Assembly: GCF_010731815.2 (NCBI RefSeq)
Contig: NZ_AP022593.1
Location: 3,286,001 to 3,350,000, forward strand
Direction of reading: 5' to 3'
Origin: Mycolicibacterium arabiense
Lineage (GTDB): Bacteria; Actinomycetota; Actinomycetes; Mycobacteriales; Mycobacteriaceae
DNA: 64,000 nt
Below the pieces are notes generated by a model, which was not told the DNA's origin, searched no databases, and was given only the letters and a program-made list of their open reading frames with translations. The position numbers were made by a program, and so were the translations under genes. The stretch's first letter is position 1, and the number at the start of each line of letters is the position of its first letter. Shown piece after piece: positions 1 to 64,000 of the stretch.

Positions 1-250
1 CGGCAAGTGATTCCGATGCGCTCGTCGGCAAAGAAGGGCGACGTGTGTGGCCGGATTCGGCTGCAGGGCAATGGTGTTGGAGTTTCCGGCCAGCACGCGC
101 TCCCTGGAGACAGGGTAGGGATACTGTTCCCAGCCGAGCCCCGGAACCATGTCGCCGACCTCGAAGTACCCGACGTGCGTCTGCTCCACCGCGGCTCGCA
201 TGGGTGCCTCGAGGTGGTCGAGGACACACCAGGACGCTGCGGCACAGTCA
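1..250 (-). pseudogene. class C beta-lactamase remnant
   Basis: Minus strand from about 250 down to 36 is one open frame resembling the later part of AmpC-type beta-lactamases: a helix-like AAASWCVLDHLEAPMRAAVEQ, then EVGDMVPGLGWEQYPYPV (the family's GDMYQGLGWE block), then NTIALQPNP. At about 36-40 the similarity moves by one base into another frame (FFADERIGIT, like the family's VAFIPEKELGIV strand). Some 25-30 residues expected between these blocks, including the KTG triad, are absent. The N-terminal half with SxxK and YxN is also missing and the MerR gene starts where it should lie. The rest runs off the left edge. I infer a non-functional remnant. A pure frameshift from sequencing error would not explain the missing KTG block. 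Confidence 0.6.
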
Positions 251-277
251 AGCCAGCGCGTGAATCACAATCGACGA

Positions 278-1027
278 ATGGCATGGAGTACGCGTGAAGT
301 CGCCGAATTGGCCGGCACGAGCCTGCGAGCAGTGCGGCACTACCACCAAGTCGGTCTGCTCGCGGAGCCCGAACGTCGCAGCAATGGCTACAAGGAGTAC
401 GGCGTCGCCCACCTCGTTCGGCTGGTCCGGATCAAACGTCTCAGCGACCTGGGGTTCTCCCTCCGTCAGATCGCCGACATGGACGGCACCGACGACCATC
501 CGGCAGAGGACCTACGGGCGCTCGATGCCGAGCTCGCGGCCACCATCGAACGCCTGCAGCTTGCGCGCGTCGAACTGGGGCTGATTCTCGAGAAGTCGGC
601 CCCCACGGATCTGCCGGCCGACTTCATCGAACCCGACGCGGTGGCCAAGTTGTCCGACGCCGACCGCTCACTCGTCATCGTCCTGACGCGCGTGCTCGGT
701 CCGCGAGGCCTTCAGGCCTACGCCGACCTCCTAAAGAACGCCCCCACCGGGCCGTTGATGAGCGCATTCGACGACTTGCTGCCCGACGCCGACGAGGCGA
801 CTCGCCAGGACATCGCCGAACGCCTCATCCCCTACGTCCGGGAGCTGCATGCGGCGCACCCCGGTCTGCTCGAATCTCGAGCGGATGCCCCCAAGGGCGC
901 GCGCTTCGTCGAGCAGACCATCGCGGAGGCAATGTCAGAGCTGTACAACGCGGCGCAACTCGACGTGCTGCACCGCGCCCGGAAGATGATGCGGGCCGGG
1001 GAGGCGGCGCACGACTCAGCCCCCTAG
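278..1027 (+). CDS. MerR family transcriptional regulator
   Basis: A 249-residue DNA-binding regulator. The first 70 residues are a MerR winged helix: STREVAELAGTSLRAVRHYHQVG for the recognition helix, then a wing and RIKRLSDLGFSLRQIADM. A coiled dimerisation helix follows (DAELAATIERLQLARVELGLI). The remaining 130 or so residues are a helical effector domain without the cysteine pattern of metal-sensing MerR proteins, so a metal ligand is unlikely. ATG 278 places the STREVAEL motif at the usual position. An in-frame GTG at 260 is an alternative, and neither has a clear ribosome binding site. The gene converges on the S9 peptidase and their stop codons overlap by 12 bases. The inducer and target are unknown. 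Confidence 0.85.
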   Translation: MAWSTREVAELAGTSLRAVRHYHQVGLLAEPERRSNGYKEYGVAHLVRLVRIKRLSDLGFSLRQIADMDGTDDHPAEDLRALDAELAATIERLQLARVELGLILEKSAPTDLPADFIEPDAVAKLSDADRSLVIVLTRVLGPRGLQAYADLLKNAPTGPLMSAFDDLLPDADEATRQDIAERLIPYVRELHAAHPGLLESRADAPKGARFVEQTIAEAMSELYNAAQLDVLHRARKMMRAGEAAHDSAP

Positions 1028-3331
1028 TGCGGGCATCGGCAACGGTGCGAGGCGGTATGACGGTGGTTCGGTGCCGTGCAGGTGGCGGACGAAGTAGTCC
1101 CAGGTGCGGCGATAGAGGTAGTGCATGCGGCCGATCAGGGCGTGTTCGACTCCTGGGATCACCACCATGTCGAAGTCCTTGTCCGCGCTGATGAGTGCAT
1201 CCGCTAGGCGCATCGTGTGATACGGATGTGCGTTGTCATCGAGTTCCCCGTGGATGAGCAGCAGCTTGCCCTTCAGGTCCGCGGCCAGAGGCACGTTGGA
1301 GATGGTCTGCTTCCCTTCATCACTGACATCACCGTGGTAATGCTCGGCCCACATGGTCAGGTTCACCGCGTTGTCGTGGTTGCCCGACACGGCAACGGCG
1401 ACCCGGTAGAAGTCGGGGTACGTCAGCAGGGCGCGCGCTGCGGCGAAACCGCCGGCTGATTGGCCGGTGATCCCGACCCGCCGGGTATCCAGCCAGGGAT
1501 ACCGATGGCCGAGTTCGCGGATTGCGGCCACGTGGTCGTCCAGGGCGCCGGCGTTGCCAAGGTCCCCGTAGGAGTGGTCGTGAAAGGCCTTGCTACGGCC
1601 GGCTGTACCGCGTCCATCGATTGCGACCGCCGCAAATCCCAGCGCGGCATACGCTTCCGGTTCGCCGTAGTGAATCTCGTTGAACGAGGGACCTGCCCGA
1701 AAGTTCTGCGGGCCAGGATAGATGTGTTCGATCACCGGATACTGCCGCTGCGGATCGAACCCATGTGGTCGCCACAGCAGGCCGTATATGGGCGTCTTCC
1801 CGTCGGCCGCGGTTGCGCGGAACCGTTCGGGCGCGCTCCAGCCAAGCACCTCCAGCTCAGCCGTGCCCGGGGCTTCGAGTTCGACCAAAGTCTCTCCGTC
1901 GCCGTCCAATACGACAGAACGAGGCGGTTGACTCGACGTCGACGCGCGGTCGACGAGGTAACCACCCTCGGGTGGGCTCACCGCGTCGTGGTCGAGATGG
2001 TCGTCGGTGAGTCGGGTGAATCCCGACCCGTCGAGATTGATCCGGCAGATCTGACGGACGTAGGGGTCGTGCTCCAGGAGACCACCGGCGACGAACCACA
2101 CCTGCCGATGGTCTTCGTCCACCCACAGCACGTTGCGAACCAGCCACTGCCCCATGGTGACCTGGGTGACCTGCTGTCCGTCGGCCGAGTAGAGGTAGAG
2201 GTGCCCCCACCCGTCACGCTGCGACCACCACAGGACCTCGCCGGAGTCCAGCACCCGCGCCATCGGCGGCTCACCCAGCTGCGGAGTCGGATCCACGCGG
2301 GTCTCACCGGTCTCACGGATCAACGTGGTGGTCTCGCCGCTTGTTGGGTCGAGGCGTCGCAACTGCAGCGTTCGGGCATCACGCGATTGCTCCAGGTAGT
2401 GCACCGCGTCTCCCGACTTTCCCGTCCACCACGGGTAGACGATGGCGCTCGGGTGGGTAACCGTCATCGGCTCGGCCTGCTGGCGAACCACCGTGCGCTC
2501 GGCGACGTCGAGGACCGTCCACGACATCGTCGCCTGCGCCTCCTCTCCTGGCATCGGATAGCGCGAGCGGTGCTCGACCGGACGCCCGCCGTCGTGCGGG
2601 GCGGATTCGACGAGTACGAGTTCGGGTAGGCCCCGCTGGTCGAGGCGATGGACCAGTATTCGGGTCGAATCAGGCGACCACGAGACGACGAGCGGGTACG
2701 GCAACCCCAGAATCCGCATCAGTGAACGCGCTCCAGTGGCCTCGGGCAGCCCGCCGTAGTCGAACTGCGGCTCGGCGTCATCGGTGAGCGGGAACTCGTC
2801 CTCACTCGTGGGGGCGCCGTTCGACTCCCCGGGTCGCTTCGCTCCTGCTCTCCGCACCCAGATGTTGCCGTCTCGGCGGAACGCCACCCACGACTGATCC
2901 GGGGACGGCACCTCGTCGAAACCAACCGGATCGTCACCGTCGACGCGCACGCACGTGCCCGCGCTGTCCGACCACTCCCATCGAGACCCGAATGCACTGA
3001 ATCGCACCGCCTCGTCGAACTTGACCGCGGTGATCGGCAAGTCCTCCGCAGTCACTGCGTGGCCAGAGGCCATGGAGAGCGCAGCGGACAACCGGTCGTG
3101 GTCGAACGCATCGTGGCGGCTGCCCTCAGCTGGATTCACCACGATGAAGCGGCTCCCCGCCCGGTACCAGAACCTCCTGCCGTCGGAGAGCCAGGCGGGT
3201 TTCACCGCGCTGCCGGGCATCCGTCGCATCCGGTACGGGGCAAGCATCTGCTCGGCCCGCGCATAGTCGGAATCCATCAGCTGCACTCTGGTCTGGGTCG
3301 TGCCGTTCTGCGTCACGACCCGATGCAACAC
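1016..3331 (-). CDS. S9 family (dipeptidyl peptidase IV-like) serine peptidase
   Basis: A 771-residue prolyl-oligopeptidase-type peptidase, expected to release dipeptides or small peptides. The N-terminal two thirds is a beta-propeller of the DPP IV type. The C-terminal third is an alpha/beta hydrolase with the DGRGTAGR oxyanion segment, nucleophile Ser about 625 in GQSAGG (the family usually has GWSYGG), Asp about 698 in HGELDDN and His about 730 in GVEHAL. No signal peptide is seen, so it is probably cytoplasmic. The longest frame begins at GTG 3331, only 14 bases from the divergent MFS start. ATG 3277 (MDSDYARAEQM) fits the family better and would leave room for a promoter. The fold is sure, the substrate is not. 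Confidence 0.9.
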   Translation of the reverse strand: MLHRVVTQNGTTQTRVQLMDSDYARAEQMLAPYRMRRMPGSAVKPAWLSDGRRFWYRAGSRFIVVNPAEGSRHDAFDHDRLSAALSMASGHAVTAEDLPITAVKFDEAVRFSAFGSRWEWSDSAGTCVRVDGDDPVGFDEVPSPDQSWVAFRRDGNIWVRRAGAKRPGESNGAPTSEDEFPLTDDAEPQFDYGGLPEATGARSLMRILGLPYPLVVSWSPDSTRILVHRLDQRGLPELVLVESAPHDGGRPVEHRSRYPMPGEEAQATMSWTVLDVAERTVVRQQAEPMTVTHPSAIVYPWWTGKSGDAVHYLEQSRDARTLQLRRLDPTSGETTTLIRETGETRVDPTPQLGEPPMARVLDSGEVLWWSQRDGWGHLYLYSADGQQVTQVTMGQWLVRNVLWVDEDHRQVWFVAGGLLEHDPYVRQICRINLDGSGFTRLTDDHLDHDAVSPPEGGYLVDRASTSSQPPRSVVLDGDGETLVELEAPGTAELEVLGWSAPERFRATAADGKTPIYGLLWRPHGFDPQRQYPVIEHIYPGPQNFRAGPSFNEIHYGEPEAYAALGFAAVAIDGRGTAGRSKAFHDHSYGDLGNAGALDDHVAAIRELGHRYPWLDTRRVGITGQSAGGFAAARALLTYPDFYRVAVAVSGNHDNAVNLTMWAEHYHGDVSDEGKQTISNVPLAADLKGKLLLIHGELDDNAHPYHTMRLADALISADKDFDMVVIPGVEHALIGRMHYLYRRTWDYFVRHLHGTEPPSYRLAPLPMPALGG

Positions 3332-3345
3332 CCGGACGTAAGGGC

Positions 3346-4653
3346 ATGGTCAACTCCCCGCGCTCAGCGCTTGACTTCGCCCCAGCGTCACGGTTTCTGC
3401 TGCCGTCCATGCCGTTCGTCGCCGTGGCCTACCTTGGCTCACACTTCCTGAGCGTGCTCGGAAACGGGATCGCCGCCGTCGCACTTCCGCTGATCGTGCT
3501 CCAGACCACCGGCAGTCCGCTCAGCGTCGGGGCCGTATCGGCCGCGACCGCCGTTCCTGCGCTGCTCGTCGGGTTGTGCGCCGGCATCGTGCTCGACCGC
3601 GTCAACCGTCGCACCTGCTCCATGCTCGCCGATGCCGTGTCGGCCGGCGCCATTGCCGCCATCCCGCTGGTCGACGTGTTCTGGGGTCTCAACACGGGGT
3701 GGTTCATCGCCCTCGCAATCGCCGGTTCGTTCGGCGACGTGCCGGGAATGACCGCCCGGCAGGTATTGGTCCCGGCGGTGGCCCGGCACACCGGCGTGTC
3801 ACTGGAGCGGTTGGTGGGTCTACGCCAGTCGATGACCTCGATGGCGCTGGTCATCGGACCCGCGACAGCAGGCACGTTGCTCTCGCTGTTCGACGGCAGC
3901 ACCGTCCTGCTCGCCACTGCAGCCACCTCGGCTGCCGCTGCCGCCCTGACCATCGTCATGCCGCGTCGCCTCGGCGCCGTCGACACCGCGCCCGACCAGC
4001 GACAGCCGCTGCCGACACAGTTGACGGCGGGGGTCGCGGCCCTGCGCCACAACGGATTCCTCGCCGGCACGGTAGCTCTCACGGTTGGTGTTGTATTCGT
4101 CATCGGGGGGCTGCAGGGCCTGGTGTTACCGCTCTATTTCAGCCTGCTCGCCCGACCGGACCTCCTCGGATTCGTCCTGACCTCGTTGGCGATCGGAATG
4201 CTTTGCGGAACCGGTACTTTCGCCACCTTTGGGGCGCGGCTCCCGCGTCGACTCTGGATGACCTCCGCCTTGCTCGGGACGACGGTGGGTTTCCTGCTGA
4301 TCGCCACGCTGACCTCGCCGGCAGTGGTATTCGCCGGTGCGGCCCTGTTCGGTGTGGCCAACGCCATCCTGGGAGCCGTGGTGGGCGTATTGCAGGCCGA
4401 ACGCATACCGGGTCCGGTGCGCGGTCGGGTACTCAGCGTGCAGAATGCCTGCCTGCAGGTCGCAGGGCCCGCCGGCATCGGCCTCGCCGGAGTCGTCGCC
4501 CATGTCGGTTCACCCGTCGCCGCGGGACTCGCCGTCGTCGCCATCTGGCTCGTGGTCGCAACCGTCCTGGCTGCGTCCCGGGTATTCATGGATCTCGAGC
4601 CGGACGCCGACGCGGGTTCGAGTGCCAAAACCTCGTGCAGGTTCGTCGAATGA
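3346..4653 (+). CDS. MFS transporter, efflux type
   Basis: A 435-residue inner-membrane carrier with about 12 hydrophobic segments and the MFS loop motif after TM2 (GIVLDRVNRRTCSM, a form of GxxxDRxxRR). Overall it resembles the drug-efflux branch that includes macrolide-type MFS pumps. AAGGG lies a few bases before ATG 3346. It is divergent from the S9 peptidase. A small ORF and a TetR gene follow downstream on the same strand after 160 bases, so that TetR is a plausible but unproven regulator. The substrate cannot be read from the sequence. Confidence 0.85.
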   Translation: MVNSPRSALDFAPASRFLLPSMPFVAVAYLGSHFLSVLGNGIAAVALPLIVLQTTGSPLSVGAVSAATAVPALLVGLCAGIVLDRVNRRTCSMLADAVSAGAIAAIPLVDVFWGLNTGWFIALAIAGSFGDVPGMTARQVLVPAVARHTGVSLERLVGLRQSMTSMALVIGPATAGTLLSLFDGSTVLLATAATSAAAAALTIVMPRRLGAVDTAPDQRQPLPTQLTAGVAALRHNGFLAGTVALTVGVVFVIGGLQGLVLPLYFSLLARPDLLGFVLTSLAIGMLCGTGTFATFGARLPRRLWMTSALLGTTVGFLLIATLTSPAVVFAGAALFGVANAILGAVVGVLQAERIPGPVRGRVLSVQNACLQVAGPAGIGLAGVVAHVGSPVAAGLAVVAIWLVVATVLAASRVFMDLEPDADAGSSAKTSCRFVE

Positions 4654-4783
4654 CTGCCTTCTATGCAAGAAACCATAATCCGGCCGCCGCCGCCGTTTGT
4701 CCGCACAACCCGCTTCACCTGCCGTTCGTCGCACGGTCGGTGTAATCCGGAATACAAGCGCTACATCGGTGTGTTGTCGGTTC

Positions 4784-4809
4784 TATGCTGGACGGCATAC
4801 GACGAGGAG
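4784..4809 (+). promoter_or_regulatory. candidate -10 element and ribosome binding site for the small ORF
   Basis: TATGCT at 4784-4789 fits the mycobacterial TANNNT -10 form, and GAGGAG at 4804-4809 lies six bases before ATG 4816. No convincing -35 is seen. The strong ribosome binding site is the main reason to accept the small ORF. Confidence 0.4.
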
Positions 4810-4815
4810 CGCCCC

Positions 4816-4950
4816 ATGTGGACCGTTGAAGTGAACGTTCTCGGACTCCGGTTCACGCGCACCGTGTCGCGTCCCGGTTCACCGAAGACCTACCCCAGTC
4901 GGGTCCACAGCCGGCTCAACCAACTACTCCGCCCGGGCATCGCTGCCTGA
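4816..4950 (+). CDS. 44-residue small protein coupled to a TetR gene
   Basis: A short frame, MWTVEVNVLGLRF..., of 44 residues, rich in Arg (5) and with no cysteine. It has GAGGAG at ideal spacing before the ATG, and its TGA overlaps the ATG of the TetR gene (TGATG at 4948-4952), so translation of the two should be coupled. I do not recognise a family. It could be a leader peptide whose translation sets the level of the TetR protein, or a small functional protein. The N-terminal half reads like two short beta strands and the C-terminal half is basic. Confidence 0.5.
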   Translation: MWTVEVNVLGLRFTRTVSRPGSPKTYPSRVHSRLNQLLRPGIAA

Positions 4951-5570
4951 TGCAGCCCCGTTCGGGCACCCCGACGAAACGGGGCGCCACCCGCACCAAG
5001 ATGCTCCACAGCGCGGTCGACGTGTTGCGTGAGCGCGGCGCCGCAGGCGTGACCATCGACGAAGTTCTGACGCGCAGCGGCGCGCCGCGCGGATCGGTGT
5101 ACTACCACTTCCCCGACGGTCGCAACCAGATCCTCACCGAGGCCCTTCGGATGGCCGGAGACTCGATCACCACGCTCATCGACGAGGCCGTCGCCAAGGG
5201 TGGCATCGCGCTGATTCGCACGTTCATCGAGTTCTGGGACCGCAGCCTGGTAGACGACGACTTCGCCGCCGGGTGCCCAGTGATGGCGGCCGCGATCGGC
5301 TCGGGTGACGACGAGCCCGACCTCGTCGGTGTTGCAGGCACCGTGTTCGGTCACTGGCGTGATGCGCTGGCGCGCGCGTTCGTGGCCGATGGCCTCGAGA
5401 GCGCCGACGCCGAATCGCTGGCGATCACCAGCATCGCCGCGCTGGAAGGCGCGGTCGTGCTCTGCCGCTCCCTGCGCAGCACGAAACCGTTGCACGACGT
5501 CGCCGAGCAGATCGAATTCTTGATCAGAGCAAGGGAATTCGTGAATCGCTTCGGCGTCCCCTCGCAGTAG
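4950..5570 (+). CDS. TetR/AcrR family regulator (LmrA/YxaF-like)
   Basis: A 206-residue repressor. Residues of about 10-60 form the TetR helix-turn-helix (RTKMLHSAVDVLRERGAAGVT, then APRGSVYYHFPDG). The ligand domain carries the FAAGCPVMAAAIG segment typical of the LmrA/YxaF branch, whose known members control drug-efflux genes. Its ATG overlaps the stop of the 44-residue ORF. The MFS pump upstream on the same strand is the obvious candidate target. It converges on the DHFR-like gene, with 3 bases between the stops. Confidence 0.88.
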   Translation: MQPRSGTPTKRGATRTKMLHSAVDVLRERGAAGVTIDEVLTRSGAPRGSVYYHFPDGRNQILTEALRMAGDSITTLIDEAVAKGGIALIRTFIEFWDRSLVDDDFAAGCPVMAAAIGSGDDEPDLVGVAGTVFGHWRDALARAFVADGLESADAESLAITSIAALEGAVVLCRSLRSTKPLHDVAEQIEFLIRAREFVNRFGVPSQ

Positions 5571-5573
5571 CCG

Positions 5574-6095
5574 CTACGCCGCGACCCAGCGGGCGCAGAC
5601 GAATTCTCCGTTCACGGCCGAGTCCGCCAGCTTCCACTCCGAGCGCACCGGCAGCACACGTGCTCCGCTTCCCAGTGAGCACGGCGCGTAGGTCACGATC
5701 ATCTGGTCGACGAGTCCCGCGGCGGTGAACTGGGCGGCCACCTGTCCCCCTCCGACCAGCCAGACGTCCTTGCCGTCGGCTGCCAACCGAATATGGGGGT
5801 AGACGTCGGTGATCTCGCCGGAGAACGTGTGCACCGGGTGCTCCTCGGCGACGATCTCGGGCCGGGTGGTCAGCACCCACGATGGCTGGTCGTACATCCA
5901 CGGCCCGGGGTGGTTCTTCAGAATCCACTCGTAGGTGGCCGATCCCATCACCAGTGCGCCGATGTTCGTCATGAACGCGTCGACGCCGAACGGACCGTCG
6001 GGATCGTGCTGGCGGGACGTCAGCCAGTCCAGGCTGTCGTGTTCGTCGACGACGAAGCCGTCGAGGCTCGATGCGGTGAAGTACACGCATGCCAT
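5574..6095 (-). CDS. dihydrofolate reductase family protein (RibD C-terminal type)
   Basis: A 173-residue NAD(P)H-dependent reductase-like protein. It starts with the family's VYFTASSLDGFVVD strand and has GALVMGSATYEWIL and VWLVGGGQVAAQF, the nucleotide-binding GGG turn. Such stand-alone proteins are related to the RibD reductase domain and to DHFR, but their substrates are usually unknown. It is the second gene of an operon: the AraC/DinB regulator stops one base before its ATG, so expression is probably linked to that regulator. Confidence 0.85.
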   Translation of the reverse strand: MACVYFTASSLDGFVVDEHDSLDWLTSRQHDPDGPFGVDAFMTNIGALVMGSATYEWILKNHPGPWMYDQPSWVLTTRPEIVAEEHPVHTFSGEITDVYPHIRLAADGKDVWLVGGGQVAAQFTAAGLVDQMIVTYAPCSLGSGARVLPVRSEWKLADSAVNGEFVCARWVAA

Positions 6096-6096
6096 G

Positions 6097-7014
6097 TCAA
6101 TTTCCTCTCATCCAGTCCAGTGGGTCACCGCGGTCGGCCAGTACGCCGTGGCGGGCGAGCATGCTGCGAGCGAGTTCTCGCCGGTGCGCCGAATAGGTCA
6201 GGACGTGCGCGACGATGCCGTAGAGCTGGAACGACTCGGGCGGGTCGCACAGCGCGTCGATCACGGTGTCGCCCAGTCGTCCTCGCTCGGCGTGATCGGC
6301 GATCATCGCCGTCCACCTGGCGGCGACGGAGCGGTGATCCTCGGCGAGTTCGGCGGCGCTCCCGACCGGTCCGCGCTCGGGCTGGTCGGCACCCTCGATG
6401 CTCGCCAGCCAGACCCGTTTGGTCCACACCACGGCCCCCAGCACCGCAGCCACGCTGGGTTCCTCGCCGTCCCAGTCGAGCACCACCTGACCGGGCGAGA
6501 GCTGTTCCGCCCATTGTCCTTCGGTGAGTTCGGCGGACCTGTCGATCAGGTACTGCGTGTCGGCGACGTCGTGCGCCACCATCAGCTGCGACACGTCGGG
6601 CGGTTTCGCGTCTCCAGTGTCGCTCAGCCACAACGATTCCGGGGGATGAAAGTGCAGGCCGTTGGGTGCGGTCAGCCAGAAGTCCACGTCGGCGGCCTGC
6701 GACGGCGGCACCCCGTAGGAGCGTCTGAACGCCCGGGAGAACACCTCCGGCGACGACCAACCCTCGTCGGCGGCCACCGCCGCCACGCCCTCCCCACGCT
6801 GCAGCCGCCACGCCGCCCGCTCGAGCATCACCCGTCGGCGTAGCGCGGCCGGCGGCTCACCGGTGAGCCTGCTGACCTGACGGGAGAAGTGGAACTCCGA
6901 TGCGAAGCTACTGCGCGCCATCTCCGCGACGTCGGCGTTGCCGGAGTCGACGACGGCGTCGAGCAGTTCCCTGAGACGGTCCCGTCGGCGAGGGCCACTG
7001 GGTTGATCGCTCAC
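6097..7014 (-). CDS. AraC-type HTH regulator with DinB-like C-terminal domain
   Basis: A 305-residue two-domain protein. The N-terminal 100 residues or so carry two AraC-type helix-turn-helix units (ADVAEMARSSFASEFHFSRQ and the second unit EGVAAVAADEGWSSPEVFSRAF). The C-terminal part is a DinB-like four-helix domain with possible metal ligands, including the final VLTYSAHRREL histidine. DinB-like domains bind divalent metals and often act in thiol-dependent chemistry, so this may be a self-contained sensor. GTG 7014 was chosen because the reading frame further upstream runs under the divergent acyl-CoA dehydrogenase. It is cotranscribed with the DHFR-like gene. Confidence 0.8.
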   Translation of the reverse strand: MSDQPSGPRRRDRLRELLDAVVDSGNADVAEMARSSFASEFHFSRQVSRLTGEPPAALRRRVMLERAAWRLQRGEGVAAVAADEGWSSPEVFSRAFRRSYGVPPSQAADVDFWLTAPNGLHFHPPESLWLSDTGDAKPPDVSQLMVAHDVADTQYLIDRSAELTEGQWAEQLSPGQVVLDWDGEEPSVAAVLGAVVWTKRVWLASIEGADQPERGPVGSAAELAEDHRSVAARWTAMIADHAERGRLGDTVIDALCDPPESFQLYGIVAHVLTYSAHRRELARSMLARHGVLADRGDPLDWMRGN

Positions 7015-7105
7015 AGTGATCGAGTATGGCCGCGGGGCCGGTCGGTGCACATGATCTTTCCTGCTCCGTCGGAGCACCTGCGCGCTGCCAGTACGGTGGG
7101 GCTCA

Positions 7106-8272
7106 GTGACCGAATTCGACGCGCTGTGTGCCAATGACGACGACCTCGCCGAACTGCGTTCCGCGGTGCGGTCCTTCCTCGCTGCCGACCGGGCGGCGCA
7201 CGGCTGGGAGCCCGCCGTGGACTGCTGGCTGTCGAAGTGGGATACCGGCTTCAGCATCCGGCTCGCCGAGGCGGGTTTCATCGGCCTCACCATCCCCGCG
7301 GAGTACGGCGGACGGGCGCCGGCCAACGGCACGGGATACCTGCACCGCTACGTCGTGACCGAGGAGCTGCTCGCCCACGGCGCCCCAGTCGGTGCGCACT
7401 GGATCGCCGACCGCCAGGTCGCACCCGGGCTGCTGGCCTACGGCACCGAAGAGCAGCGCAAGCGGCTGCTGCCCCGCATCGCCGAGGGCCGCCTCTACTC
7501 GGCGATCGGGATGAGCGAGCACGCCGCAGGGTCGGACCTCGCCGCCGTCAGCACGCGAGCCACCCGCACCGACGACGGAGGCTGGCTGCTCAACGGCACC
7601 AAGGTCTGGACCAGCGGCGCGCACGAAGCCCACCAGATCGTGGTGCTCGCGCGCACCAGCCCGCTCGACCCCGACCACAGGCATGCGGGCTTCAGCCAGT
7701 TCATCGTCCCCACCGACCTCCCCGGCGTGACGATCGATCCGATCGTGCTGATGAACGGCGAGCACCACTTCAACGAGGTGCTGTTCACCGACGTCGCACT
7801 CACCGACGCCGACGTCCTCGGCGAGATCGGCGACGGCTGGCACCAGGTCACCTCCGAGCTGGGCTTCGAACGCAGCGGGCCGGAACGCATCCTGTCCACC
7901 GCGACCCTGCTGTTCGAGATCGTCCGGGCGCTGGGACGCTGCGGGACCGACGACCGCACCGCCGCCGAGGTGGGCGACCTGATCGCACGGATGATCTCGC
8001 TGCGCCAACTGTCGGCGTCGGTGGCGCGGGCGCTGACCGACGGGCAGGACGCGAACACCCGGGCGGCCATGGTCAAGGACCTCGGCACCCGGTTCGAGCA
8101 GGTTTCCGTCGAGATCGCCGCAGACCTCATCGACGCCGTCGAGGGCCCCGAGGCCGAACCGCTGCGCGCGATGCTGGCCACCGCGCGCGTGCACTCGCCG
8201 CTGTTCACGCTGCGCGGCGGCACCAACGAGGTGCTTCGCGGCATCGTGGCGAAGGGTGCTGGCAAGGCATGA
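7106..8272 (+). CDS. acyl-CoA dehydrogenase
   Basis: A 388-residue FAD enzyme that introduces a trans-2 double bond into an acyl-CoA, the first step of beta-oxidation. It shows the N-terminal helical domain, the AIGMSEHAAGSDLAAV FAD/substrate loop, the LNGTKVWTSGAHEAHQ beta domain and a C-terminal RGGTNEVLRGIVAKG segment. GTG 7106 is preceded by GGTGGGG. The next gene starts inside its stop codon (ATGA), and that gene is also an acyl-CoA dehydrogenase. Such pairs in mycobacteria often form alpha2beta2 heterotetramers in which only one subunit holds the catalytic base, as in the steroid FadE proteins. That is an inference from arrangement here. Confidence 0.9.
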   Translation: MTEFDALCANDDDLAELRSAVRSFLAADRAAHGWEPAVDCWLSKWDTGFSIRLAEAGFIGLTIPAEYGGRAPANGTGYLHRYVVTEELLAHGAPVGAHWIADRQVAPGLLAYGTEEQRKRLLPRIAEGRLYSAIGMSEHAAGSDLAAVSTRATRTDDGGWLLNGTKVWTSGAHEAHQIVVLARTSPLDPDHRHAGFSQFIVPTDLPGVTIDPIVLMNGEHHFNEVLFTDVALTDADVLGEIGDGWHQVTSELGFERSGPERILSTATLLFEIVRALGRCGTDDRTAAEVGDLIARMISLRQLSASVARALTDGQDANTRAAMVKDLGTRFEQVSVEIAADLIDAVEGPEAEPLRAMLATARVHSPLFTLRGGTNEVLRGIVAKGAGKA

Positions 8273-9303
8273 GCACGAACTCGGACGTCGACCAGGAACT
8301 GCGTCAACTCGTCGACGACATCGGCCGTCGCTCCCTCGACGCGCGACCGTCGACGCCGACGGTTCCCGAGACCGTCGACGACGAGGCGTGGCGGGCGCTC
8401 GAGGAGACCGGGCTGGCCCGCCTCCTGAGCGGTGGTGACGCGGGGCCCACCGAGGTGGCGGTCGTGCTGCACGGGCTCGCCCGCCACAGCGTCGCTGCGC
8501 CGCTGCCCGAGACCGACGTGCTGGCCGGGTGGCTGGCCGGCGCCGCTGACCTGTCCGTCCCCGCGGACGGTCCGATGACGGTCGCCATGGGTTCGGGATC
8601 CGTCGCCGACGGACGGCTGGTCGGGATTGCGGCCTCGGTGCCATGGCCGCCGGTGCCCACCGTGCTGCTGGCCGCCCGTACCGACGACGCGACGTATGCC
8701 GCCGTGCTGCCGGATGCAGCCATCGACGTCACGGCCAACCTCGCCGGGGAACCGCGCGGCACAATCGAATTCGACGTCGCCATCGATGACGCTGTGCGCC
8801 TGCCGGTGACCGTCCACGACGAGCTGATGCGCCGCGGCGCGTGGGCGCGCTGCGTCCAGATGGTCGGCGCCTTCGACGCCGCTGCCGCGCTGACCGCGAC
8901 GCACGTCCGCGAACGCACGCAGTTTGGCCGCCCGCTGGCCGCGTTCCAGGCCGTGCAGCACGCGCTGGCGGGGCTGCTCGGCGAAGTCGAAGGCGCCCGC
9001 GCCGTCACGGCTTTGGCGACCGCCGCAGTCGCCGACTACGGCTTCGGCGGCGCGCAGGCCGACTACGCGGTGACGGCGGCGAAGATCGCCGTCGGCCGGG
9101 CGGTCACCCCCGTAACCACCACCGCACACCAGCTGCACGGCGCGATCGGCGTGACCATCGAGCACCGGCTGTGGCTGGCGACGATGCGCGCCCGCAGCTG
9201 GTCCGACGAGTTCGGCACCGCCGGTGTGCACGCCCGTCGCCTCGGGCGTCTCGCGTTGAGCGGCGATCCCTGGGATCTAGTCGTCGGGCGCGTCGAGGTC
9301 TGA
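8269..9303 (+). CDS. acyl-CoA dehydrogenase, partner subunit
   Basis: A 344-residue acyl-CoA dehydrogenase-like protein. The N-terminal half is divergent and lacks the clear FAD-loop motifs of its neighbour. The C-terminal helical bundle is well kept: THVRERTQFGRPLAAFQAVQH and the TTAHQLHGAIGVTIEHRLWL helix. The ATG overlaps the stop of the upstream acyl-CoA dehydrogenase by four bases, so the two products should be made in equal amounts. I infer a heteromeric enzyme with the 7106 gene. The substrate is unknown. Confidence 0.85.
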   Translation: MSTNSDVDQELRQLVDDIGRRSLDARPSTPTVPETVDDEAWRALEETGLARLLSGGDAGPTEVAVVLHGLARHSVAAPLPETDVLAGWLAGAADLSVPADGPMTVAMGSGSVADGRLVGIAASVPWPPVPTVLLAARTDDATYAAVLPDAAIDVTANLAGEPRGTIEFDVAIDDAVRLPVTVHDELMRRGAWARCVQMVGAFDAAAALTATHVRERTQFGRPLAAFQAVQHALAGLLGEVEGARAVTALATAAVADYGFGGAQADYAVTAAKIAVGRAVTPVTTTAHQLHGAIGVTIEHRLWLATMRARSWSDEFGTAGVHARRLGRLALSGDPWDLVVGRVEV

Positions 9304-9304
9304 C

Positions 9305-10138
9305 TCAGGAGTCGAGCACCTGCTTGACGCGGGCCTCGACGACACTGCGGTCCCCCAGGTCGTCGAGGTCGACACCGAAGCGTTCGCCGAGCTGGTCGAG
9401 GACCTCGCTCGCCGACTCGAGCCGGATCTTCTCGCTGCCGTCGGCTCGGTGGATCGCCAGGTTACGGCCGCGCAGGTTGTAGCGGGCGTCGTCGGTGACC
9501 AGGGCCGCGGACAGTCCGACCACGAAGACCGACGCGGGATGCGTTGAGACGTACCAGCTTCCGACCTCCAGGTCGATGCGCGGCTGCGGCCGGGTGCCGA
9601 AGGCGTAGAGCGGCTGCCACTCGCCGCGCACCTGCGCCTGTAGGATCAGCTGCTCGTCATCGGCCGCCACGATGCGGTAGGGCTCGTGCCGGGTCTGCTG
9701 GACCGGCCCTGCTTCGAGGCGGATGGGCGACGTGAGCGTCTGCCCGCCGAAGCCGACGTCGACCAGGAACGGCCCGTCCTCCCCAGGCACGGTCACCGAC
9801 AGCACGTTGTGGGTCATCGCGGGCAGCGGCGCGTCGGGGGCCGACATCCACACCACCCTGCCTGCGAGATGTTCGACGCCGTAGCCGAGCGCCTCGAGCA
9901 CGTAACCCATCAGGCCGTTGTGCTCGTAGCAGTAGCCGCCCCGCCTGCGGTCGACCAGTTTGTCGGTCAGCACGGGTGCGCCCAGGTCGTCGACCGGGAC
10001 GCCCAGCAACGGGTCGAGATTCTCGAACGGGATCGTCCGGCCGTGCCCGGCGACCAGCGCGTGCAGCGTCTCCAGAGTCGGATCCACGGGTCCGACGTGG
10101 CCGATCCGGTCGAGGTATGCGCCTGTCTCGAGTGTCAT
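9305..10138 (-). CDS. nat: arylamine N-acetyltransferase
   Basis: A 277-residue NAT that transfers acetyl from acetyl-CoA to arylamines, arylhydrazines and isoniazid-like drugs. All family landmarks are present: RRGGYCYEHNG with nucleophile Cys70, THNVLS with His110, and VDVGFGGQTL with Asp127, counting from ATG 10138. That start gives the usual length; a further in-frame start at 10159 is less likely. In M. tuberculosis nat lies in the cholesterol-catabolism operon, whereas here it stands alone, convergent with the acyl-CoA dehydrogenase pair with one base between the stops. Cytoplasmic. Confidence 0.95.
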   Translation of the reverse strand: MTLETGAYLDRIGHVGPVDPTLETLHALVAGHGRTIPFENLDPLLGVPVDDLGAPVLTDKLVDRRRGGYCYEHNGLMGYVLEALGYGVEHLAGRVVWMSAPDAPLPAMTHNVLSVTVPGEDGPFLVDVGFGGQTLTSPIRLEAGPVQQTRHEPYRIVAADDEQLILQAQVRGEWQPLYAFGTRPQPRIDLEVGSWYVSTHPASVFVVGLSAALVTDDARYNLRGRNLAIHRADGSEKIRLESASEVLDQLGERFGVDLDDLGDRSVVEARVKQVLDS

Positions 10139-10252
10139 GACTCCATGGTGCGACCTCAACGCGGGTTGAGGTCAACACCCCGGCGGAGGCCGCCGACCTG
10201 CACTCGCCTGCCGGTTTGTGCGCTGGCAGGACCCTCACAGCACAATGGATGC

Positions 10253-10741
10253 ATGGGCAAGATGACGTATGCGCTAGTCACGGCTGCGACGGCGCTGGCA
10301 ATCGCCAACCCGGCGGTGGCCTCGGCAGCCCCGGATGGCGGCTCGGGCAAGACCCTGGTGCCGCTCCTCAGCAACTACAAGTCGTGCGACTTCATCGAGT
10401 CGAACTGGGTCGACGCGCGGGGCTACGGCCGCGGCACCGCCCACGTCAGTTCGACGGGGTCGACCGTGTCGGCAGACGTCGACCTGGCGACCGGCCAGCC
10501 CAACACGCACTACGACGTCCGGATCATCCAGCTCCCGCGGCCGTCCATCGGCTGCGCGCCCGGCGCCCCTGGCGTGATCACCGGCAGCTTGCAGACCGAC
10601 GGCATCGGCGCCGGCAGGACCACGCTCTCGGGCCCCGTCCAAGAGGGCGCCACCGGCGCGTGGATCATCATGCAGCGGCCCGCGCAGTTCTCGCAGACTC
10701 CGGCGGAGTTCTACACCTCGGAGTTCGTCGCCAAGATCTGA
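10253..10741 (+). CDS. small secreted protein of unknown function
   Basis: A 162-residue protein with a Sec signal peptide (MTYALVTAATALAIANPAVASAAP, cleavage near the AAP) and a mature part of about 135 residues. The mature part has two cysteines (in YKSCDFIESNW and PSIGCAPGAPG) that could form one disulphide, and is otherwise beta-rich with many Ser, Thr and Gly. No catalytic motif is visible. ATG 10253 and ATG 10262 are both possible. It ends about 60 bases before the KstR-type operator of the next operon, so it is probably a separate transcript. I do not recognise a named family. Confidence 0.7.
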   Translation: MGKMTYALVTAATALAIANPAVASAAPDGGSGKTLVPLLSNYKSCDFIESNWVDARGYGRGTAHVSSTGSTVSADVDLATGQPNTHYDVRIIQLPRPSIGCAPGAPGVITGSLQTDGIGAGRTTLSGPVQEGATGAWIIMQRPAQFSQTPAEFYTSEFVAKI

Positions 10742-10804
10742 GCGACCCGAGCGGGCCAAAACCACCCATTTGGCCTGCCACGACACCCCCGCTACCATGG
10801 AAAC

Positions 10805-10818
10805 TAGAACACGTTCCA
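10805..10818. promoter_or_regulatory. KstR-type operator
   Basis: TAGAACACGTTCCA matches the consensus TNNAACNNGTTNNA of the mycobacterial cholesterol repressor KstR at every fixed position. It lies 19 bases before the GTG of the acyltransferase, where a repressor would block the promoter. I infer control of the acyltransferase-fadD12-lipO operon by KstR. Confidence 0.75.
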
Positions 10819-10836
10819 ATTCCAGCAGGGGGATCC

Positions 10837-11658
10837 GTGGGCGCGAACGACGTCGAACCGACCGAGGTCACATCGACAGGGATAACCAAGTGGGATCCGG
10901 GCCTCACCGAAAAGGTGATGGGCTGGATCCGACCACTGATCAAGGGCTACCACCGCGCTGAGGTGCGGGGTCTCGACAACGTGCCGCCCGGCGGCGTGCT
11001 CGTCGTGTCGAACCACTCAGGCGGACTGTTCGCCATGGACGTGCCGGTGTTCGCCACCGACTTCTACGCGAAGTACGGCTACGAACGCCCGGTCTACACA
11101 CTCGGATTCGACCTGCTGTTCGTCGGACCCACCGCCGAGCTGTTCAAGAAGACCGGCTTCATCCCGGCCAACCACGAGAACGCCGACGAGGCCCTGCGGA
11201 CCGGCGGCGTCGTCATCGTCTTTCCCGGCGGCGACTACGACGTGTACCGACCGACGCTGTCCCGCAACAAGATCGATTTCGGCGGCCGAACCGGCTACAT
11301 CCGCGCCGCACTCAACGCAGGCGTGCCGATCGTTCCGTCGGTGTCGATCGGCGGCCAGGAGAGCCAGATCTACCTCACCCGCGGCACCGCTCTCGCGAAG
11401 ACTCTGCGCCTCGACAAGCTGGTGCGCGCGAAGATCCTGCCCGTCTCGATCGGGTTCCCGTTCGGCCTTTCCGCAGTGCTGCCGGTCAACGTGCCCCTTC
11501 CGACCAAGATCGTCACGCAAGTGCTGCCGCCCATCGACATCGTCGCGGAGTTCGGCGAGGACCCCGACATCGACGAGGTCGACGCCCACATCCGGCACGT
11601 GATGCAAACGGCCCTCGACGAACTCGCGCGAGAACGCCGCCTGCCGGTTCTCGGCTGA
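10837..11658 (+). CDS. PlsC/MGAT-like acyltransferase
   Basis: A 273-residue lysophospholipid acyltransferase-superfamily protein, expected to move an acyl group from acyl-CoA to a glycerol-type or other hydroxyl acceptor. Seen: VVSNHSGGLFAMDVP in place of the usual NHX4D, with seven residues between His and Asp, and FPGGDYDVYRP in place of FPEGTR. These changes point to the MGAT/TMEM68-like branch. GTG 10837 follows AGCAGGGGG. First gene of an operon with fadD12 and lipO, the same set I recall as Rv1428c-Rv1426c. Activation by the FadD, release by LipO and re-esterification here would fit one lipid-remodelling unit. Confidence 0.85.
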   Translation: MGANDVEPTEVTSTGITKWDPGLTEKVMGWIRPLIKGYHRAEVRGLDNVPPGGVLVVSNHSGGLFAMDVPVFATDFYAKYGYERPVYTLGFDLLFVGPTAELFKKTGFIPANHENADEALRTGGVVIVFPGGDYDVYRPTLSRNKIDFGGRTGYIRAALNAGVPIVPSVSIGGQESQIYLTRGTALAKTLRLDKLVRAKILPVSIGFPFGLSAVLPVNVPLPTKIVTQVLPPIDIVAEFGEDPDIDEVDAHIRHVMQTALDELARERRLPVLG

Positions 11659-11679
11659 GGCGACGGGAGACGACGGACA

Positions 11680-13323
11680 GTGGCTCTCACCGACCGCCTG
11701 ACCTCGACCATCGGCCTGGTCACCACGATGGCCCGCGCCGGGGTCATCGCGCCCATGCGACCGGACCGCTATATTCGCGTCGCCGCGGCCATGGCACGCG
11801 AGAACATGGGCATCACCTCGGGTTTCGCAGCGGCCGCGCAGCGCTGCCCTGACCGCCCCGGTCTCGTCGACGAGATCGGCACCCTGACGTGGCGCGAGAT
11901 CGACCAGCGCGCAGACGCTTTGGCGACCGGTCTGCAGGAACTGGCCGGCGGGACGCCTGGCACGGTCGGCATCATGGCTCGCAATCACCGCGGTTTCGTC
12001 GAGGCGCTGATCGCCGCCCACCGCATCGGCGCCGACGTCCTGCTGCTCAACACGTCGTTCGCCGGCCCCGCGCTCGCCGAAGTGGTGACGCGCGAGGGTG
12101 CCGACGCGATGATCTACGACGAGGAGTTCACCCCGACCGTCGACCGCGCCCTGGCCGACGCACCGGATGCGGTGCGCATCGTGGCGTGGGCAGATGGGGA
12201 CGAGCACGCCCACACCGTCGAGGGCCTGATCGCCGCCAACCTCGGCCGCACCCCGCAGCGGGCCACCGCCAAGAGCAAGACCATCCTGCTGACGTCGGGC
12301 ACCACCGGAACGCCCAAGGGCGCCAGCCACTCCGGCGGCGGACCCGACACGCTCAAGGCCATCCTCGACCGCACGCCGTGGCATGCGGAGGAGACCACGG
12401 TGATCGTCGCGCCCATGTTCCACGCGTGGGGCTTTTCGCAGCTGGCCTTCGCCGCGTCGATGGCATGCACCATCGTCACGCGGCGCAAGTTCGACCCCGA
12501 GGCCACCCTCGCGCTGATCGACACGCACCGGGCGACCGGATTGTGCGTCGTGCCGGTGATGTTCGACCGCATCATGGACCTGCCGCCGGCCGTGCTGGCC
12601 CGCTACAGCGGTCGCACGCTGCGCTTCGCCGCGGCATCGGGTTCGCGCATGCGTCCCGACGTGGTCACCGCGTTCATGGACCAGTTTGGCGACGTCATCT
12701 ACAACAACTACAACGCCACCGAAGCCGGCATGATCGCCACGGCCACACCAGAAGACCTGCGCGCCGCGCCCGACACCGCAGGCCGGCCCGCCGAGGGCAC
12801 GGACGTCAAGATCCTCGACGCCGAGTTCCGCGAACTGCGCACCGGCGAGGTGGGGTCGATCTACGTGCGCAACTCCACCCAGTTCGACGGCTACACCTCC
12901 GGCACCACCAAGGACTTCCACGAGGACTACATGTCCTCGGGCGACGTCGGCTACCTCGACGCCGCAGGCCGTCTGTTCGTCGTGGGCCGCGACGACGAGA
13001 TGATCGTCTCGGGCGGCGAGAACGTCTACCCCATCGAGGTCGAGAAGACGCTCGCCAACCACCCCGACGTGGCCGAAGCGTCCGTGCTGGGCGTCGACGA
13101 CGCGGAGTACGGGCAGCGTCTGGCGGCGTTCGTCGTACTGACTCCCGGCGCGTCGGCAACCGCCGATTCGCTCAAGGCCTACGTCCGCGAGAACCTCGCC
13201 AACTACAAGGTGCCGCGCTCCATCACGGTCCTGGAAGGTTTGCCACGGGGCAGCACTGGAAAGATTCTCCGTCGTGAGCTTCAAGATCTCCTCGACTCGG
13301 ACGGCGATGGGTCTCAGACGTAA
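11680..13323 (+). CDS. fadD12: fatty acyl-CoA/AMP ligase, FadD12-like
   Basis: A 547-residue member of the ANL superfamily. It activates a carboxylic acid to acyl-AMP and then to acyl-CoA. Motifs in order: LLTSGTTGTPKGASHS (AMP-binding P-loop), NYNATEAGM (A5), YMSSGDVGYLD with the ribose-binding Asp, and LPRGSTGKILRRELQ with the catalytic lysine. It starts at GTG 11680, 21 bases after the acyltransferase. Its last 50 bases overlap the start of lipO, so the two are likely coupled. The assignment as FadD12 rests on the gene neighbourhood and length. The natural acid is unknown, though a KstR operator upstream suggests a steroid-linked or fatty substrate. Confidence 0.9.
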   Translation: MALTDRLTSTIGLVTTMARAGVIAPMRPDRYIRVAAAMARENMGITSGFAAAAQRCPDRPGLVDEIGTLTWREIDQRADALATGLQELAGGTPGTVGIMARNHRGFVEALIAAHRIGADVLLLNTSFAGPALAEVVTREGADAMIYDEEFTPTVDRALADAPDAVRIVAWADGDEHAHTVEGLIAANLGRTPQRATAKSKTILLTSGTTGTPKGASHSGGGPDTLKAILDRTPWHAEETTVIVAPMFHAWGFSQLAFAASMACTIVTRRKFDPEATLALIDTHRATGLCVVPVMFDRIMDLPPAVLARYSGRTLRFAAASGSRMRPDVVTAFMDQFGDVIYNNYNATEAGMIATATPEDLRAAPDTAGRPAEGTDVKILDAEFRELRTGEVGSIYVRNSTQFDGYTSGTTKDFHEDYMSSGDVGYLDAAGRLFVVGRDDEMIVSGGENVYPIEVEKTLANHPDVAEASVLGVDDAEYGQRLAAFVVLTPGASATADSLKAYVRENLANYKVPRSITVLEGLPRGSTGKILRRELQDLLDSDGDGSQT

Positions 13324-14566
13324 GCGCAGACGCCCCCGGAGCAGCACCGCCACCGACATCACGTCGTTGGTACGTGCCACCGCAGAAGTACTCAACGCCG
13401 CCAACGCCGTACAGCCCCTGGGGCGCGAGGGCTACGTCACCATCCCGGTGTTCTTCCTGGGGTGGCCCACCGGCGAGGCCGCGCCGGTCATAGCCGGTGC
13501 CTCGGTGCTCGACGCGCTGCGGCGCGGCATTCGCGGCGACTTCTCCAGCCGCAGCGGTCGAGCCGCGCTGGCGCTCACCGCAGCGTCGTGGGGTCTGCTC
13601 GGCTACGTCTACTACCGCAACAAGAAGTCGCAGCCGTCCTTCGAGGAACCGCTGCGCGAGGCCCTCGGTGACGACTACGCCGCCGTGGCCAAGGAGGAGC
13701 GGCGCCGTCGGCCCGGCGGCGTGTTGCGCACCTCCTGGGCGCGACGGGCGTACGTCAAGAAGACCGACGTCGTGCGCTACGGGCCGCACCGGGTGAACGT
13801 CGCCGACATCTGGCACCGCGCCGACCTGCCCCGCGACGGCAAGGCGCCTGTGCTGCTCCAGGTGCCTGGCGGTGCCTGGGCGATCGGCATGCGCCGGCCG
13901 CAGGCCTACCCGCTGATGAGTCATCTCGCCGAGCGCGGCTGGATCTGCGTGTCGATGGCCTACCGGATCAGCCCGCGCAACAGCTGGCCGGCACACATCG
14001 TCGACGTCAAGCGCGCGTTGGCCTGGGTCAGGGAGAACATCGCCGACTACGGCGGCGACCCCGAGTCGATCTCGATCACCGGCGGCTCGGCGGGCGGTCA
14101 CCTCTGCGCGTTGGCGGCGCTCACGCCGAACGAGCCGCAGTGGCAGCCGGGTTTCGAGGACGTGGACACCTCGGTGGTGTGCGCGGTGCCGATCTACGGC
14201 CGCTACGACTGGTTCACCGGCGAGGGCTCGGGCCGGCCGGAGTTCCTCTCGATTCTGCAGAAGTTCATCGTCAAGAAGCCGTTCGCGGGCAACCGTCAGC
14301 TGTATCTCGACGCCTCGCCCATCACCAGGGTGCGGGCGGACGCGCCGCCGTTCTACGTGCTGCACGGTGAGGACGACTCGATCATCCCGGTCCGAGAGGG
14401 GCGCGAATTCGTCGAGGCGCTCAAGGCGGTGTCGAACAATCCCGTCGTCTACAGCGAGATCCCGCACGCACAGCACGCGTTCGACTTCTTCGGCTCGCCG
14501 CACGGCGACTACACGGCCCAGGCCGTCGGCCGGTTCCTCGACTGGGTGCGGGCGAAGCGCACCTAG
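13274..14566 (+). CDS. lipO: alpha/beta hydrolase esterase, LipO-like
   Basis: A 430-residue carboxylesterase of the hormone-sensitive-lipase group. Seen: VPGGAWAIGM as the oxyanion segment, TGGSAGGHLC with the nucleophile Ser, GEDDSIIPV with the acid and PHAQHAFDFF with the His. A 130-residue N-terminal extension holds a hydrophobic segment (ALALTAASWGLLGYVYY), so membrane attachment is likely. GTG 13274 overlaps fadD12 by 50 bases, and an in-frame ATG at 13307 is the alternative. Third gene of the KstR-type operon. The convergent WS/DGAT gene ends nine bases away. A second esterase of the same subfamily lies at 16048-17271. Confidence 0.88.
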   Translation: MSFKISSTRTAMGLRRKRRRPRSSTATDITSLVRATAEVLNAANAVQPLGREGYVTIPVFFLGWPTGEAAPVIAGASVLDALRRGIRGDFSSRSGRAALALTAASWGLLGYVYYRNKKSQPSFEEPLREALGDDYAAVAKEERRRRPGGVLRTSWARRAYVKKTDVVRYGPHRVNVADIWHRADLPRDGKAPVLLQVPGGAWAIGMRRPQAYPLMSHLAERGWICVSMAYRISPRNSWPAHIVDVKRALAWVRENIADYGGDPESISITGGSAGGHLCALAALTPNEPQWQPGFEDVDTSVVCAVPIYGRYDWFTGEGSGRPEFLSILQKFIVKKPFAGNRQLYLDASPITRVRADAPPFYVLHGEDDSIIPVREGREFVEALKAVSNNPVVYSEIPHAQHAFDFFGSPHGDYTAQAVGRFLDWVRAKRT

Positions 14567-14575
14567 CGGCAGGCG

Positions 14576-15994
14576 CTACTGCGCCATCGCCGACGGCACG
14601 ACAGTCAGTTCCTCGGAAAGCCCTGCCGCGCGCCGGATCTCGACGAACGCCGCCACCATGGCGTCGGTGAGTTCGTGGGGGTCTTCGAGTGTGGCGCCGT
14701 CGCTGAGCACCGAGATGTTCAGCTGGTCGACGTAGCTCCACACCGTGATGTTCAGGCCGCTGCCGGTGGTCAACGGGCCCACCGAATAGATCTCGGTGAC
14801 CAGTGCGCCACCCACCCGGCCGTGTTCGCGAGGCCCGGGCACGTTCGAGATCGGCAGGTTCAGGACCTTGTTCTGGCCGTCCTTCTCGGCGAGCCAGTGG
14901 AACAGCTTCTCGGCGGGTGCCGGTGGGAAGTACGCCGACCAGCGGCTCACCAGCTCCGGGCCCATCAGATGGTGGGTCTCCTTGGCGTCGACGGCAGCGT
15001 CGTGCACGGCCCGTACCCGCTCCAGCGGATCGTCGAGCTGGATGGGCACCACCATCATGACACCGGTGAAGTAGTTGCCCGACAACCGTTCTCGGGAAAA
15101 GTCGAAACTGACCGGAACCGAGGCCAGCAGCGGATGGTCGGCGTGACCGTCGTACTTCAGCGACAGTTCGCGCAGCGCTCCCGCCGAGATCGCGAGCACC
15201 ATGTCGTTGATCGTGACGTCGAGATGCTTACCGGTCTGCTTCACGTCGGCCAGCGCCAACGTGGCGGTGGCGAACTTGCGTTGGGCGTCGACGCGGTGAT
15301 TCATGAACGACGGCGGTGGGGTGAAGGGACGCGTGAGTTCTGGGGACAACTTCTTGTCGCTCTTGCGCACCCGGCTCAGTCCCTGGGCGGTGTACTGCAC
15401 GACGCCGGGAAACCGCCGGATCTGGCGGAGGTGATCGAAGAACGCGGTACGCACGAGTTCGGGCTTCTCCGGCGGCGGGTCGGTGGCATACGAGTCGCGG
15501 TCGGCCTGCGGGTCGGCCGAGAGGTCCATGCCGCGCGCCAACAGGTTCGCCGAGGCGACGCCGTCTGCGAGCGCGTGGTGGATCTTGCCCAGGACGGCGA
15601 TCCGGCCGTTGGCGAGGCCCTCGATGAAGTACATCTCCCACAGCGGGCGGCTGCGATCCAGTGCGGTGCTGGCGATCTCTCCGATGGCGGCGTCGAGTTC
15701 GCGGCGGCCGCCGGGGCTCGCGACCCGGTACGACCGCACGTGGTACTCGAGATCGACCTCGCAGTTCTCCCGCCACATGGGGTGGTGAAACTTGAACGGG
15801 ATGTCGACGAGTTCGTAGCGGAACGGATCGAGTTTGTAGAGCCTGCCGTGGATGACCTGACGGAACTCGTCGATGCCGAACTGACGGCCCTTCAGCTCCG
15901 ATATGTCGATCACCGCGAGCTTCAGGGTGTGCATGTGCACGGTGGGCGTCTCGCTGTACAGCAGCACCGCGTCCCACCCGCTGAGCCTCTTCAT
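14576..15994 (-). CDS. wax ester synthase/diacylglycerol acyltransferase (WS/DGAT), Rv0221-like
   Basis: A 472-residue O-acyltransferase that joins acyl-CoA to diacylglycerol or a fatty alcohol, giving storage lipid. The active-site motif is KIHHALADGVASA (HHXXXDG). Also seen are the N-terminal LSGWDAVLLY start and the late NLPISNVPGPREHG motif shared by the family. ATG 15994 follows a purine-rich stretch. The LipC-type esterase lies directly upstream on the same strand, 53 bases away, the same pair I recall as Rv0220-Rv0221. It converges on lipO. Peripheral inner-membrane or lipid-droplet location is expected. Confidence 0.92.
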   Translation of the reverse strand: MKRLSGWDAVLLYSETPTVHMHTLKLAVIDISELKGRQFGIDEFRQVIHGRLYKLDPFRYELVDIPFKFHHPMWRENCEVDLEYHVRSYRVASPGGRRELDAAIGEIASTALDRSRPLWEMYFIEGLANGRIAVLGKIHHALADGVASANLLARGMDLSADPQADRDSYATDPPPEKPELVRTAFFDHLRQIRRFPGVVQYTAQGLSRVRKSDKKLSPELTRPFTPPPSFMNHRVDAQRKFATATLALADVKQTGKHLDVTINDMVLAISAGALRELSLKYDGHADHPLLASVPVSFDFSRERLSGNYFTGVMMVVPIQLDDPLERVRAVHDAAVDAKETHHLMGPELVSRWSAYFPPAPAEKLFHWLAEKDGQNKVLNLPISNVPGPREHGRVGGALVTEIYSVGPLTTGSGLNITVWSYVDQLNISVLSDGATLEDPHELTDAMVAAFVEIRRAAGLSEELTVVPSAMAQ

Positions 15995-16047
15995 CGGCTG
16001 CCTGCCTCGGACCGATGAGCGCTTGTGCTGGGAGCCATGACGCGAGG

Positions 16048-17271
16048 CTATATAACCTGCTTGTCGCCCATCACCGAATGGTTGCGATGAACCTGGTTGA
16101 GGAACAGGCCGATTGCCGTCGCCATGGGTCCGGTGCGCGCGCCGTCGGTCATGTCGAAGCCGTGGCCTGCGCCAGGCAGCTCGACGTAGCTCACCACCGA
16201 AAGCGAAACCCGCTTGAGCTTCTCGACGAAGTCCCGCGCCTGCTTCACCGGTATCACCGTGTCGCCGGAGCCGTGCACCACCAGGAACGGCGGCGCGTCG
16301 GAGTGCACGCGGGCCAGCGGCGACGCCTTGCGGAACACCTCGGGGTGCTTGTCGATCTTGCGGTTGACCACAACGCGCTCGAGGAAGTCGACGAAGCGCG
16401 CGCGCTCGACCGTCGAACGGTCCTCCCAGCAGTACCGGCCGTAGATGCCGATGACGGCGTCCACCGAGGTGTCGGAACCCTCGGGCAGGTCGGCCTGCAT
16501 CTCGGGGTCGTTGGCGGTCAGGCCGGCCAGCGCGGCCAGGTGGCCACCGGCCGACGTGCCGGAGATGGCCACGAAGTTGCGGTCGCCGCCGAACTTGTCG
16601 ACGTTGGCCCGCGCCCATGCGATGGCCGTCTTCACGTCGGTGATGTGTTGCGGCCAGCGGTTGTTCGGGGCGACGCGGTAGTCGATGGACAGGCACACCC
16701 AGCCCATCTCGGCGAGGTGGGACATCAGCGCGTAGCCCTGCAGGATCCGGCTGCCGTGCACCCATGCTCCACCGGGAAGGAAGATCAGGACGGGCGCGGG
16801 CTGCGCGGGCAGCTCCTTGGGACGCCACACGTCGAGCACCTGGCTGGGGTGATCGCCGTAGCGCACCGAACTCCGGTACACGTTTCGGCGGTGCTCCAGC
16901 GCCTTCCACACCGGCGGGGTGCGGTCGGGCTCCGGCCATTCGGTGTCGAGTGCCTCGGTGTTGACCACGCCGCGAAGCGCAGCCTGAGCGACGGCGTTGG
17001 CCTGATCGCGCTCCTGCTTCTTGGCCTCGCCGATGCCGGGGGTGAACCAGGACTTCGCGGCCGCGGAGACGAACTCGGGCATGACTCGCACGCCCCAGAT
17101 GCTCATGGCCGTCATGCCGCCGAGGGGTTCGAGATGCTTGCCCACCACCGGGAGCGACGTCGCGCCCACGCTCATGGCCAGCAGATAGTCCGATGGACCG
17201 GCCTCCATCAACCAGCGGAGGCGGGTGGTCATCGTCGGGCCTGGGTACCGGACATCCGGTCGCGCCGTCAT
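16048..17271 (-). CDS. lipC: alpha/beta hydrolase esterase, LipC-like
   Basis: A 407-residue esterase related to the LipO-like protein at 13274. Seen: LPGGAWVHGS oxyanion segment, SGTSAGGHLAAL with nucleophile Ser, HGSGDTVIPV with the Asp and GAGHGFDM with the His. The N-terminal 130 residues include a hydrophobic stretch around LAMSVGATSLPVVG, so it may sit at the envelope. ATG 17271 gives MTARPDVRYPG; ATG 17232 is a later alternative. It is divergent from the fused acyl-CoA dehydrogenase, and the CRP-type site at 17353 could serve either gene. Forms a transcription unit with the WS/DGAT. Confidence 0.88.
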   Translation of the reverse strand: MTARPDVRYPGPTMTTRLRWLMEAGPSDYLLAMSVGATSLPVVGKHLEPLGGMTAMSIWGVRVMPEFVSAAAKSWFTPGIGEAKKQERDQANAVAQAALRGVVNTEALDTEWPEPDRTPPVWKALEHRRNVYRSSVRYGDHPSQVLDVWRPKELPAQPAPVLIFLPGGAWVHGSRILQGYALMSHLAEMGWVCLSIDYRVAPNNRWPQHITDVKTAIAWARANVDKFGGDRNFVAISGTSAGGHLAALAGLTANDPEMQADLPEGSDTSVDAVIGIYGRYCWEDRSTVERARFVDFLERVVVNRKIDKHPEVFRKASPLARVHSDAPPFLVVHGSGDTVIPVKQARDFVEKLKRVSLSVVSYVELPGAGHGFDMTDGARTGPMATAIGLFLNQVHRNHSVMGDKQVI

Positions 17272-17352
17272 TGCGCGACCATACCCCCGGTTAGCCGTTG
17301 GCAAACGACAACTCCGTCAACTTGTCTACCCATCGCGCGCTGACCTGCAATC

Positions 17353-17368
17353 TGTGAACCACATCACA
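17353..17368. promoter_or_regulatory. CRP/FNR-type binding site
   Basis: TGTGAACCACATCACA is a perfect TGTGA-N6-TCACA palindrome, the form bound by mycobacterial CRP (Rv3676 type). Its centre is about 45 bases before GTG 17406. TTAGGT at 17393-17398 ends seven bases before that GTG, which suggests a leaderless transcript. The site could activate the acyl-CoA dehydrogenase, or act on the divergent esterase from about 80 bases upstream of its start. Confidence 0.7.
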
Positions 17369-17405
17369 GCCTGTGCAACCGCCCAACGGTGGTTAGGTCG
17401 AGCCC

Positions 17406-19589
17406 GTGGGCACCTCAGCGCTAGCCATCACCGACGATCACCGCGACCTCGCCGATTCGGCATCGGGCCAGCTCAGACGCCTCGACAGCCGCTCGCTCGC
17501 TCGCGCAACCCTCGACGGCGGCTCGAAGCATCCCGAGCAGCTCTGGCAGGCGGCGGCCGAACTCGGCTGGCAGGGCCTGGCCCTGTCCGAGGAGTTCGGT
17601 GGCTCCGGGGTAACGCTCGCCGAACTGGCGGTGGTGCTCGAGGTGCAGGGCCGTGAACTGTGCCCGGGCCCGTTCCTCTCGAGCGTGGCCGCAGCGGTGG
17701 TGATCGATCGGTTTGCCTCCGAAGAAGTTCGCACGCAACTGCTTCCGGGCCTGGCGGACGGGTCCACCGTCGCGGCGCTCGGCCTGTCCGGCACGTTGGT
17801 CGTCGGCACGTTGGTCGTCGGCACCGACTCCACGGTGACCGGCTCGAGCCCAGCGGTGCTGGGCGCCCTCGACGCCGGGCTGTTCGTACTGGTCGCGGGG
17901 GAGGACGTGGTGATCGTCGACGCCTCGGCCGACGGCGTGGCGGTGACACCGCTCGACGGGCTGGACACCACGCGCAGCATCGGGTCGGTGGAACTGCGCG
18001 ACGTCCCGGTCGATCCGTCGCGCGTCCTGCGGGGCGCAGCGGTGCGGGCTCGCACGGTGTTCCGCGTGCTGGCCTCAGCCGAGGCGGTCGGGATCAGCTG
18101 GGCCGCGTTGGACATGGCCGTCGACTACGCCAAGGTCCGTGAGCAGTTCGGTCGCACCATCGGCACGTTTCAGGCCGTCAAGCACCACGCGGCGAACATG
18201 CTGGTCAACGCCGAGCAGACCACTGCGGCGACGTGGGACGCCGCACGCGCCGACGACCTCGACGGTGCATGGTTCCCGGCGGCGGTCGCCGCAGGCCATG
18301 CCATCCGCACGCAGATCTTCAACGCGGAGACGAACATTCAGCTGCACGGCGGCATCGGATTCACCTGGGAGCACGACGCCCACCTGTACCTCCGCCGCGC
18401 ACGCTCGCTGGCCGCGCTGATCGCCGACGCAGGCGATCCACTGCACGACGTGGTGGATGCCCAGCGCCGCGGTGTGGCGCACGGCGCCTCGTTCGCGCTC
18501 CCGGAGGAGGCCGAGGTGCACCGCGCCGCGGCACGCGAGGCCGTCACCACCGTTCGGTCACTGCCCGCCGAGCAGCAGCGCGACTTCCTCGTCGACTCCG
18601 GCTACCTGGTGCCGCACTGGCCCAAGCCGTGGGGGCGCGAGGCCGACGTCCTCGAGCAGTTGGTGATCGAGGAGGAATTCAAGGACGTCTCGCGGCCGGA
18701 CATGGGGATCACGGGCTGGGTGACGCTCACGATCGCCCAGGCGGGCAACGACGACCAGCGCGAGCGGTGGGTGGAACCGGTGCTGCGCGGCCAGGTCATG
18801 TGGTGCCAGCTCTTCTCCGAGCCGGGCGCCGGCTCGGACGCCGCAGCGGTGCGGACGTCGGCGAAGCGGGTCGAGGGCGGCTGGCGCATCACCGGACAGA
18901 AGGTGTGGACGAGCCTGGCCCACGAGTGCCAGTGGGGCCTGGCGACCGTCCGGACCGATCCGGACGCACCGAAGCACGCAGGCGTCACGATGATGGCGAT
19001 CGACATGAGCGCCGACGGCGTGACCGTCAACCCGTTGCGCGGCCTCACGGGCCACTCGCACTTCAACGAGGTGTTCTTCGACGACGTCTTCGTCCCCGAC
19101 GGCGACGTCGTTGGCGACGTCAACCGGGGCTGGCTGGTCGCCCGCGCCACGCTGGGCAACGAGCGGATCTCGATCGGCGGAGGCTCGTCGGCGCCGACCG
19201 GCTTCACCGTCGACGACGCCGTCGCACTCCTCGACTGCGCGGAGCCCGACGTGGCGGCCGCCAACGCGCGGCGGGTGGGTAAGGCCATCGCCGACTCGCA
19301 CACCCTCCGGCTGCTGAACCTGCGCCGCGTGACCAGGGCGATCGCAGGTGCGGAACCGGGCCCCGAGGGCAACGTCACGAAGCTCGTCCTCGCCGAGTGG
19401 TCACAGCGTCTGACCGAACTCGGCATGGACCTCGCGGGCGCCGCCGCCGTCGTCGGCACGAACCCGATGCTGACGGTCACCTACCTGGGCAACCGCGCGA
19501 TGACCATCGCAGGCGGCACGTCGGAGATCACCCGGAACACGATCGCCGAGCGGATCCTCGGCCTCCCGCGGGACCCCTTGATCAAGTAA
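17406..19589 (+). CDS. double-length acyl-CoA dehydrogenase
   Basis: A 727-residue fusion of two acyl-CoA dehydrogenase units, the size of mycobacterial FadE6, FadE22 and FadE34. The N-terminal unit (about 1-330) keeps VREQFGRTIGTFQAVKHHAANM and IQLHGGIGFTWEHDAHLYL. The C-terminal unit (about 365-727) keeps QLFSEPGAGSDAAAVRTSA for FAD and substrate, GQKVWTSLAHECQWG and the final GGTSEITRNTIAERILG. In FadE34 such a fusion acts on steroid side-chain CoA esters. Whether this one does is not shown. A perfect 15-base tandem duplication at 17791-17820 adds five residues (GTLVVGTLVVGT) in the N-terminal unit without breaking the frame. Confidence 0.92.
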   Translation: MGTSALAITDDHRDLADSASGQLRRLDSRSLARATLDGGSKHPEQLWQAAAELGWQGLALSEEFGGSGVTLAELAVVLEVQGRELCPGPFLSSVAAAVVIDRFASEEVRTQLLPGLADGSTVAALGLSGTLVVGTLVVGTDSTVTGSSPAVLGALDAGLFVLVAGEDVVIVDASADGVAVTPLDGLDTTRSIGSVELRDVPVDPSRVLRGAAVRARTVFRVLASAEAVGISWAALDMAVDYAKVREQFGRTIGTFQAVKHHAANMLVNAEQTTAATWDAARADDLDGAWFPAAVAAGHAIRTQIFNAETNIQLHGGIGFTWEHDAHLYLRRARSLAALIADAGDPLHDVVDAQRRGVAHGASFALPEEAEVHRAAAREAVTTVRSLPAEQQRDFLVDSGYLVPHWPKPWGREADVLEQLVIEEEFKDVSRPDMGITGWVTLTIAQAGNDDQRERWVEPVLRGQVMWCQLFSEPGAGSDAAAVRTSAKRVEGGWRITGQKVWTSLAHECQWGLATVRTDPDAPKHAGVTMMAIDMSADGVTVNPLRGLTGHSHFNEVFFDDVFVPDGDVVGDVNRGWLVARATLGNERISIGGGSSAPTGFTVDDAVALLDCAEPDVAAANARRVGKAIADSHTLRLLNLRRVTRAIAGAEPGPEGNVTKLVLAEWSQRLTELGMDLAGAAAVVGTNPMLTVTYLGNRAMTIAGGTSEITRNTIAERILGLPRDPLIK

Positions 19590-19737
19590 CGATCGCGAAC
19601 CGACCCGAATACGATGCGGCGACCTCGGATAGCGCCCTATAGAGACGTATGCCAGGCTTCTCAATCGTGGCTGCCAAACGCCGCTGCGTCACCGCCCCGG
19701 GTGGTGACCGGCCACGAGCACGGTCGCGTGGTCGCCA

Positions 19738-21048
19738 GTGAAGGACTCAGACCTCCACACCGCGCTGGCCGCGCTCGAACGTCGGCGCGCCCTGTGCTCG
19801 GGCACCCAGGCCGAGGCCTCGACCGCGTCGCCGTGTGCCTCCGCGACCGCGCGCACGAACAAACGTGCCGCGCTCGGCCTGGTGCTGATGGCGCTACTGG
19901 CCGGTGCAGTCTTCCAGCTCAGCTCGCCCGACTCGGCCGTGCGGAACCTCGCGGGCGGTGACACCCGCGCCGCGAAGGTCTTCGGCAACGCCGAGAGCGG
20001 TACGTGCCTGGGCTGGCCACCGGACGAACCCGACAAGCCGTCGTTCGTGCAGTGCAGCAGTGACCACATGTTCGAGGTCGCCAAGTCCGTCGACATGGGG
20101 AACTTCGCCGAGCCGTGCCAGCGGGCCGTCAGCGAGTACCTGGGGGCGAAGTACGACCCGAACAGCAAGTTCACGATCAGCGTGCTGTGGGCGGGCGACG
20201 CGGAGGCCCCACCCGCCGACCGCAACCTGCTCTGTGGCCTGCAGCTGCTTGGACCCGGCGGCAAGCCCGTTCCATTCAAGGGCACGGTGGCCGAACTGGA
20301 CCAGTCCAAGGTCTGGCCGCCCGGGACCTGCCTCGGCGTCGACGAAGCGTCGAATCGCCCCACCGATGCACTGGTCGACTGCGCTGAACCGCATGCCGCC
20401 GAGGTCGCCGGAGCCGTGAGCCTCGCCGGGCGCTTCCCGGCCGCCTTCCCCGACGAATCCGAGCAGGAGTCGTTCATCCGCGACGAGTGCACGCGGATCG
20501 CCGACGCCTACCTCCCGCCGGGCGGTCTCGCCGAGGCCGGGCTGGCCGTCGACTTCATGCCGCTGGCCCGGACGAGCTGGGATGCAGGCAGCCGTCAGGT
20601 GTCGTGCAACGTGACTCGGCCCGCCGGGCCCGACTGGACGCCGCTGACCGGTCGCGTCGGGCGGCAGGAGGGCGACGTTCCGCCTGCCGCTCCCCCGCCG
20701 CCACCGCCGCCGCCGCCCCCGTCTGCCCCTGCGCCTGCTCCGGTCGAGGCGCCCCCGCCCGTGTACACCGAGCCGCTGGCCCCTGCGCCGGTCGCAGGCC
20801 CCGCGGAATCGGTCGCGCCGCCGCCCGCCGAGACACCGCCACCGCCGCCGCCCTCGGAGAGCACGGCACCGCCGCCTCCCTCGGAATCACCCACGCTGGG
20901 GCCCCCGCCCGGCCCGCCCGCGTCGGAGATCCCTCCGCCGGCACCGGAGCCGCCACCGGCCAACGTCCTCGAGATCCCCGGGCTGGCGCCGATCACGCTG
21001 CCCGGCCCGCCGCCACCGCCTGCGCCTGCACCTGCGCCGCCTGCTTGA
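19738..21048 (+). CDS. septum-formation-domain membrane protein with Pro-rich tail
   Basis: A 436-residue protein. A short cytoplasmic N-terminus is followed by one membrane helix (about residues 44-61), then an extracytoplasmic region with paired cysteines in repeated units (GTCLGWPPD, VQCSSDHMFEV, LCGLQLLG, GTCLGVDE, VDCAEPHAAEV), the pattern of the actinobacterial septum-formation domain. From about residue 313 the remaining 120 or so residues are more than half proline, with runs such as PPPPPPPPPP, likely spanning the wall. GTG 19738 is taken as the start, with no strong ribosome binding site. The name comes from the family, and a role in division is not shown here. It converges on the phosphonate transporter across a hairpin. 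Confidence 0.75.
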   Translation: MKDSDLHTALAALERRRALCSGTQAEASTASPCASATARTNKRAALGLVLMALLAGAVFQLSSPDSAVRNLAGGDTRAAKVFGNAESGTCLGWPPDEPDKPSFVQCSSDHMFEVAKSVDMGNFAEPCQRAVSEYLGAKYDPNSKFTISVLWAGDAEAPPADRNLLCGLQLLGPGGKPVPFKGTVAELDQSKVWPPGTCLGVDEASNRPTDALVDCAEPHAAEVAGAVSLAGRFPAAFPDESEQESFIRDECTRIADAYLPPGGLAEAGLAVDFMPLARTSWDAGSRQVSCNVTRPAGPDWTPLTGRVGRQEGDVPPAAPPPPPPPPPPSAPAPAPVEAPPPVYTEPLAPAPVAGPAESVAPPPAETPPPPPPSESTAPPPPSESPTLGPPPGPPASEIPPPAPEPPPANVLEIPGLAPITLPGPPPPPAPAPAPPA

Positions 21049-21064
21049 CGTCGGGCGCGAGTGC

Positions 21065-21121
21065 CGAGTGGCCACTTAAGCCACGCAATTCGGCGTTTGG
21101 CGTGACATAACTGGCCACTCG
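21065..21121. repeat. 57-bp near-perfect inverted repeat between convergent genes
   Basis: Two 22-base arms with only three mismatches around a 13-base loop. The outer ten bases are CGAGTGGCCA at 21065-21074 and TGGCCACTCG at 21112-21121, and the inner five are CACGC and GCGTG. It sits between the stops of the septum-formation gene and the permease, 16 and 12 bases away. It probably works as a two-way terminator. The strength and regularity suggest a dispersed mycobacterial hairpin element. Confidence 0.75.
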
Positions 21122-21133
21122 CCGACCAGCTCC

Positions 21134-21940
21134 TCAGCGGAGGGCGGCGCGGCCACGGATTCGGCCGAGGAGCACCAGCGCGAGCAGGGTCACCACCAGG
21201 AGCACGGTCGTGCACGCCGCGGCCTGGAAGGCCTGGCCGCGGTCGGTAAGCGCGAAGATGCTGACGGGCAACGTCTTCCACGTCGCGGGGTACACCATGA
21301 CCGTGGCACCCAACTCGCCCATCGACAACGCGACCGCCAACCCCGCTGCCGCACCGAGCGCGGGCAGCAGCAGCGGCAGGGTGATCCGGGTCAGCACACG
21401 CAACGGCCCTGCGCCAAGCGATTCCGCGGCCTGACGGTAGGCCGGATCGAGCCGGTCCAGCGCTGCCGACACCGCGCTGAACGCGAACGCGAGCACCAGC
21501 ACCGCGTGGGCCAGGATGACGATCCACCGCGTCCCACCCAGCAGCAGGGGCTGCTCGTTGAACGCGATCAGCAGGCCGAGTCCGATCGCCACCGACGGCA
21601 CCGCGATCGGCAGGTGGAACACCCCGTCGACCACCCGCGCCAGCCACGGCGGGCACTCCCGCGCAGCCAGTGCCGCCCACGTCCCGAGCACCAGGGCCAC
21701 ACCGCCCGCCAGGAACGCGGTCTGCAGGCTCACCGACAGACTGGCCAGGCTCTCGCCGGTCAGCGCGTCGTCGAAGTGCTCGAACCCGAGATCCGACGGG
21801 ACCGCACCGGTCCAGGACCCGGCCAGACCGGCGGCCACCACGGTCGCCAGCGGCGCGACGAACACCACCGCGACGACCAGTCCGAACAACCCGATCAGGA
21901 TCGCTCTACTTCGCCTGCTCCACAACAACATCCGCCTCAC
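21134..21940 (-). CDS. ABC transporter permease, 2-aminoethylphosphonate type (PhnV-like)
   Basis: A 268-residue inner-membrane permease with six hydrophobic segments. The EAA loop is YRQAAESLGAGPLRVLTRITLP. It belongs to the sulfate/thiamine/phosphonate branch and is the last gene of the transporter operon. GTG 21940 overlaps the end of the other permease gene by 35 bases, and ATG 21931 is also possible. Works with the permease, ATPase and binding protein encoded just upstream. Confidence 0.85.
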   Translation of the reverse strand: MRRMLLWSRRSRAILIGLFGLVVAVVFVAPLATVVAAGLAGSWTGAVPSDLGFEHFDDALTGESLASLSVSLQTAFLAGGVALVLGTWAALAARECPPWLARVVDGVFHLPIAVPSVAIGLGLLIAFNEQPLLLGGTRWIVILAHAVLVLAFAFSAVSAALDRLDPAYRQAAESLGAGPLRVLTRITLPLLLPALGAAAGLAVALSMGELGATVMVYPATWKTLPVSIFALTDRGQAFQAAACTTVLLVVTLLALVLLGRIRGRAALR

Positions 21941-22820
21941 CCCTGCCCTTCATCAGGCGCGCGAACACCACGCGGTACAGCGTGTACAAACCCAGCGACA
22001 GCGCGATCTGCACCGTCGCGATCACCGCGGCGCCGGGCAAGTCGAACGTGACGATGCCCCTGGTGTAGATCAGTACCGGCAGCGTGATCACGCCCTTGGC
22101 ACCGGTGAACAACACGATGCCGAACTCGTTGAGCGTCAACAACAGAACGAGGCTGCCACCCGCGACCAGCGCCGGCCAGGCCTCCGGCAGCACCACCGTG
22201 CGCAGCACCCGTAGCGGCGACGCGCCGAGACTGGCCGCCACGTCGAGCTGGGCCCGCGGCAGCACCGAGAACGACGCCAGCAGCGGCCTGACGACGAACG
22301 GCGTGAAGAACGTGATCTCGGCGGCGATGACGCCTGCGGGCGTGTAGAGGAAGTTCAGCAGCGGCGACGAACTGCCCGTGAGGCCGCCGATGGCCGCGTT
22401 CACCGCGCCGGCCGTGCCGTAGAGGAACGTGAACGCCAGCGTGATCAGGAATGACGGCAGGGCGAGCACCGTGTCGATCAGCCGACCGATGAGCCGCGAA
22501 CCCGGAAACGGCACGAACGCCAACACGATCGCGAGAAACGTGCCAAGGACGAGGCACCCGAGCGTCGACGCCACGGCGATCGCCACGGTCCGCCACAGTG
22601 CGTCCCGGAATGCCTCGGAACCAAGCACGTCGGTCCACGTCGAGAACCCACTCGCGCCCTCGGCGGACAGCGACTCCAGGCACACCCGAACCAGCGGATA
22701 GACCACGGCGATCAGGACGATGAGCAGTGGCGGAACCGCCCACCACGCCGCCCACGACCGGGGTGCGCCGGCCCGCGCGTCCCCGGGCGCGTGCTCGGGC
22801 GCCTCGAGAGTCGCGGTCAC
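21906..22820 (-). CDS. ABC transporter permease, 2-aminoethylphosphonate type (PhnU-like)
   Basis: A 304-residue inner-membrane permease with about six helices and the EAA loop LDVAASLGASPLRVLRTVVLPEAWP. GTG 22820 overlaps the ATPase stop codon (GTGA), so translation is coupled. The two different permeases with one ATPase form the two-permease layout of the PhnSTUV-type transporter and differ from PhnCDE. Confidence 0.85.
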   Translation of the reverse strand: MTATLEAPEHAPGDARAGAPRSWAAWWAVPPLLIVLIAVVYPLVRVCLESLSAEGASGFSTWTDVLGSEAFRDALWRTVAIAVASTLGCLVLGTFLAIVLAFVPFPGSRLIGRLIDTVLALPSFLITLAFTFLYGTAGAVNAAIGGLTGSSSPLLNFLYTPAGVIAAEITFFTPFVVRPLLASFSVLPRAQLDVAASLGASPLRVLRTVVLPEAWPALVAGGSLVLLLTLNEFGIVLFTGAKGVITLPVLIYTRGIVTFDLPGAAVIATVQIALSLGLYTLYRVVFARLMKGRGEADVVVEQAK

Positions 22821-23989
22821 GACGCGGCCGCCACCAGCACGCCGGCGGGCTCGGGGAAGCGGACGCCCACCTCGCTGCCGATCTCGTAGTGCGCGTTGCC
22901 CGGTACGTCGACGTCCAACAGCTGGTCGGGCATCGCGCCCACCGACAGCACCAGCCGGGTGCTGGCACCTCGCCAAACGACGGCATTCACGTTGGCGCGC
23001 AGCGCATCCCGGTCGCCGAGCGACAAGATGCGCAGAGCGTGCGGCCGAACGCACAACAGTGCCCTGGATCCCGGCGCCCAGTCCGTGCGGCCCACGGTCG
23101 GCTGCGGCGCCTCGGTGTTGACGGTCTTGTGCGCGAAGGTCACCAGCGCCGAGGTCCCGATGACGCGGCCCACCGTGCAGGGGATGAGGTTGGCACCGCC
23201 GAGGAAGGCCGCGGTGAAACTCGTCGGTGGTCGCCGCCACAGGTTCTCTGCGGTGTCGACGTCCATCAGGCGGGCGTCGTTCATGACCACGATGCGATCG
23301 GCGAGGGCGAGCGCCTCGGCCTGGTCGTGCGTCACGTACAGCATCGCAGTATCGGGCAGCGCCTCCTTGAGCCGCTGCAGTTCCGCCAGCATCGACTGCC
23401 GCAGTTGGGCATCCAGTGCTGCCAGCGGTTCGTCGAGCAGCAACACCCCTGGCCGGATCGCCAGCGCGCGGGCAATGGCCACGCGCTGCTGCTGCCCGCC
23501 TGATAGTTCCCGCGGCAGGCGGCGCCCGTAGTCGGACATGCCCACCATCTCCAGCGCCTCGGCTACCCGCCCCGCGACCTCGGCCCGCGGAACGCGTTGC
23601 GACTTCAGGCCGAACGCCACGTTGTCGGCCACGCGCATGTGCGGGAACAGCGCGTAGGACTGCAGCACCACGCCGATCCCCCGGCGGGCAGGCGGCAGGT
23701 CGGTGACGTCGCGGCCACCCAACCGGACCGTGCCCGACGTCGGCCGCACGAACCCGGCGAGCGCGTTGAGAGCGGTCGACTTGCCCGACCCGCTGGGGCC
23801 GAGCAGGGCGACCGTCTCACCGGCCGCGACGCGCAGGTTGAAGTCGACGAGCGCGTCGGTCGCCTTCTTGCCACGTCCGTACCGCACCCCGACCCTGTCG
23901 AAGGTGATTGCAGCACTGGCGGAGTCCTGCGCGGCGCGGGTTCCCGCCGCGCCGCGCGTCCCCGCGCGGCCGACGCCGATGTCGGTCAT
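22817..23989 (-). CDS. ABC transporter ATPase, 2-aminoethylphosphonate type (PhnT-like)
   Basis: A 390-residue ATPase. Motifs: GPSGSGKST (Walker A), VVLQSYALFPHM (Q-loop), LSGGQQQRVAIARAL (signature), LLLDEPLAALD (Walker B) and VTHDQAEAL (H-loop). A TOBE-like domain fills the C-terminal 120 residues. ATG 23989 lies one base after the stop of the binding-protein gene. An N-terminal stretch of about 20 Gly/Ala/Arg-rich residues precedes the ATPase fold. Its place between binding protein and permeases, together with the HAD and FAD enzymes upstream, ties it to aminophosphonate uptake more than to iron or thiamine uptake. Confidence 0.9.
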   Translation of the reverse strand: MTDIGVGRAGTRGAAGTRAAQDSASAAITFDRVGVRYGRGKKATDALVDFNLRVAAGETVALLGPSGSGKSTALNALAGFVRPTSGTVRLGGRDVTDLPPARRGIGVVLQSYALFPHMRVADNVAFGLKSQRVPRAEVAGRVAEALEMVGMSDYGRRLPRELSGGQQQRVAIARALAIRPGVLLLDEPLAALDAQLRQSMLAELQRLKEALPDTAMLYVTHDQAEALALADRIVVMNDARLMDVDTAENLWRRPPTSFTAAFLGGANLIPCTVGRVIGTSALVTFAHKTVNTEAPQPTVGRTDWAPGSRALLCVRPHALRILSLGDRDALRANVNAVVWRGASTRLVLSVGAMPDQLLDVDVPGNAHYEIGSEVGVRFPEPAGVLVAAAS

Positions 23990-23990
23990 G

Positions 23991-25046
23991 TCAGCTACCG
24001 GTGGCCTTCTGGTAGGCGGCCAAATCGGCATCGAGGTCGGCGAGCACGGTGTTCCAGTTCGGCACCCACACGTCGACGCCCTTGAGGACGCCCGCCGGGG
24101 TATTCGGCTCGGCCGACTGCTGCGCGGCGTCGACGAGTGAGGTCAGCACCGGGATGCCCAACGCCTCGGGTGCCACGGTCTTCTGCACGTCCTCGGAGAT
24201 CAGGAACGCGAGTAGCTTCTTGGCCGAGTCGGCGTGCGGCGCGCCCTTGGTTACACCCGCGACGTACGGCAGCGAGACGGTCGTCTTCTTGCCATCGGCG
24301 GTGGCGGGGATGAAGACCTCGAACTTCGAGCCGTCGTCCTTGATCGAGCCCAGGTTCATCTGCACGTCACCGTTCGCGACGAGCAGTTCGCCGTTGCTGA
24401 CCTTCGGCTGCAGCTTGCCGGTGGACGACGACGGCCCGACGTTGTTGGCCTGCAACCGGGTCAGGTAGTCCAGCGCACCGGGCTTGCCCATCAGGTGCTG
24501 CAGCAGGATCAGCACCGCGGTGCCGTCACCGGCTTGACCGGGCGTGGAGTACTGCAGCTTGCCCTTGAACTCGGGCGCGAGCAGGTCGTCCCACGTGCGG
24601 GGCTTCGGGTTGGCGCCCGGGTTCGCGATGAAGCTCAGCGCGTTGTTGACGATCGGCACGTAGCTGGCCTCGGGTCCCACCTGGTCGCTCGGAATGCCTG
24701 CCGCGTCGACTCCGCTGGGCTGCAACAATTCCGACTCGGCTGCCCGCTGGATGAACGGGGGCAGCGTGACGAGCAGGTCGGCCTGGGGGTTGGACTGCTC
24801 CTTCTCCACGCGCGACACCACCTCGCCCGAGCCGGCCTCGACGAGGTTGACGTTGATGCCGGTGTCCTCGGTGAACTTCTCGAACTGCCCCTCGTACCAG
24901 GTGGCGAGCCCGTCGGCGCTGTAGACGGTCAGCGTCTCGCCGCCGCCTGAGCCGGACGAGCCGGTGCCGCCACACGCGGTCAGCGCGACGGCGACCAGGG
25001 TCGCCGACATCGCGGCGATGCCGGTGCGCAGTAGTGGTCTCTTCAT
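23991..25046 (-). CDS. ABC transporter substrate-binding lipoprotein, aminophosphonate type (PhnS-like)
   Basis: A 351-residue lipoprotein. The signal peptide ends in the lipobox VALTACGG with lipidated Cys25, followed by a Gly/Ser linker. The mature part is of the Fe3+/thiamine/phosphonate binding class (LTVYSADGLATWYEGQFEKF at the start, ANGDVQMNLGSI and GVTKGAPHADSAKKLLAFL later). It should deliver the ligand to the PhnTUV-like transporter at the outer face of the inner membrane. Two bases separate its ATG from the HAD hydrolase stop. The ligand is inferred from neighbours: 2-aminoethylphosphonate or a derivative. Confidence 0.88.
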   Translation of the reverse strand: MKRPLLRTGIAAMSATLVAVALTACGGTGSSGSGGGETLTVYSADGLATWYEGQFEKFTEDTGINVNLVEAGSGEVVSRVEKEQSNPQADLLVTLPPFIQRAAESELLQPSGVDAAGIPSDQVGPEASYVPIVNNALSFIANPGANPKPRTWDDLLAPEFKGKLQYSTPGQAGDGTAVLILLQHLMGKPGALDYLTRLQANNVGPSSSTGKLQPKVSNGELLVANGDVQMNLGSIKDDGSKFEVFIPATADGKKTTVSLPYVAGVTKGAPHADSAKKLLAFLISEDVQKTVAPEALGIPVLTSLVDAAQQSAEPNTPAGVLKGVDVWVPNWNTVLADLDADLAAYQKATGS

Positions 25047-25048
25047 GG

Positions 25049-25750
25049 TCAGCCCTTCACGGTGCGGTTGGAGGTGAGGATGAGATCGGCGAACTCGCCG
25101 ACGTTGGTGACGACGTGAGTCGCACCGGCCGAGCGCAAGTGCTCCTCGTCGTGGGCGCCGGTGAGTGTGCCTGCGGCGACGGCACATCCGGCCCGCAGTG
25201 CGCTGTCCACGTCGCTGGTGGTGTCGCCGAGCGCGGCGACGTCGGCTACCGCGTCGACGCCGAGCCGCATCAGCGCGGTCAGGATGAGGTCGGGATAGGG
25301 CCTGCCCCGCACGCCGTCACCGGGTGCGAGCGCGAGGTCGGCGATGGTCTGCCAGCCGAGGGCGGCGAGCAGCTTCTCCTGCGTCGCGCCACTGAATCCG
25401 GTCGTCAGCGCGACCTGAACACCACCGTCGCGGAGCCGCGTGATGGCCTCGGCCGCACCGTCGATCGGGCGCGCGTGGCCGTCGTCGATCGCCGCGGCGT
25501 AGGCGCTCTCGAACGCGGTGTTGGCCTGCTGCGCACGGTCCTCGTCACCGAGCAGTGCCCGGAAGACGGTGATCTTCGACTGCCCCATGGTGTCGAGCAC
25601 GTACTGCCGGGCCTGCTCGCGCTCGGTACCGTGCTCGGGTAGTCCCACTGCCGTGGCGGCCGCCTCGAACGACCGCACGACCAGGCCGTCGTCGGCGACC
25701 GTCGTGCCCGCCATGTCGAGAACGGCCAGTCGAATCAGGTTGTCGGACAT
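25049..25750 (-). CDS. phosphonatase-like HAD hydrolase (PhnX-like)
   Basis: A 233-residue HAD-superfamily enzyme of the PhnX-like clade. The N-terminal motif is LDMAGTTV with nucleophile Asp12, the DxAGT form found only in phosphonatases and close relatives. The cap domain has MGQSK with Lys59 where phosphonatase forms its Schiff base with phosphonoacetaldehyde. ALGDTTSDVDSALRAG is the C-terminal acidic motif. It should break a carbon-phosphorus bond in a 2-oxoethylphosphonate. This clade is known for never standing beside the transaminase PhnW but beside FAD oxidoreductases, exactly as here: the FAD enzyme lies ten bases upstream. Cytoplasmic. Confidence 0.9.
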   Translation of the reverse strand: MSDNLIRLAVLDMAGTTVADDGLVVRSFEAAATAVGLPEHGTEREQARQYVLDTMGQSKITVFRALLGDEDRAQQANTAFESAYAAAIDDGHARPIDGAAEAITRLRDGGVQVALTTGFSGATQEKLLAALGWQTIADLALAPGDGVRGRPYPDLILTALMRLGVDAVADVAALGDTTSDVDSALRAGCAVAAGTLTGAHDEEHLRSAGATHVVTNVGEFADLILTSNRTVKG

Positions 25751-25760
25751 CGTGTCTCCT

Positions 25761-26876
25761 CTACAGTTCCAGCAGGTCGGCGGTCGTCTCGGCGATGGCC
25801 GGGCCGAGTGTCATGCCCCTGCCTCCGGGCCCGGTGATCACCCATACGCCGTCGTCGGCGCGGTGCCTGCACGCCAGCAGGCCGGGGTCGACGCACTGGC
25901 TGTAGACGCCTGCCCAGCGCCGCCGGATCGGCGGCAGCGGGCGCCCGAGGAACTGCTCGACGAGGTCGGTGAGGTAGGCATACGGCGCTTCGTCGACGTC
26001 GAACGCGAACGGCTCGTCGTATTCGTGCGTGTCACCGATGGTGAGCCCGCCGTGCAAGCGCTGCACGCAGAGCAGCTGCATCCGGTGGGCGGCGGCGACG
26101 GGGTCCTGCGGTTCGTCGTGGCGCAGCGCGTCGAGCGCCGTACCCGCGAAACCCGGGTAGTACCTGAAGCTGTCGCCGTCGGCGATCGCGGTGGTGAGCG
26201 GTTCGTCGAGCGGATCGGTCTGCATCATCTGCAGGCGCACCCGGCGCACCGGCAGGTCACCGGCGACGTCGCGGGTGAGGCCGCCGTGCGCGGCGCCGGG
26301 GCACAGGAGCACCACGTCGGCCTCGTGTCTGCCGCCGCGGTCGTCGCGCACCACGCGGCCGGTCACGTCCCTGGCCTCGGTGCCGGGCAACCACCGATAC
26401 CTGCCGGTGCCGGCCAGGTGGTCGCGGATCGCGGGCATGGCCTGGCGGGACTCGACCGCGGCGTCGAGCGAACAGTGCAGTGCAGCAACGAACTTGCCGC
26501 GTAGCGCCGGGTTGAGTGCGCGCGCCCGGTCGGGTTCGACCACCGTGAAACCGCGGGCTTCGGCGTCCGGTCGGGCCGCCACCTCCTCGGCGACGGCGAC
26601 TTCGCGCGGTGTGCGCAGCAGCGTCAGTGATCCGGCGGGCCGAAAGCCCACGCCAGGAATGTCGGCGCCGATCCGCTCCCACAGTTCCCGGGAACGCAGG
26701 GACGCGTCGAGTTCGGTCGAGGACCGCCCGGAGACCCAGACGAGGCCGAAGTTGCGGACGGTTGCGCCGCGGGCCTCGGTCTCGCGGTCGAGATGGGTGA
26801 CCTCGTGGCCGCGCCGTACGGCCTCCAAGGCATGGGCGGTCCCGAGGATCCCGCCGCCGATGATGGTCACACGCAT
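25761..26876 (-). CDS. FAD-dependent amine oxidoreductase, phosphonate-associated
   Basis: A 371-residue flavoenzyme of the DAO (glycine/D-amino-acid oxidase) fold. The dinucleotide motif is IIGGGILGTAHALEA with HLDRE at the end of the second strand, and the C-terminal VITGPGGRGMTLGPAIAE closes the FAD site. Members next to PhnX-like hydrolases are thought to deaminate an aminophosphonate to the aldehyde that the hydrolase cleaves, replacing PhnW. First gene of the minus-strand operon, 109 bases from the divergent HD oxygenase gene with the operator between them. The substrate may be 2-aminoethylphosphonate, its N-methyl or its 1-hydroxy form; the sequence cannot decide. Confidence 0.88.
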   Translation of the reverse strand: MRVTIIGGGILGTAHALEAVRRGHEVTHLDRETEARGATVRNFGLVWVSGRSSTELDASLRSRELWERIGADIPGVGFRPAGSLTLLRTPREVAVAEEVAARPDAEARGFTVVEPDRARALNPALRGKFVAALHCSLDAAVESRQAMPAIRDHLAGTGRYRWLPGTEARDVTGRVVRDDRGGRHEADVVLLCPGAAHGGLTRDVAGDLPVRRVRLQMMQTDPLDEPLTTAIADGDSFRYYPGFAGTALDALRHDEPQDPVAAAHRMQLLCVQRLHGGLTIGDTHEYDEPFAFDVDEAPYAYLTDLVEQFLGRPLPPIRRRWAGVYSQCVDPGLLACRHRADDGVWVITGPGGRGMTLGPAIAETTADLLEL

Positions 26877-26950
26877 GAGAAGGAACCTTTCTGGTCGATC
26901 ACGTCGCCGAACGGAAGGTGCGGTGGTGGCGGCGCGAACAGCAGGTTAAC

Positions 26951-26968
26951 AATTGGTATAGACCAATT
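26951..26968. promoter_or_regulatory. GntR (PhnF-type) operator
   Basis: AATTGGT-ATAG-ACCAATT, perfect 7-base arms around ATAG. It contains TGGTATAGACCA (26954-26965), which I recall as the operator of the M. smegmatis GntR regulator PhnF. The site lies in the divergent promoter region and covers the -35 area of the HD oxygenase gene. The GntR protein encoded at 27510 is the likely ligand-controlled repressor for both directions. Confidence 0.8.
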
Positions 26969-26973
26969 CGGGT

Positions 26974-26979
26974 TACACT
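26974..26979 (+). promoter_or_regulatory. -10 element, leaderless start of the HD oxygenase gene
   Basis: TACACT fits TANNNT and ends six bases before ATG 26986. No ribosome binding site is present, so transcription probably starts at the A of the ATG. Confidence 0.55.
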
Positions 26980-26985
26980 TGGGCC

Positions 26986-27501
26986 ATGCGTCCGCTGGAG
27001 GAGACCGAGGCCGTACTGCGCTCACTGCGCGGAGTCTGGGACGAGGAAGCCGTCGACGAACTCGACCACGCACTGCAGGCCGCGGCGTGCGCCATGGCCG
27101 ATGGCGCCGACGACGAACTGGTCCTCGCCGCCGCGCTGCACGACGTCGCACACAGCCCACTGCTGGGCGCCTCGTCCGCACACGACGAAGAGGCCCGCCG
27201 GTGGCTCCGCCCCCGATTCGGTGACCGGGTCGCGTGGCTAGCCGGCGCACACGTCGCCGCCAAGCAGTACCTGGTCGCCACCGAACCCGGCTACGCCGCA
27301 GGCCTTTCCGAGACGTCGGTGCGCTCGCTCGCGGCGCAGGGCGGCGCCCACGTCGATGAGGGCTTCACCGGCCACGAGTGGTGGCCGGACGCCGTGCGTC
27401 TCCGTCGCTACGACGACGCCGCGAAGGATCCCGAGGCGCCGGGCGCGACGATCGCCGAGGTTCTGGACGTAGCGGAACGCGTCCTGGCCGGCAGGGCGTA
27501 G
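26986..27501 (+). CDS. PhnZ/TmpB-like HD-domain oxygenase
   Basis: A 171-residue HD-domain protein of the phosphonate-degradation HDIG group, whose studied members PhnZ and TmpB use a mixed-valent di-iron centre and O2 to cleave 1-hydroxy-2-aminoalkylphosphonates to an amino acid and phosphate. Candidate metal ligands: His28 (LDHALQ), His52-Asp53 (LHDVAH), His66 (SAHDEEA), His89 (AGAHVAAKQYL) and an Asp in LRRYDDAAK. Glu21 is kept, but Trp18 stands where PhnZ has its gating Tyr24 (numbering from memory). PhnZ works after a 2-oxoglutarate hydroxylase PhnY, and none is encoded in the cluster. First gene of a two-gene operon with the GntR regulator. Confidence 0.85.
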   Translation: MRPLEETEAVLRSLRGVWDEEAVDELDHALQAAACAMADGADDELVLAAALHDVAHSPLLGASSAHDEEARRWLRPRFGDRVAWLAGAHVAAKQYLVATEPGYAAGLSETSVRSLAAQGGAHVDEGFTGHEWWPDAVRLRRYDDAAKDPEAPGATIAEVLDVAERVLAGRA

Positions 27502-27509
27502 GAGTACCC

Positions 27510-28205
27510 GTGAGCAAGCCCTACCTTATCCGCACCTCGCTGGAGGAACTGCTCGGCGACCTGGTCGAGGGCGATCCGTTCCCTCCGGAGCGTGAACTGG
27601 CGGCACGGTTCGGGGTCGCCCGCGAAACCGTGCGCCAGGCGCTGCACGAGCTGCTCGTCGAGGGCCGCATAGAACGTCGCGGCCGCGGCACGGTGGTGGC
27701 GAAGTCGAAGCTGACGCAACCACTTTCGTTGCGGTCGTACACCGAGGGTGCGCTACGCATGGGCCGCAAGCCCGGTCGCATCCTGGTCAGCTGGGACGAC
27801 GTCGCCGCGCCCGCCGATCTCGCGGCAGCGCTCAGTGTCGCCGACGGCGCACCCGTCATGCGGCTGGAGCGCATCCTGCTCGCCGACGGCCAGCGCATCG
27901 GCCTGGAGAACACCCATCTGCCCCTGCACCGCTTCGGTGGGTTCAGGGAGACGTTCGATCCGACGACGTCGCTCTACGCTGCGATCCGGGCGACCGGCGT
28001 CGAGTTCGGTTCCGCCACCGAACGCATCGAGACCGTGCTGGCGTCACCGCGCGAGGCAGGGCTGCTGGAGTCCACGACCGCGATGCCCATGCTCCGGCTG
28101 CACCGTCGCTCGCTCGACACCGACGGCACTCCGATCGAGGTCGTGCACGCGCTGTACCGGGGCGATCGCGTGGCGTTCGAGGCGACTCTCACCGATGGCG
28201 ACTGA
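27510..28205 (+). CDS. GntR family regulator (HutC/PhnF-like, UTRA domain)
   Basis: A 231-residue repressor. Residues 1-70 are the GntR winged helix (PPERELAARFGVARETVRQALHELLVEGRIERRGRGTVV). The rest is a UTRA ligand domain (SLRSYTEGALRMGRKP, LRLHRRSLDTDGTPIEVVHALYRGDR). GTG 27510 has AGGAG overlapping the stop of the HD oxygenase gene eight bases upstream, so the two are cotranscribed. The palindrome at 26951-26968 fits this family's operators. I infer that it represses both arms of the divergent locus until an aminophosphonate or related ligand binds. Confidence 0.9.
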   Translation: MSKPYLIRTSLEELLGDLVEGDPFPPERELAARFGVARETVRQALHELLVEGRIERRGRGTVVAKSKLTQPLSLRSYTEGALRMGRKPGRILVSWDDVAAPADLAAALSVADGAPVMRLERILLADGQRIGLENTHLPLHRFGGFRETFDPTTSLYAAIRATGVEFGSATERIETVLASPREAGLLESTTAMPMLRLHRRSLDTDGTPIEVVHALYRGDRVAFEATLTDGD

Positions 28206-28234
28206 GCGCACGAGATCGGCAGTAGGGTCGGCAC

Positions 28235-29140
28235 GTGCCCGCCTTCCATCCCGAACTGGAGCGCGCTGCCCGGTTCATGCCCCGAACCCTCATCACGCCA
28301 CGCTCTCTGCGATACCTCCGCATGGCCATGCCTCTGCTGGACCGTCGCGTACCCGGTGACGTCGAGAAGCTGACACTTTCCTCGGGCATCGGCGTCCGGC
28401 TGCATCGCCCACCTGGTGTGACGACGCCCGGCCCGGCGCTGCTGTGGATCCACGGTGGCGGTTACGTGATCGGCAGCGCCGCCCAGGATGACGTCACCTG
28501 CCGCCGGTTCGCGCGCGAGCTGGGCATCACCGTCGCAGCCGTCGACTATCGACTGGCACCCGAATTCCCCTATCCCGCACCGCTCGACGACTGCTACGAG
28601 GCGCTCGCGTGGCTCGCGGGCCTGCCCGCGGTCGACTCGACCCAGGTCGCCATCGGCGGTGCGAGCGCAGGCGGGGGTCTCGCGGCGGCGCTGGCACTGC
28701 TGGTGCGCGATCGCGGCGAGATCGACCTCGCGGCGCAGGTCCTCGTCTACCCCATGCTCGACGATCGGTCGTCGACCCAGGAGGGCCTCGACAGCCCCAA
28801 TCACCGGATGTGGACCCAGACGTCGAACGCCTACGGCTGGTCGGCCTACCTCGGCGGCGCAGACCCGAACGTCGCCGTGCCCGCCCGCCGCGACGACCTC
28901 GCGGGCCTACCGCCTGCCTGGGTCGGCGTCGGCACGTGCGACCTCTTCCACGACGAGGACCTGGTCTACGCCGAGCGCCTCCGCGCGGCAGGCGTCCCGT
29001 GCGACGTCGAGGTCGTCGAGGGCGCCTTCCACGGCTTCGACGGCGTGGCACCCAAGGCCGAGGTCACCAGACACTTCGTCGAGGGCCAGGTCGAATTCCT
29101 ACGACGGACGTTCAGGCAGACGCAACCGGCCTCTGCCTGA
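28235..29140 (+). CDS. alpha/beta hydrolase, HSL-type esterase
   Basis: A 301-residue carboxylesterase. It has the HSL marker HGGGYVIG, GGASAGGGLAA with the nucleophile Ser, GTCDLFHDED with the Asp and GAFHGFDGV with the His. No signal peptide, so cytoplasmic. GTG 28235 follows GTAGGG and lies 30 bases after the GntR gene, so it may be read from the same transcript, though nothing ties it to phosphonates. Its 3' end overlaps the aldo/keto reductase gene on the other strand by 29 bases. Confidence 0.9.
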   Translation: MPAFHPELERAARFMPRTLITPRSLRYLRMAMPLLDRRVPGDVEKLTLSSGIGVRLHRPPGVTTPGPALLWIHGGGYVIGSAAQDDVTCRRFARELGITVAAVDYRLAPEFPYPAPLDDCYEALAWLAGLPAVDSTQVAIGGASAGGGLAAALALLVRDRGEIDLAAQVLVYPMLDDRSSTQEGLDSPNHRMWTQTSNAYGWSAYLGGADPNVAVPARRDDLAGLPPAWVGVGTCDLFHDEDLVYAERLRAAGVPCDVEVVEGAFHGFDGVAPKAEVTRHFVEGQVEFLRRTFRQTQPASA

Positions 29141-30164
29141 AGCCGTCGCCGCCCAGGGTGGCCGAGCCCCGTGCGGCGTTGTCCGCGTGCGGTTGTCCCA
29201 GCGGGATGCGGCTGACCTCGTCGAGCCGGTCGTAGACCTCGGCAGGCAGGTCCAGGTCGAGCGCCGCGAGATATCCGTCGAGTTGCTCGATCGTCCGCGG
29301 GCCAGTGATCGGCACGACGCCCGTCGGTGAACGCCGCGCCCGCTCGAGCAGCCACGCCACCGACACGTCGGCGGCCGGTGCGCCGAGTTGGTCGGCCGCG
29401 GCCAGCACGGCGTCCACGATCGTCGACTTCGCGGGTCCGTCCTCGGTATGCACGACGGCCTTCAGCTTCGTGAGCCTGCCCTCTTCGCCGTTGCGGTACT
29501 TGCCGGTGAGCAGCCCGCCGCCCAGCGGCGACCACAGGGCCGCGCCGATGCCGAGCGCCTCGGCCATCGGCAGGTTGTCGCGCTCACCGCTGCGCTCGAC
29601 CAGGCTGTACTCGAATTGGACGGCAGCGATGGGGATCTCGCCCCGCAGCTCCGCCAGCGTCGTCGCGCGTGAGGTCATCCACGCCGGGAAGTTGGACAGC
29701 CCGGCGTAGAGCACCTTGCCCGCACGCGCCAGGTCGTCAAAGGCGCGCACGATCTCGTCGAGCGGCGTGACGAAGTCCGGCCAGTGCACCCAGAGCAGGT
29801 CGACGTAGTCGGTGCCGAGACGACGCAGGCTGGCCTCGACCGAGCGGAACATGGCGCGGCGCCCGTTGCCGGTCTGCAGCACGCCGCTGCCCTCGGCGGT
29901 TCCGCCGACCGCGAACTTGGTCGCCACGGTGAACTGGTCGCGGCGGCCGGCGAGCAGTCGGCCGAGGATCTCCTCCGACTCGCCCACCTGGTAGGTGGCC
30001 GCCGTGTCGATGAACGTGCCGCCCGCGTCGGCGTACCGGTCGAGCAGGGTGCGGGCGACGTCCTCCTCCGCACCGTGCCCCCAGCGCGTGCCGAAGTTGC
30101 CTGCTCCGAGCGCCAGGGCCGAGACGCGAAGGCCGTTGTTCCGTCCGAAGGTGAAGTGCTCCAT
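29112..30164 (-). CDS. aldo/keto reductase
   Basis: A 350-residue NAD(P)H-dependent oxidoreductase of the TIM-barrel AKR family. Catalytic residues can be placed: Asp in GGTFIDTAATYQVGESEE, Tyr in the same block, Lys in VATKFAVGG and His in LLWVHWPDF. The C-terminal cofactor segment is VVPITGPRTIEQL. ATG 30164 gives MEHFTFGRNNGLRVS, the usual N-terminus. It is followed upstream by the amidohydrolase 28 bases away on the same strand and may be cotranscribed with it. The substrate is unknown. Confidence 0.92.
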   Translation of the reverse strand: MEHFTFGRNNGLRVSALALGAGNFGTRWGHGAEEDVARTLLDRYADAGGTFIDTAATYQVGESEEILGRLLAGRRDQFTVATKFAVGGTAEGSGVLQTGNGRRAMFRSVEASLRRLGTDYVDLLWVHWPDFVTPLDEIVRAFDDLARAGKVLYAGLSNFPAWMTSRATTLAELRGEIPIAAVQFEYSLVERSGERDNLPMAEALGIGAALWSPLGGGLLTGKYRNGEEGRLTKLKAVVHTEDGPAKSTIVDAVLAAADQLGAPAADVSVAWLLERARRSPTGVVPITGPRTIEQLDGYLAALDLDLPAEVYDRLDEVSRIPLGQPHADNAARGSATLGGDGFRQRPVASA

Positions 30165-30192
30165 TAGGGGAACAATCCGCGCCCGGGCGGGT

Positions 30193-31542
30193 TTATTTCG
30201 CGACGCCCAGATCGGCAGCGGACTCTCGTGAACGATCGAAGACCACCGAGCCCGCCACGACGGTGGCGACGACCATGTCCGAGGCCAGCTCGGCCAGCAC
30301 CTCGTCCGGCGACGCCGCCAGAACGCACAGGTCACCCGGTTGTCCCGGCGCGACGGTGCGGCGGTGCGTGGGCTGCTCGGGCTCGCCGTGGAACAGTTCG
30401 AGCGCGGTCCTGGCCGACACCGCCTCGCCAGGCCCGAGCGGCGCCCCGGACGCCGTCGTGCGGCGTACCGCCGCCCGCATCGCCGCCCATGGGTCGGCGT
30501 CACCGAACGGCATGTCGGTGGACAGCACGACCGGCACGTCGGCGGCGAGTAGGGACCCCAGCCGCCACAACTGATCGTGGTCGTCGGCCGGGACGTCGAT
30601 CAAGTACTGGTCACCGCGTTCGCACACGAAGTTCGGCTGGGTCGCGACGACGATGCCGAGTTCTGCGAGGTCGGCCAGGCAGTCGTCGGGCACCATCGCG
30701 GCGTGCTCGATGCGGTCCCCCGGCAGGCCCCCAGCGGCGCGCAGGGCAGCGATCGTCACCACCAGTTGAGCTGCGGTCACGCAGTGCACGGCGACGTGCC
30801 CGCCCTGCCGGTGCCTCGCCTCGACCCATTCGGTCAGCTCGGCGAGGTCCAGGTCGTCGTCGTGCAGGATGCGCTTGCCGGGCGCCAGGCAGTGCACGTG
30901 CTGCAGGAGGTCGCCGTGGCGACGCGCCTCCGCGAACGCCACCACGTCGTCGACACCCAGGTCCGGGGTCGCGTCGGTGACGCCCGTGACGCCGTAGGAC
31001 GCGAGCCTGCGACTCACCCTGGACAGTCCGCCTGCCACGCCGACCTCGCGGCGCTGCAGGCCACCGGACCAGCCACGGTCGTTGCTGCGCAGCCTGCCGT
31101 CCGGGTGTTCCGGCAGACCGACGGCGGCCAGGCCCGCCGAGTTCAGCGTCCACAGCACCCCGCTGCGGTGCTGCACGCGGACGGGCACCGACGGCGACAG
31201 CGCGTCGAGGCCGTCGCGATCGAGCGGCCCTGCCACCGCCTCGTGGTAGCCGATCGCCCGGATCCACCCATCCTCACCGACGGGCGCGGCGCCGAGGGCG
31301 CGGCGCAGGTCGTCCGCGCCGAGCACTTCGTGCGGGCCGACGCGCACCGACGTGAGCGCTGCCGCCGCGGAGTAGAGGTGTACGTGGTGGTCGTGCAGCC
31401 CGGGCACGACGGTGCCGTGCGCGGCGTCGATCACCTCCTCGCCAGGACGCGGTTCCAGACGCTCGTCGACATCGACGACGAGCTGCTCCACCCGGATGTC
31501 GCAGGACGTCCCGTCGATCGTCCTGGCACGCTGAATCAGCAT
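30193..31542 (-). CDS. amidohydrolase family protein (YtcJ-like)
   Basis: A 449-residue metal-dependent hydrolase. The first metal ligands are in VVPGLHDHHVHL, further ones in VAVHCVTAAQ and DRIEHAAMV, and the Asp in VVLSTDMPFGD. The N- and C-terminal strands (APGQPGDLCVLAASPDEVL, VVAGSVVFDR) close the composite beta sandwich seen in this superfamily. It should hydrolyse an amide or cyclic amide. ATG 31542 overlaps the stop of the CoA-transferase gene by seven bases, so the two are coupled. No signal peptide. Confidence 0.88.
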   Translation of the reverse strand: MLIQRARTIDGTSCDIRVEQLVVDVDERLEPRPGEEVIDAAHGTVVPGLHDHHVHLYSAAAALTSVRVGPHEVLGADDLRRALGAAPVGEDGWIRAIGYHEAVAGPLDRDGLDALSPSVPVRVQHRSGVLWTLNSAGLAAVGLPEHPDGRLRSNDRGWSGGLQRREVGVAGGLSRVSRRLASYGVTGVTDATPDLGVDDVVAFAEARRHGDLLQHVHCLAPGKRILHDDDLDLAELTEWVEARHRQGGHVAVHCVTAAQLVVTIAALRAAGGLPGDRIEHAAMVPDDCLADLAELGIVVATQPNFVCERGDQYLIDVPADDHDQLWRLGSLLAADVPVVLSTDMPFGDADPWAAMRAAVRRTTASGAPLGPGEAVSARTALELFHGEPEQPTHRRTVAPGQPGDLCVLAASPDEVLAELASDMVVATVVAGSVVFDRSRESAADLGVAK

Positions 31543-32714
31543 GGCGCGAGCCTTCTCTCGTCGATGAGGCGGTCGACGCGGGCGCGGTCGCCGTCGAGTT
31601 CGGACGCTGGGCTCGTCGTGCCTGGCGGGGCGGGCGGAGCCGCCTCGGCCGGGACGGACGGCACCGTCTGCGGCAGTGCGGCGTAGGTCGCGGCGACCTC
31701 GGACATCACGACGTGCACGGTCTCACCGCCGCCGCGGCGCAGCGACCTGACGACCTCCAGCGCGGAGTGCAGTCCGGTCAGCGGGTCGGCGATGGCGTCG
31801 GCACAGAACACCGGACCGTCTGCGCCCCGACCCACCAAACCCCCTGCGACGGCGGCATCGTCGCCGAACGCGACCCTGCCCGTGTCGGCGTGTCCGGTGA
31901 TGGACAGCCACACCCGGCCGTCTCGGGCGGCGACGTCGTCGGGACCGAGACCGCGCCTGCGCAAGGCTGCCGGCCGCGACGACTCGATCACGACGTCGGC
32001 TATCGCGAGCAGCTCGCGCAGCCGTCCGGCGTTGTCGAACTCTATTGCGTAGCTGAGCTTTCCGCCGTTCATCCAGTCGAAGAACGAACGCGGTCCGCCG
32101 CGGCTGCCGTCGGGCCTGCCGGGGCTCTCCACCTTGACGACGGTGGCGCCGGCGCGCAACAACAGCCGACCGCACGACGGGCCCGCCCACATCGACGACA
32201 GGTCCACGACGACGAGCCCGGCCGCACTGCGTGGTGCGCTCCGCGGTCCCGTCTGGCGCACCGTCGGCGGCTGGGCCACCGCTTCGCCCAGTACCGCGGC
32301 GGGCAGGTCGAGCAGCCGGGCGCGCTCCACCACCTCGGCAACGCCTCGGGTGGACGACCAGTCCCGCACCGCGCGCCAGGGGTCGACGGTGGCATCGTTC
32401 TCGATCAGGGCGGGCACGGTGTCGACGTCGTCGGGCCGCGACAGCGTCAACGCCCACCAGCCGTCCGCCGTCGGCAGGATGCGGGACGCACCGCCGGCCG
32501 ATGTCCGACCGCGCCTGGCCAATCCCAGGAGGGCGGCCCGGCCCGCGAGTTCCTGCGCGGTATCGACCCGCACGCCGGTGCGGGTCTCGAACTCGGCCGT
32601 CACCGATCGCGCCGCGGCCAGCGCCGCTGCCCGCGAGTAGTCAGGTGCCCCGGCGGGGTCGCCGGTCAGGTACGCCAGGCCGCTGGCACCCCAGTCGTCG
32701 GCCAGTGCGTCCAT
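31536..32714 (-). CDS. CaiB/BaiF-type CoA-transferase with permuted domain order
   Basis: A 392-residue type III CoA-transferase. The nucleotide-fold motif that normally opens these proteins, VVVDLSSMWAGPSCGRLL, starts only near residue 168, and the catalytic Asp should be Asp310 in ADPLTGLHSALEVV. The first 145 residues (TADGWWALTLSRPDDVDTV, then DPWRAVRDWSSTRGVAEVVERA) look like the small domain that usually follows the nucleotide fold. So the order appears swapped. A GTG at 32729 is an earlier start. It moves CoA between carboxylic acids. Coupled to the amidohydrolase, and next to hydratase and dehydrogenase genes, so it probably serves a beta-oxidation-like route. Confidence 0.8.
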   Translation of the reverse strand: MDALADDWGASGLAYLTGDPAGAPDYSRAAALAAARSVTAEFETRTGVRVDTAQELAGRAALLGLARRGRTSAGGASRILPTADGWWALTLSRPDDVDTVPALIENDATVDPWRAVRDWSSTRGVAEVVERARLLDLPAAVLGEAVAQPPTVRQTGPRSAPRSAAGLVVVDLSSMWAGPSCGRLLLRAGATVVKVESPGRPDGSRGGPRSFFDWMNGGKLSYAIEFDNAGRLRELLAIADVVIESSRPAALRRRGLGPDDVAARDGRVWLSITGHADTGRVAFGDDAAVAGGLVGRGADGPVFCADAIADPLTGLHSALEVVRSLRRGGGETVHVVMSEVAATYAALPQTVPSVPAEAAPPAPPGTTSPASELDGDRARVDRLIDERRLAPC

Positions 32715-32733
32715 CCGGCCATTGTCCACGCGG

Positions 32734-33741
32734 CTAGAACCGCAGGGCGGTGAATCTCCAGTCCAGCACCTGACGGTCCGGCCCGTCGGCGTCGGTCGCC
32801 GCGGCGTACACCAGCGAACGCAGGCTCAACACGCCACCGCGGCCGTCCGGCAGTGGTCGGGCATCCTCGACGTGGATCTCGCTGTAGAGGGTGTCGCCCT
32901 CGTACACCGGGCCGGTGTGATCGCACGACTGCCAGCCGAGCACCGTGACGAGATCGGGCAGCGCGCGGGTCACCTGCGCGAGCGCCAACCCGATGGTGTG
33001 TCCGCCGTAGACCAGACGCCGTCCGCTGATGCGCGAATCATGGTGTATTGCAGCAAGGTTGAGCGTCAACCGGGCGAGTTCCGGCGCGCTGCTCACCACG
33101 TCGGCCGTGCCGGTCAGTACTGAACCAGCCAGCGCAGGGTCGAAGCCCGCGCCGGGCACGCGGGTGCGGTACGCCTCGACGTCCCAGCCGGCCGTGGGGT
33201 CGGGCGGCGCCGGGGTGTCCGCGCCGATGGCCGACAGGTCGTCGGCGTGGCCGGTGTTGCCTGCGCCGTCGCTCAGCGGCAGCATCGCGCACCGGTGGAA
33301 GTCGAGGATCAGTCGATCGGCCTGGTCGATGGTCGTCATCCGCAGTGCGGCCATGCCGGTCGGCGCGCGACCCGGCTTGGCCGAATTCTGCCGCAGCCCA
33401 ACGACTTCAGTGCGGGTGTACAGCGAGTCTCCGATCACCGGGAAGCGGTGGAAGCCCAACCCGCGGTAGAACAGGTTGGCCTTCACGCGCTGCGTGGCGA
33501 GCGTGGACTGGCCGATCGCGACATCGGTGACGTAGACCGGGTGGGCCAGCACGGCGGGCACACCCGTCACGGCGTGGGTGAGCGTCGCGTCCAGCGGCAG
33601 GCGGAGACGGTCGCCGATGATCGACTGGTGGACCGCTGCGCCCCCCGAGGTGAGCGTCACGGCGGGCGCGGCGTCGAACACGTCCCCGACCCGCAGGTCG
33701 TCGAAGTACGGGCCACCCGATATTTGGCCGGACAAAGTCAC
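32734..33741 (-). CDS. MaoC-like double-hotdog acyl-CoA hydratase (Rv0216-like)
   Basis: A 335-residue protein with two hotdog domains. The N-terminal domain (SGGPYFDDLRVGDVF to about 165) and the C-terminal one (GYxx-type GHTIGLALAQVTRALPDLV, GPVYEGDTLYSEI) are of the MaoC hydratase type. KANLFYRGLGFHRFPVIGDSLYTRTEV resembles mesaconyl-CoA hydratases. It should add water to a 2-enoyl-CoA. Length and neighbourhood fit Rv0216. GTG 33741 is chosen because the frame upstream is not coding; TTG 33735 is possible. Divergent from the acyl-CoA dehydrogenase by 39-51 bases. Confidence 0.82.
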   Translation of the reverse strand: MTLSGQISGGPYFDDLRVGDVFDAAPAVTLTSGGAAVHQSIIGDRLRLPLDATLTHAVTGVPAVLAHPVYVTDVAIGQSTLATQRVKANLFYRGLGFHRFPVIGDSLYTRTEVVGLRQNSAKPGRAPTGMAALRMTTIDQADRLILDFHRCAMLPLSDGAGNTGHADDLSAIGADTPAPPDPTAGWDVEAYRTRVPGAGFDPALAGSVLTGTADVVSSAPELARLTLNLAAIHHDSRISGRRLVYGGHTIGLALAQVTRALPDLVTVLGWQSCDHTGPVYEGDTLYSEIHVEDARPLPDGRGGVLSLRSLVYAAATDADGPDRQVLDWRFTALRF

Positions 33742-33792
33742 AGCGAACCATGCTGGCAGTGCATCGATCAGCGTGTCAATATGGTTCTCGAT

Positions 33793-34962
33793 ATGGCCGT
33801 ACCTTTGCGCACCCACCAACTTGACGACGACGAGGCCATGCTGGTCGAGACCGTCCGCGCCTTTGTCGACCGCGACGTCAAGCCCACCGTGCGCGACGTC
33901 GAACACGCCAACGCCTACCCCGAGACGTGGATCGAGCAGATGAAGCAGCTCGGCATCTACGGCCTCGCCGTGCCCGAGGACTTCGGCGGCACGCCGGTGT
34001 CTACCCGCTGCTACGCACTGGTCACCCAGGAACTCGCCCGCGGCTGGATGAGCCTGGCGGGCGCGATGGGCGGGCATACCGTCGTCGCAAAGCTGATCGA
34101 CCTGTTCGGTACCGAGGAGCAGAAGCAGCGCTACCTGCCGTCGATGGCGACCGGCGCACTGCGCGCGACGATGGCGCTCACCGAACCGGGCGGCGGATCG
34201 GACCTGCAGGCCATGACCACGATCGCGCGGCCCGACGGCACCGACCTGGTGATCAATGGCGCCAAGACCTGGATCTCGAACGCCCGTCGTTCCGGCCTGA
34301 TTGCGCTGCTGTGCAAGACCGACCCCACCGCGACGCCCAAGCACCGGGGGATCTCGATCGTGCTGGCGGAGCACGGAGAGGGCCTGACGGTTTCGCGTGA
34401 CCTGCCCAAGCTGGGCTACAAGGGCGTCGAGTCCTGCGAGCTGTCGTTCGACGACTACCGGGTGCCTGCATCGGCGGTGCTCGGCGGCGAACCGGGACGC
34501 GGGTTCGCGCAGATGATGAAGGGCCTCGAGACCGGGCGCATCCAGGTGGCGGCGCGCGCGCTCGGCGTGGCCACCGCGGCGCTGGAGGACGCACTCGCGT
34601 ACGCGCAGGATCGGGAGAGCTTCGGGCAGCCCATCTGGAAGCACCAGGCCGTCGGGCACTACCTCGCCGACATGGCCACCAAACTCACCGCAGCCCGCCA
34701 ACTGGTCTTCCACGCCGCCGACCGCTACGACAGCGGGGAGCGCGCCGACATGGAGGCGGGCATGGCCAAGCTGTTCGCCTCGGAGACCGCGATGGAGATC
34801 GCGCTCAACGCCGTGCGCATCCACGGCGGCTACGGCTACTCCACCGAGTACGACGTCGAACGGTACTTCCGCGACGCGCCGCTGATGATCGTCGGCGAGG
34901 GCACCAACGAGATCCAGCGCAACGTGATCGCCGCACAGCTGGTGGCACGCGGCGGCCTGTGA
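33793..34962 (+). CDS. acyl-CoA dehydrogenase
   Basis: A 389-residue FAD enzyme. Landmarks: MALTEPGGGSDLQAM (FAD/substrate), NGAKTWISNARRSGL, RESFGQPIWKHQAVGHYLADM, the HGGYGYSTEYDVERYFRDAP helix and EGTNEIQRNVIA at the C-terminus. ATG 33793 and an in-frame ATG at 33781 are both possible. The GntR regulator starts inside its stop codon (GTGA). With the divergent hydratase it gives the first two steps of a beta-oxidation-like route under that regulator. Confidence 0.92.
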   Translation: MAVPLRTHQLDDDEAMLVETVRAFVDRDVKPTVRDVEHANAYPETWIEQMKQLGIYGLAVPEDFGGTPVSTRCYALVTQELARGWMSLAGAMGGHTVVAKLIDLFGTEEQKQRYLPSMATGALRATMALTEPGGGSDLQAMTTIARPDGTDLVINGAKTWISNARRSGLIALLCKTDPTATPKHRGISIVLAEHGEGLTVSRDLPKLGYKGVESCELSFDDYRVPASAVLGGEPGRGFAQMMKGLETGRIQVAARALGVATAALEDALAYAQDRESFGQPIWKHQAVGHYLADMATKLTAARQLVFHAADRYDSGERADMEAGMAKLFASETAMEIALNAVRIHGGYGYSTEYDVERYFRDAPLMIVGEGTNEIQRNVIAAQLVARGGL

Positions 34963-35684
34963 GCGTGAAACCACCCCCGGCGTATCAGGCCCTGCGGCAA
35001 CGGCTTCGGGACGAGATCGCCTCGGGTGCCTACCGGGATGGCGCCCGGTTGCCGACGGAGTCCGAACTCGTCGAGCGGTTCGGGTTGTCTCGGCAGACCG
35101 TGCGACGGGCGTTCCAGGACCTGGTCTCCGAGGGCGCGGTGTACCGCGTGCCGGGCCGGGGTACGTTCGTTAACGAACGCTACCTGCGTCAGCTCGGCTC
35201 GATCGAGGATCTGATGAGCCTGTCCGACGACACCACGATGGAGGTGACGTCGGGTCTGCGGCGGCAAGTCGACGTCGAGGCCGCCAGCCGACTGCGCCTC
35301 GACGACGACGTCGTGTTCGCGGTGTCCTTCCGGCGGCTACACGAAGGCGTGCCCTTCGGCGTCACGCGGGTGTCACTCCCCGAGGCCGTGGCGCGGCCGG
35401 TGCTCGACGCCGCCGAGACCCAGACCGGCGCGGTGAGCACCACCACGATCATCGGCCTCATCGAACCGCACCTGGCCGAGCCGATCGCCGAAGCGGCGCA
35501 ATCGATCACGGTGGGCGCGGCCGACCCGGAGGTGGCCGAGGCCGTCGGCTGCGCGACCGGTCACCCCATGCTGCGCGTCGACCGGCTGTACTCCGATTCG
35601 TCCGGCGCCCCCGTCGAGCTGGCGGTCAGCCACTTCCTGCCCGAGCAGTACACCTATCGCGTGACCCTGCGCCGCTCGCGCTGA
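34959..35684 (+). CDS. GntR family regulator (UTRA domain)
   Basis: A 241-residue regulator. The winged helix covers about residues 8-70 (YQALRQRLRDEIASG, LPTESELVERFGLSRQTVRRAFQDL, RVPGRGTFV) and a UTRA domain the rest (MLRVDRLYSDSSGAPVELAVSHF). GTG 34959 overlaps the acyl-CoA dehydrogenase stop, so it is made with that enzyme and likely controls the hydratase/dehydrogenase promoter region at 33742-33792. It ends six bases before the first copy of the 49-bp repeat. Confidence 0.9.
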   Translation: MSVKPPPAYQALRQRLRDEIASGAYRDGARLPTESELVERFGLSRQTVRRAFQDLVSEGAVYRVPGRGTFVNERYLRQLGSIEDLMSLSDDTTMEVTSGLRRQVDVEAASRLRLDDDVVFAVSFRRLHEGVPFGVTRVSLPEAVARPVLDAAETQTGAVSTTTIIGLIEPHLAEPIAEAAQSITVGAADPEVAEAVGCATGHPMLRVDRLYSDSSGAPVELAVSHFLPEQYTYRVTLRRSR

Positions 35685-35689
35685 GCGGC

Positions 35690-35738
35690 GATTCGTGGAA
35701 CATTTCCCGCGCTCACCGCAGGTGATACTCCACGAATC
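35690..35738. repeat. 49-bp palindromic repeat, copy A
   Basis: Outer arms GATTCGTGGA (35690-35699) and TCCACGAATC (35729-35738) pair perfectly; an inner stem CGC..GCG closes a five-base loop CTCAC. A second copy lies at 37160-37208, the same length and orientation with five differences. The right end runs into the TGA of the SnoaL-like gene at 35737-35739. It lies between convergent genes and could act as a terminator. Confidence 0.85.
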
Positions 35739-36081
35739 ACGCCGTCGAGGTGCCCGTCCAGTACTCGACGATGCGCTCACCGTCGAGGCGCAGGATGTCG
35801 TTGCCGGTGAAGCGCGTCTCGCCGGTCTCGAGCCGTCCGACGCCGGTCCAGCGGCCCACCACGAAGTCGCCGTCGCGCAGCGGGCCGAGTTCGATCTGAA
35901 AGGTCAACTCGGCGAACATCTCTCGAGTCGTCTGCACGATCGCCGCCAGCTCGTCGCGACCGCGCACGTCCCGGTCGGGCCAGTGCCCCACGAAGTCGTC
36001 GGCGACGAGGTCGTCGGCTACCCGACCGGCGGACCACACCTCGTCGATCCACCGCTGGAATACGTCGGTGCTCTGGGTCAT
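35737..36081 (-). CDS. SnoaL-like (NTF2-fold) protein
   Basis: A 114-residue single-domain protein of the SnoaL/ester-cyclase group: DVFQRWIDEVWSAGRVADDLVADDFVGHWPDRDVRGRDEL at the start and the late VVGRWTGVGRLETGETRFTGNDILRLDGERIVEYW strands. These small NTF2-fold proteins form a pocket for hydrophobic molecules and may or may not be enzymes. The start has GAGAGGAG a few bases before ATG 36081. The DoxX-like gene lies 32 bases upstream on the same strand. Its stop codon is inside repeat copy A. Confidence 0.85.
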   Translation of the reverse strand: MTQSTDVFQRWIDEVWSAGRVADDLVADDFVGHWPDRDVRGRDELAAIVQTTREMFAELTFQIELGPLRDGDFVVGRWTGVGRLETGETRFTGNDILRLDGERIVEYWTGTSTA

Positions 36082-36113
36082 GGGAGTTCTCCTCTCCGTT
36101 CCTCGATTCTCGG

Positions 36114-36473
36114 CTAGATCAGGAAGCAGTAGACGCCGACGGCAACGCAGACGACGAGCATGCCGGTGGCGTTGAGGAACAGGTTGCGGCCGAAGTCCCG
36201 CGCCCGCACGTGTGCCGCGATCGCGCACAGGAAGTAGACCACCAGCGCCGCGCAGGTGACTGCCCCGAGGTACGGGATCCACAGCCCCGCAACCAGTCCG
36301 GCGGCCGCTGCGAACTTGATCGGGGACATGAGCCACCACAGCCGGCGCGGCCACCCGACGCCCGCGAAGCACTCCGCGATGAACGCAGCGGGCTTCAGGC
36401 ACATCAGCGCGTCGACGAACTGCACCACGGCCAACGCGATGATCGGCCACTGCGGATCTGGCAGCGATGTCAC
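36114..36473 (-). CDS. DoxX-like small membrane protein
   Basis: A 119-residue protein with four predicted membrane helices (IIALAVVQFVDALMCL, LWWLMSPIKFAAAAGLVAG, YLGAVTCAALVVYFLCAIAAHV, NLFLNATGMLVVCVAVGVYCF) of the DoxX/SURF4-like type. GTG 36473 has GGAGGA eight bases upstream. First gene of a two-gene operon with the SnoaL-like gene, with the TetR-type operator at 36500-36517 in its promoter. Function unknown; such proteins often go with oxidative or solvent stress genes. Confidence 0.82.
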   Translation of the reverse strand: MTSLPDPQWPIIALAVVQFVDALMCLKPAAFIAECFAGVGWPRRLWWLMSPIKFAAAAGLVAGLWIPYLGAVTCAALVVYFLCAIAAHVRARDFGRNLFLNATGMLVVCVAVGVYCFLI

Positions 36474-36499
36474 GGCCGGCGTCCTCCGTTCAAATCAAA

Positions 36500-36517
36500 C
36501 CATACGGTACGGTATGC
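36500..36517. promoter_or_regulatory. TetR operator, DoxX promoter copy
   Basis: CCATAC-GGTACG-GTATGC. It matches the site at 37139-37156 in both arms except the last base. The minus-strand TATGGT it contains fits a -10 element for the DoxX-like gene, so binding would block transcription. Confidence 0.75.
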
Positions 36518-36557
36518 TTTGCAGCGCGCGCTCGTCAAGGGCGACCGGGACTACGCG

Positions 36558-37130
36558 TCAGTCCCGAGCCTCGGGCACCAGGGTCAGCAGCGTCTCGTAC
36601 ACCCGCCGGAGTTCGTCCGCTCCGACCGGTGGGACGGCGACCGCTGCTCCGATCGCCACCAGGTACGGCAGCAGGGCCGCCGTCCTCGCGTCCTCCGGCG
36701 TCTGTGAGTACGGCAGCCACACCCGCTGCAGTGCAGCAAGCCGGGACCTGTCGATCCTCGCCTGCACCGCACGCACGTCGGGATCCCACGTCGCCCAGGC
36801 GCGCACCGCGAGTTCCAATTCGGGCCAATAGACTTCGTGCCGGTCGGGTGCCACCATCCGGGTGAGCTTGCCCAGCACCATGCGGATGTCACCTGGCGCC
36901 TCGACCTCACCGATCACGCGCTCCAGCGCCTCCACCGAGATGCTCTCGAAGTAGTCGAGCAGGTCCCGCTTGAAGCCGTCGGCGCCGTCGAAGTGGTGAT
37001 GGAATGACCCCTTCGACAGCTTGAGCTTGGCGGCGATCCGGTCGATGCGCACGGCGGTCGGCCCCTCGGCAGCCAGGACCTTCAGCCCGGCGTCCAGCCA
37101 CCGGGCTCGGGAGTCCGTGCGATTGACCAT
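36558..37130 (-). CDS. TetR family regulator
   Basis: A 190-residue repressor. The helix-turn-helix lies in the first 55 residues (RARWLDAGLKVLAAEGPTAVRIDRIAAKLKLSKGSFHHHF) and a helical ligand domain fills the rest. ATG 37130 is chosen over ATG 37142 because the latter lies inside the operator. TATGGT on the minus strand at 37138-37143 ends seven bases before ATG 37130, which suggests a leaderless transcript. Two matching palindromes, at its own start and before the DoxX-like gene 85 bases downstream, indicate control of both itself and that operon. Confidence 0.88.
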   Translation of the reverse strand: MVNRTDSRARWLDAGLKVLAAEGPTAVRIDRIAAKLKLSKGSFHHHFDGADGFKRDLLDYFESISVEALERVIGEVEAPGDIRMVLGKLTRMVAPDRHEVYWPELELAVRAWATWDPDVRAVQARIDRSRLAALQRVWLPYSQTPEDARTAALLPYLVAIGAAVAVPPVGADELRRVYETLLTLVPEARD

Positions 37131-37138
37131 GTTGCTGA

Positions 37139-37156
37139 CCATACCGAACCGTATGG
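37139..37156. promoter_or_regulatory. TetR operator, autoregulatory copy
   Basis: CCATAC-CGAACC-GTATGG, perfect 6-base arms. It covers the predicted -10 of the TetR gene. The same arms occur at 36500-36517. Confidence 0.75.
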
Positions 37157-37159
37157 CGT

Positions 37160-37208
37160 GATTCGTGGAGCATTTCCTGCGCTCACCGCAGGTAAGACTC
37201 CACAAATC
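37160..37208. repeat. 49-bp palindromic repeat, copy B
   Basis: Arms GATTCGTGGA (37160-37169) and TCCACAAATC (37199-37208), one mismatch, with a perfect inner stem CCTGCG..CGCAGG around CTCAC. It differs from copy A at five of 49 positions. As in copy A, the right end runs into the TGA (37207-37209) of a minus-strand gene, here the enoyl-CoA hydratase. Confidence 0.85.
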
Positions 37209-38091
37209 ACTCGGCGACGGCGTCGACGAGTTCCCACTCGAGCGCTGTCGCCGCGTCGATCGTCGCGCCCGAGAGCACCAGGTAGGCGGTGCGCCATCGC
37301 CCGATGCGACGGGTGACGCTCACCGTGCCGCCTGCACCGGGGAGCAGGCCGAGTGCGAGTTCCGGCAGCCCGAACACCGCGCCGGCCCGCGCCGTGACGT
37401 GACCGCAGAACGCGGCCATCTCCAGGCCGCTACCCAACACCTGGCCGTGCACCTCGGCGCGGCAGGCGGGCCCGAGGCGGGCGGTGATGGCTTCGAGCAC
37501 CAGCGCTGGGCTGTGCCGCGTGCGGGCCAGGTGCGCCGAGGCCGGATCGGCGAAGCTGCCGAACTCGGCGAGGTCACCGCCGCTGCAGAACGACGGCCCG
37601 TTGCCGGCGAGCACCAGCTCGCAGACCGACGGATCGACGCGCGCCACCTCCAGCGCCTCGAGCAGCGCGGCCCGAGCCGGTGTCGAGAAGGCGTTGTGCC
37701 GCTTGGGCCGGTTGAACCGCAGGTGCAGGGTGTCGCCGACGCGTTCGGCCACGACCGGGTCGGGTTCTGCGGGCAGGTGCGCCGGGCCGCGTTCGGCGAG
37801 CCAGCGTGCGAACTCCGGGCCGCCCTGCAGCGTCGAGTAGGCCAGCGACTCGGTGATCACGCCTGGGTACGCGGGTGCCGTCACGTCGACGGAACGCAGG
37901 ACGTCGTCGCACACCGCCGCCGCGTGCGGCCAGCGCGCGACGCGATCGCGGATGCGGTCCAGCGTCTCGGACGTCGACGCGACGGTGACGACCCGCCGGT
38001 CGTCGGTCGGCGACTCGCTCAGCGTGAACGTGGCGCTCTCGGCGCAGTCCGCGCCGACGAGACCGTCACCGGAGACGCGGAGGTGCTTCAC
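37207..38091 (-). CDS. enoyl-CoA hydratase/isomerase family protein
   Basis: A 294-residue crotonase-fold protein. It has LVLAGNGPSFCSGGDLAEFGSF (oxyanion-hole strand) and a second oxyanion region, EVHGQVLGSGLEMAAFCGHV. The usual catalytic glutamates are partly kept (FGLPELALGLLPGAGGT, Glu in PEL). An unusual N-terminal 100 residues precede the crotonase core, which starts at GDTLHLRFNRPKRHNAFS. GTG 38091 overlaps the FadD stop (GTGA), so both are coupled. It probably acts on the CoA ester made by that ligase. Confidence 0.87.
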   Translation of the reverse strand: MKHLRVSGDGLVGADCAESATFTLSESPTDDRRVVTVASTSETLDRIRDRVARWPHAAAVCDDVLRSVDVTAPAYPGVITESLAYSTLQGGPEFARWLAERGPAHLPAEPDPVVAERVGDTLHLRFNRPKRHNAFSTPARAALLEALEVARVDPSVCELVLAGNGPSFCSGGDLAEFGSFADPASAHLARTRHSPALVLEAITARLGPACRAEVHGQVLGSGLEMAAFCGHVTARAGAVFGLPELALGLLPGAGGTVSVTRRIGRWRTAYLVLSGATIDAATALEWELVDAVAE

Positions 38092-39608
38092 GAGTACTTC
38101 TTGACCAACTCCTGCTTGTACAGCTTGCCGGTGTCGGTGCGGGGCAGCTGCGCCTCGAACGAGATGGATCGCGGACACTTGTAGTGCGCCAGGCGATCTC
38201 GCAGCCAGCCCAGGAGTTCCTCGGCGAACGCGTCGGTGGCGTCGGCCTCGTCGACGGTCTGCACGACGCCCTTGACCCGCTGGCCCATCTCCTCGTCGGG
38301 AACGCCGAATACCGCGGCGTCCATCACCTTCGGATGGGTGACGAGCATGTTCTCGGCTTCCTGCGGATAGATGTTCACGCCGCCGGAGATGATCATGTGG
38401 TGCCTGCGGTCGGTGAGGTAGAGGTAGCCCTCCTCGTCGACGTAACCGATGTCGCCCACCGTCTTCCAGCCGCGCGAGTCCCGCGACGACGCCGTCTTGT
38501 CGGGATCGTTGAGGTACTCGAAGTCGAAGCCGCCCTCGAAGAAGATCTCACCGGGCTGCCCTGGCGGCAGTTCCTCGCCGTTCTCGTCGAGGATGTGGAC
38601 GGGACCGGCCATGGATCGGCCGACCGACCCGGGGTGGGTCAGCCACTCCTCCGCGGTGATCAGCGTGGAGCCGTGCGCCTCCGAGGACGCGTAGTACTCG
38701 TCGACGATCGGGCCCCACCAGTCGATCATCTGCTTCTTGATCTCCACCGGGCACGGCGCTGCGGCATGCATGACCCGCTCGAGGCTGGAGACGTCGTACG
38801 ACTCCCGCACGGACTGCGGCAGTTTCAGCATGCGGGTGAACATGACCGGGACGAACTGGCCGTGGGTGACCCGGTAGCGCTGGATCGCGTCGAGAGTGCC
38901 CTCGGCGTCGAACTTCTCGAGCACCACCGTCGTGATGCCCGCGGCCTGCACCTGCATCGACCACACCGACGGGGCGGTGTGATACAGCGGCGCGGGGCTG
39001 AGGTAGACCGCCTCGGGGTGCATCCAGAACCCGATGAGTGCGGCCATGAGGCCCGGCGACTCGGACGGCGGTACGTGCGGGAGTTCGCGTTTGATGCCCT
39101 TGGGCCGGCCCGTGGTACCGGACGAGTACTGCAGCAGATCGCCCTCGATCTCGTCGGCGATCGGCGTATCGGGATGGCCGGCGACGGCCTCCGGGTAGCG
39201 CTGCCAGCCGTCGAGGTCGCCGTCGGCGATCAGTAACAGGTCGGGTAGCCCGTCGATGAGGTGCTCGCCGAGTTCGGCGAGGGTCGCGACCAGCGCCACC
39301 GAGCCGACGATCGCCTTCGCGTTGCTGTTGCCGATGATGTAGGCCGCCTCGGCCGCGGTCAGGTGCGTGTTGATGGGCACGTAGTACAGCCCGGACCGTC
39401 GCGCCGCCCACATGACGGCATGCATGTGCTCGTTGTTCTCGAGGAGGATCGCGACCGCGTCGCCTTCGACGAGACCGGCCTGGCGGAAGTGGTGGGCCAG
39501 TCGATTGGCGCGTGCTTCCAGCTCGCCGAACGTCACCACCGTTCCGGACGGGTGCATGACGATGGCTGGCTTGTCCGGAGTGGCCAGGGCGGTATCGCGG
39601 ATCTGCAT
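38088..39608 (-). CDS. acyl-CoA synthetase (FadD4-like)
   Basis: A 506-residue ANL-superfamily ligase. Motifs: LLQYSSGTTGRPKGIKRE (P-loop), EYYASSEAHGST (A5), GWKTVGDIGYVDEEGYLYLTDRR (ribose-binding Asp and hinge) and LPRTDTGKLYKQEL with the catalytic Lys. ATG 39608 is the start. It forms an operon with the enoyl-CoA hydratase downstream. Its position near pckG agrees with fadD4 of M. tuberculosis, but I do not insist on that name. The palindrome CTTGAC-AGGC-GTCAAG about 53 bases upstream may be an operator. Confidence 0.9.
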   Translation of the reverse strand: MQIRDTALATPDKPAIVMHPSGTVVTFGELEARANRLAHHFRQAGLVEGDAVAILLENNEHMHAVMWAARRSGLYYVPINTHLTAAEAAYIIGNSNAKAIVGSVALVATLAELGEHLIDGLPDLLLIADGDLDGWQRYPEAVAGHPDTPIADEIEGDLLQYSSGTTGRPKGIKRELPHVPPSESPGLMAALIGFWMHPEAVYLSPAPLYHTAPSVWSMQVQAAGITTVVLEKFDAEGTLDAIQRYRVTHGQFVPVMFTRMLKLPQSVRESYDVSSLERVMHAAAPCPVEIKKQMIDWWGPIVDEYYASSEAHGSTLITAEEWLTHPGSVGRSMAGPVHILDENGEELPPGQPGEIFFEGGFDFEYLNDPDKTASSRDSRGWKTVGDIGYVDEEGYLYLTDRRHHMIISGGVNIYPQEAENMLVTHPKVMDAAVFGVPDEEMGQRVKGVVQTVDEADATDAFAEELLGWLRDRLAHYKCPRSISFEAQLPRTDTGKLYKQELVKKYS

Positions 39609-39863
39609 GGGCTGACTTTACGACGGCCCATCGCGCAGCTGAACCCCGAGGCCCGAAAAACTTGACAGGCGTCAAGGCCGCGGGGTCCGCGGCGCCGGGT
39701 GTGCACCCGTGCTGCGCATTACAGCAATGTCATACCGCCTTGCGGTCAAACGCCACGCATACCGTTATTGCACCGTAAACGTGGTTAAGGCTGTCATATG
39801 GGTTGTTGCCGGTGCGGAAATAGTTAATACTGGCGGTACTCACGACGACGACCGGGGATCACC
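39609..39863. other. divergent intergenic region with palindromes and a promoter
   Basis: 255 bases without a gene, more AT-rich to the right. CTTGAC-AGGC-GTCAAG at 39661-39676 is a perfect inverted repeat, a candidate operator. CCGCGG-GGT-CCGCGG at 39678-39692 and GGGTG-TG-CACCC just after form hairpins. TAATAC at 39825-39830 with TTGTTG 16 bases upstream is a likely promoter for the oxygenase-like gene. Confidence 0.5.
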
Positions 39864-40601
39864 ATGGCTGGGCTGTTGACGGCGGAACACACCGCACTGC
39901 AGGGCGACATCGGCGCGACTGCGCCCCACACCGCACGACGCGTCGAGGAGGTCGGCTACGCCGCACTGCCCGGCGTCGTCAGCGCCCGATGGCTCGACTC
40001 GGCCCGCAGTCTGGCCACCACGGTCAATCGGCCGGACGCCCAAGAGGTACTGCTCGAAGACATGACCGCGGGCGACGGCGAGGCGATCGACGCGTTGCTG
40101 GCCGACCCCGAACTGGCCGGCTTCCTCGAGTCCGTCGCGACCCGCCTGCACCCGAGGTCGGACCCCGACGACCGGCACGTCGACGTGTCACTGCGGATCA
40201 TCAACGGCCCCGACGAGGTCGAGCAGCCCCTGTGGTTCCACTACGACGCCACCGTCGTCACCGTGGTCTTTCCCATCGAGATCCCCGCCACCGGAGGGGA
40301 ACTGGTGCTGCACGCCAACCGCCGACCGTTCCGGCGCCTGGTGCTGAGCAACATCGTCGAGAAGATGGTGATGCAGAGCAACGCCTACCGGCGTCGCTTC
40401 CACGCGGGCGAACCGACCGCGGTGTCACTGGTCCCGGGCAACGCCTACGTCTTCTCGGGCTACCGGTCGTACCACGCCACGCTGCCCTGCCCGGTCGGTG
40501 CCAGGCGCATCACGCTGATGGTGCACTACAAGGACGCCCACGGCGGCAGCAAGATGCTGCGCGGCGCGAAGTCGCTGTACCACCGCGTGGCCGACGCCTA
40601 A
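39864..40601 (+). CDS. putative Fe(II)/2-oxoglutarate-dependent oxygenase
   Basis: A 245-residue protein. The double-stranded beta-helix pattern can be followed: PLWFHYDATVVTVVFPIE with His126 and Asp128 (HxD), SLVPGNAYVFSGYRSYHATLPCP with His204, and ARRITLMVHY with Arg214/215 to bind 2-oxoglutarate. Together these make the HxD...H...R set of phytanoyl-CoA-like and prolyl-hydroxylase-like oxygenases. GGGGAT precedes ATG 39864. It stands alone between fadD and pckG, divergent from the former. The substrate is unknown. Confidence is moderate because the motif reading is by eye only. Confidence 0.65.
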   Translation: MAGLLTAEHTALQGDIGATAPHTARRVEEVGYAALPGVVSARWLDSARSLATTVNRPDAQEVLLEDMTAGDGEAIDALLADPELAGFLESVATRLHPRSDPDDRHVDVSLRIINGPDEVEQPLWFHYDATVVTVVFPIEIPATGGELVLHANRRPFRRLVLSNIVEKMVMQSNAYRRRFHAGEPTAVSLVPGNAYVFSGYRSYHATLPCPVGARRITLMVHYKDAHGGSKMLRGAKSLYHRVADA

Positions 40602-40619
40602 GCAGCTCGAGCCCGAGGT

Positions 40620-42449
40620 TTACTCGGCCTCGGCCAGCCGGGTCTTCAGCGCGTCGAATTCGTCCTTGATGCCCGTCGGCAGCTTCTCCCCGACGAACTC
40701 GAACCACTCCTCGATCAGCGGCAGCTCGTTGCGCCACTCGTCGACACGGACGGCCAGCGCCTCGTCGACGTCGGCCGCATCGACGTCCAGACCGTCGAGG
40801 TCCAGGTCGGCCGCGGTGGGGACGATGCCGATCGGCGTGCTCTTGCCGTCGGCCTGATGCTCGATGCGCTCGACGGCCCACTTGAGCACGCGGCTGTTCT
40901 CACCGAAGCCGGGCCACAGGAACCGGCCGTCGTCGCCGCGGCGGAACCAGTTCACGAAGAACACGGCGGGCAGCTTCGACTCGTCGGCGTTCTTGCCGAG
41001 GTCGATCCAGTGCTGGAAGTAGTCGCCGACGTTGTAGCCGAGGAACGGCAGCATCGCCATCGGGTCGCGCCGCACGGTGCCGACCTTGCCTTCGGCGGCC
41101 GCGGTCTGCTCGGAGCCGAGCGTCGCGCCGATGAACACGCCGTGCTGCCAGTCGCGGGCCTGGGTGATCAGCGGCACCGTCGTCTTGCGTCGTCCGCCGA
41201 ACAGGATGGCCGAGATCGGCACGCCCTGCGGGTCGTCCCATTCCGGGGCCAGCGTCGGACACTGCGAGATCGGAGTGCAGTAGCGCGAATTGGGATGCGC
41301 TGCCTTGGTTTCCGTCTCCCGCAGGTTCCAGTCGTTGCCCTTCCAGTCGATCAGGTGATCGGGTTCGCCCTCGAGGCCCTCCCACCACACGTCACCGTCG
41401 TCGGTCTTGGCGACGTTGGTGAAGACGGTGTTGCCACCGGCGATGGTCTTCATCGCGTTGGGGTTGGAGTCCCAGTTGGTGCCGGGCGCGACGCCGAAGA
41501 AGCCGAACTCGGGATTGGTGGCGTAGAGCCTGCCGTCCTTGCCGAACCGCATCCACGCGATGTCGTCACCGACGGTCTCCGCGCGCCAGCCCGGGATGGT
41601 CGGCTGCAGCATCGCGAGGTTGGTCTTGCCGCACGCCGACGGGAAGGCCGCGGCGATGTAGTACGACTTGTTCTCCGGCGAGATCAGCTTGAGGATCAGC
41701 ATGTGCTCGGCGAGCCAGCCCTCGTCGTGTGCCATGGCCGAGGCGATGCGCAGCGAGTAGCACTTCTTGCCGAGCAGGGCGTTGCCGCCGTAGCCCGAGC
41801 CGAAGCTCCAGATCTCGCGGGTCTCGGGGAAGTGGCTGATGTACTTGGTGTCGTTGCACGGCCAGGGCACATCCTGCTGGCCCGGCTCGAGCGGAGCGCC
41901 GATCGAGTGCAGCGCCTTCACGAAGAAGCCGTCCTCCCCGATCTTGTCCAGAGCGGCCTTGCCCATCCGGGTCATGGTGCGCATGGACACGACGACGTAC
42001 TCGGAGTCGGTGATCTCGACGCCCAGCTTCGGGTCTTCGGCCTCGAGCGGACCCATGCAGAACGGGACGACCCACATGGTGCGGCCGCGCATGCTGCCGC
42101 GGTAGAGATCGGTCATGAGACCCCGCATTTCGGCGGGATCCATCCAGTTGTTGGTGGGGCCGGCGTCGATCTCGCGCTGAGAGCAGATGAAGGTGCGGGA
42201 CTCGACGCGGGCGACGTCGGACGGGTCCGACAGCGCGAGGTAGGAGTTGGGCTGCTTCTCCTGGTTGAGCTTCTGGAAGGTGCCAGCCTCGACGAGGTGC
42301 TCGGCGAGACGCTCGTACTCTTCCTGGGAGCCGTCGGCGAAGACGACCCGCTCCGGCTGAGTGAGTTCGGCAACCTCGCGAACCCACGCCAGAAGGCCCT
42401 CGTGCTTGGTCGGTGCGTCGTCCAGACCCGGAATGGTCGCTGCGGTCAT
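40620..42449 (-). CDS. pckG: phosphoenolpyruvate carboxykinase (GTP)
   Basis: A 609-residue GTP-dependent PEPCK that converts oxaloacetate and GTP to phosphoenolpyruvate, CO2 and GDP, the gate of gluconeogenesis during growth on fatty acids or cholesterol. Seen: [16 protein letters not shown] with the P-loop and the active-site Cys, [17 protein letters not shown] (kinase 2), ENxxx-type [18 protein letters not shown], and [12 protein letters not shown] 42449 is preceded by GGAG. Cytoplasmic. The surrounding beta-oxidation genes fit its metabolic role. It converges on the oxygenase-like gene with 18 bases between the stops. Confidence 0.97.
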
Positions 42450-42530
42450 GTGAAACTCCCCGTTCGCGGTGTTCCATCGAGATTAACTTGGGTGACATAC
42501 CCGCGGTTAATTGGGACTATGTCCGATCGC

Positions 42531-43772
42531 TCACAGGAACGATTCAGATTCCGCGGACTCGGATGTTTTTTCTTTTCTATTGGTGTCCGTCACGCCTCGA
42601 GCCGGTGACCCGCGCTCGTTGACGGCCGTCAGCAGCGCGACCTCGACGGTCAGCAGCTTGCTGACGACGACCGTCTCGCAGTGCGAGCGCACCGCAGCGG
42701 CGACGTCGACGGCCCACCTGTCGAGGACCGCTCGGGTGTGCAGCAGGTTGCGGACCGCGATCAGCCACACCGTCACCACGACACCCACCAGCGCGCCGCC
42801 GAGGACGCCCGCTGCGACCGGTCCGCCGGCGACCTCCGCGAGCACCCTGCCCGACGCGAGCCCCGCGCCCAGCCCGAATCCAGCGCCCAGCACCCCGGTC
42901 AGCTGGTTCTCCACGCGCCGCGACGTGGACACCGGCGCGGGCAGGCGCACGTCGGGCGAGCCCGCACCGGCGAGATCGGCGTGCGGACCGACCAGTGCCC
43001 GCGCGTCCCGCTGCACCCGGTCGTCGACCTCGGCGATCAGGGCGGAGGCCGCGGCGCGCACGCGGGCCTCGAAGTCGGCGGTGCCACGGCGGGGCACCGA
43101 CGCGGCGTCGGTCCGCCACCGGCCGACCGCATCGGAGCACTCGCCCCGCACCCATTGGACGAGGCGCAGTCGTGACTGGTGCACCGCCGCCCGCCTCGCC
43201 GCCGCGCCGCCCGTTTGCCGGAGCGTCGGCCGGCCGCGTGCCTCGTCGAGGAGCCGCAGCGAGCCGCGGACGATGTCGGCGCTGCACGCGCGGTGCAGCG
43301 GCGCCACCCGGCCGCGTGCCTGGCTTCGCCAGTGCGTGGCCCGACGTCGATGCGCATGCGCGTCGTCCCCCCGGTCGACGGTCAGGCCCGCCGCCTCGAC
43401 CACGGCGACCGCGGCGGTCATCCGGAGCAGCGTCGCGGCGTCGCCGTGCGACCAGTCGAACAGCTCGTCGTGTCCCGACCGCAGCGCCTCGCACCGCGCC
43501 TGCACCAGGGCAGCGCACAACCGCCGGTACCGCGCCTCGGGGACGTCCCGGCAGGACGCCTCGTCGGGGCGTCGCAGCCCGGCGATCACCGACCCCAGGC
43601 GGGGTGCGTCCGGCCCGACGGCGAACCGCTCCAACTGGTCGGCGAGCAACGTCAGCACGTCGGCCGCGGCAGGCGGCGCGCCCCGGGAACCCACCTCGTC
43701 ATCGTCGCACCCGGGGAGGAACCTCCCGAGCACGAATTCGGACGCTCGGGCGCCGGCCCCGAAGGCAACCAT
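42531..43772 (-). CDS. membrane protein of unknown function (Rv0209-like)
   Basis: A 413-residue, Arg- and Ala-rich protein. About 280 residues of mainly helical soluble sequence are followed by a double hydrophobic hairpin (VLGAGFGLGAGLASGRVLAEVAG and GPVAAGVLGGALVGVVVTVWLI) and a charged C-terminal tail (TNRKEKTSESAESESFL). No enzyme motif is seen. In M. tuberculosis this place is taken by Rv0209 and Rv0210, and only one such gene is present here. ATG 43772 lies 41 bases from the divergent trmB. Its last codons are unusually AT-rich for this region. Confidence 0.65.
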   Translation of the reverse strand: MVAFGAGARASEFVLGRFLPGCDDDEVGSRGAPPAAADVLTLLADQLERFAVGPDAPRLGSVIAGLRRPDEASCRDVPEARYRRLCAALVQARCEALRSGHDELFDWSHGDAATLLRMTAAVAVVEAAGLTVDRGDDAHAHRRRATHWRSQARGRVAPLHRACSADIVRGSLRLLDEARGRPTLRQTGGAAARRAAVHQSRLRLVQWVRGECSDAVGRWRTDAASVPRRGTADFEARVRAAASALIAEVDDRVQRDARALVGPHADLAGAGSPDVRLPAPVSTSRRVENQLTGVLGAGFGLGAGLASGRVLAEVAGGPVAAGVLGGALVGVVVTVWLIAVRNLLHTRAVLDRWAVDVAAAVRSHCETVVVSKLLTVEVALLTAVNERGSPARGVTDTNRKEKTSESAESESFL

Positions 43773-43813
43773 TGGGTATCAATCTGCACCACGATGCGGG
43801 TACACCCAGTTGC

Positions 43814-44596
43814 ATGGGTGACGATGGATCAATGCATGCCCAGCGCGAGGACGCCGATTCCGACGTCGACCTCGCCGCGACGGCGCACCGCTTTCCCCGG
43901 GTGACCAGCTTCCGGTCCAGGCACGCGGCGCTTTCGGACCGTCAGCAGGAGACGTGGGAGCGGCGCTGGCCCGAACTCGGCACCGAGGCCAGGCGCGCCG
44001 ACGGCACGCCCGCCGGACCCATCGACGCCGCGGCGTGGTTCGGCCGGACGGCGCCGCTGGTCCTCGAGATTGGATGCGGGGCCGGGATCTCGACGCTGGC
44101 GATGGCGATCGAGGAACCGCACCTGAACGTCATCGCCGTCGAGGTCTACCGGAAGGGCTTGGCGCAGCTGCTCGGCGGCGTCGACCGCGAAGGCCTGAGC
44201 AACGTCCGGTTCGTCCGCGGCGACGGCGTCGACGTGCTCGAACACATGCTCGCCCCCGGTTCGCTGACCGGCGTCCGGGTGTTCTTCCCGGACCCGTGGC
44301 CGAAGAGCCGCCACCACAAGCGACGGCTCCTGCAGCCGCCCACGGTCGCGCTGATCGCCGATCGGCTCAAGCCCGGCGGCGTGCTGCATGCCGCGACCGA
44401 CCACGCCGACTACGCAGTGCAGATCGGCGAGGTCGGTGACGGTGAGGCACTGCTGCAGCGCGTCGACCAGAGCCGCATCGACGCCGGCGACCTGCCCATG
44501 TCCGCGCGCCGACCCGAGACCAAATACGAGGCACGAGGTCTGCGCCAGGGCAGCGCGATCAGGGAGTTCCTCTGGGAAAAGCGGGACCTGACATGA
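43814..44596 (+). CDS. trmB: tRNA (guanine-N7-)-methyltransferase
   Basis: A 260-residue SAM-dependent enzyme that methylates G46 in the variable loop of tRNA. Seen: VLEIGCGAGISTLAMA (SAM loop), VIAVEVYRKGLAQLL, and the family signature RVFFPDPWPKSRHHKRRLLQP, plus the late TDHADYAVQI. ATG 43814 gives an N-terminus like that of the M. tuberculosis protein; ATG 43832 is the alternative. The stop overlaps the start of the NYN-domain gene by four bases. Confidence 0.95.
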   Translation: MGDDGSMHAQREDADSDVDLAATAHRFPRVTSFRSRHAALSDRQQETWERRWPELGTEARRADGTPAGPIDAAAWFGRTAPLVLEIGCGAGISTLAMAIEEPHLNVIAVEVYRKGLAQLLGGVDREGLSNVRFVRGDGVDVLEHMLAPGSLTGVRVFFPDPWPKSRHHKRRLLQPPTVALIADRLKPGGVLHAATDHADYAVQIGEVGDGEALLQRVDQSRIDAGDLPMSARRPETKYEARGLRQGSAIREFLWEKRDLT

Positions 44597-45276
44597 GCAT
44601 CACCGAGGATCTCGCCGACGAGCGGACTGCCGCACCGGTGGTGCCCGAGCGCGTGCTGCTGGTCTGGGACGCCCCCAACCTCGACATGGGCCTCGGCTCG
44701 ATCCTCGGCGGCCGGCCCACCGCGGCGCACCGGCCGAGGTTCGATGCGCTCGGCCGCTGGCTGCTGTCGGAGACCGCCGACCTGTCAGCCGCCCGCGCCG
44801 CCGACGGCCAGCAGCCCGCTCTCGAGCCCGAGGCCACGGTGTTCACCAACATCGCGCCGGGCAGCGCCGACGTGGTGCGACCCTGGGTCGAGGCGCTGCG
44901 CAACGTGGGCTTCGCGGTCTTCGCCAAGCCGAAGATCGAGGACGACAGCGACGTCGACTCGGACATGCTGGCGCACATCGCGCTGCGCCGCAGCGAGGGT
45001 CTGGCCGGCCTCTACGTCGCCTCGGCGGACGGCCAGGCGTTCCGCCTTCCGCTGGAGGACATCGCCCGCGACGGCGTCGACGTGCACGTCCTCGGATTTC
45101 GTGAACATGCCAGTTGGGCGTTAGCGTCGGATACCTTGGAGTTCGTCGACCTCGAGGACATTCCCGGGGTCTTCAGGGAGCCGCTGCCGCGAATCGGCCT
45201 CGATTCGCTGCCCGAGCAGGGGGCATGGCTGCAGCCATTCAGGCCGCTGTCCGCACTACTGACCTCTCGGGTCTGA
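44593..45276 (+). CDS. NYN domain protein (Rv0207c-like)
   Basis: A 227-residue protein with a PIN-like NYN nuclease fold. The acidic residues expected at the metal site can be seen: Asp in VLLVWDAPNLDMG, Asp pair in DDSDVDSDMLAHIA and Asp in LYVASADGQAF. NYN proteins are usually RNA nucleases. The ATG sits in the trmB stop (ATGA), so the two are coupled, which hints at a link to RNA metabolism. 53 bases separate it from mmpL3. Confidence 0.85.
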   Translation: MSITEDLADERTAAPVVPERVLLVWDAPNLDMGLGSILGGRPTAAHRPRFDALGRWLLSETADLSAARAADGQQPALEPEATVFTNIAPGSADVVRPWVEALRNVGFAVFAKPKIEDDSDVDSDMLAHIALRRSEGLAGLYVASADGQAFRLPLEDIARDGVDVHVLGFREHASWALASDTLEFVDLEDIPGVFREPLPRIGLDSLPEQGAWLQPFRPLSALLTSRV

Positions 45277-45329
45277 CAACTCAATGCAGCCCGAGGCACA
45301 GTCTTGATACGAATCGTAAGGAGCTAAGC

Positions 45330-48300
45330 GTGTTCGCTTGGTGGGGTCGAACGGTGTACCGATTCCGATACGCAGTCATTGGAATCATGGTCGCACTGTG
45401 CCTTGGTGGCGGCGTGTACGGAATCAGCCTTGGTTCCCACGTCACGCAGAGTGGTTTCTACGACGAGGGCAGCCAGTCGGTGCACGCGTCGCTGGCCGCG
45501 GACGCGGCCTACGGCCGTGACACGTCCGGCCACATCGTGGCCATCTACACCGCGCCGGACGGCAAGACCGTCGACGACCCGGCGTTCCAGAAGAAGGTCC
45601 TCGACAACCTCGCAGAACTCGAACGCGAACACCCCGACCAGGTCCTGCGGACCATCGGCTACTTCAAGAGCCCCGAACTGCTCAAGAACATGGCCGATGC
45701 GGACAAGCAGCGGGCCTTCATGTCGGTGCAGCTCAAGGGCGACAACGACGACGCGATCCTGAACAACTACAACAAGAACGTCGGCGAGGACGGCAAGACC
45801 GTCAAGGAAGCCCTGAACATCGATGGCGTCGAGGTTCAGCAGGCAGGCCTGCAGCCGCTGGCCAGTGAACTGACCGGCACCATCGGCGAGGACCAGAAGC
45901 GCGCCGAGGTCGCCGCCATCCCACTGGTCTGCGTCGTGCTGTTCTTCGTGTTCGGCGGTGTCATCGCCGCTGCGCTGCCCGGCGTCATCGGCGGCCTGAC
46001 CATCGCCGGTGCGCTCGGCGTCATGCGTCTGGCTGCCGAGTTCATCCCCGTGCACTTCTTCGCCCAGCCGGTGGTGACGCTCATGGGCCTGGGCATCGCC
46101 GTCGACTACGGCTTGTTCATGGTCAGCCGGTTCCGAGAGGAACTCGCCGAGGGCTACGACACCGAAGCGGCGGTACGCCGCACGGTGATGACCTCCGGCC
46201 GCACCGTCATGTTCTCCGCGGTGATCCTCGTCGCCTCCTCGGTTCCGCTGCTGCTGTTCCCGCAGGGCTTCCTGAAGTCGATCACCTACGCGATCATCGC
46301 CTCGGTCATGATCGCCGCGATCCTGTCGATCACCGTGCTGGCCGCCGCGCTGGCGATCCTCGGCCCGCGCGTCGACGCGCTGGGCGTCAAGACGCTGATC
46401 AAGTTCGCCGAGCCCGACCCCGTCGCGGGCGACCCCTCGGTGCAGAAGACCAACACCTTCGCGCTGGCGTCGATCCCGCTGGGTCTGCTGGTGCCGCCCG
46501 TCGGCATCGCGCTCGGTCACATCGCCCGCAAGCGCATCAAGCAGACCGGCGAGCAGGGCGCCAACCTGGCCCTCATCGGTCAGGTCATCGGCTACACCGC
46601 GCTGTACGGCGCGATGGCCTACGGCGTGATCGCGCTGCGGGACGCCGACGTCATCGGCACTGCCGTGTTCTGGATGCTGATGGGCATCGTCATCTTCCTC
46701 GTGGTGGTGACGTTCGGCCTCGCCCTCGCGCGGTACGTGCCGCTGGCCCGCAAGCCCATCGTGTGGTGGCTGCACTGGCTCGCGGAGAAGACGCAGAAGA
46801 ACAAGACGCGCGCCGAGGTCGAGAAGGGCTTCTGGGGCAAGCTCGTCAACCGCGTCATGAAGCGGCCGGTCGCCTTCGCCGCGCCGATCGTGATCTTCAT
46901 GATCATCCTCATCATCCCGCTGGGTCAGCTCGCGCTCGCGGGCATCAGCGAGAAGTACCTCCCACCGGACAACTCGGTCCGTCAGGCCCAGGAGCAGTTC
47001 GACCGGACCTTCCCCGGGTTCCGCACCGAACCGCTGACCATGGTCCTCGAGAGCGACGACGGCGAACCGGTCACCGACCAGCAGATCGCCGAGGTCCGCG
47101 CCAAGGCCATGACCATCCCCGGGTTCATCGAGCCCGAGGACGACCCGACCAAGATGTGGCAGGAACGCTCCTACCTCGACGGCGCGTCGAAGAACCCGGA
47201 CACCCGGGTGATTCAGAACGGCCTGGTGAACCGGGCCGACGCCGCCGAGAAGATCGACGAGCTGCGGGCCATCCCGCCGCCGCGCGGCATCACCGTGTCC
47301 GTCGGTGGCACGCCTGCCCTGGAGCAGGACTCCATCCACAGCCTGTTCGACAAGCTGCCGCTGATGGGCCTGCTGCTCATCACGACTACGACCATCCTGA
47401 TGTTCCTGGCGTTCGGGTCGGTGGTGCTGCCGATCAAGGCCGCGTTGATGAGCGCGCTGACCCTCGGTTCGACGATGGGCGTCCTCACCTGGATGTTCGT
47501 CGAGGGCCACGGGTCCGGGCTGATGAACTACACGCCGCAGCCGCTGATGGCGCCGATGATCGGTCTGATCATCGCGGTCATCTGGGGTCTGTCGACCGAC
47601 TACGAGGTGTTCCTGGTGTCCCGCATGGTGGAGGCCAGAGCGCGGGGCATGTCGACGGCCGAGGCGATCCGCATCGGTACCGCGACCACGGGCCGGCTGA
47701 TCACCGGCGCGGCCCTGGTCCTCGCGGTCGTCGCGGGCGCGTTCGTGTTCTCCGACCTGGTGATGATGAAGTACCTGGCGTTCGGTCTGCTGCTTGCGTT
47801 GCTTCTCGACGCGACCGTCGTCCGAATGTTCCTGGTGCCCGCGATCATGAAGATGCTCGGCGACGACTGCTGGTGGGCGCCGCGCTGGATGAAGCGCCTG
47901 CAGGAGCGGCTCGGCCTCGGCGAGACCGAGCTGCCCGACGAGCGCAAGCGGCCGACCGTTCGCGAGCGCGAGCCGGACGAGGCCCTCGTCGGTGCCGGTG
48001 CACCCGTGCGGCCTCGACCGCCGCACGATCCCGGACACCCCGACGGTGGTGGCGGTGCGCCGCTACCTCCGCGCCCGCCGCTGCCCCCGCGTCCGTCACG
48101 CGGTGGCGGCCGCATCCCGCCGGTGCCGTCAGCACCGCCGCGGGTGAACCCGCCGTCGGCGACCGGCACCACGCGCATCCCGACGCCCGCAGGCGCGGGT
48201 GCGACGTCCGGTGAGGCTCCGACGACGCGCTTCGCCGCGCCGACGGAAGCGCCGGTCGACGCGCCGACCACGCGCACGCCACGCGTCGACCCCGCCAGGG

Positions 48301-48632
48301 CAGGCACGCCACAGGCGCCGCCCGCCGTTCCGACGCCGTCGCGCCGAGCCGAGCCCGCCCGCTCGAATCGCGAGATCGAGTCGTGGCTGGGTGAGCTGCG
48401 CGGTGGCGCTCCGGCGCAGCCGTCGGCCGAACCCACGCGGACGATGCCCGAGCAGCGGGCCCAGCAGCCCGAGCGGGACGAGCCGACCACCGCGATCCCC
48501 GCGCAGCGCAAGCAGGATCCCGAGTCGACCGAGAAGATCGACACGCGCGAGGCGGCGGCGGAGGACGAGCGCAAGCGGCGTGGCGGCGGCATGAGCGCAG
48601 CCGACCTGCTGCGCCGCGAAGGCCGGATCTAG
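45330..48632 (+). CDS. mmpL3: trehalose monomycolate exporter MmpL3
   Basis: An essential RND-family flippase of 1,100 residues that moves trehalose monomycolate to the periplasm for mycolic-acid assembly. Twelve membrane helices and two periplasmic loops. Proton-relay Asp-Tyr pairs are present: [19 protein letters not shown] (about residues 259-260) and [18 protein letters not shown] in the second half. GTG 45330 follows AAGGAG with seven bases between. The C-terminal 220 residues or so are a disordered cytoplasmic tail rich in Pro, Arg and Thr with many TTR motifs, a likely phosphorylation and localisation segment. The stop overlaps the stop of the convergent AI-2E gene by three bases. Confidence 0.97.
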
Positions 48633-49804
48633 CCCCTCGGCGGTTCCTGCTCGACGTCGTCGGCGTTGCCCTTGATCGGTGGCCCCGACTCGGCCACGAG
48701 GATCGCTTCCTCGGCGGCCGGGTCGGCGGCCAGCAGCACCCGCACCGCGCTGTTGAGGAACGCGACGATGGGTATGGCCAGCAGCGCCCCGACGATGCCA
48801 GCCAGCACGCCGCCGGTCGCGATCGCCAGCACCACCGCCAGTGGATGGATGGACACCGCGCGGCCCATCACCAGCGGCTGCAGGACGTGCGCCTCGAGCT
48901 GCTGCACGGCGATGATCAGACCGAACGTGATCAGGGCGTAGACCCAGCCCTTGGCGATCAGCGCGACGATCACCGCCAGACCCCCGGTGAGCACCGCACC
49001 GACCAGCGGGATGAACGCACCCAGGAACACCAGCGACGCCAGCGGCAGAGCCAGCGGGATGCTCATGATGGCCAGGCCGGTTCCGATGCCGATCGCATCG
49101 ACCAGGGCCACCAGGAACGTCGCGCGCACGTAGCCGATCAGCGAGTGGAAGCCCGCCCGCCCCGCGTCGCGGACCCGGGTACGGACGGTCGTCGGGAAGA
49201 TCAGCGAGACGAAGGCGAAGATGCTGCGGCCACCGTGCAGCAGGAACACCAGCGTGAAGAACATCAGCAGTGCGCCGGTGACGATCTCGGCGATGGTGCC
49301 CGCCGTGGAGAACGCCCCGCTGGTGAGCTTGGCCTGGTTGTCCTTCAAGGCCTGGATGGCCGCGTCGGACGCACTGCGCACCTGGTCGTTGCTGAAGTGG
49401 GCGAACACCCCGCTCGAGAGCGCCTGCCGGAAGTTGGTGATGCTGCGGGTGACCTGCTCGACGAGGGCGGGCGCACCGGCGATGAACTGGCTGACGACGA
49501 AGGTGAGCAGGCCGCCCACGACGACGATCCCGGTCAGCAGGACCACCGCCACCGCGGCGCCGCGGTTGAGGCCGCGCCGATCGAGGCCGTCGACGACCGG
49601 CATCAGCATCGCCGCCACCATCGTGGCCAGCAGCACCGGCACCACGATCAACTCGAGTCGCGAGACCACCCACAGCAGTGCCAGCAGCGCAGCGAGGATC
49701 ACCAACACCCGCCACGACCAGGCGGCGGTCTTGCGGACCAGCGGGTGCACCGCCGCGTCCGCTGCCGAATCCACCGAGAACCCGCCCGACCCGCCCCGTG
49801 ACAT
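48629..49804 (-). CDS. AI-2E family transporter-like membrane protein (Rv0205-like)
   Basis: A 391-residue protein of the DUF20/AI-2E exporter family with about eight helices. Seen: early [35 protein letters not shown], the [22 protein letters not shown] centre, and the family block [25 protein letters not shown] followed by [31 protein letters not shown] 49804 is the start. It lies opposite mmpL3 as in M. tuberculosis. Roles of this family range from signal export to ion transport. None is shown for this one. Confidence 0.88.
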
Positions 49805-49880
49805 GGCGGAAGCGTAACGAGTGAACTCGCCCCGACGCGGGAGGCTTTGAGCTGGGCAACCCGCCGTTACCCTGTAGGGC

Positions 49881-51014
49881 GTGTCGCACGACGCGCCGGC
49901 CGGCGACGCTCCCCAGGAGAGCCGCCCGCGCGGAAAGTACTGGTGGCTGCGCTGGGTGCTCATCGCCCTCGCGGTGATCGTGCTGACGGTCGAGATCGTC
50001 CTGGTGTGGGACCAACTCGCCAAGGCGTGGAAGAGCATCTTGACCGCGGACCCGCGGTGGGTGCTGGCGTGCGTGGTGGCCGCCATGGCGTCGATGCACA
50101 GCTTCGCCCAGATCCAGCGGACGCTGCTGCGGTCGGCGGGCGTCCAGGTCCGGCAGTGGCGCTCGGAGGCCGCGTTCTACGCGGGCAACGCGCTGTCCAC
50201 GACGATGCCGGGCGGACCGGTGCTCTCCGCGACGTTCATCTACCGGCAGCAGCGCATGTGGGGCGCCTCGCCCGTGGTGGCGTCCTGGCAGCTCGTCATG
50301 TCCGGCGTGCTGCAGGCCGTCGGCCTCGCGCTCCTGGGACTCGGCGGCGCCTTCCTGCTCGGCGCCAGCAAGAACCCGCTGTCGCTGATCTTCACGCTCG
50401 GCGGGTTCGTCGCGCTGCTGCTGCTCGCGCAGTCGGTGGCGGCCAACCCGCAGCAGATCGAGGGCATCGGCGCGAAGCTGCTGTCGTGGGTGAACTCGTT
50501 GCGCAACAAGCCATCCGACACCGGGCTGGAGAAATGGCGGGAGACCCTCGAACAGCTGGAGTCGGTCAGCCTGAGCCGCCGCGCACTGGGTACCGCGTTC
50601 AGCTGGTCACTGTTCAACTGGATCGCCGACGTGGCATGCCTGGCGTTCGCCGCGTACGCCGCGGGTGGGCATCCGTCGCTGGCGGGCCTGACCGTCGCCT
50701 ACGCCGCCGCCCGCGCGGTGGGGGCGATACCGCTGATGCCCGGCGGGCTCCTGGTCGTGGAGGCGGTCCTGGTGCCCGGCCTGGTGTCGAGCGGAATGAC
50801 GTTGGCCTCGGCCATCTCCACGATGCTGATCTATCGCCTGGTCAGCTGGATCTTCATCTCCGCCATCGGCTGGGTCGTGTTCTTCTTCATGTTCCGCACC
50901 GAGAAGGACATCGACCCCGACGCCACGGACGCCGAGACCGCCGAGACGTCCCGTGGCGACGCCCACCCCGAGGCCGTTCGCGAATCGGAATCGCGGCGTG
51001 ACCGTGACCCCTAG
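49881..51014 (+). CDS. flippase-like membrane protein, lysylphosphatidylglycerol-synthase TM type (Rv0204c-like)
   Basis: A 377-residue protein with 7-8 membrane helices of the UPF0104/LPG synthase TM family: [44 protein letters not shown] and the [21 protein letters not shown] block, the signature of these putative lipid flippases. GTG 49881 has no ribosome binding site, but TACCCT at 49868-49873 ends seven bases before it, so a leaderless transcript is likely. A charged tail ([16 protein letters not shown]) ends the protein. Divergent from the AI-2E gene and followed nine bases later by the M23-like gene. Confidence 0.88.
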
Positions 51015-51023
51015 GATCGATCG

Positions 51024-52295
51024 ATGACGAATCCCGCGCGTCGCGCCGCCGCCCTGCTCGCGGCCCTGTCGTTGCTCACCGCCTGTTCCGGTGGCAGTGA
51101 ATCAGCAACTCCGACAACCGATTCCGGATCACCGTCGACGTCGGGTCCGCAGGTCGCCGAGGCCGAACCCGCAGTGGCGACACCCATGCTGGCACGCGTG
51201 TTGTCGGCGCCGATCCCGGTGCCCATGACCGACGGCAAGGTCCACCTCGCGTACGAACTCGACCTGACCAACGCGCTCGGCCAGGACCTCGATCTGCGCT
51301 CGGTGACCGTGAAGGCCGGGGACCGGTCACTGCTGACGCTGTCGGGCGACGACCTGGCGTCGCGGACCCGGATCCTCGGCGACGCGGCCAAGCCGACCAG
51401 GACGTTCGGGCTCGGCCAGAGCGGCATCGTCTGGCTGGACGTCGTCATCGATGGCGCCGAGGGCAGCAGCACACCTGCTGTCCCGCAGGAACTCTCGCAC
51501 ACCATCGACGTCGGCCTGAGCAAGCCCATGCCGCCGCTGCTGCCCGCCACCATGGTCGTCGACGTCGCACCCACGACCGTCTCCACCAACGAACCGGCGG
51601 TCATCTCACCGCCGCTCGACGGCCCCCGCTGGTTGGACGGCAACAGCTGCTGCGACATGACCGCCCACCGCATGGCGCTCAACCCACTCAACGGCGAGCT
51701 GTGGGCAGCCGAGCGCTTCGCCATCGACTACGTGCAACTGAGCGAGGACGGCACGATCTTCCGGGGTGACAAGGCCAAGGTCGAGTCCTACCCCTACTTC
51801 GGCGCCGACGTTCACGCCGTGGCCGACGGCCCCGTGGTGTCTGTACTCGACGGGTTGCCCGAACAGGTGGCGGGCAGGGCGCCGAGCGGCCTGCGCCTCG
51901 AGGAGTACGGCGGCAACCACGTCGTACAGGACATCTCCGGCGGAGGGACCGAGAAGAGATACGCGTTCTACGCGCATCTGAAGACCGGCTCGGTAAAGGT
52001 GAAGCCCGGCGACCAGCTCAGCGCCGGCCAGGTGCTCGGCAATCTCGGCAACTCGGGCAATACCGACGCACCGCACCTGCACTTCCACGTGATGAGCACA
52101 CCCGACCCGCTGCGCGCCGACGGTTTGCCGTTCGTGTTCCAGACGTTCGGACTCGACGGCCGCGTGACCGACCAGGCCGCACTCGACCCGCTGCTCGACG
52201 GCCGGCCCGCACCGATGACGCCCGGGTTCACCGCCCGTGACGAAACCGATGTCAGCCCACTGGTTCTGGACGTGATGACCTATGACCTCGGCTAG
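51024..52295 (+). CDS. M23 family metallopeptidase-like lipoprotein
   Basis: A 423-residue lipoprotein with lipobox LLTACSGG and a Ser/Thr/Pro linker. About 130 residues of beta-rich sequence follow, then a LytM/M23 fold: TAHRMALNPLNGELWAAERFAIDYVQL, YGGNHVVQDI, AHLKTGSVKVKPGDQL and GNSGNTDAPHLHFHVM. HxH (HLHFH) and the Asp of AIDY give two metal ligands. In the classic HxxGxD segment Arg stands for His, and TAHR may supply it instead, as in some actinobacterial relatives. Expected role: cutting peptidoglycan cross-bridges at the outer face of the membrane. Not present at this site in M. tuberculosis as I recall. Confidence 0.83.
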   Translation: MTNPARRAAALLAALSLLTACSGGSESATPTTDSGSPSTSGPQVAEAEPAVATPMLARVLSAPIPVPMTDGKVHLAYELDLTNALGQDLDLRSVTVKAGDRSLLTLSGDDLASRTRILGDAAKPTRTFGLGQSGIVWLDVVIDGAEGSSTPAVPQELSHTIDVGLSKPMPPLLPATMVVDVAPTTVSTNEPAVISPPLDGPRWLDGNSCCDMTAHRMALNPLNGELWAAERFAIDYVQLSEDGTIFRGDKAKVESYPYFGADVHAVADGPVVSVLDGLPEQVAGRAPSGLRLEEYGGNHVVQDISGGGTEKRYAFYAHLKTGSVKVKPGDQLSAGQVLGNLGNSGNTDAPHLHFHVMSTPDPLRADGLPFVFQTFGLDGRVTDQAALDPLLDGRPAPMTPGFTARDETDVSPLVLDVMTYDLG

Positions 52296-52668
52296 ACGGA
52301 CCGTCGCCGCCGCACTGCTCGCCGATGCCGTCTGCGTGGTGGTGTTCTGCACCATCGGGCGGCGCAGCCATGCCGAGGGCCTGAGCATCGCGGGCGTTGC
52401 CGAGACGGCATGGCCGTTCCTCACCGGAACGGCGTTGGGCTGGTTGGCGATTCGCGGCTGGCGGCGACCCACCTCGCTGACTCCGACGGGCCTGGCGGTC
52501 TGGCTGGCGACCGTGGTCGTCGGCATGGCGTTGCGCAAGGTGTCGGGTCAGGGCACCGCGGTCAGCTTCGTGGTGGTCGCTTCGCTCGTGACCGCAGCCC
52601 TGCTACTCGGCTGGCGTGGCGTCGCAGCGGTCCTGGTTCGGCGCCGACCAACTCGACTCGATCGGTGA
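52282..52668 (+). CDS. DUF3054 family membrane protein
   Basis: A 128-residue protein with four hydrophobic helices (VAAALLADAVCVVVFCTIG, ETAWPFLTGTALGWLAI, TGLAVWLATVVVGMALRKVSG, AVSFVVVASLVTAALLLGW). The IGRRSHAEG and ALRKVSGQGTAVSFVVVA segments are typical of DUF3054. ATG 52282 lies 14 bases inside the M23-like gene, so the two are coupled. The last 107 bases overlap the 3' end of the histidine kinase gene on the other strand. Confidence 0.85.
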   Translation: MTSARRTVAAALLADAVCVVVFCTIGRRSHAEGLSIAGVAETAWPFLTGTALGWLAIRGWRRPTSLTPTGLAVWLATVVVGMALRKVSGQGTAVSFVVVASLVTAALLLGWRGVAAVLVRRRPTRLDR

Positions 52669-53986
52669 CCTGCTCGGTGTCGGCAGACGTCGACACCGTC
52701 AGCGTGGCACGCAGGCCGCCCATCGGTCCGTCGGACAGCTCGATGGTGCCGCCGTGCAGTGCCGCCTGCTGCGCCACGAGCGCGAGGCCAAGGCCCGAGC
52801 CGCCCGCGGTCGCCGTGCTGCCGCGGGCGAACCGGCCGAGCACCGCCTCGTGTTCCTCGGCGGGCAACCCGCGCCCGTTGTCGTCGACGACGATGACCAT
52901 CGAGGACCCGGACGGGTAGGCCGACAGGACGATCCGCGTCGCCTCGCCGTGCGCCACCGCGTTGCGCACCAGGTTGTCCACTGCCAGCCGCAGACCGCCC
53001 GGCCAGCCCCATACGGACCCGACGTCCTCGCCCACCTCGACGACGATCTCCACGCCGTGGTGGGCGTTCTCGCGCGCCACCCGGTCGAGCAGGTCCGTGA
53101 CGTCGATGGCCTCGCGGTCCTCGGCCTGCGCGAGCTGCCCCGAGGCCAATTGGCCCAGTGCGGTGATGATCGCCTCGACGCGTCGTTGCGCACGCGACAG
53201 GTCAGCGACCACCTCATCGCGCTCGTCGGCGGGCAGATCGTGGATGCGCAGCGTGTCGAGGTCGGCCCGCATGGCGGTCAGCGGCGTGCGCAACTCGTGG
53301 GCGGCGTTGGCGGCGAAGTCCTGGGCGGCCTGCAGGCTGTTGGTCGTCGCCTGCTGTGCGGCGGCCAGCCTGCTGAGCATCCCGACCATCGCGTCGGAGA
53401 GGTCCTCGGCCTCCCGGACGCCCTTGACCGGGTCGATCTTCTCGGTGCCCTTGCCCAGCCGCAGCGTCTGCGCGGTCAGCCTGCGCAGCGGTCGGATCGC
53501 GGGGCCGGCCAGCAGCCACCCGAGCCCCGCGGCGATCAGCACGGTGCCGACCCCGACCGCCGTGTAGAGCGGGATCCGCGCGCGGCTCAACAGGATGCTG
53601 TCGGCACGGATGCCCACCGACATCAGCACGCCGCCCTGCTGGTCCACCGGGATGGTGCGCACCCGGTAGTCGAGGCCGTTCACCTCGACGGTGTCGGTGC
53701 CCGGTGTCAGCTGCGGCAGCTGAAAGCCGCGTTGGAACACCACCTGTCCCGTCGTGCGCGACCGGCCCGTGGTGAGCACGCCGCGGGTGGAGTCGCTCTG
53801 GTCGGGATACACGCTGGCGTCGACGATCGAGTCGAGTCGCCGATCCAGTTGTGCCGCATCGTTGTTGGCGAGGACGACCGACGTGAGGACGGTGAACACC
53901 GCGACCACCGCGGCGGCGGCGGCCGCCGATGCCAGCGCCACCCGGGTCCGCAGCGACGCCGAGCGGAGGAACCGAGGGAGTTGCAC
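52562..53986 (-). CDS. sensor histidine kinase, PrrB-like
   Basis: A 474-residue membrane kinase. TM1 is near residues 15-40, an extracytoplasmic sensor loop of about 100 residues follows (VYPDQSDS to VGIRAD), TM2 is YTAVGVGTVLIAAGLGWLL, then HAMP, the H-box AANAAHELRTPLTAMRADL, the N-box LAVDNLVRNAVAHGEA and the G boxes VVDDNGRGLP and GGSGLGLALV. The kinase domain ends near residue 440. About 33 basic residues follow that are antisense to the DUF3054 gene. GTG 53986 is two bases after the regulator's stop. It should autophosphorylate and pass phosphate to the OmpR-type partner. Confidence 0.92.
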   Translation of the reverse strand: MQLPRFLRSASLRTRVALASAAAAAAVVAVFTVLTSVVLANNDAAQLDRRLDSIVDASVYPDQSDSTRGVLTTGRSRTTGQVVFQRGFQLPQLTPGTDTVEVNGLDYRVRTIPVDQQGGVLMSVGIRADSILLSRARIPLYTAVGVGTVLIAAGLGWLLAGPAIRPLRRLTAQTLRLGKGTEKIDPVKGVREAEDLSDAMVGMLSRLAAAQQATTNSLQAAQDFAANAAHELRTPLTAMRADLDTLRIHDLPADERDEVVADLSRAQRRVEAIITALGQLASGQLAQAEDREAIDVTDLLDRVARENAHHGVEIVVEVGEDVGSVWGWPGGLRLAVDNLVRNAVAHGEATRIVLSAYPSGSSMVIVVDDNGRGLPAEEHEAVLGRFARGSTATAGGSGLGLALVAQQAALHGGTIELSDGPMGGLRATLTVSTSADTEQVTDRVELVGAEPGPLRRHASRVAGLRSRAKRPPRS

Positions 53987-53988
53987 CG

Positions 53989-54702
53989 CTACGGGTCGGC
54001 GCGCAGGACGTAACCGATCCCACGCACCGTGTGGATGACCCTGCTGTGCCCGTCGCGTTCCAGCTTGCGCCGCAGGTAGCTGATGAAGACGTCGGCGACG
54101 TTGGTGTCAACGTCGAAGTCGTAACCCCAGACCAGCTCGAGCAGGCGCTGCCGGGACAGCACGACGCCTGCGTTCTCGGCCAGCACGGCCAGCAGGTCGA
54201 ACTCGCGCTTGGTGAGGTCGGCGCGTTCACCGTCGACGAAGACGAGGCGCCGCGCGGTGTCGATGGTCAGCGGTCCGACGGTCATGCTGTCCGACGACTG
54301 CTCGTTGTGCGCCGACCGACGCAGCAGCGCATGCAGGCGCGCGACGAGTTCGCCGAGGTCGAACGGTTTGGTCAGGTAGTCGTCGGCACCGGCCTCGAGT
54401 CCGGCGATCCGGTCGTTGACGGTGTCGCGCGCCGACAGCACGCAGATCGGAATGTCGTTGCCGAGCGCGCGCAGCGCGGTGACCACCGCGACGCCGTCGA
54501 GTTCGGGCATCTGCACGTCGAGCACGAGCGCGTCGTGGGTCTCGGTCGACAGCAGTCGCAACGCTTCCTTGCCGTTGGACGCGACGCGGACGTCGAAGCC
54601 GGAGTGCCGCAGCCCACGCGACACCGACGTACGGACGTCAGGGTCGTCGTCGACCATCAAGACCATCCGGCCGGAGCCGTCGGACACCGTTCGGTCTGAC
54701 AC
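53989..54702 (-). CDS. OmpR-type response regulator, PrrA-like
   Basis: A response regulator of about 237 residues. The receiver domain has [13 protein letters not shown], the phospho-acceptor Asp in [13 protein letters not shown] and the Lys in DDYLTKPF. The C-terminal winged helix carries [52 protein letters not shown]. It strongly resembles PrrA. The start is uncertain: GTG 54702, GTG 54687 and ATG 54666 are all in frame, and an earlier ATG at 54783 gives a low-complexity leader. A palindrome GTCTGAC-AC-GTCAGAC lies at 54694-54709 across the first of these. It lies directly downstream of a haemophore-like gene. Confidence 0.9.
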
Positions 54703-54788
54703 GTCAGACGTCTCGGACTGCCCCGACCGCTCCGCGCCGGTGTCCTCCCCCGGAATTGGAGGTGCCCCCTGCCGCAACGGCATCGGGC

Positions 54789-55172
54789 CTACGGGATTGC
54801 GGGCGCCGGTGCCGAGCCGCAGCGGTTCTTCAGGTCGACCAGGGGCTGGCGGATCCCCGTCAGCTCGGCCTTCACCTGCGGGTTGTCGTTGAGGTAGCGG
54901 TCGACCTCGACGCGGACTTCCTCGCGCTCCTTGCCCTCGAGGCTGGTGAAGAACCAGTTCACGTCGGGGTGGGTGAAGAGGTAGGCCGAGGTCGAAGCCG
55001 AGACGCCGGAGGCCACACCGGCCAGGTCGGCGGCGGTGCAGTTCGGCGGGTTCAGCGCGGGATCGTCCGCCATGGCGGAGGGGATCGCACCGAACAGCAT
55101 CGCGCCGGCGATCGAACCGGCGCCCAAGGCACCAGCTACCGCACGTCGCCCAGCACGGGCCGAGAGCAACAT
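54789..55172 (-). CDS. haemophore-like secreted protein (Rv0203 paralogue)
   Basis: A 127-residue protein with a Sec-type signal peptide ending near PSAMAD, and a helical mature domain of the mycobacterial haemophore group. Two cysteines (PPNCTAADL and LKNRCGSA) match the conserved pair. [17 protein letters not shown] carries Tyr64 and His68 at the spacing of the haem-binding Tyr and His of Rv0203. ATG 55172 has AAGGAG eight bases before it; a TTG at 55178 is less likely. Upstream lies TAGCTT as -10 on the minus strand and a 15-base palindrome. The PrrA-like gene follows 86 bases later. Confidence 0.75.
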
Positions 55173-55212
55173 GGTCAAGCTCCTTCTCGAGAACTTCAGA
55201 CGCCGTAACCGC

Positions 55213-55227
55213 TGTCGGTTACCGACA
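55213..55227. promoter_or_regulatory. palindrome at the start of transcription of the haemophore-like gene
   Basis: TGTCGGT-T-ACCGACA, perfect 7-base arms. It lies just downstream of the minus-strand TAGCTT at 55233-55238, so it would cover the first transcribed bases. It is a candidate operator for a haem- or metal-linked regulator. Confidence 0.5.
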
Positions 55228-55343
55228 ACGGAAAGCTAAGCAGAATCCGTTCCGACTTTCTTGCCTTGCGCCCAATCGGCTGTGAAGACGCCGAGAATCG
55301 CAGGTCAGCGGACCCTCGCTGGGGGCGCCGGCCGCGTTGGGAG

Positions 55344-55925
55344 TTAGCCCGCGGACCGGGAGGCCGGGCCGGGCAGGGGCCCGGTGCCCTGCCGGGCGGG
55401 CGACGCCGTCGACGGCGAGGACAGGCCGAGAGGTCCCTGCACGCCAGCGGTCTGCGCGTTCGGGGAGGTTGCCGGCAAAGCACCCGCCGTCGCACCCTGC
55501 GCTGCGCCGCCCTGTGCGGACTGCATGAGCCCGAGCAGCTGGGGCAGCGTCAGCGGCAGCTTGCAGCGGCTCGAGAGGCCGACCAGCGGGGCCTGCAGTT
55601 GCTGCATGTCCGTGGCTGCCTGCGGGTTGGCGTCGAAGTACGACTTGATCGCGACGAGTTGCTGCGGCCCGGCCTGCTGTTGCGAGATCGTGGTCAGCGC
55701 GGTGTTCGTCTCGGGGTGGGTGTCGAGGTAGTTGCCCGTGGTCGTAGCCACCGAGCCGAGGGTCTTGGCCACCTCGCTGGCTGCGCAGGGATCGGCTGCC
55801 GCCGTCGCAGACGGGGCGGACAGCCCGCCGGGAACGGCCAGCGCCGCCACCGCAGCACCGCCCGCCGCAGTCACAGCGAACACGCCGAGGAGTCCTCGAC
55901 GCGTGGTTCCGGTACTGGTCCTCAT
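55344..55925 (-). CDS. haem-binding secreted protein, Rv0203 orthologue
   Basis: A 193-residue exported protein. The start TTRRGLLGVFAVTAAGG has a twin-arginine motif, as in Rv0203, which delivers haem to MmpL3 and MmpL11. The mature domain has DPCAASEVAKTLGS, NYLDTHPETN with Tyr66 and His70 (Rv0203 Tyr59 and His63), and SSRCKLPLTLPQLLGLMQSAQGG. At the place of Rv0203 His89 there is Tyr96 (IKSYFDANP). A C-terminal extension of about 45 Ala/Gly/Pro/Ser residues follows. ATG 55925 has GAGGAG before it. Divergent from mmpL11, as in M. tuberculosis. Confidence 0.87.
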   Translation of the reverse strand: MRTSTGTTRRGLLGVFAVTAAGGAAVAALAVPGGLSAPSATAAADPCAASEVAKTLGSVATTTGNYLDTHPETNTALTTISQQQAGPQQLVAIKSYFDANPQAATDMQQLQAPLVGLSSRCKLPLTLPQLLGLMQSAQGGAAQGATAGALPATSPNAQTAGVQGPLGLSSPSTASPARQGTGPLPGPASRSAG

Positions 55926-56230
55926 GAACGACTCCTCATCGTCGCGATCCGCCCGTGGCGTCGCGAAACCCACGCTGTACGGCCATGGCATCGTCTCGGC
56001 GAGGGGCCCGACGATGACCTGCGCTCGCCATCCTGCCATCTACACGCGCCGACCGCACAATCCGTCCAGCAAATCCGCAGGTCACTCGGATGGGGGCTGC
56101 GGGCCACGCGGACTGCAGGCGGCCCTGGCTGGTACGGGGCCCTCGCGGGCCGGGGACCCTACCTCAGCCTGCGGTACGCTCTGGCTACGAAACGCCGGGA
56201 AGAAGGCCGAGGTTCGTCATCCAGCAGTTC
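55926..56230. other. divergent promoter region between the haemophore and mmpL11
   Basis: 305 bases without a gene. TACGCT at 56175-56180 is a fair -10 for mmpL11. A GC-rich partial palindrome GGGGCCCTCGCGGGCC lies at about 56137. No match to an iron- or zinc-box was seen. The minus-strand promoter for the haemophore is not clear. Confidence 0.45.
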
Positions 56231-59224
56231 ATGATGCGCTTGAGCAGCAACTTGCGCAGGTATCGCTGGGCGGTCTTCGCTGCATGGCTGCTGCTCCTGG
56301 TGCCGGCGGTGTACCTGTCGCTGACCAACTCCGGCAACCTGACCGGCGGCGGTTTCGAGGTCTCCGGCTCACAGTCTCTGAACGTCGAGTACCAGACCCA
56401 GGACCACTTCCCCGATCAGGGCGCGTCGCCCCTGGCACTGGTCGCCGCACCGCGCGCCGACGCGTCGTTCGAGGACATGAACGGCGCGGTCGCCGGCCTC
56501 GAGCGCATCGCTGCCGCCGACCCACGCGTCAAGATCGTCCCGAACCCGCAGCAGCCCCCACCGCAGCCGGACCGGCCGTACGTGGTGTCGCTGCAGACCG
56601 GGTTCGGCAGCGGTAGCACCGACATCGCCAAGTCGCTCCGCAAGGAGATCGGCATCGAGGGTGATCAGCCCGGTGAGACGGCCGACGGCAAGGTCCGGCT
56701 CTACGTCATCGGTCAGGGCGCGCTCAGCGCTGCGGCGGGTGAGGCCACCAAGCACGACATCGCCCAGGCCGAGAAGTGGAACCTGCCGATCGTCATGATC
56801 GTGCTGCTGGCGGTCTTCGGCTCGCTGGCCGCGGCGGCGCTGCCCCTGCTGCTCGGCGTGTGCACGGTCGCGGTGACGATGGGCGTGGTCTTCCTGTTGT
56901 CGACGATCACCACGATGTCGGTGTTCGTCACGTCGACGGTGTCGATGTTCGGCATCGCGCTGGCCGTCGACTATTCGCTGTTCATCCTGATGCGGTTCCG
57001 CGAGGAGTTGCGCGCCGGGCGCGACGCCGAACAGGCGGCCGACGCTGCGATGGGCACCTCGGGGCTCGCGGTGCTGCTGTCGGGGTTGACGGTGATCGCG
57101 TCGGTGACCGGCATCTACCTCATCCAGACCCCCGTGCTGTCCTCGATGGCGACCGGGGCGATCCTCGCGGTCGCGGTCGCGGTGCTGACGTCGACGACGC
57201 TGACGCCCGCGGTGTTGCGCACGTTCGGCAAGGCAGCCGCGAAGCGCTCGACCTACCTGCACCTGTCGCGTCGCCCGGACACCACGCAGTCGCGCTTCTG
57301 GACCCGCTGGGTGACCGGAGTGATGCGCCGACCGTGGGTGTCGGCGATCTCGGCTGCCGTGGTCCTGCTCGTGATGGCCGCGCCCGCCTTCGCGATGACG
57401 CTCGGCAACAGCCTGCAGCGACAGTTCGAGCCCACCCACGAGATCCGCGGCGGCATCAACGCCGCGGCCGAGGCCCTCGGCCCCGGTGCGCTCGGCCCGA
57501 TCCGCGTGCTGGTGACGTTCCCCGACCGCAACGCCAACCAACCGGAGAACGCCGGCACCCTGACCGCTGTCGAGACGAGGATCGCCGAGGCGCCGTTCGT
57601 GGCGAACGTGTCGCCGCCGGTGTTCGGCGACGACAACCGCAGCGCGCTGCTGTCGGCGGTGCTGTCGGTCGATCCCGAGGATCCCGGCGCCCGCGAGTCC
57701 ATCGACTGGATGCGCGCCAACCTGCCGCAGGCCGCCGGCGATCAGGCCCAGGTCGACGTCGGTGGTCCGACGGCGCTGCTCAAGGACTTCGACGACAGGG
57801 TGTCGGCGACCCAACCGCTGGTGTTCGCGTTCGTCGCCCTGATCGCGTTCGTGATGCTGCTGATCTCGATCCGGTCGGTGTTCCTGGCGTTCAAGGGCGT
57901 CCTGATGACCGTGCTGTCGGTCGCCGCCGCCTACGGCAGCCTGGTCGCGGTGTTCGAGTGGGGCTGGCTCGAACCGCTGGGCTTCGAGCCGCTGGCCTCG
58001 CTGGACAGCACCATCCCCCCGCTGGTCCTCGCGATGACGTTCGGGCTCTCGATGGACTACGAGATCTTCCTGCTGACCCGCATCCGGGAGCGGTTCGTCC
58101 AGACCCAGAACACCCGCGACGCCGTCGCCTACGGCGTGAGCACCAGCGCCCGCACGATCACCAGCGCCGCGCTGATCATGATCGCGGTGTTCGTCGGGTT
58201 CGCGTTCGCGGGCATGCCGCTGGTCGCCCAGCTGGGCGTGGCCTGCGCGGTGGCGATCGCCGTCGACGCGACCGTGGTGCGCCTGATCCTGGTGCCCGCG
58301 CTGATGGCGATGTTCGCCGAGTGGAACTGGTGGCTGCCGCGTTGGCTCGACCGCATCCTGCCGTCGGTCGACTTCGAGAAGCCGCTGCCGAAGGTGGACA
58401 TCGGCGACCTCGTCATCATCCCCGAGGACATCTCCGAACTGGGCCCGTCCGGGTCGGACATCCGGACCGTCGTCAAGTCGGCGGCGAAGTTGAAAAACCT
58501 TGCGCCGCAGAGCATCACGGTCGCCGACCCGCTGGCGTTCAGCGGCTGCGGGCCGGTCGTGGTGAGCCGGACCAGTGACGGCGACCAGGCCCTGCTCGTC
58601 GGGTCGGGCGTGCGGGCGATCAATGCCGTCGGCGCGGGCGCGACCGCGGTGGCACCCGCAGGCACCGACACCGTCCGCATCGGCACCCGGGGCGGCCGGT
58701 TCTACTCGGTGCGCGGCGGGGGCAGGAAGGTGCCGCCGACGACGGTGCACCCGGTCACGATGTGGCGGGGCAGGCTCGCAGTCGCGCTGGACGCGCTGCA
58801 GACCGCCGCCGATGCCGACGTGCCGGTCGTGGAACGCCGCAAGCCGATGGAGACCACCAACGTGCTGCTGCCCACCGGCGACCGGCTGCAGATCCCCACC
58901 GGCGCCGAGACGCTGCGGCTGAAGAGCTACCTGATCATGTGCCGGAACTCGACCAGGGACTTCACGGAGTTCGCCGATCTGATCGACTCGATGGAGACCC
59001 AAACCGCGGCGGAGGTGCTGGCCCGGATGGACCGGTATTACTCTGGTCAACGCTCCCGCAGGCAGTGGGTGGCCACGCAGTTGGTACGCCGTCTGGCCGA
59101 TCCCCACCCGTCGGATGCGGACGACGTCGCCGCAGCGGCGGACCCCGACGCGGGCGCCGAATGGGAGAGAGTGAGAAAGCGCTGCCTCTCGGTGGCGGTG
59201 GCGATGCTGGAGGAGGCGAGGTGA
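56231..59224 (+). CDS. mmpL11: MmpL11 lipid and haem transporter
   Basis: A 997-residue RND-family transporter that in M. tuberculosis exports monomeromycolyl-diacylglycerol and mycolate wax esters and has been linked to haem uptake. Twelve membrane helices, with proton-relay Asp-Tyr in MFGIALAVDYSLFILMRFREE and in TFGLSMDYEIFLLTRIRE. The C-terminal 250 residues or so form a cytoplasmic region with a repeated beta unit (LAPQSITVADPLAF, RKPMETTNVLLPTGDRLQIP), lacking the long disordered tail of MmpL3. ATG 56231 or 56234 is the start. The next gene begins in its stop codon (GTGA). Confidence 0.95.
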   Translation: MMRLSSNLRRYRWAVFAAWLLLLVPAVYLSLTNSGNLTGGGFEVSGSQSLNVEYQTQDHFPDQGASPLALVAAPRADASFEDMNGAVAGLERIAAADPRVKIVPNPQQPPPQPDRPYVVSLQTGFGSGSTDIAKSLRKEIGIEGDQPGETADGKVRLYVIGQGALSAAAGEATKHDIAQAEKWNLPIVMIVLLAVFGSLAAAALPLLLGVCTVAVTMGVVFLLSTITTMSVFVTSTVSMFGIALAVDYSLFILMRFREELRAGRDAEQAADAAMGTSGLAVLLSGLTVIASVTGIYLIQTPVLSSMATGAILAVAVAVLTSTTLTPAVLRTFGKAAAKRSTYLHLSRRPDTTQSRFWTRWVTGVMRRPWVSAISAAVVLLVMAAPAFAMTLGNSLQRQFEPTHEIRGGINAAAEALGPGALGPIRVLVTFPDRNANQPENAGTLTAVETRIAEAPFVANVSPPVFGDDNRSALLSAVLSVDPEDPGARESIDWMRANLPQAAGDQAQVDVGGPTALLKDFDDRVSATQPLVFAFVALIAFVMLLISIRSVFLAFKGVLMTVLSVAAAYGSLVAVFEWGWLEPLGFEPLASLDSTIPPLVLAMTFGLSMDYEIFLLTRIRERFVQTQNTRDAVAYGVSTSARTITSAALIMIAVFVGFAFAGMPLVAQLGVACAVAIAVDATVVRLILVPALMAMFAEWNWWLPRWLDRILPSVDFEKPLPKVDIGDLVIIPEDISELGPSGSDIRTVVKSAAKLKNLAPQSITVADPLAFSGCGPVVVSRTSDGDQALLVGSGVRAINAVGAGATAVAPAGTDTVRIGTRGGRFYSVRGGGRKVPPTTVHPVTMWRGRLAVALDALQTAADADVPVVERRKPMETTNVLLPTGDRLQIPTGAETLRLKSYLIMCRNSTRDFTEFADLIDSMETQTAAEVLARMDRYYSGQRSRRQWVATQLVRRLADPHPSDADDVAAAADPDAGAEWERVRKRCLSVAVAMLEEAR

Positions 59225-59745
59225 CGTTGTCCGCAGACGCGCGGGACACGTTCAGCGACACCCCGGGTCGCCCGCGTCAAGCCGCAGGCCCCGCACAGCG
59301 CAGACCACCGGTCGACGACCGCCCGGTGGAGTTCTGGCCCACGTCGTCGATCCGCGCCGCCCTCGACACCGACGACCTGACGGTGTGGCAGCGCATCGTC
59401 GTCGCGATCAAGCGCGACCCCTACGGCAGGACCGCCCGGCAGGTCGAAGAGGTCCTCGAGACGGCACCGCCCTACGGCGTGTCCAAGGCGCTGCAGGAGG
59501 TCCTGGTGCGGACCCGCGCGCACCTCGAGGCCAACGAGTGCGCCGAGGTGGCCCGCCACGTCCGGCTGCTGCTCGAACGGTCAGGCCTCGGGGAGCAGGA
59601 GTTCGCCTCGCGCATCGGCCTGCCGACCGCGACGTTCGCGGCGTACCTCGACGGCAGCCAGTGCCCGAGCGCGTCGCTGATGATCCGCATGCGGCGCCTG
59701 TCCGACCGCTTCGCCAAGATCCACGACGCCCGCACCCGCCGCTGA
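59221..59745 (+). CDS. Rv0201c-like protein with HTH
   Basis: A 174-residue protein. The C-terminal 50 residues have a phage-repressor-type helix-turn-helix pattern (LGEQEFASRIGLPTATFAAYLDGSQCPSASLMIRMRRLSDRF). The middle part (RPVEFWPTSSIRAALDTDDLTVWQRIVVAIKRDPYGRTARQVEEVLE) is a conserved helical unit. GTG 59221 overlaps the mmpL11 stop by four bases, so the two are made together. It is probably a DNA-binding or adaptor protein for the mmpL11 unit, but no target is known. Its stop is adjacent to the stop of the convergent Rv0200-like gene. Confidence 0.8.
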   Translation: MTLSADARDTFSDTPGRPRQAAGPAQRRPPVDDRPVEFWPTSSIRAALDTDDLTVWQRIVVAIKRDPYGRTARQVEEVLETAPPYGVSKALQEVLVRTRAHLEANECAEVARHVRLLLERSGLGEQEFASRIGLPTATFAAYLDGSQCPSASLMIRMRRLSDRFAKIHDARTRR

Positions 59746-60435
59746 CTAGCGAGCGTTGATGGGCGTCACGTCGACGACCTTCCAGTCGTCGCCGTCCTTG
59801 GACAGCGTGATCCGCAAGGCGTAGACCGCGACGTCTGGTTTCTTGTTCGGAGCGTTCTGCGTGCCGCGCATGACGACGGCCACGCTCGCGACGGCGGGCC
59901 CGATCGCCTCGACACCGGCCGAGATCGTCTCGGCCTGCCCCGAGATGTTCTTGCTCGTCAATTCCCTTGCCACAGCGGCGAATTCGTTGCGGTAGGTCTC
60001 CGCGCGTTCGGGTGTCATCAGCCCCGCCGCACGGTCGATGGACGCGTTGGGGTCCTGCGGAGTGAACGTCGCCGACGCCTCGGCGACGCTGCTGGCGATG
60101 CCCACCACCTCGTCGACGTCGGCGCGCATGGCGCGATAGGGCACGGTCCACTGCGCATAGCCGACCACGACGGCGGCGATCAGCGCCGCGGCCGCGATGC
60201 CGACGACCGCCAGCCGTAGACCCGGCCCCTCGTCGTCGGTGCCGACGGTCACGCCGTCGCGGCGGTACAGCACGTAGTCGACGACCATGGCCTGAACGAT
60301 CAGCAGGCACAGCACCGAGCACACCGACACCCACCACAGCGGCCACGCCAGTGCCATGCCGACGTAGATCAGCGCGGCGAGCGCCGCCAGGGGCGCCAGC
60401 ACGTCGAACAGCACCACCCGCAACGGGTTCCTCAT
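59746..60435 (-). CDS. membrane-anchored protein, Rv0200-like
   Basis: A 229-residue protein. Two or three hydrophobic segments in the first 110 residues (VVLFDVLAPLAALAALIYVGMALAW, WWVSVCSVLCLLIVQAMVVDYVL and LAVVGIAAAALIAAVVVGY) are followed by a periplasmic domain resembling Mce-associated and SnoaL-like proteins (YAQWTVPYRAMRADVDEVV, VVMRGTQNAPNKKPDVAVYALRITLSKDGDDWKVVDV). ATG 60435 is the start; a TTG at 60447 would overlap the stop of the Rv0199-like gene upstream. Cotranscribed with it, as in M. tuberculosis. Function unknown. Confidence 0.8.
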   Translation of the reverse strand: MRNPLRVVLFDVLAPLAALAALIYVGMALAWPLWWVSVCSVLCLLIVQAMVVDYVLYRRDGVTVGTDDEGPGLRLAVVGIAAAALIAAVVVGYAQWTVPYRAMRADVDEVVGIASSVAEASATFTPQDPNASIDRAAGLMTPERAETYRNEFAAVARELTSKNISGQAETISAGVEAIGPAVASVAVVMRGTQNAPNKKPDVAVYALRITLSKDGDDWKVVDVTPINAR

Positions 60436-60443
60436 CGATCCGC

Positions 60444-61031
60444 TCAACGCAGCGTCTCCAGCCGCGAGATCAGCAGCTTGCCGTCGACGTCGGAGACGCC
60501 CAGGCGGAGGTTCCACCGCACGGTCTGCGGTTCCTGGGCGCCCGCGTTGCGGCTCAGCGACGTCGCCACCACGATCACGGTGTCGGTGCGCGACGCGACC
60601 GACGACAGCTCGGGCTGGTCCTCGGCCGGCGCCTGCCCGGGCGGGTCGTGATGCAGTGATTCGATGGACACCGACTCGACCTGGCCGGTGGTCTGCGACT
60701 GCAGCTTGGTCACCAGTTGCTTGAACGGCTCGACGGTCGACTCGAAGTCCGCGCTGAGCTGTCCGACGGTGCCGTCGTGCAGCGTGCGCAGGCTCTCGTC
60801 GAGGCTGCCCTGGTTCATGTTGATCAGGACGTTGGTCCAGTCGACGGCCGTCTGCAGCACCTCGGTCTGATAGGTCCGCTCCGCGCTGTCACTGCGGTGA
60901 CCGGACCAGATGACGAACGCGAGCACGACGGCCACGACGGAGACGACGCCGAGCACGGCCGATGCGATCCCGAGACCGGTGATCCCACCGCCTGCGTCCT
61001 CGGTGGTCGTTGCTGCTGGCTCGTCGGGCAT
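60444..61031 (-). CDS. Mce-associated-like membrane protein, Rv0199-like
   Basis: A 195-residue protein with a 35-residue cytoplasmic N-terminus, one membrane helix (ASAVLGVVSVVAVVLAFVIWSG) and an extracytoplasmic domain of the Mce-associated protein type: YQTEVLQTAVDWTNVLINMNQGSLDESLRTLHDGTVGQLSADF, then SVASRTDTVIVVATSLSRN. These proteins stabilise lipid-import Mce complexes in known cases. Here it lies beside mmpL11, so a role with that transporter is possible. ATG 61031 is preferred over starts further upstream in a GC-rich stretch. Confidence 0.82.
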   Translation of the reverse strand: MPDEPAATTTEDAGGGITGLGIASAVLGVVSVVAVVLAFVIWSGHRSDSAERTYQTEVLQTAVDWTNVLINMNQGSLDESLRTLHDGTVGQLSADFESTVEPFKQLVTKLQSQTTGQVESVSIESLHHDPPGQAPAEDQPELSSVASRTDTVIVVATSLSRNAGAQEPQTVRWNLRLGVSDVDGKLLISRLETLR

Positions 61032-61141
61032 GGCCGTGAGGGTACCCGGCACTCCTCGGCGTCCCCGCCGTCCCGCCACCGTCGTCCCCGGCCTGACCTC
61101 GGCGGCGGCGCGCCCCCGCCACGCGATGGCAGGATGGCGGA

Positions 61142-63133
61142 GTGACGCTTGAAGCCTTCAAATCCGGTATCGACCTGTCCTACGTGGACGACGACGCACG
61201 TCCCCAGGACGACCTCTTCGGACACGTCAACGGCCGCTGGCTGACCGAATACGAGATTCCCGCCGACCGCGCGACCGACGGAGCGTTCCGCACGCTCGCC
61301 GACCGGGCTGAGGAACAGGTCCGGGACATCATCATCGAAGCCAGCGACCTGAAGGCCGCGCCGGGCACCGACGAGCAGCGGGTGGGCGATCTGTTCGCCA
61401 GCTTCATGGACGAGGCCGCCGTTGCCAATGCCGGCGTGACGCCGTTGCTCGACGAACTCGAGGCCGTCGACCTCGCCGTCGATCGTGACGCGCTGGCGTC
61501 GGTGCTCGGGGCACTGCAGCGGGTGGGCGTCGGCGGCGGCACGGGCGTGTACGTCGACACAGACTCGAAGGACTCCACCCGCTACCTGCTGCACTTCTCG
61601 CAGTCGGGGCTGGGACTGCCCGACGAGTCCTACTACCGCGACCCGCAGCACGCCGAGATCCTCGCGGCCTACCCCAAGCACATCGCGCGGATGTTGGGCC
61701 TGGTCTTCGGCGCCGAACCCCAGCCCGGCGAGTGGGAGGCGACCGCCGAGCGCATCGTCGGCCTGGAAACCGCACTCGCCGCAGCACATTGGGACGTCGT
61801 GAAGCGCCGCGACGCCGACCTGACCTACAACCTGCGTGCGTTCGCCGACCTGGCCGCAGAGGCGCCCGGCTTCGACTGGTCCGGCTGGCTGGCCGCGCTG
61901 GGCACGACTGTCGAGCAGGTCGCGGAGGTCGTCGTCCGCCAGCCCGACTTCCTGACCGCCTTCGCCGCACTGTGGGCCGAGCGGGACCTCGAGGACTGGA
62001 AGCGCTGGCTGCGCTGGCGCGTCATCAATGCGCGGGCGTCGCTACTGACCGACGAGCTGATCGAGGAGAACTTCGACTTCTACGGTCGCACCCTGTCGGG
62101 CACCGAGCAGATCCGCGACCGCTGGAAGCGCGGCGTCGGACTGGTCGAGGGCCTGATGGGTGACGCGGTCGGCAAGCTCTACGTCGAGCGGCACTTCCCG
62201 CCCGGCGCGAAGGCGCGGATGGACGAACTCGTCGAGAACCTGCGCGAGGCCTACCGGGTCAGCATCAACGACCTGGAGTGGATGACGCCCGAGACGCGGC
62301 AGCGCGCGCTGGCCAAGCTCGACAAGTTCACCCCGAAGATTGGTTACCCGGCACGGTGGCGGGACTACTCGGCGCTGGTCATCGATCGCGATGACCTGTA
62401 CGGCAACTACGTTCGCGGCCAAGCCGTCGACACCGACCGCGAACTGGCCAAGCTCGGCGGCCCCGTCGACCGCGACGAATGGTTCATGACGCCGCAGACC
62501 GTCAACGCCTACTACAACCCGGGGATGAACGAGATCGTCTTCCCCGCGGCGATCCTGCAGCCGCCGTTCTTCGACGCCGAGGCCGACGACGCAGCCAACT
62601 ACGGCGGCATCGGCGCGGTGATCGGCCACGAGATCGGGCACGGCTTCGACGACCAGGGCGCCAAGTACGACGGTGACGGCAACCTCGTCGACTGGTGGAC
62701 CGACAGCGACCGCGACGAGTTCGGGGTGCGCACCAAGGCGCTGATCGATCAGTACGAGCACTTCACGCCGCGTGGGCTGGAACCGAATCACCACGTCAAC
62801 GGCGCGTTCACCGTCGGTGAGAACATTGGCGACCTCGGCGGGTTGTCGATCGCGCTGTTGGCGTACGAGCTGTCGCTCGACGGTAAGCCGGCACCGGTCA
62901 TCGATGGGCTGACGGGTGTGCAGCGCGTGTTCTACGGCTGGGCCCAGGTGTGGCGCACCAAGTCCCGCGATGCCGAGGCGATCCGCCGGTTGGCGATCGA
63001 CCCGCACTCACCGCCGGAGTTCCGCTGCAACGGCGTGGTACGCAACATCGACGCCTACTACGACGCGTTCGGCGTCGAGGAGTCCGACGGGCTGTACCTC
63101 GAACCCGCTGCACGCGTGCGTATCTGGAGCTGA
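61142..63133 (+). CDS. zmp1: M13 family zinc metallopeptidase
   Basis: A 663-residue neprilysin-type zinc endopeptidase. The zinc motif is VIGHEIGHGFDDQG (HExxH), the third ligand Glu is in GENIGDLGGLSIAL, and the substrate-binding NAYYNPGMNEIVFPAAILQPPFF lies before it. It ends YLEPAARVRIWS, close to the family's CxxW end but without the cysteine, as in bacterial members. GTG 61142 opens with TLEAFKSGIDLSYVDDDARPQDDLFGHVNGRW. No signal peptide is seen. In M. tuberculosis Zmp1 interferes with inflammasome signalling. In an environmental species its role is unknown. Confidence 0.96.
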   Translation: MTLEAFKSGIDLSYVDDDARPQDDLFGHVNGRWLTEYEIPADRATDGAFRTLADRAEEQVRDIIIEASDLKAAPGTDEQRVGDLFASFMDEAAVANAGVTPLLDELEAVDLAVDRDALASVLGALQRVGVGGGTGVYVDTDSKDSTRYLLHFSQSGLGLPDESYYRDPQHAEILAAYPKHIARMLGLVFGAEPQPGEWEATAERIVGLETALAAAHWDVVKRRDADLTYNLRAFADLAAEAPGFDWSGWLAALGTTVEQVAEVVVRQPDFLTAFAALWAERDLEDWKRWLRWRVINARASLLTDELIEENFDFYGRTLSGTEQIRDRWKRGVGLVEGLMGDAVGKLYVERHFPPGAKARMDELVENLREAYRVSINDLEWMTPETRQRALAKLDKFTPKIGYPARWRDYSALVIDRDDLYGNYVRGQAVDTDRELAKLGGPVDRDEWFMTPQTVNAYYNPGMNEIVFPAAILQPPFFDAEADDAANYGGIGAVIGHEIGHGFDDQGAKYDGDGNLVDWWTDSDRDEFGVRTKALIDQYEHFTPRGLEPNHHVNGAFTVGENIGDLGGLSIALLAYELSLDGKPAPVIDGLTGVQRVFYGWAQVWRTKSRDAEAIRRLAIDPHSPPEFRCNGVVRNIDAYYDAFGVEESDGLYLEPAARVRIWS

Positions 63134-63202
63134 CGCTGCGCCGAGACGACGGTTGTCGACGGTTCGCCCCGATCGACGCGTCGACTTCCGTAGTCTCGGC
63201 GG

Positions 63203-63716
63203 ATGGGGAACGACTGGCAGATCCGGACCGGCTCCGCCGCTGACCTCGACGCGCTGGCGCCGCTGTGGGTGGCCGTGCACCATCGGCACGCCGAGACGAT
63301 GCCGGAACTCGCGCCGTACGTCAGCGACGACGAGACGTGGGAGCAGCGCCGCGGCCTGTACGAGGAACTGCTCGAGAAGTCCGGCACGCTGCTGCTCTTG
63401 GCGTCGGTGGGCGACGACCTCGTCGGCTACGGCCTGGCGCACGTGATGGCCGTCAATGACACCGGGATTCCGGACACGTGGCGCACGGGTGAGTGGATCG
63501 GCGAGATCGAGTCGCTCAGCGTGCTGCCCGCCTACCGGGGTAGCGGCCTGGGCTCCGAGCTCCTCGACCGGCTCGAGACCCATCTGCGCGAACGAGGCGT
63601 CCCGGACCTGGTCCTCGGTGCGCTACCCGGCAACCACGACGCGATCCGGCTGTACGAACGGCGCGGCTACCGGCCGGCCGACGTGGCTGTACCTGTCGAA
63701 GTTCGAGGGCCGCTAG
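63203..63716 (+). CDS. GNAT family N-acetyltransferase, apparently frameshifted at the C-terminus
   Basis: A GNAT-fold acetyltransferase. The start is MGNDWQIRTGSAADLDALAPLW, and the acetyl-CoA loop is SVLPAYRGSGLGSELLDRLE. LPGNHDAIRLYERRGYRP is the usual end of the fold. Directly after, at 63671-63680, a CCGG unit appears twice in tandem. Removing one copy would continue the protein as TWLYLSKFEGR and stop at 63714-63716, a normal GNAT ending (about 170 residues). As the sequence stands the frame runs on to 63934 with a low-complexity, Arg-rich tail antisense to the TetR gene. Either a real frameshift or a sequencing error. Confidence 0.75.
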
Positions 63717-63722
63717 ACCCGG

Positions 63723-64000
63723 TCAGCCGGCGAGGGCGTTCGACGCCGCCCCGCCTCGGACCACGCCGTGGGTCAGCACCACGTCGAGGTAGTTGGAGAC
63801 CCGCGCCACCGCGTCCGCATCGTCGGCGAAGCCCGCATGGAGCTGCACGCCCCACAGGATCGACGACAGCAGGCCGACGATGGCGCGTTGGTCGACGTCG
63901 GGGGCCAGCTCGCCTCGCTCGACGGCGTTGCTGACCATCGCGCCGATCAGGTCGTTCGTCGCCATCAACAGCGACCCCTTGCGCTTGCGCTTGGGTCCGC
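63723..64000 (-). CDS. TetR family regulator, C-terminal part (partial)
   Basis: The C-terminal 90 or so residues of a TetR-type protein. The ligand-domain helices GSLLMATNDLIGAMVSNAVERGELAPDVDQRAIVGLLSSILWGVQLHAGF are followed by ARVSNYLDVVLTHGVV. The sequence KRKRKG at the edge is a basic stretch between helices. The DNA-binding half lies outside the window to the right. It ends six bases from the natural stop of the GNAT gene, on the opposite strand. Confidence 0.8.
   Translation of the reverse strand, partial: GPKRKRKGSLLMATNDLIGAMVSNAVERGELAPDVDQRAIVGLLSSILWGVQLHAGFADDADAVARVSNYLDVVLTHGVVRGGAASNALAG

Follow-up and report, generated by a model that had tools for sequence, protein, structure and literature searches.

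What route to phosphate would a mycobacterium take at a locus that encodes a phosphonatase-like hydrolase and a PhnZ-type oxygenase candidate together, and neither the transaminase PhnW nor the hydroxylase PhnY? We addressed this question in a 64,000-nt stretch of the Mycolicibacterium arabiense genome (contig NZ_AP022593.1; hereafter the window), in which the eight open reading frames of a candidate aminophosphonate locus were confirmed at 21134-28205 (Table 1). The importer, PhnX-like and FAD enzyme genes form one operon, divergent from a pair made up of an HD-domain gene and a GntR-family regulator gene. Profile matches agree with the gene identities proposed in a first-pass annotation, and also with its view that a single import system is shared. 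Among the PhnSTUV subunits, the binding protein (NF011620) and PhnU (NF011624 and TIGR03226) exceed curated cut-offs, while PhnT and PhnV fall under theirs, as does the binding protein against TIGR03227 PhnS (326 bits, cut-off 395). For the PhnT-like frame, which opens at 24031, the ATG at 23989 was preferred by inference as the start, and 27498 is likewise a chosen start for the regulator.

Table 1. Features of the candidate aminophosphonate locus, in window coordinates
Feature	Position	Strand	Evidence
PhnV-like ABC permease	21134..21940	-	TIGR03255 4e-63, 214 bits, below cut-off 358.7; position kept in related loci
PhnU-like ABC permease	21906..22823	-	NF011624 411 bits (cut-off 247); TIGR03226 297.5 (cut-off 283.45)
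PhnT-like ABC ATPase	22817..23989	-	TIGR03258 345 bits, below cut-off 499; TOBE_2 domain
2-Aminoethylphosphonate-type substrate-binding protein (PhnS-like)	23991..25046	-	NF011620 447.7 bits (cut-off 310)
PhnX-like HAD hydrolase (phosphonatase-like)	25049..25750	-	TIGR03351 236.9 bits (cut-off 218.9); D12 and K59 kept
FAD-dependent amine oxidoreductase, TIGR03364/HpnW (PbfD-like)	25761..26876	-	TIGR03364 338.6 bits (cut-off 285.1); DAO fold PF01266 6e-44
Palindromic operator TTGGTATAGACCAA, predicted HutC-type GntR site	26953..26966	.	Conserved core TGGTNTANACCA
PhnZ-fold HD diiron oxygenase candidate	26986..27501	+	WxxE (W18/E21) in place of YxxE
GntR/HutC-UTRA regulator, PhnF-like	27498..28205	+	UTRA PF07702 7e-33; TIGR02325 121.5 bits, below cut-off 156.8

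The absence of PhnW and PhnY from the locus, already remarked in the first-pass annotation, extends to the whole genome. Genome-wide profile searches covered PhnW, TmpA, PhnY-type hydroxylases and PhnJ, and on their results we rejected an unlinked PhnW, TmpA or PhnY-type enzyme, as well as C-P lyase. The best PhnW score was 26.8 bits against a cut-off of 400.8; TmpA gave no match (the two positive-control genomes scored 420 and 413 bits); PhnJ was not found, with E. coli as a positive control; and the best PhnY-type score was 26 bits, compared with 276 and 246 in two control genomes that themselves fall below the model cut-off of 500. The 26-bit match is one of two PhyH genes in the genome, the other not being listed by that model. 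Moreover, four hydroxylase queries (E 1e-3) matched nothing in the surroundings of 50 related loci, with flanks of up to 9 kb, some shorter.

All eight genes are found in the same order and orientation, at 50% identity or more, in 31 of the 50 related loci, which is far beyond chance. The locus is also carried by an environmental Mycolicibacterium type strain, M. sediminis (L012). The GntR gene lies downstream of the HD gene in 45 loci, and the HD gene adjoins the FAD gene, divergently, in 43, a closer linkage than separate arms would need, which counts against a two-module view of the locus. At the same time, six fetched loci from other actinobacteria hold the seven genes without HD, which makes HD an add-on, and HD-less operons carrying the FAD and PhnX-like genes are common. 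Four of those six loci have the GntR gene co-directional rather than divergent and lack the exact operator described below, and therefore do not represent the same regulatory unit. In a few loci HD occurs where the FAD or the PhnX-like gene is missing: at L036 and L028 HD is present with no FAD gene detectable at the locus, and at L050 HD and the PhnX-like gene are present without it. HD proteins of this class pair mostly with either a hydroxylase or the FAD/PhnX-like genes, a pattern that is new within the literature searched; 3 of 19 fetched HD regions (L111, L112 and L113) have neither nearby, which counts against a strict split into two types.

Phosphonatases are marked by a nucleophilic Asp in a DxAGT motif and a Schiff-base Lys in the cap, and both residues of the PhnX-like protein are invariant in all 42 aligned rows. 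Against the true PhnX model TIGR01422 the protein scores 71 bits, below the cut-off of 220, and manual reading of the motif finds Val at K+3, where both true PhnX proteins compared have His, so that its aldehyde substrate may differ from phosphonoacetaldehyde. As for the FAD enzyme, PbfD oxidase is able to stand in for PhnW, and N-methyl-2-aminoethylphosphonate was the best substrate of the PbfD enzymes tested (PMC10590968); the TIGR03364 description quoted in the same paper proposed 1-hydroxy-2-aminoethylphosphonate.

The HD protein scores 124.2 bits against TIGR03276, the model of PhnZ/TmpB HD oxygenases (cut-off 214.6), and a search with PF01966 did not list its gene, which by itself reaches a Pfam E-value of 0.0017 with a score under the cut-off. 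Nevertheless, its diiron ligand set H...HD...H...H...D is kept (H28, H52, D53, H66, H89 and D143, invariant in a 37-row alignment), as is the Lys, and in fold comparison it matches PhnZ/TmpB far better than it does hydrolases. The substrate-gating loop of PhnZ/TmpB, YxxE (PMC8177086), is replaced by WxxE: W18 is present in 48 of 51 aligned rows (47 if positions are counted strictly from the first ligand His), the remainder being two proteobacterial rows with Tyr and one fragment, while E21, which corresponds to the Glu that binds the amine in PhnZ, is less strictly kept (43 of 51). Together, the score below the TIGR03276 cut-off and the loss of the lid Tyr suggest that the substrate, or even the chemistry, may differ. 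An actinobacterial HD clade with a Trp lid is new within the literature searched. We rejected the idea that Trp simply marks pairing with FAD, since Tyr is kept by four HD proteins that pair with FAD but lie outside the clade (L057, L059, L066/L102/L135 and L075/L109); a further one, L076/L110, has neither residue.

The assignment of the regulator and its site to the HutC type, whose operator consensus is NyGTMTAKACNy (PMC4494728), follows from the UTRA match together with the palindrome in the divergent promoter region, between the HD gene and the importer operon. When at most one mismatch is allowed, 46 of 50 loci have the core TGGTNTANACCA in the 260 bp that precede HD, compared with 100 of 5000 random windows, and the exact core is found once in the 6.45-Mb genome (reversed control, zero). 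A promoter scan of 26700-27050 returned no sigma-70-type site. Such a conserved, genome-unique predicted operator is new within the literature searched.

Taken together, we consider it probable that the locus brings natural aminophosphonates into the cell and releases their phosphate along two distinct enzymatic routes, and we give about 60% to a modular arrangement in which a self-sufficient FAD plus PhnX-like route, of a known type, is joined by a PhnZ-type oxygenase for ready-made (R)-1-hydroxy-2-aminoethylphosphonate (R-HAEP). The GntR protein, sitting at its single operator, would keep both divergent promoters off until a phosphonate ligand appears, and the PhnSTUV-type importer would take up 2-aminoethylphosphonate (AEP) and related compounds. 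In place of PhnW, the FAD enzyme would convert AEP and/or N-methyl-AEP to phosphonoacetaldehyde by oxidative deamination, and the PhnX-like enzyme would split this into acetaldehyde and phosphate by way of the Lys Schiff base and the Asp. HD would be ancillary, cleaving R-HAEP, or a close 1-hydroxy relative, oxidatively to glycine and phosphate; with a ready-made substrate, the PhnY hydroxylase would not be needed. The first-pass annotation had inferred one route whose two arms might serve related substrates. Its proposal that related substrates are served by two arms is supported, in the form of two modules, but the six HD-less loci and the loci with HD but no FAD or PhnX-like gene make one joined route less probable than such modules.

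That single route could run in series, with the FAD enzyme oxidising 1-hydroxy-AEP, or an N-methyl form, to a 1-hydroxy aldehyde for cleavage by the PhnX-like enzyme and/or HD. The substrate proposed in the TIGR03364 description would fit, as would the divergent adjacency of HD and FAD, and the available text of PMC11203657 proposes that HpnW may feed PhnHD. We nevertheless consider it unlikely, given the substrate preference of the tested PbfD enzymes (PMC10590968), the common HD-less operons and, at locus level, the presence of HD without FAD at L036, L028 and L050. It is about as doubtful that the Trp-lid proteins form a separate oxidative C-P cleaving class that dispenses with a hydroxylase and acts on an FAD-made aldehyde or imine, or on an unnamed 1-hydroxy-aminophosphonate.

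Less probable again is a role for HD in detoxification, in which toxic HAEP would enter accidentally through the AEP importer and HD would remove it, phosphate being a by-product. According to PMC8154272, E. coli grows less well in the presence of racemic HAEP, which acts as an inhibitor, and AEP-importing cells may fail to keep it out; the position of the operator, flanked by HD and the importer operon, is also in keeping with this role. Its biochemistry, however, is that of the two-module reading, and the present data do not separate them. Least probable of all is that HD is an HD-superfamily phosphohydrolase acting on a pathway side product: the YxxE Tyr is lost and source annotations read 'HD family phosphohydrolase', but the oxygenase ligands and Lys are retained and the fold match to PhnZ/TmpB is far stronger than that to hydrolases.

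The combination of genes has precedents, and a claim that it is unprecedented is not supported. In Achromobacter, clusters described in the available text of PMC11203657 carry hpnW in phnW's place with phnX and phnHD, PhnY* not being named in them there; as in the present locus, a TIGR03364 FAD enzyme takes the place of PhnW and is accompanied by a C-P hydrolase and by an HD protein of the TIGR03276 kind. They differ in having a true PhnX, a LysR activator and phnW elsewhere on the chromosome, whereas in the present locus the PhnX-like protein belongs to TIGR03351, GntR forms one unit with HD, HD carries WxxE, and phnW was not found. According to Table 1 of PMC8154272, as far as seen, phnZ is present in 15 of 1,186 phnWX and 24 of 75 phnWAY clusters, again hydrolytic AEP clusters supplemented by a PhnZ-type gene, with PhnW where the present locus has the FAD enzyme. 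PbfD-PhnX oxidative AEP degradation (PMC10590968) also sets a PbfD-type oxidase beside a phosphonoacetaldehyde hydrolase, in some clusters without PhnW; the present locus has PhnX-like instead of PhnX and adds the HD candidate. With the PhnY*/PhnZ and TmpA/TmpB routes it shares the PhnZ fold and ligand set, and differs in the Trp lid and in the lack of a hydroxylase found at the locus or in the genome. Finally, in M. smegmatis PhnF-phnDCE, too, an ABC operon for phosphorus uptake is divergent from the gene of a GntR-family regulator, but, according to PMC7866108, the transporter is of another family and carries phosphate. The combination is thus already known in other bacteria; what sets the present version apart is an altered oxygenase and a switch of its own.

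In its available text, PMC11203657 calls the role of hydroxylase-less PhnZ relatives beside phosphonatase genes a conundrum. The present locus offers a clean actinobacterial test case: the searched partners were not found, HD is present in some loci and absent from others while the remaining genes stay mostly the same, the known gating loop differs at one residue, and the operator is unique in the genome. If the Trp-lid proteins do form a class of their own, the iron site would be guarded otherwise than by the Tyr of PhnZ and TmpB. AEP and R-HAEP are made by amoebae, among others, and if the two-module reading is true, environmental mycobacteria would obtain phosphate from both.

Family-profile scans and an ORF check found every gene of the aminophosphonate gene set reported in the first-pass annotation at its coordinates, in a host genome of 6.45 Mb on two contigs. 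The named relatives closest by HD protein come from a Mycobacterium sp. metagenome bin (L010, 96%) and from Mycolicibacterium lacusdiani (L011, 95%), which points to a mycobacterial host of this type. The FAD and HD genes diverge, with 109 bp between their starts. Matches above curated cut-offs were obtained for the FAD enzyme (TIGR03364), the PhnX-like hydrolase (TIGR03351), the AEP-binding protein (NF011620) and PhnU (NF011624/TIGR03226), while the HD protein (124 vs 214.6 bits), the regulator (121.5 vs 156.8 bits for PhnF), PhnT, PhnV and the TIGR PhnS model fall under theirs. In many Mycolicibacterium loci an esterase resembling LipP1 comes next after the regulator; it has no match in the Gordonia and Williamsia loci and is probably a neighbour of the locus, not part of it.

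Features of the divergent locus; minus-strand genes are tightly packed and listed in transcription order
Feature	Strand	Position in window	Remark
FAD oxidoreductase	-		
PhnX-like hydrolase	-		
AEP-binding protein	-		
ATPase	-		
Two permeases	-		
G[GA]TNAA[CG] motif		26944-26950	just upstream of operator
Operator, TTGGTATAGACCAA		26953-26966	between FAD and HD genes
HD protein	+		
GntR/UTRA regulator	+		probable start overlaps HD end
LipP1-like esterase		28235-29140	3' of regulator; under its model cut-off

PhnW and PhnY, described as absent in that annotation, were not found in genome-wide profile searches, which covered phnW, phnY-type and tmpA genes. The best PhnW score was 26.8 bits against a cut-off of 400.8, TmpA gave no match (420 and 413 bits in two control genomes), and the PhnY-type model gave 26 bits, compared with 276 and 246 in two control genomes, both themselves below the model cut-off of 500. 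PhnJ was likewise not found in this genome, E. coli and two of seven other searched genomes being positive. Two PhyH genes lie 0.4 and 2.4 Mb from the locus.

When 394 genomes of the class were sampled, 61 had a TIGR03276 match at E <= 0.001, and among the matches listed 28 places reached at least 80 bits, a cut of our choosing. Neighbourhoods were fetched for 19 HD places: a TmpA-like or PhnY-like hydroxylase adjoins HD in 13, FAD and PhnX-like genes take the place of the hydroxylase in three (L102/L135, L109, L110), and neither is nearby in the remaining three. Three divergent HD proteins from large genomes of one genus (L079, L081, L085) had neither hydroxylase nor FAD genes in their surroundings, and two of them begin with RGAWD and carry an insertion ahead of the first ligand His. 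The loop tyrosine is present in all 13 hydroxylase-paired HD proteins, as YxxE in the ten TmpA-paired ones and as YxE, one residue nearer the Glu, in the three PhnY-paired ones (L060, L061, L064). FAD-paired HD proteins outside the actinobacterial clade with Trp at this position keep the Tyr in 4/5 cases, so Trp is a marker of the clade and not of FAD pairing in itself.

Among 50 related loci gathered by HD protein search, four hydroxylase queries gave no match. All eight genes occur in order at >=50% identity in 31; FAD is divergent and within 600 bp of HD in 43, and GntR lies 3' of HD in 45. Six of the 19 loci without the full set count as short by the criterion applied. The importer seems replaced in L019, L020, L031 and L043, since these keep FAD, PhnX-like, HD and GntR genes and their sole transporter match is a 35–39% identical ATPase. 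There is no transporter match in L032 and PhnT alone in L037; PhnX-like is absent from L025 and L049, and FAD from L050. Neither FAD nor PhnX-like was detected beside HD in L036, in L028 (6.8 kb of upstream sequence, partial PhnT match) or beside the HD fragment of L056. L057 (Elstera) and L059 (Parachitinimonas) are distant and proteobacterial. D12 and K59 of the PhnX-like protein are kept in 42/42 aligned rows (those of L020 and L031 carry X for a stop inside the matched stretch), and position K+3 is Val, compared with His in the true PhnX of L057 and L059 (motif read by hand).

The operator matches the HutC consensus NyGTMTAKACNy (PMC4494728). Allowing one mismatch, TGGTNTANACCA was seen upstream of HD in 46/50 loci (all except L036, L056, L057 and L059) compared with 100/5000 random windows; without mismatch it has a single occurrence in the host genome. 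TAnnnT and a start codon follow 45/52 operator sites, which is compatible with a putative leaderless transcript, and a consensus promoter scan at the locus found no site. The G[GA]TNAA[CG] motif, which resembles an actinobacterial PHO-box half site in reverse complement, stands at 41/52 operator sites (background 56/5000 16-mers), and phosphate control may therefore overlap the operator. Seven loci (L029, L038, L041, L044, L048, L055, L058; Gordonia, Williamsia, Antrihabitans, Pseudonocardia and a Kitasatospora-labelled record) have two operators 47 bp apart, the second with one mismatch in L048. The Kitasatospora arboriphila-labelled record is nearly identical to Williamsia muralis in HD protein and operators (L029/L038), a sign of possible mislabelling or contamination of that genome.

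HD is an add-on to a seven-gene set. PhnX-like matches over the cut-off number 61 places. TIGR03364 lies within 10 kb at 58 of them and HD at seven, one of these (G066) with a PhnY-type gene and HD nearby and TIGR03364 absent. Six of 20 fetched regions carry the seven genes without HD, and L123 holds a more distant version. Among the six, GntR and FAD diverge and the operator core is present in exact form only in L119 and L122; in L120, L121, L124 and L132 GntR is co-directional and the exact core absent. In the FAD gene tree, L119 and L122 group with HD-bearing Gordonia, Williamsia and the Kitasatospora-labelled record (support 0.915), nested in a larger HD-bearing set (0.978; intervening nodes weaker, to 0.114), which suggests loss of HD in these two; the other four fall outside that set. 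In genome G383 there are two PhnX-like/FAD pairs that differ in subtype (L118, C6; L083, C33), and HD accompanies just one of them, a hint that substrates are divided between the pairs.

There is precedent for this arrangement. PbfC/PbfD FAD enzymes convert N-methyl-AEP, and in one case AEP, to phosphonoacetaldehyde, and their genes are also found with phnX alone (PMC10590968); Achromobacter clusters contain hpnW, phnX, lysR and phnHD, with functions left open by the authors (PMC11203657); and phnZ has been counted among the genes of phnWX and of phnWAY clusters, in no case alongside pbfA (PMC8154272). Together with L057 and L059, where true PhnX and TIGR03364 occur in the HD locus, the Achromobacter clusters show that the combination is not new and is found in more than one phylum. 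The mycobacterial locus has PhnX-like in place of true PhnX. The open-licence literature searched yielded no description of the actinobacterial version, nor any of the Trp loop.

The HD gene keeps close to its neighbours, its protein scores under the cut-off and the loop is altered, so HD may act on a substrate other than R-HAEP. On the modularity seen in these gene neighbourhoods, we favour two modules over a serial route: the FAD and PhnX-like module would act on AEP and/or N-methyl-AEP, the HD module would take ready-made R-HAEP, and the two would share one importer and one regulator.
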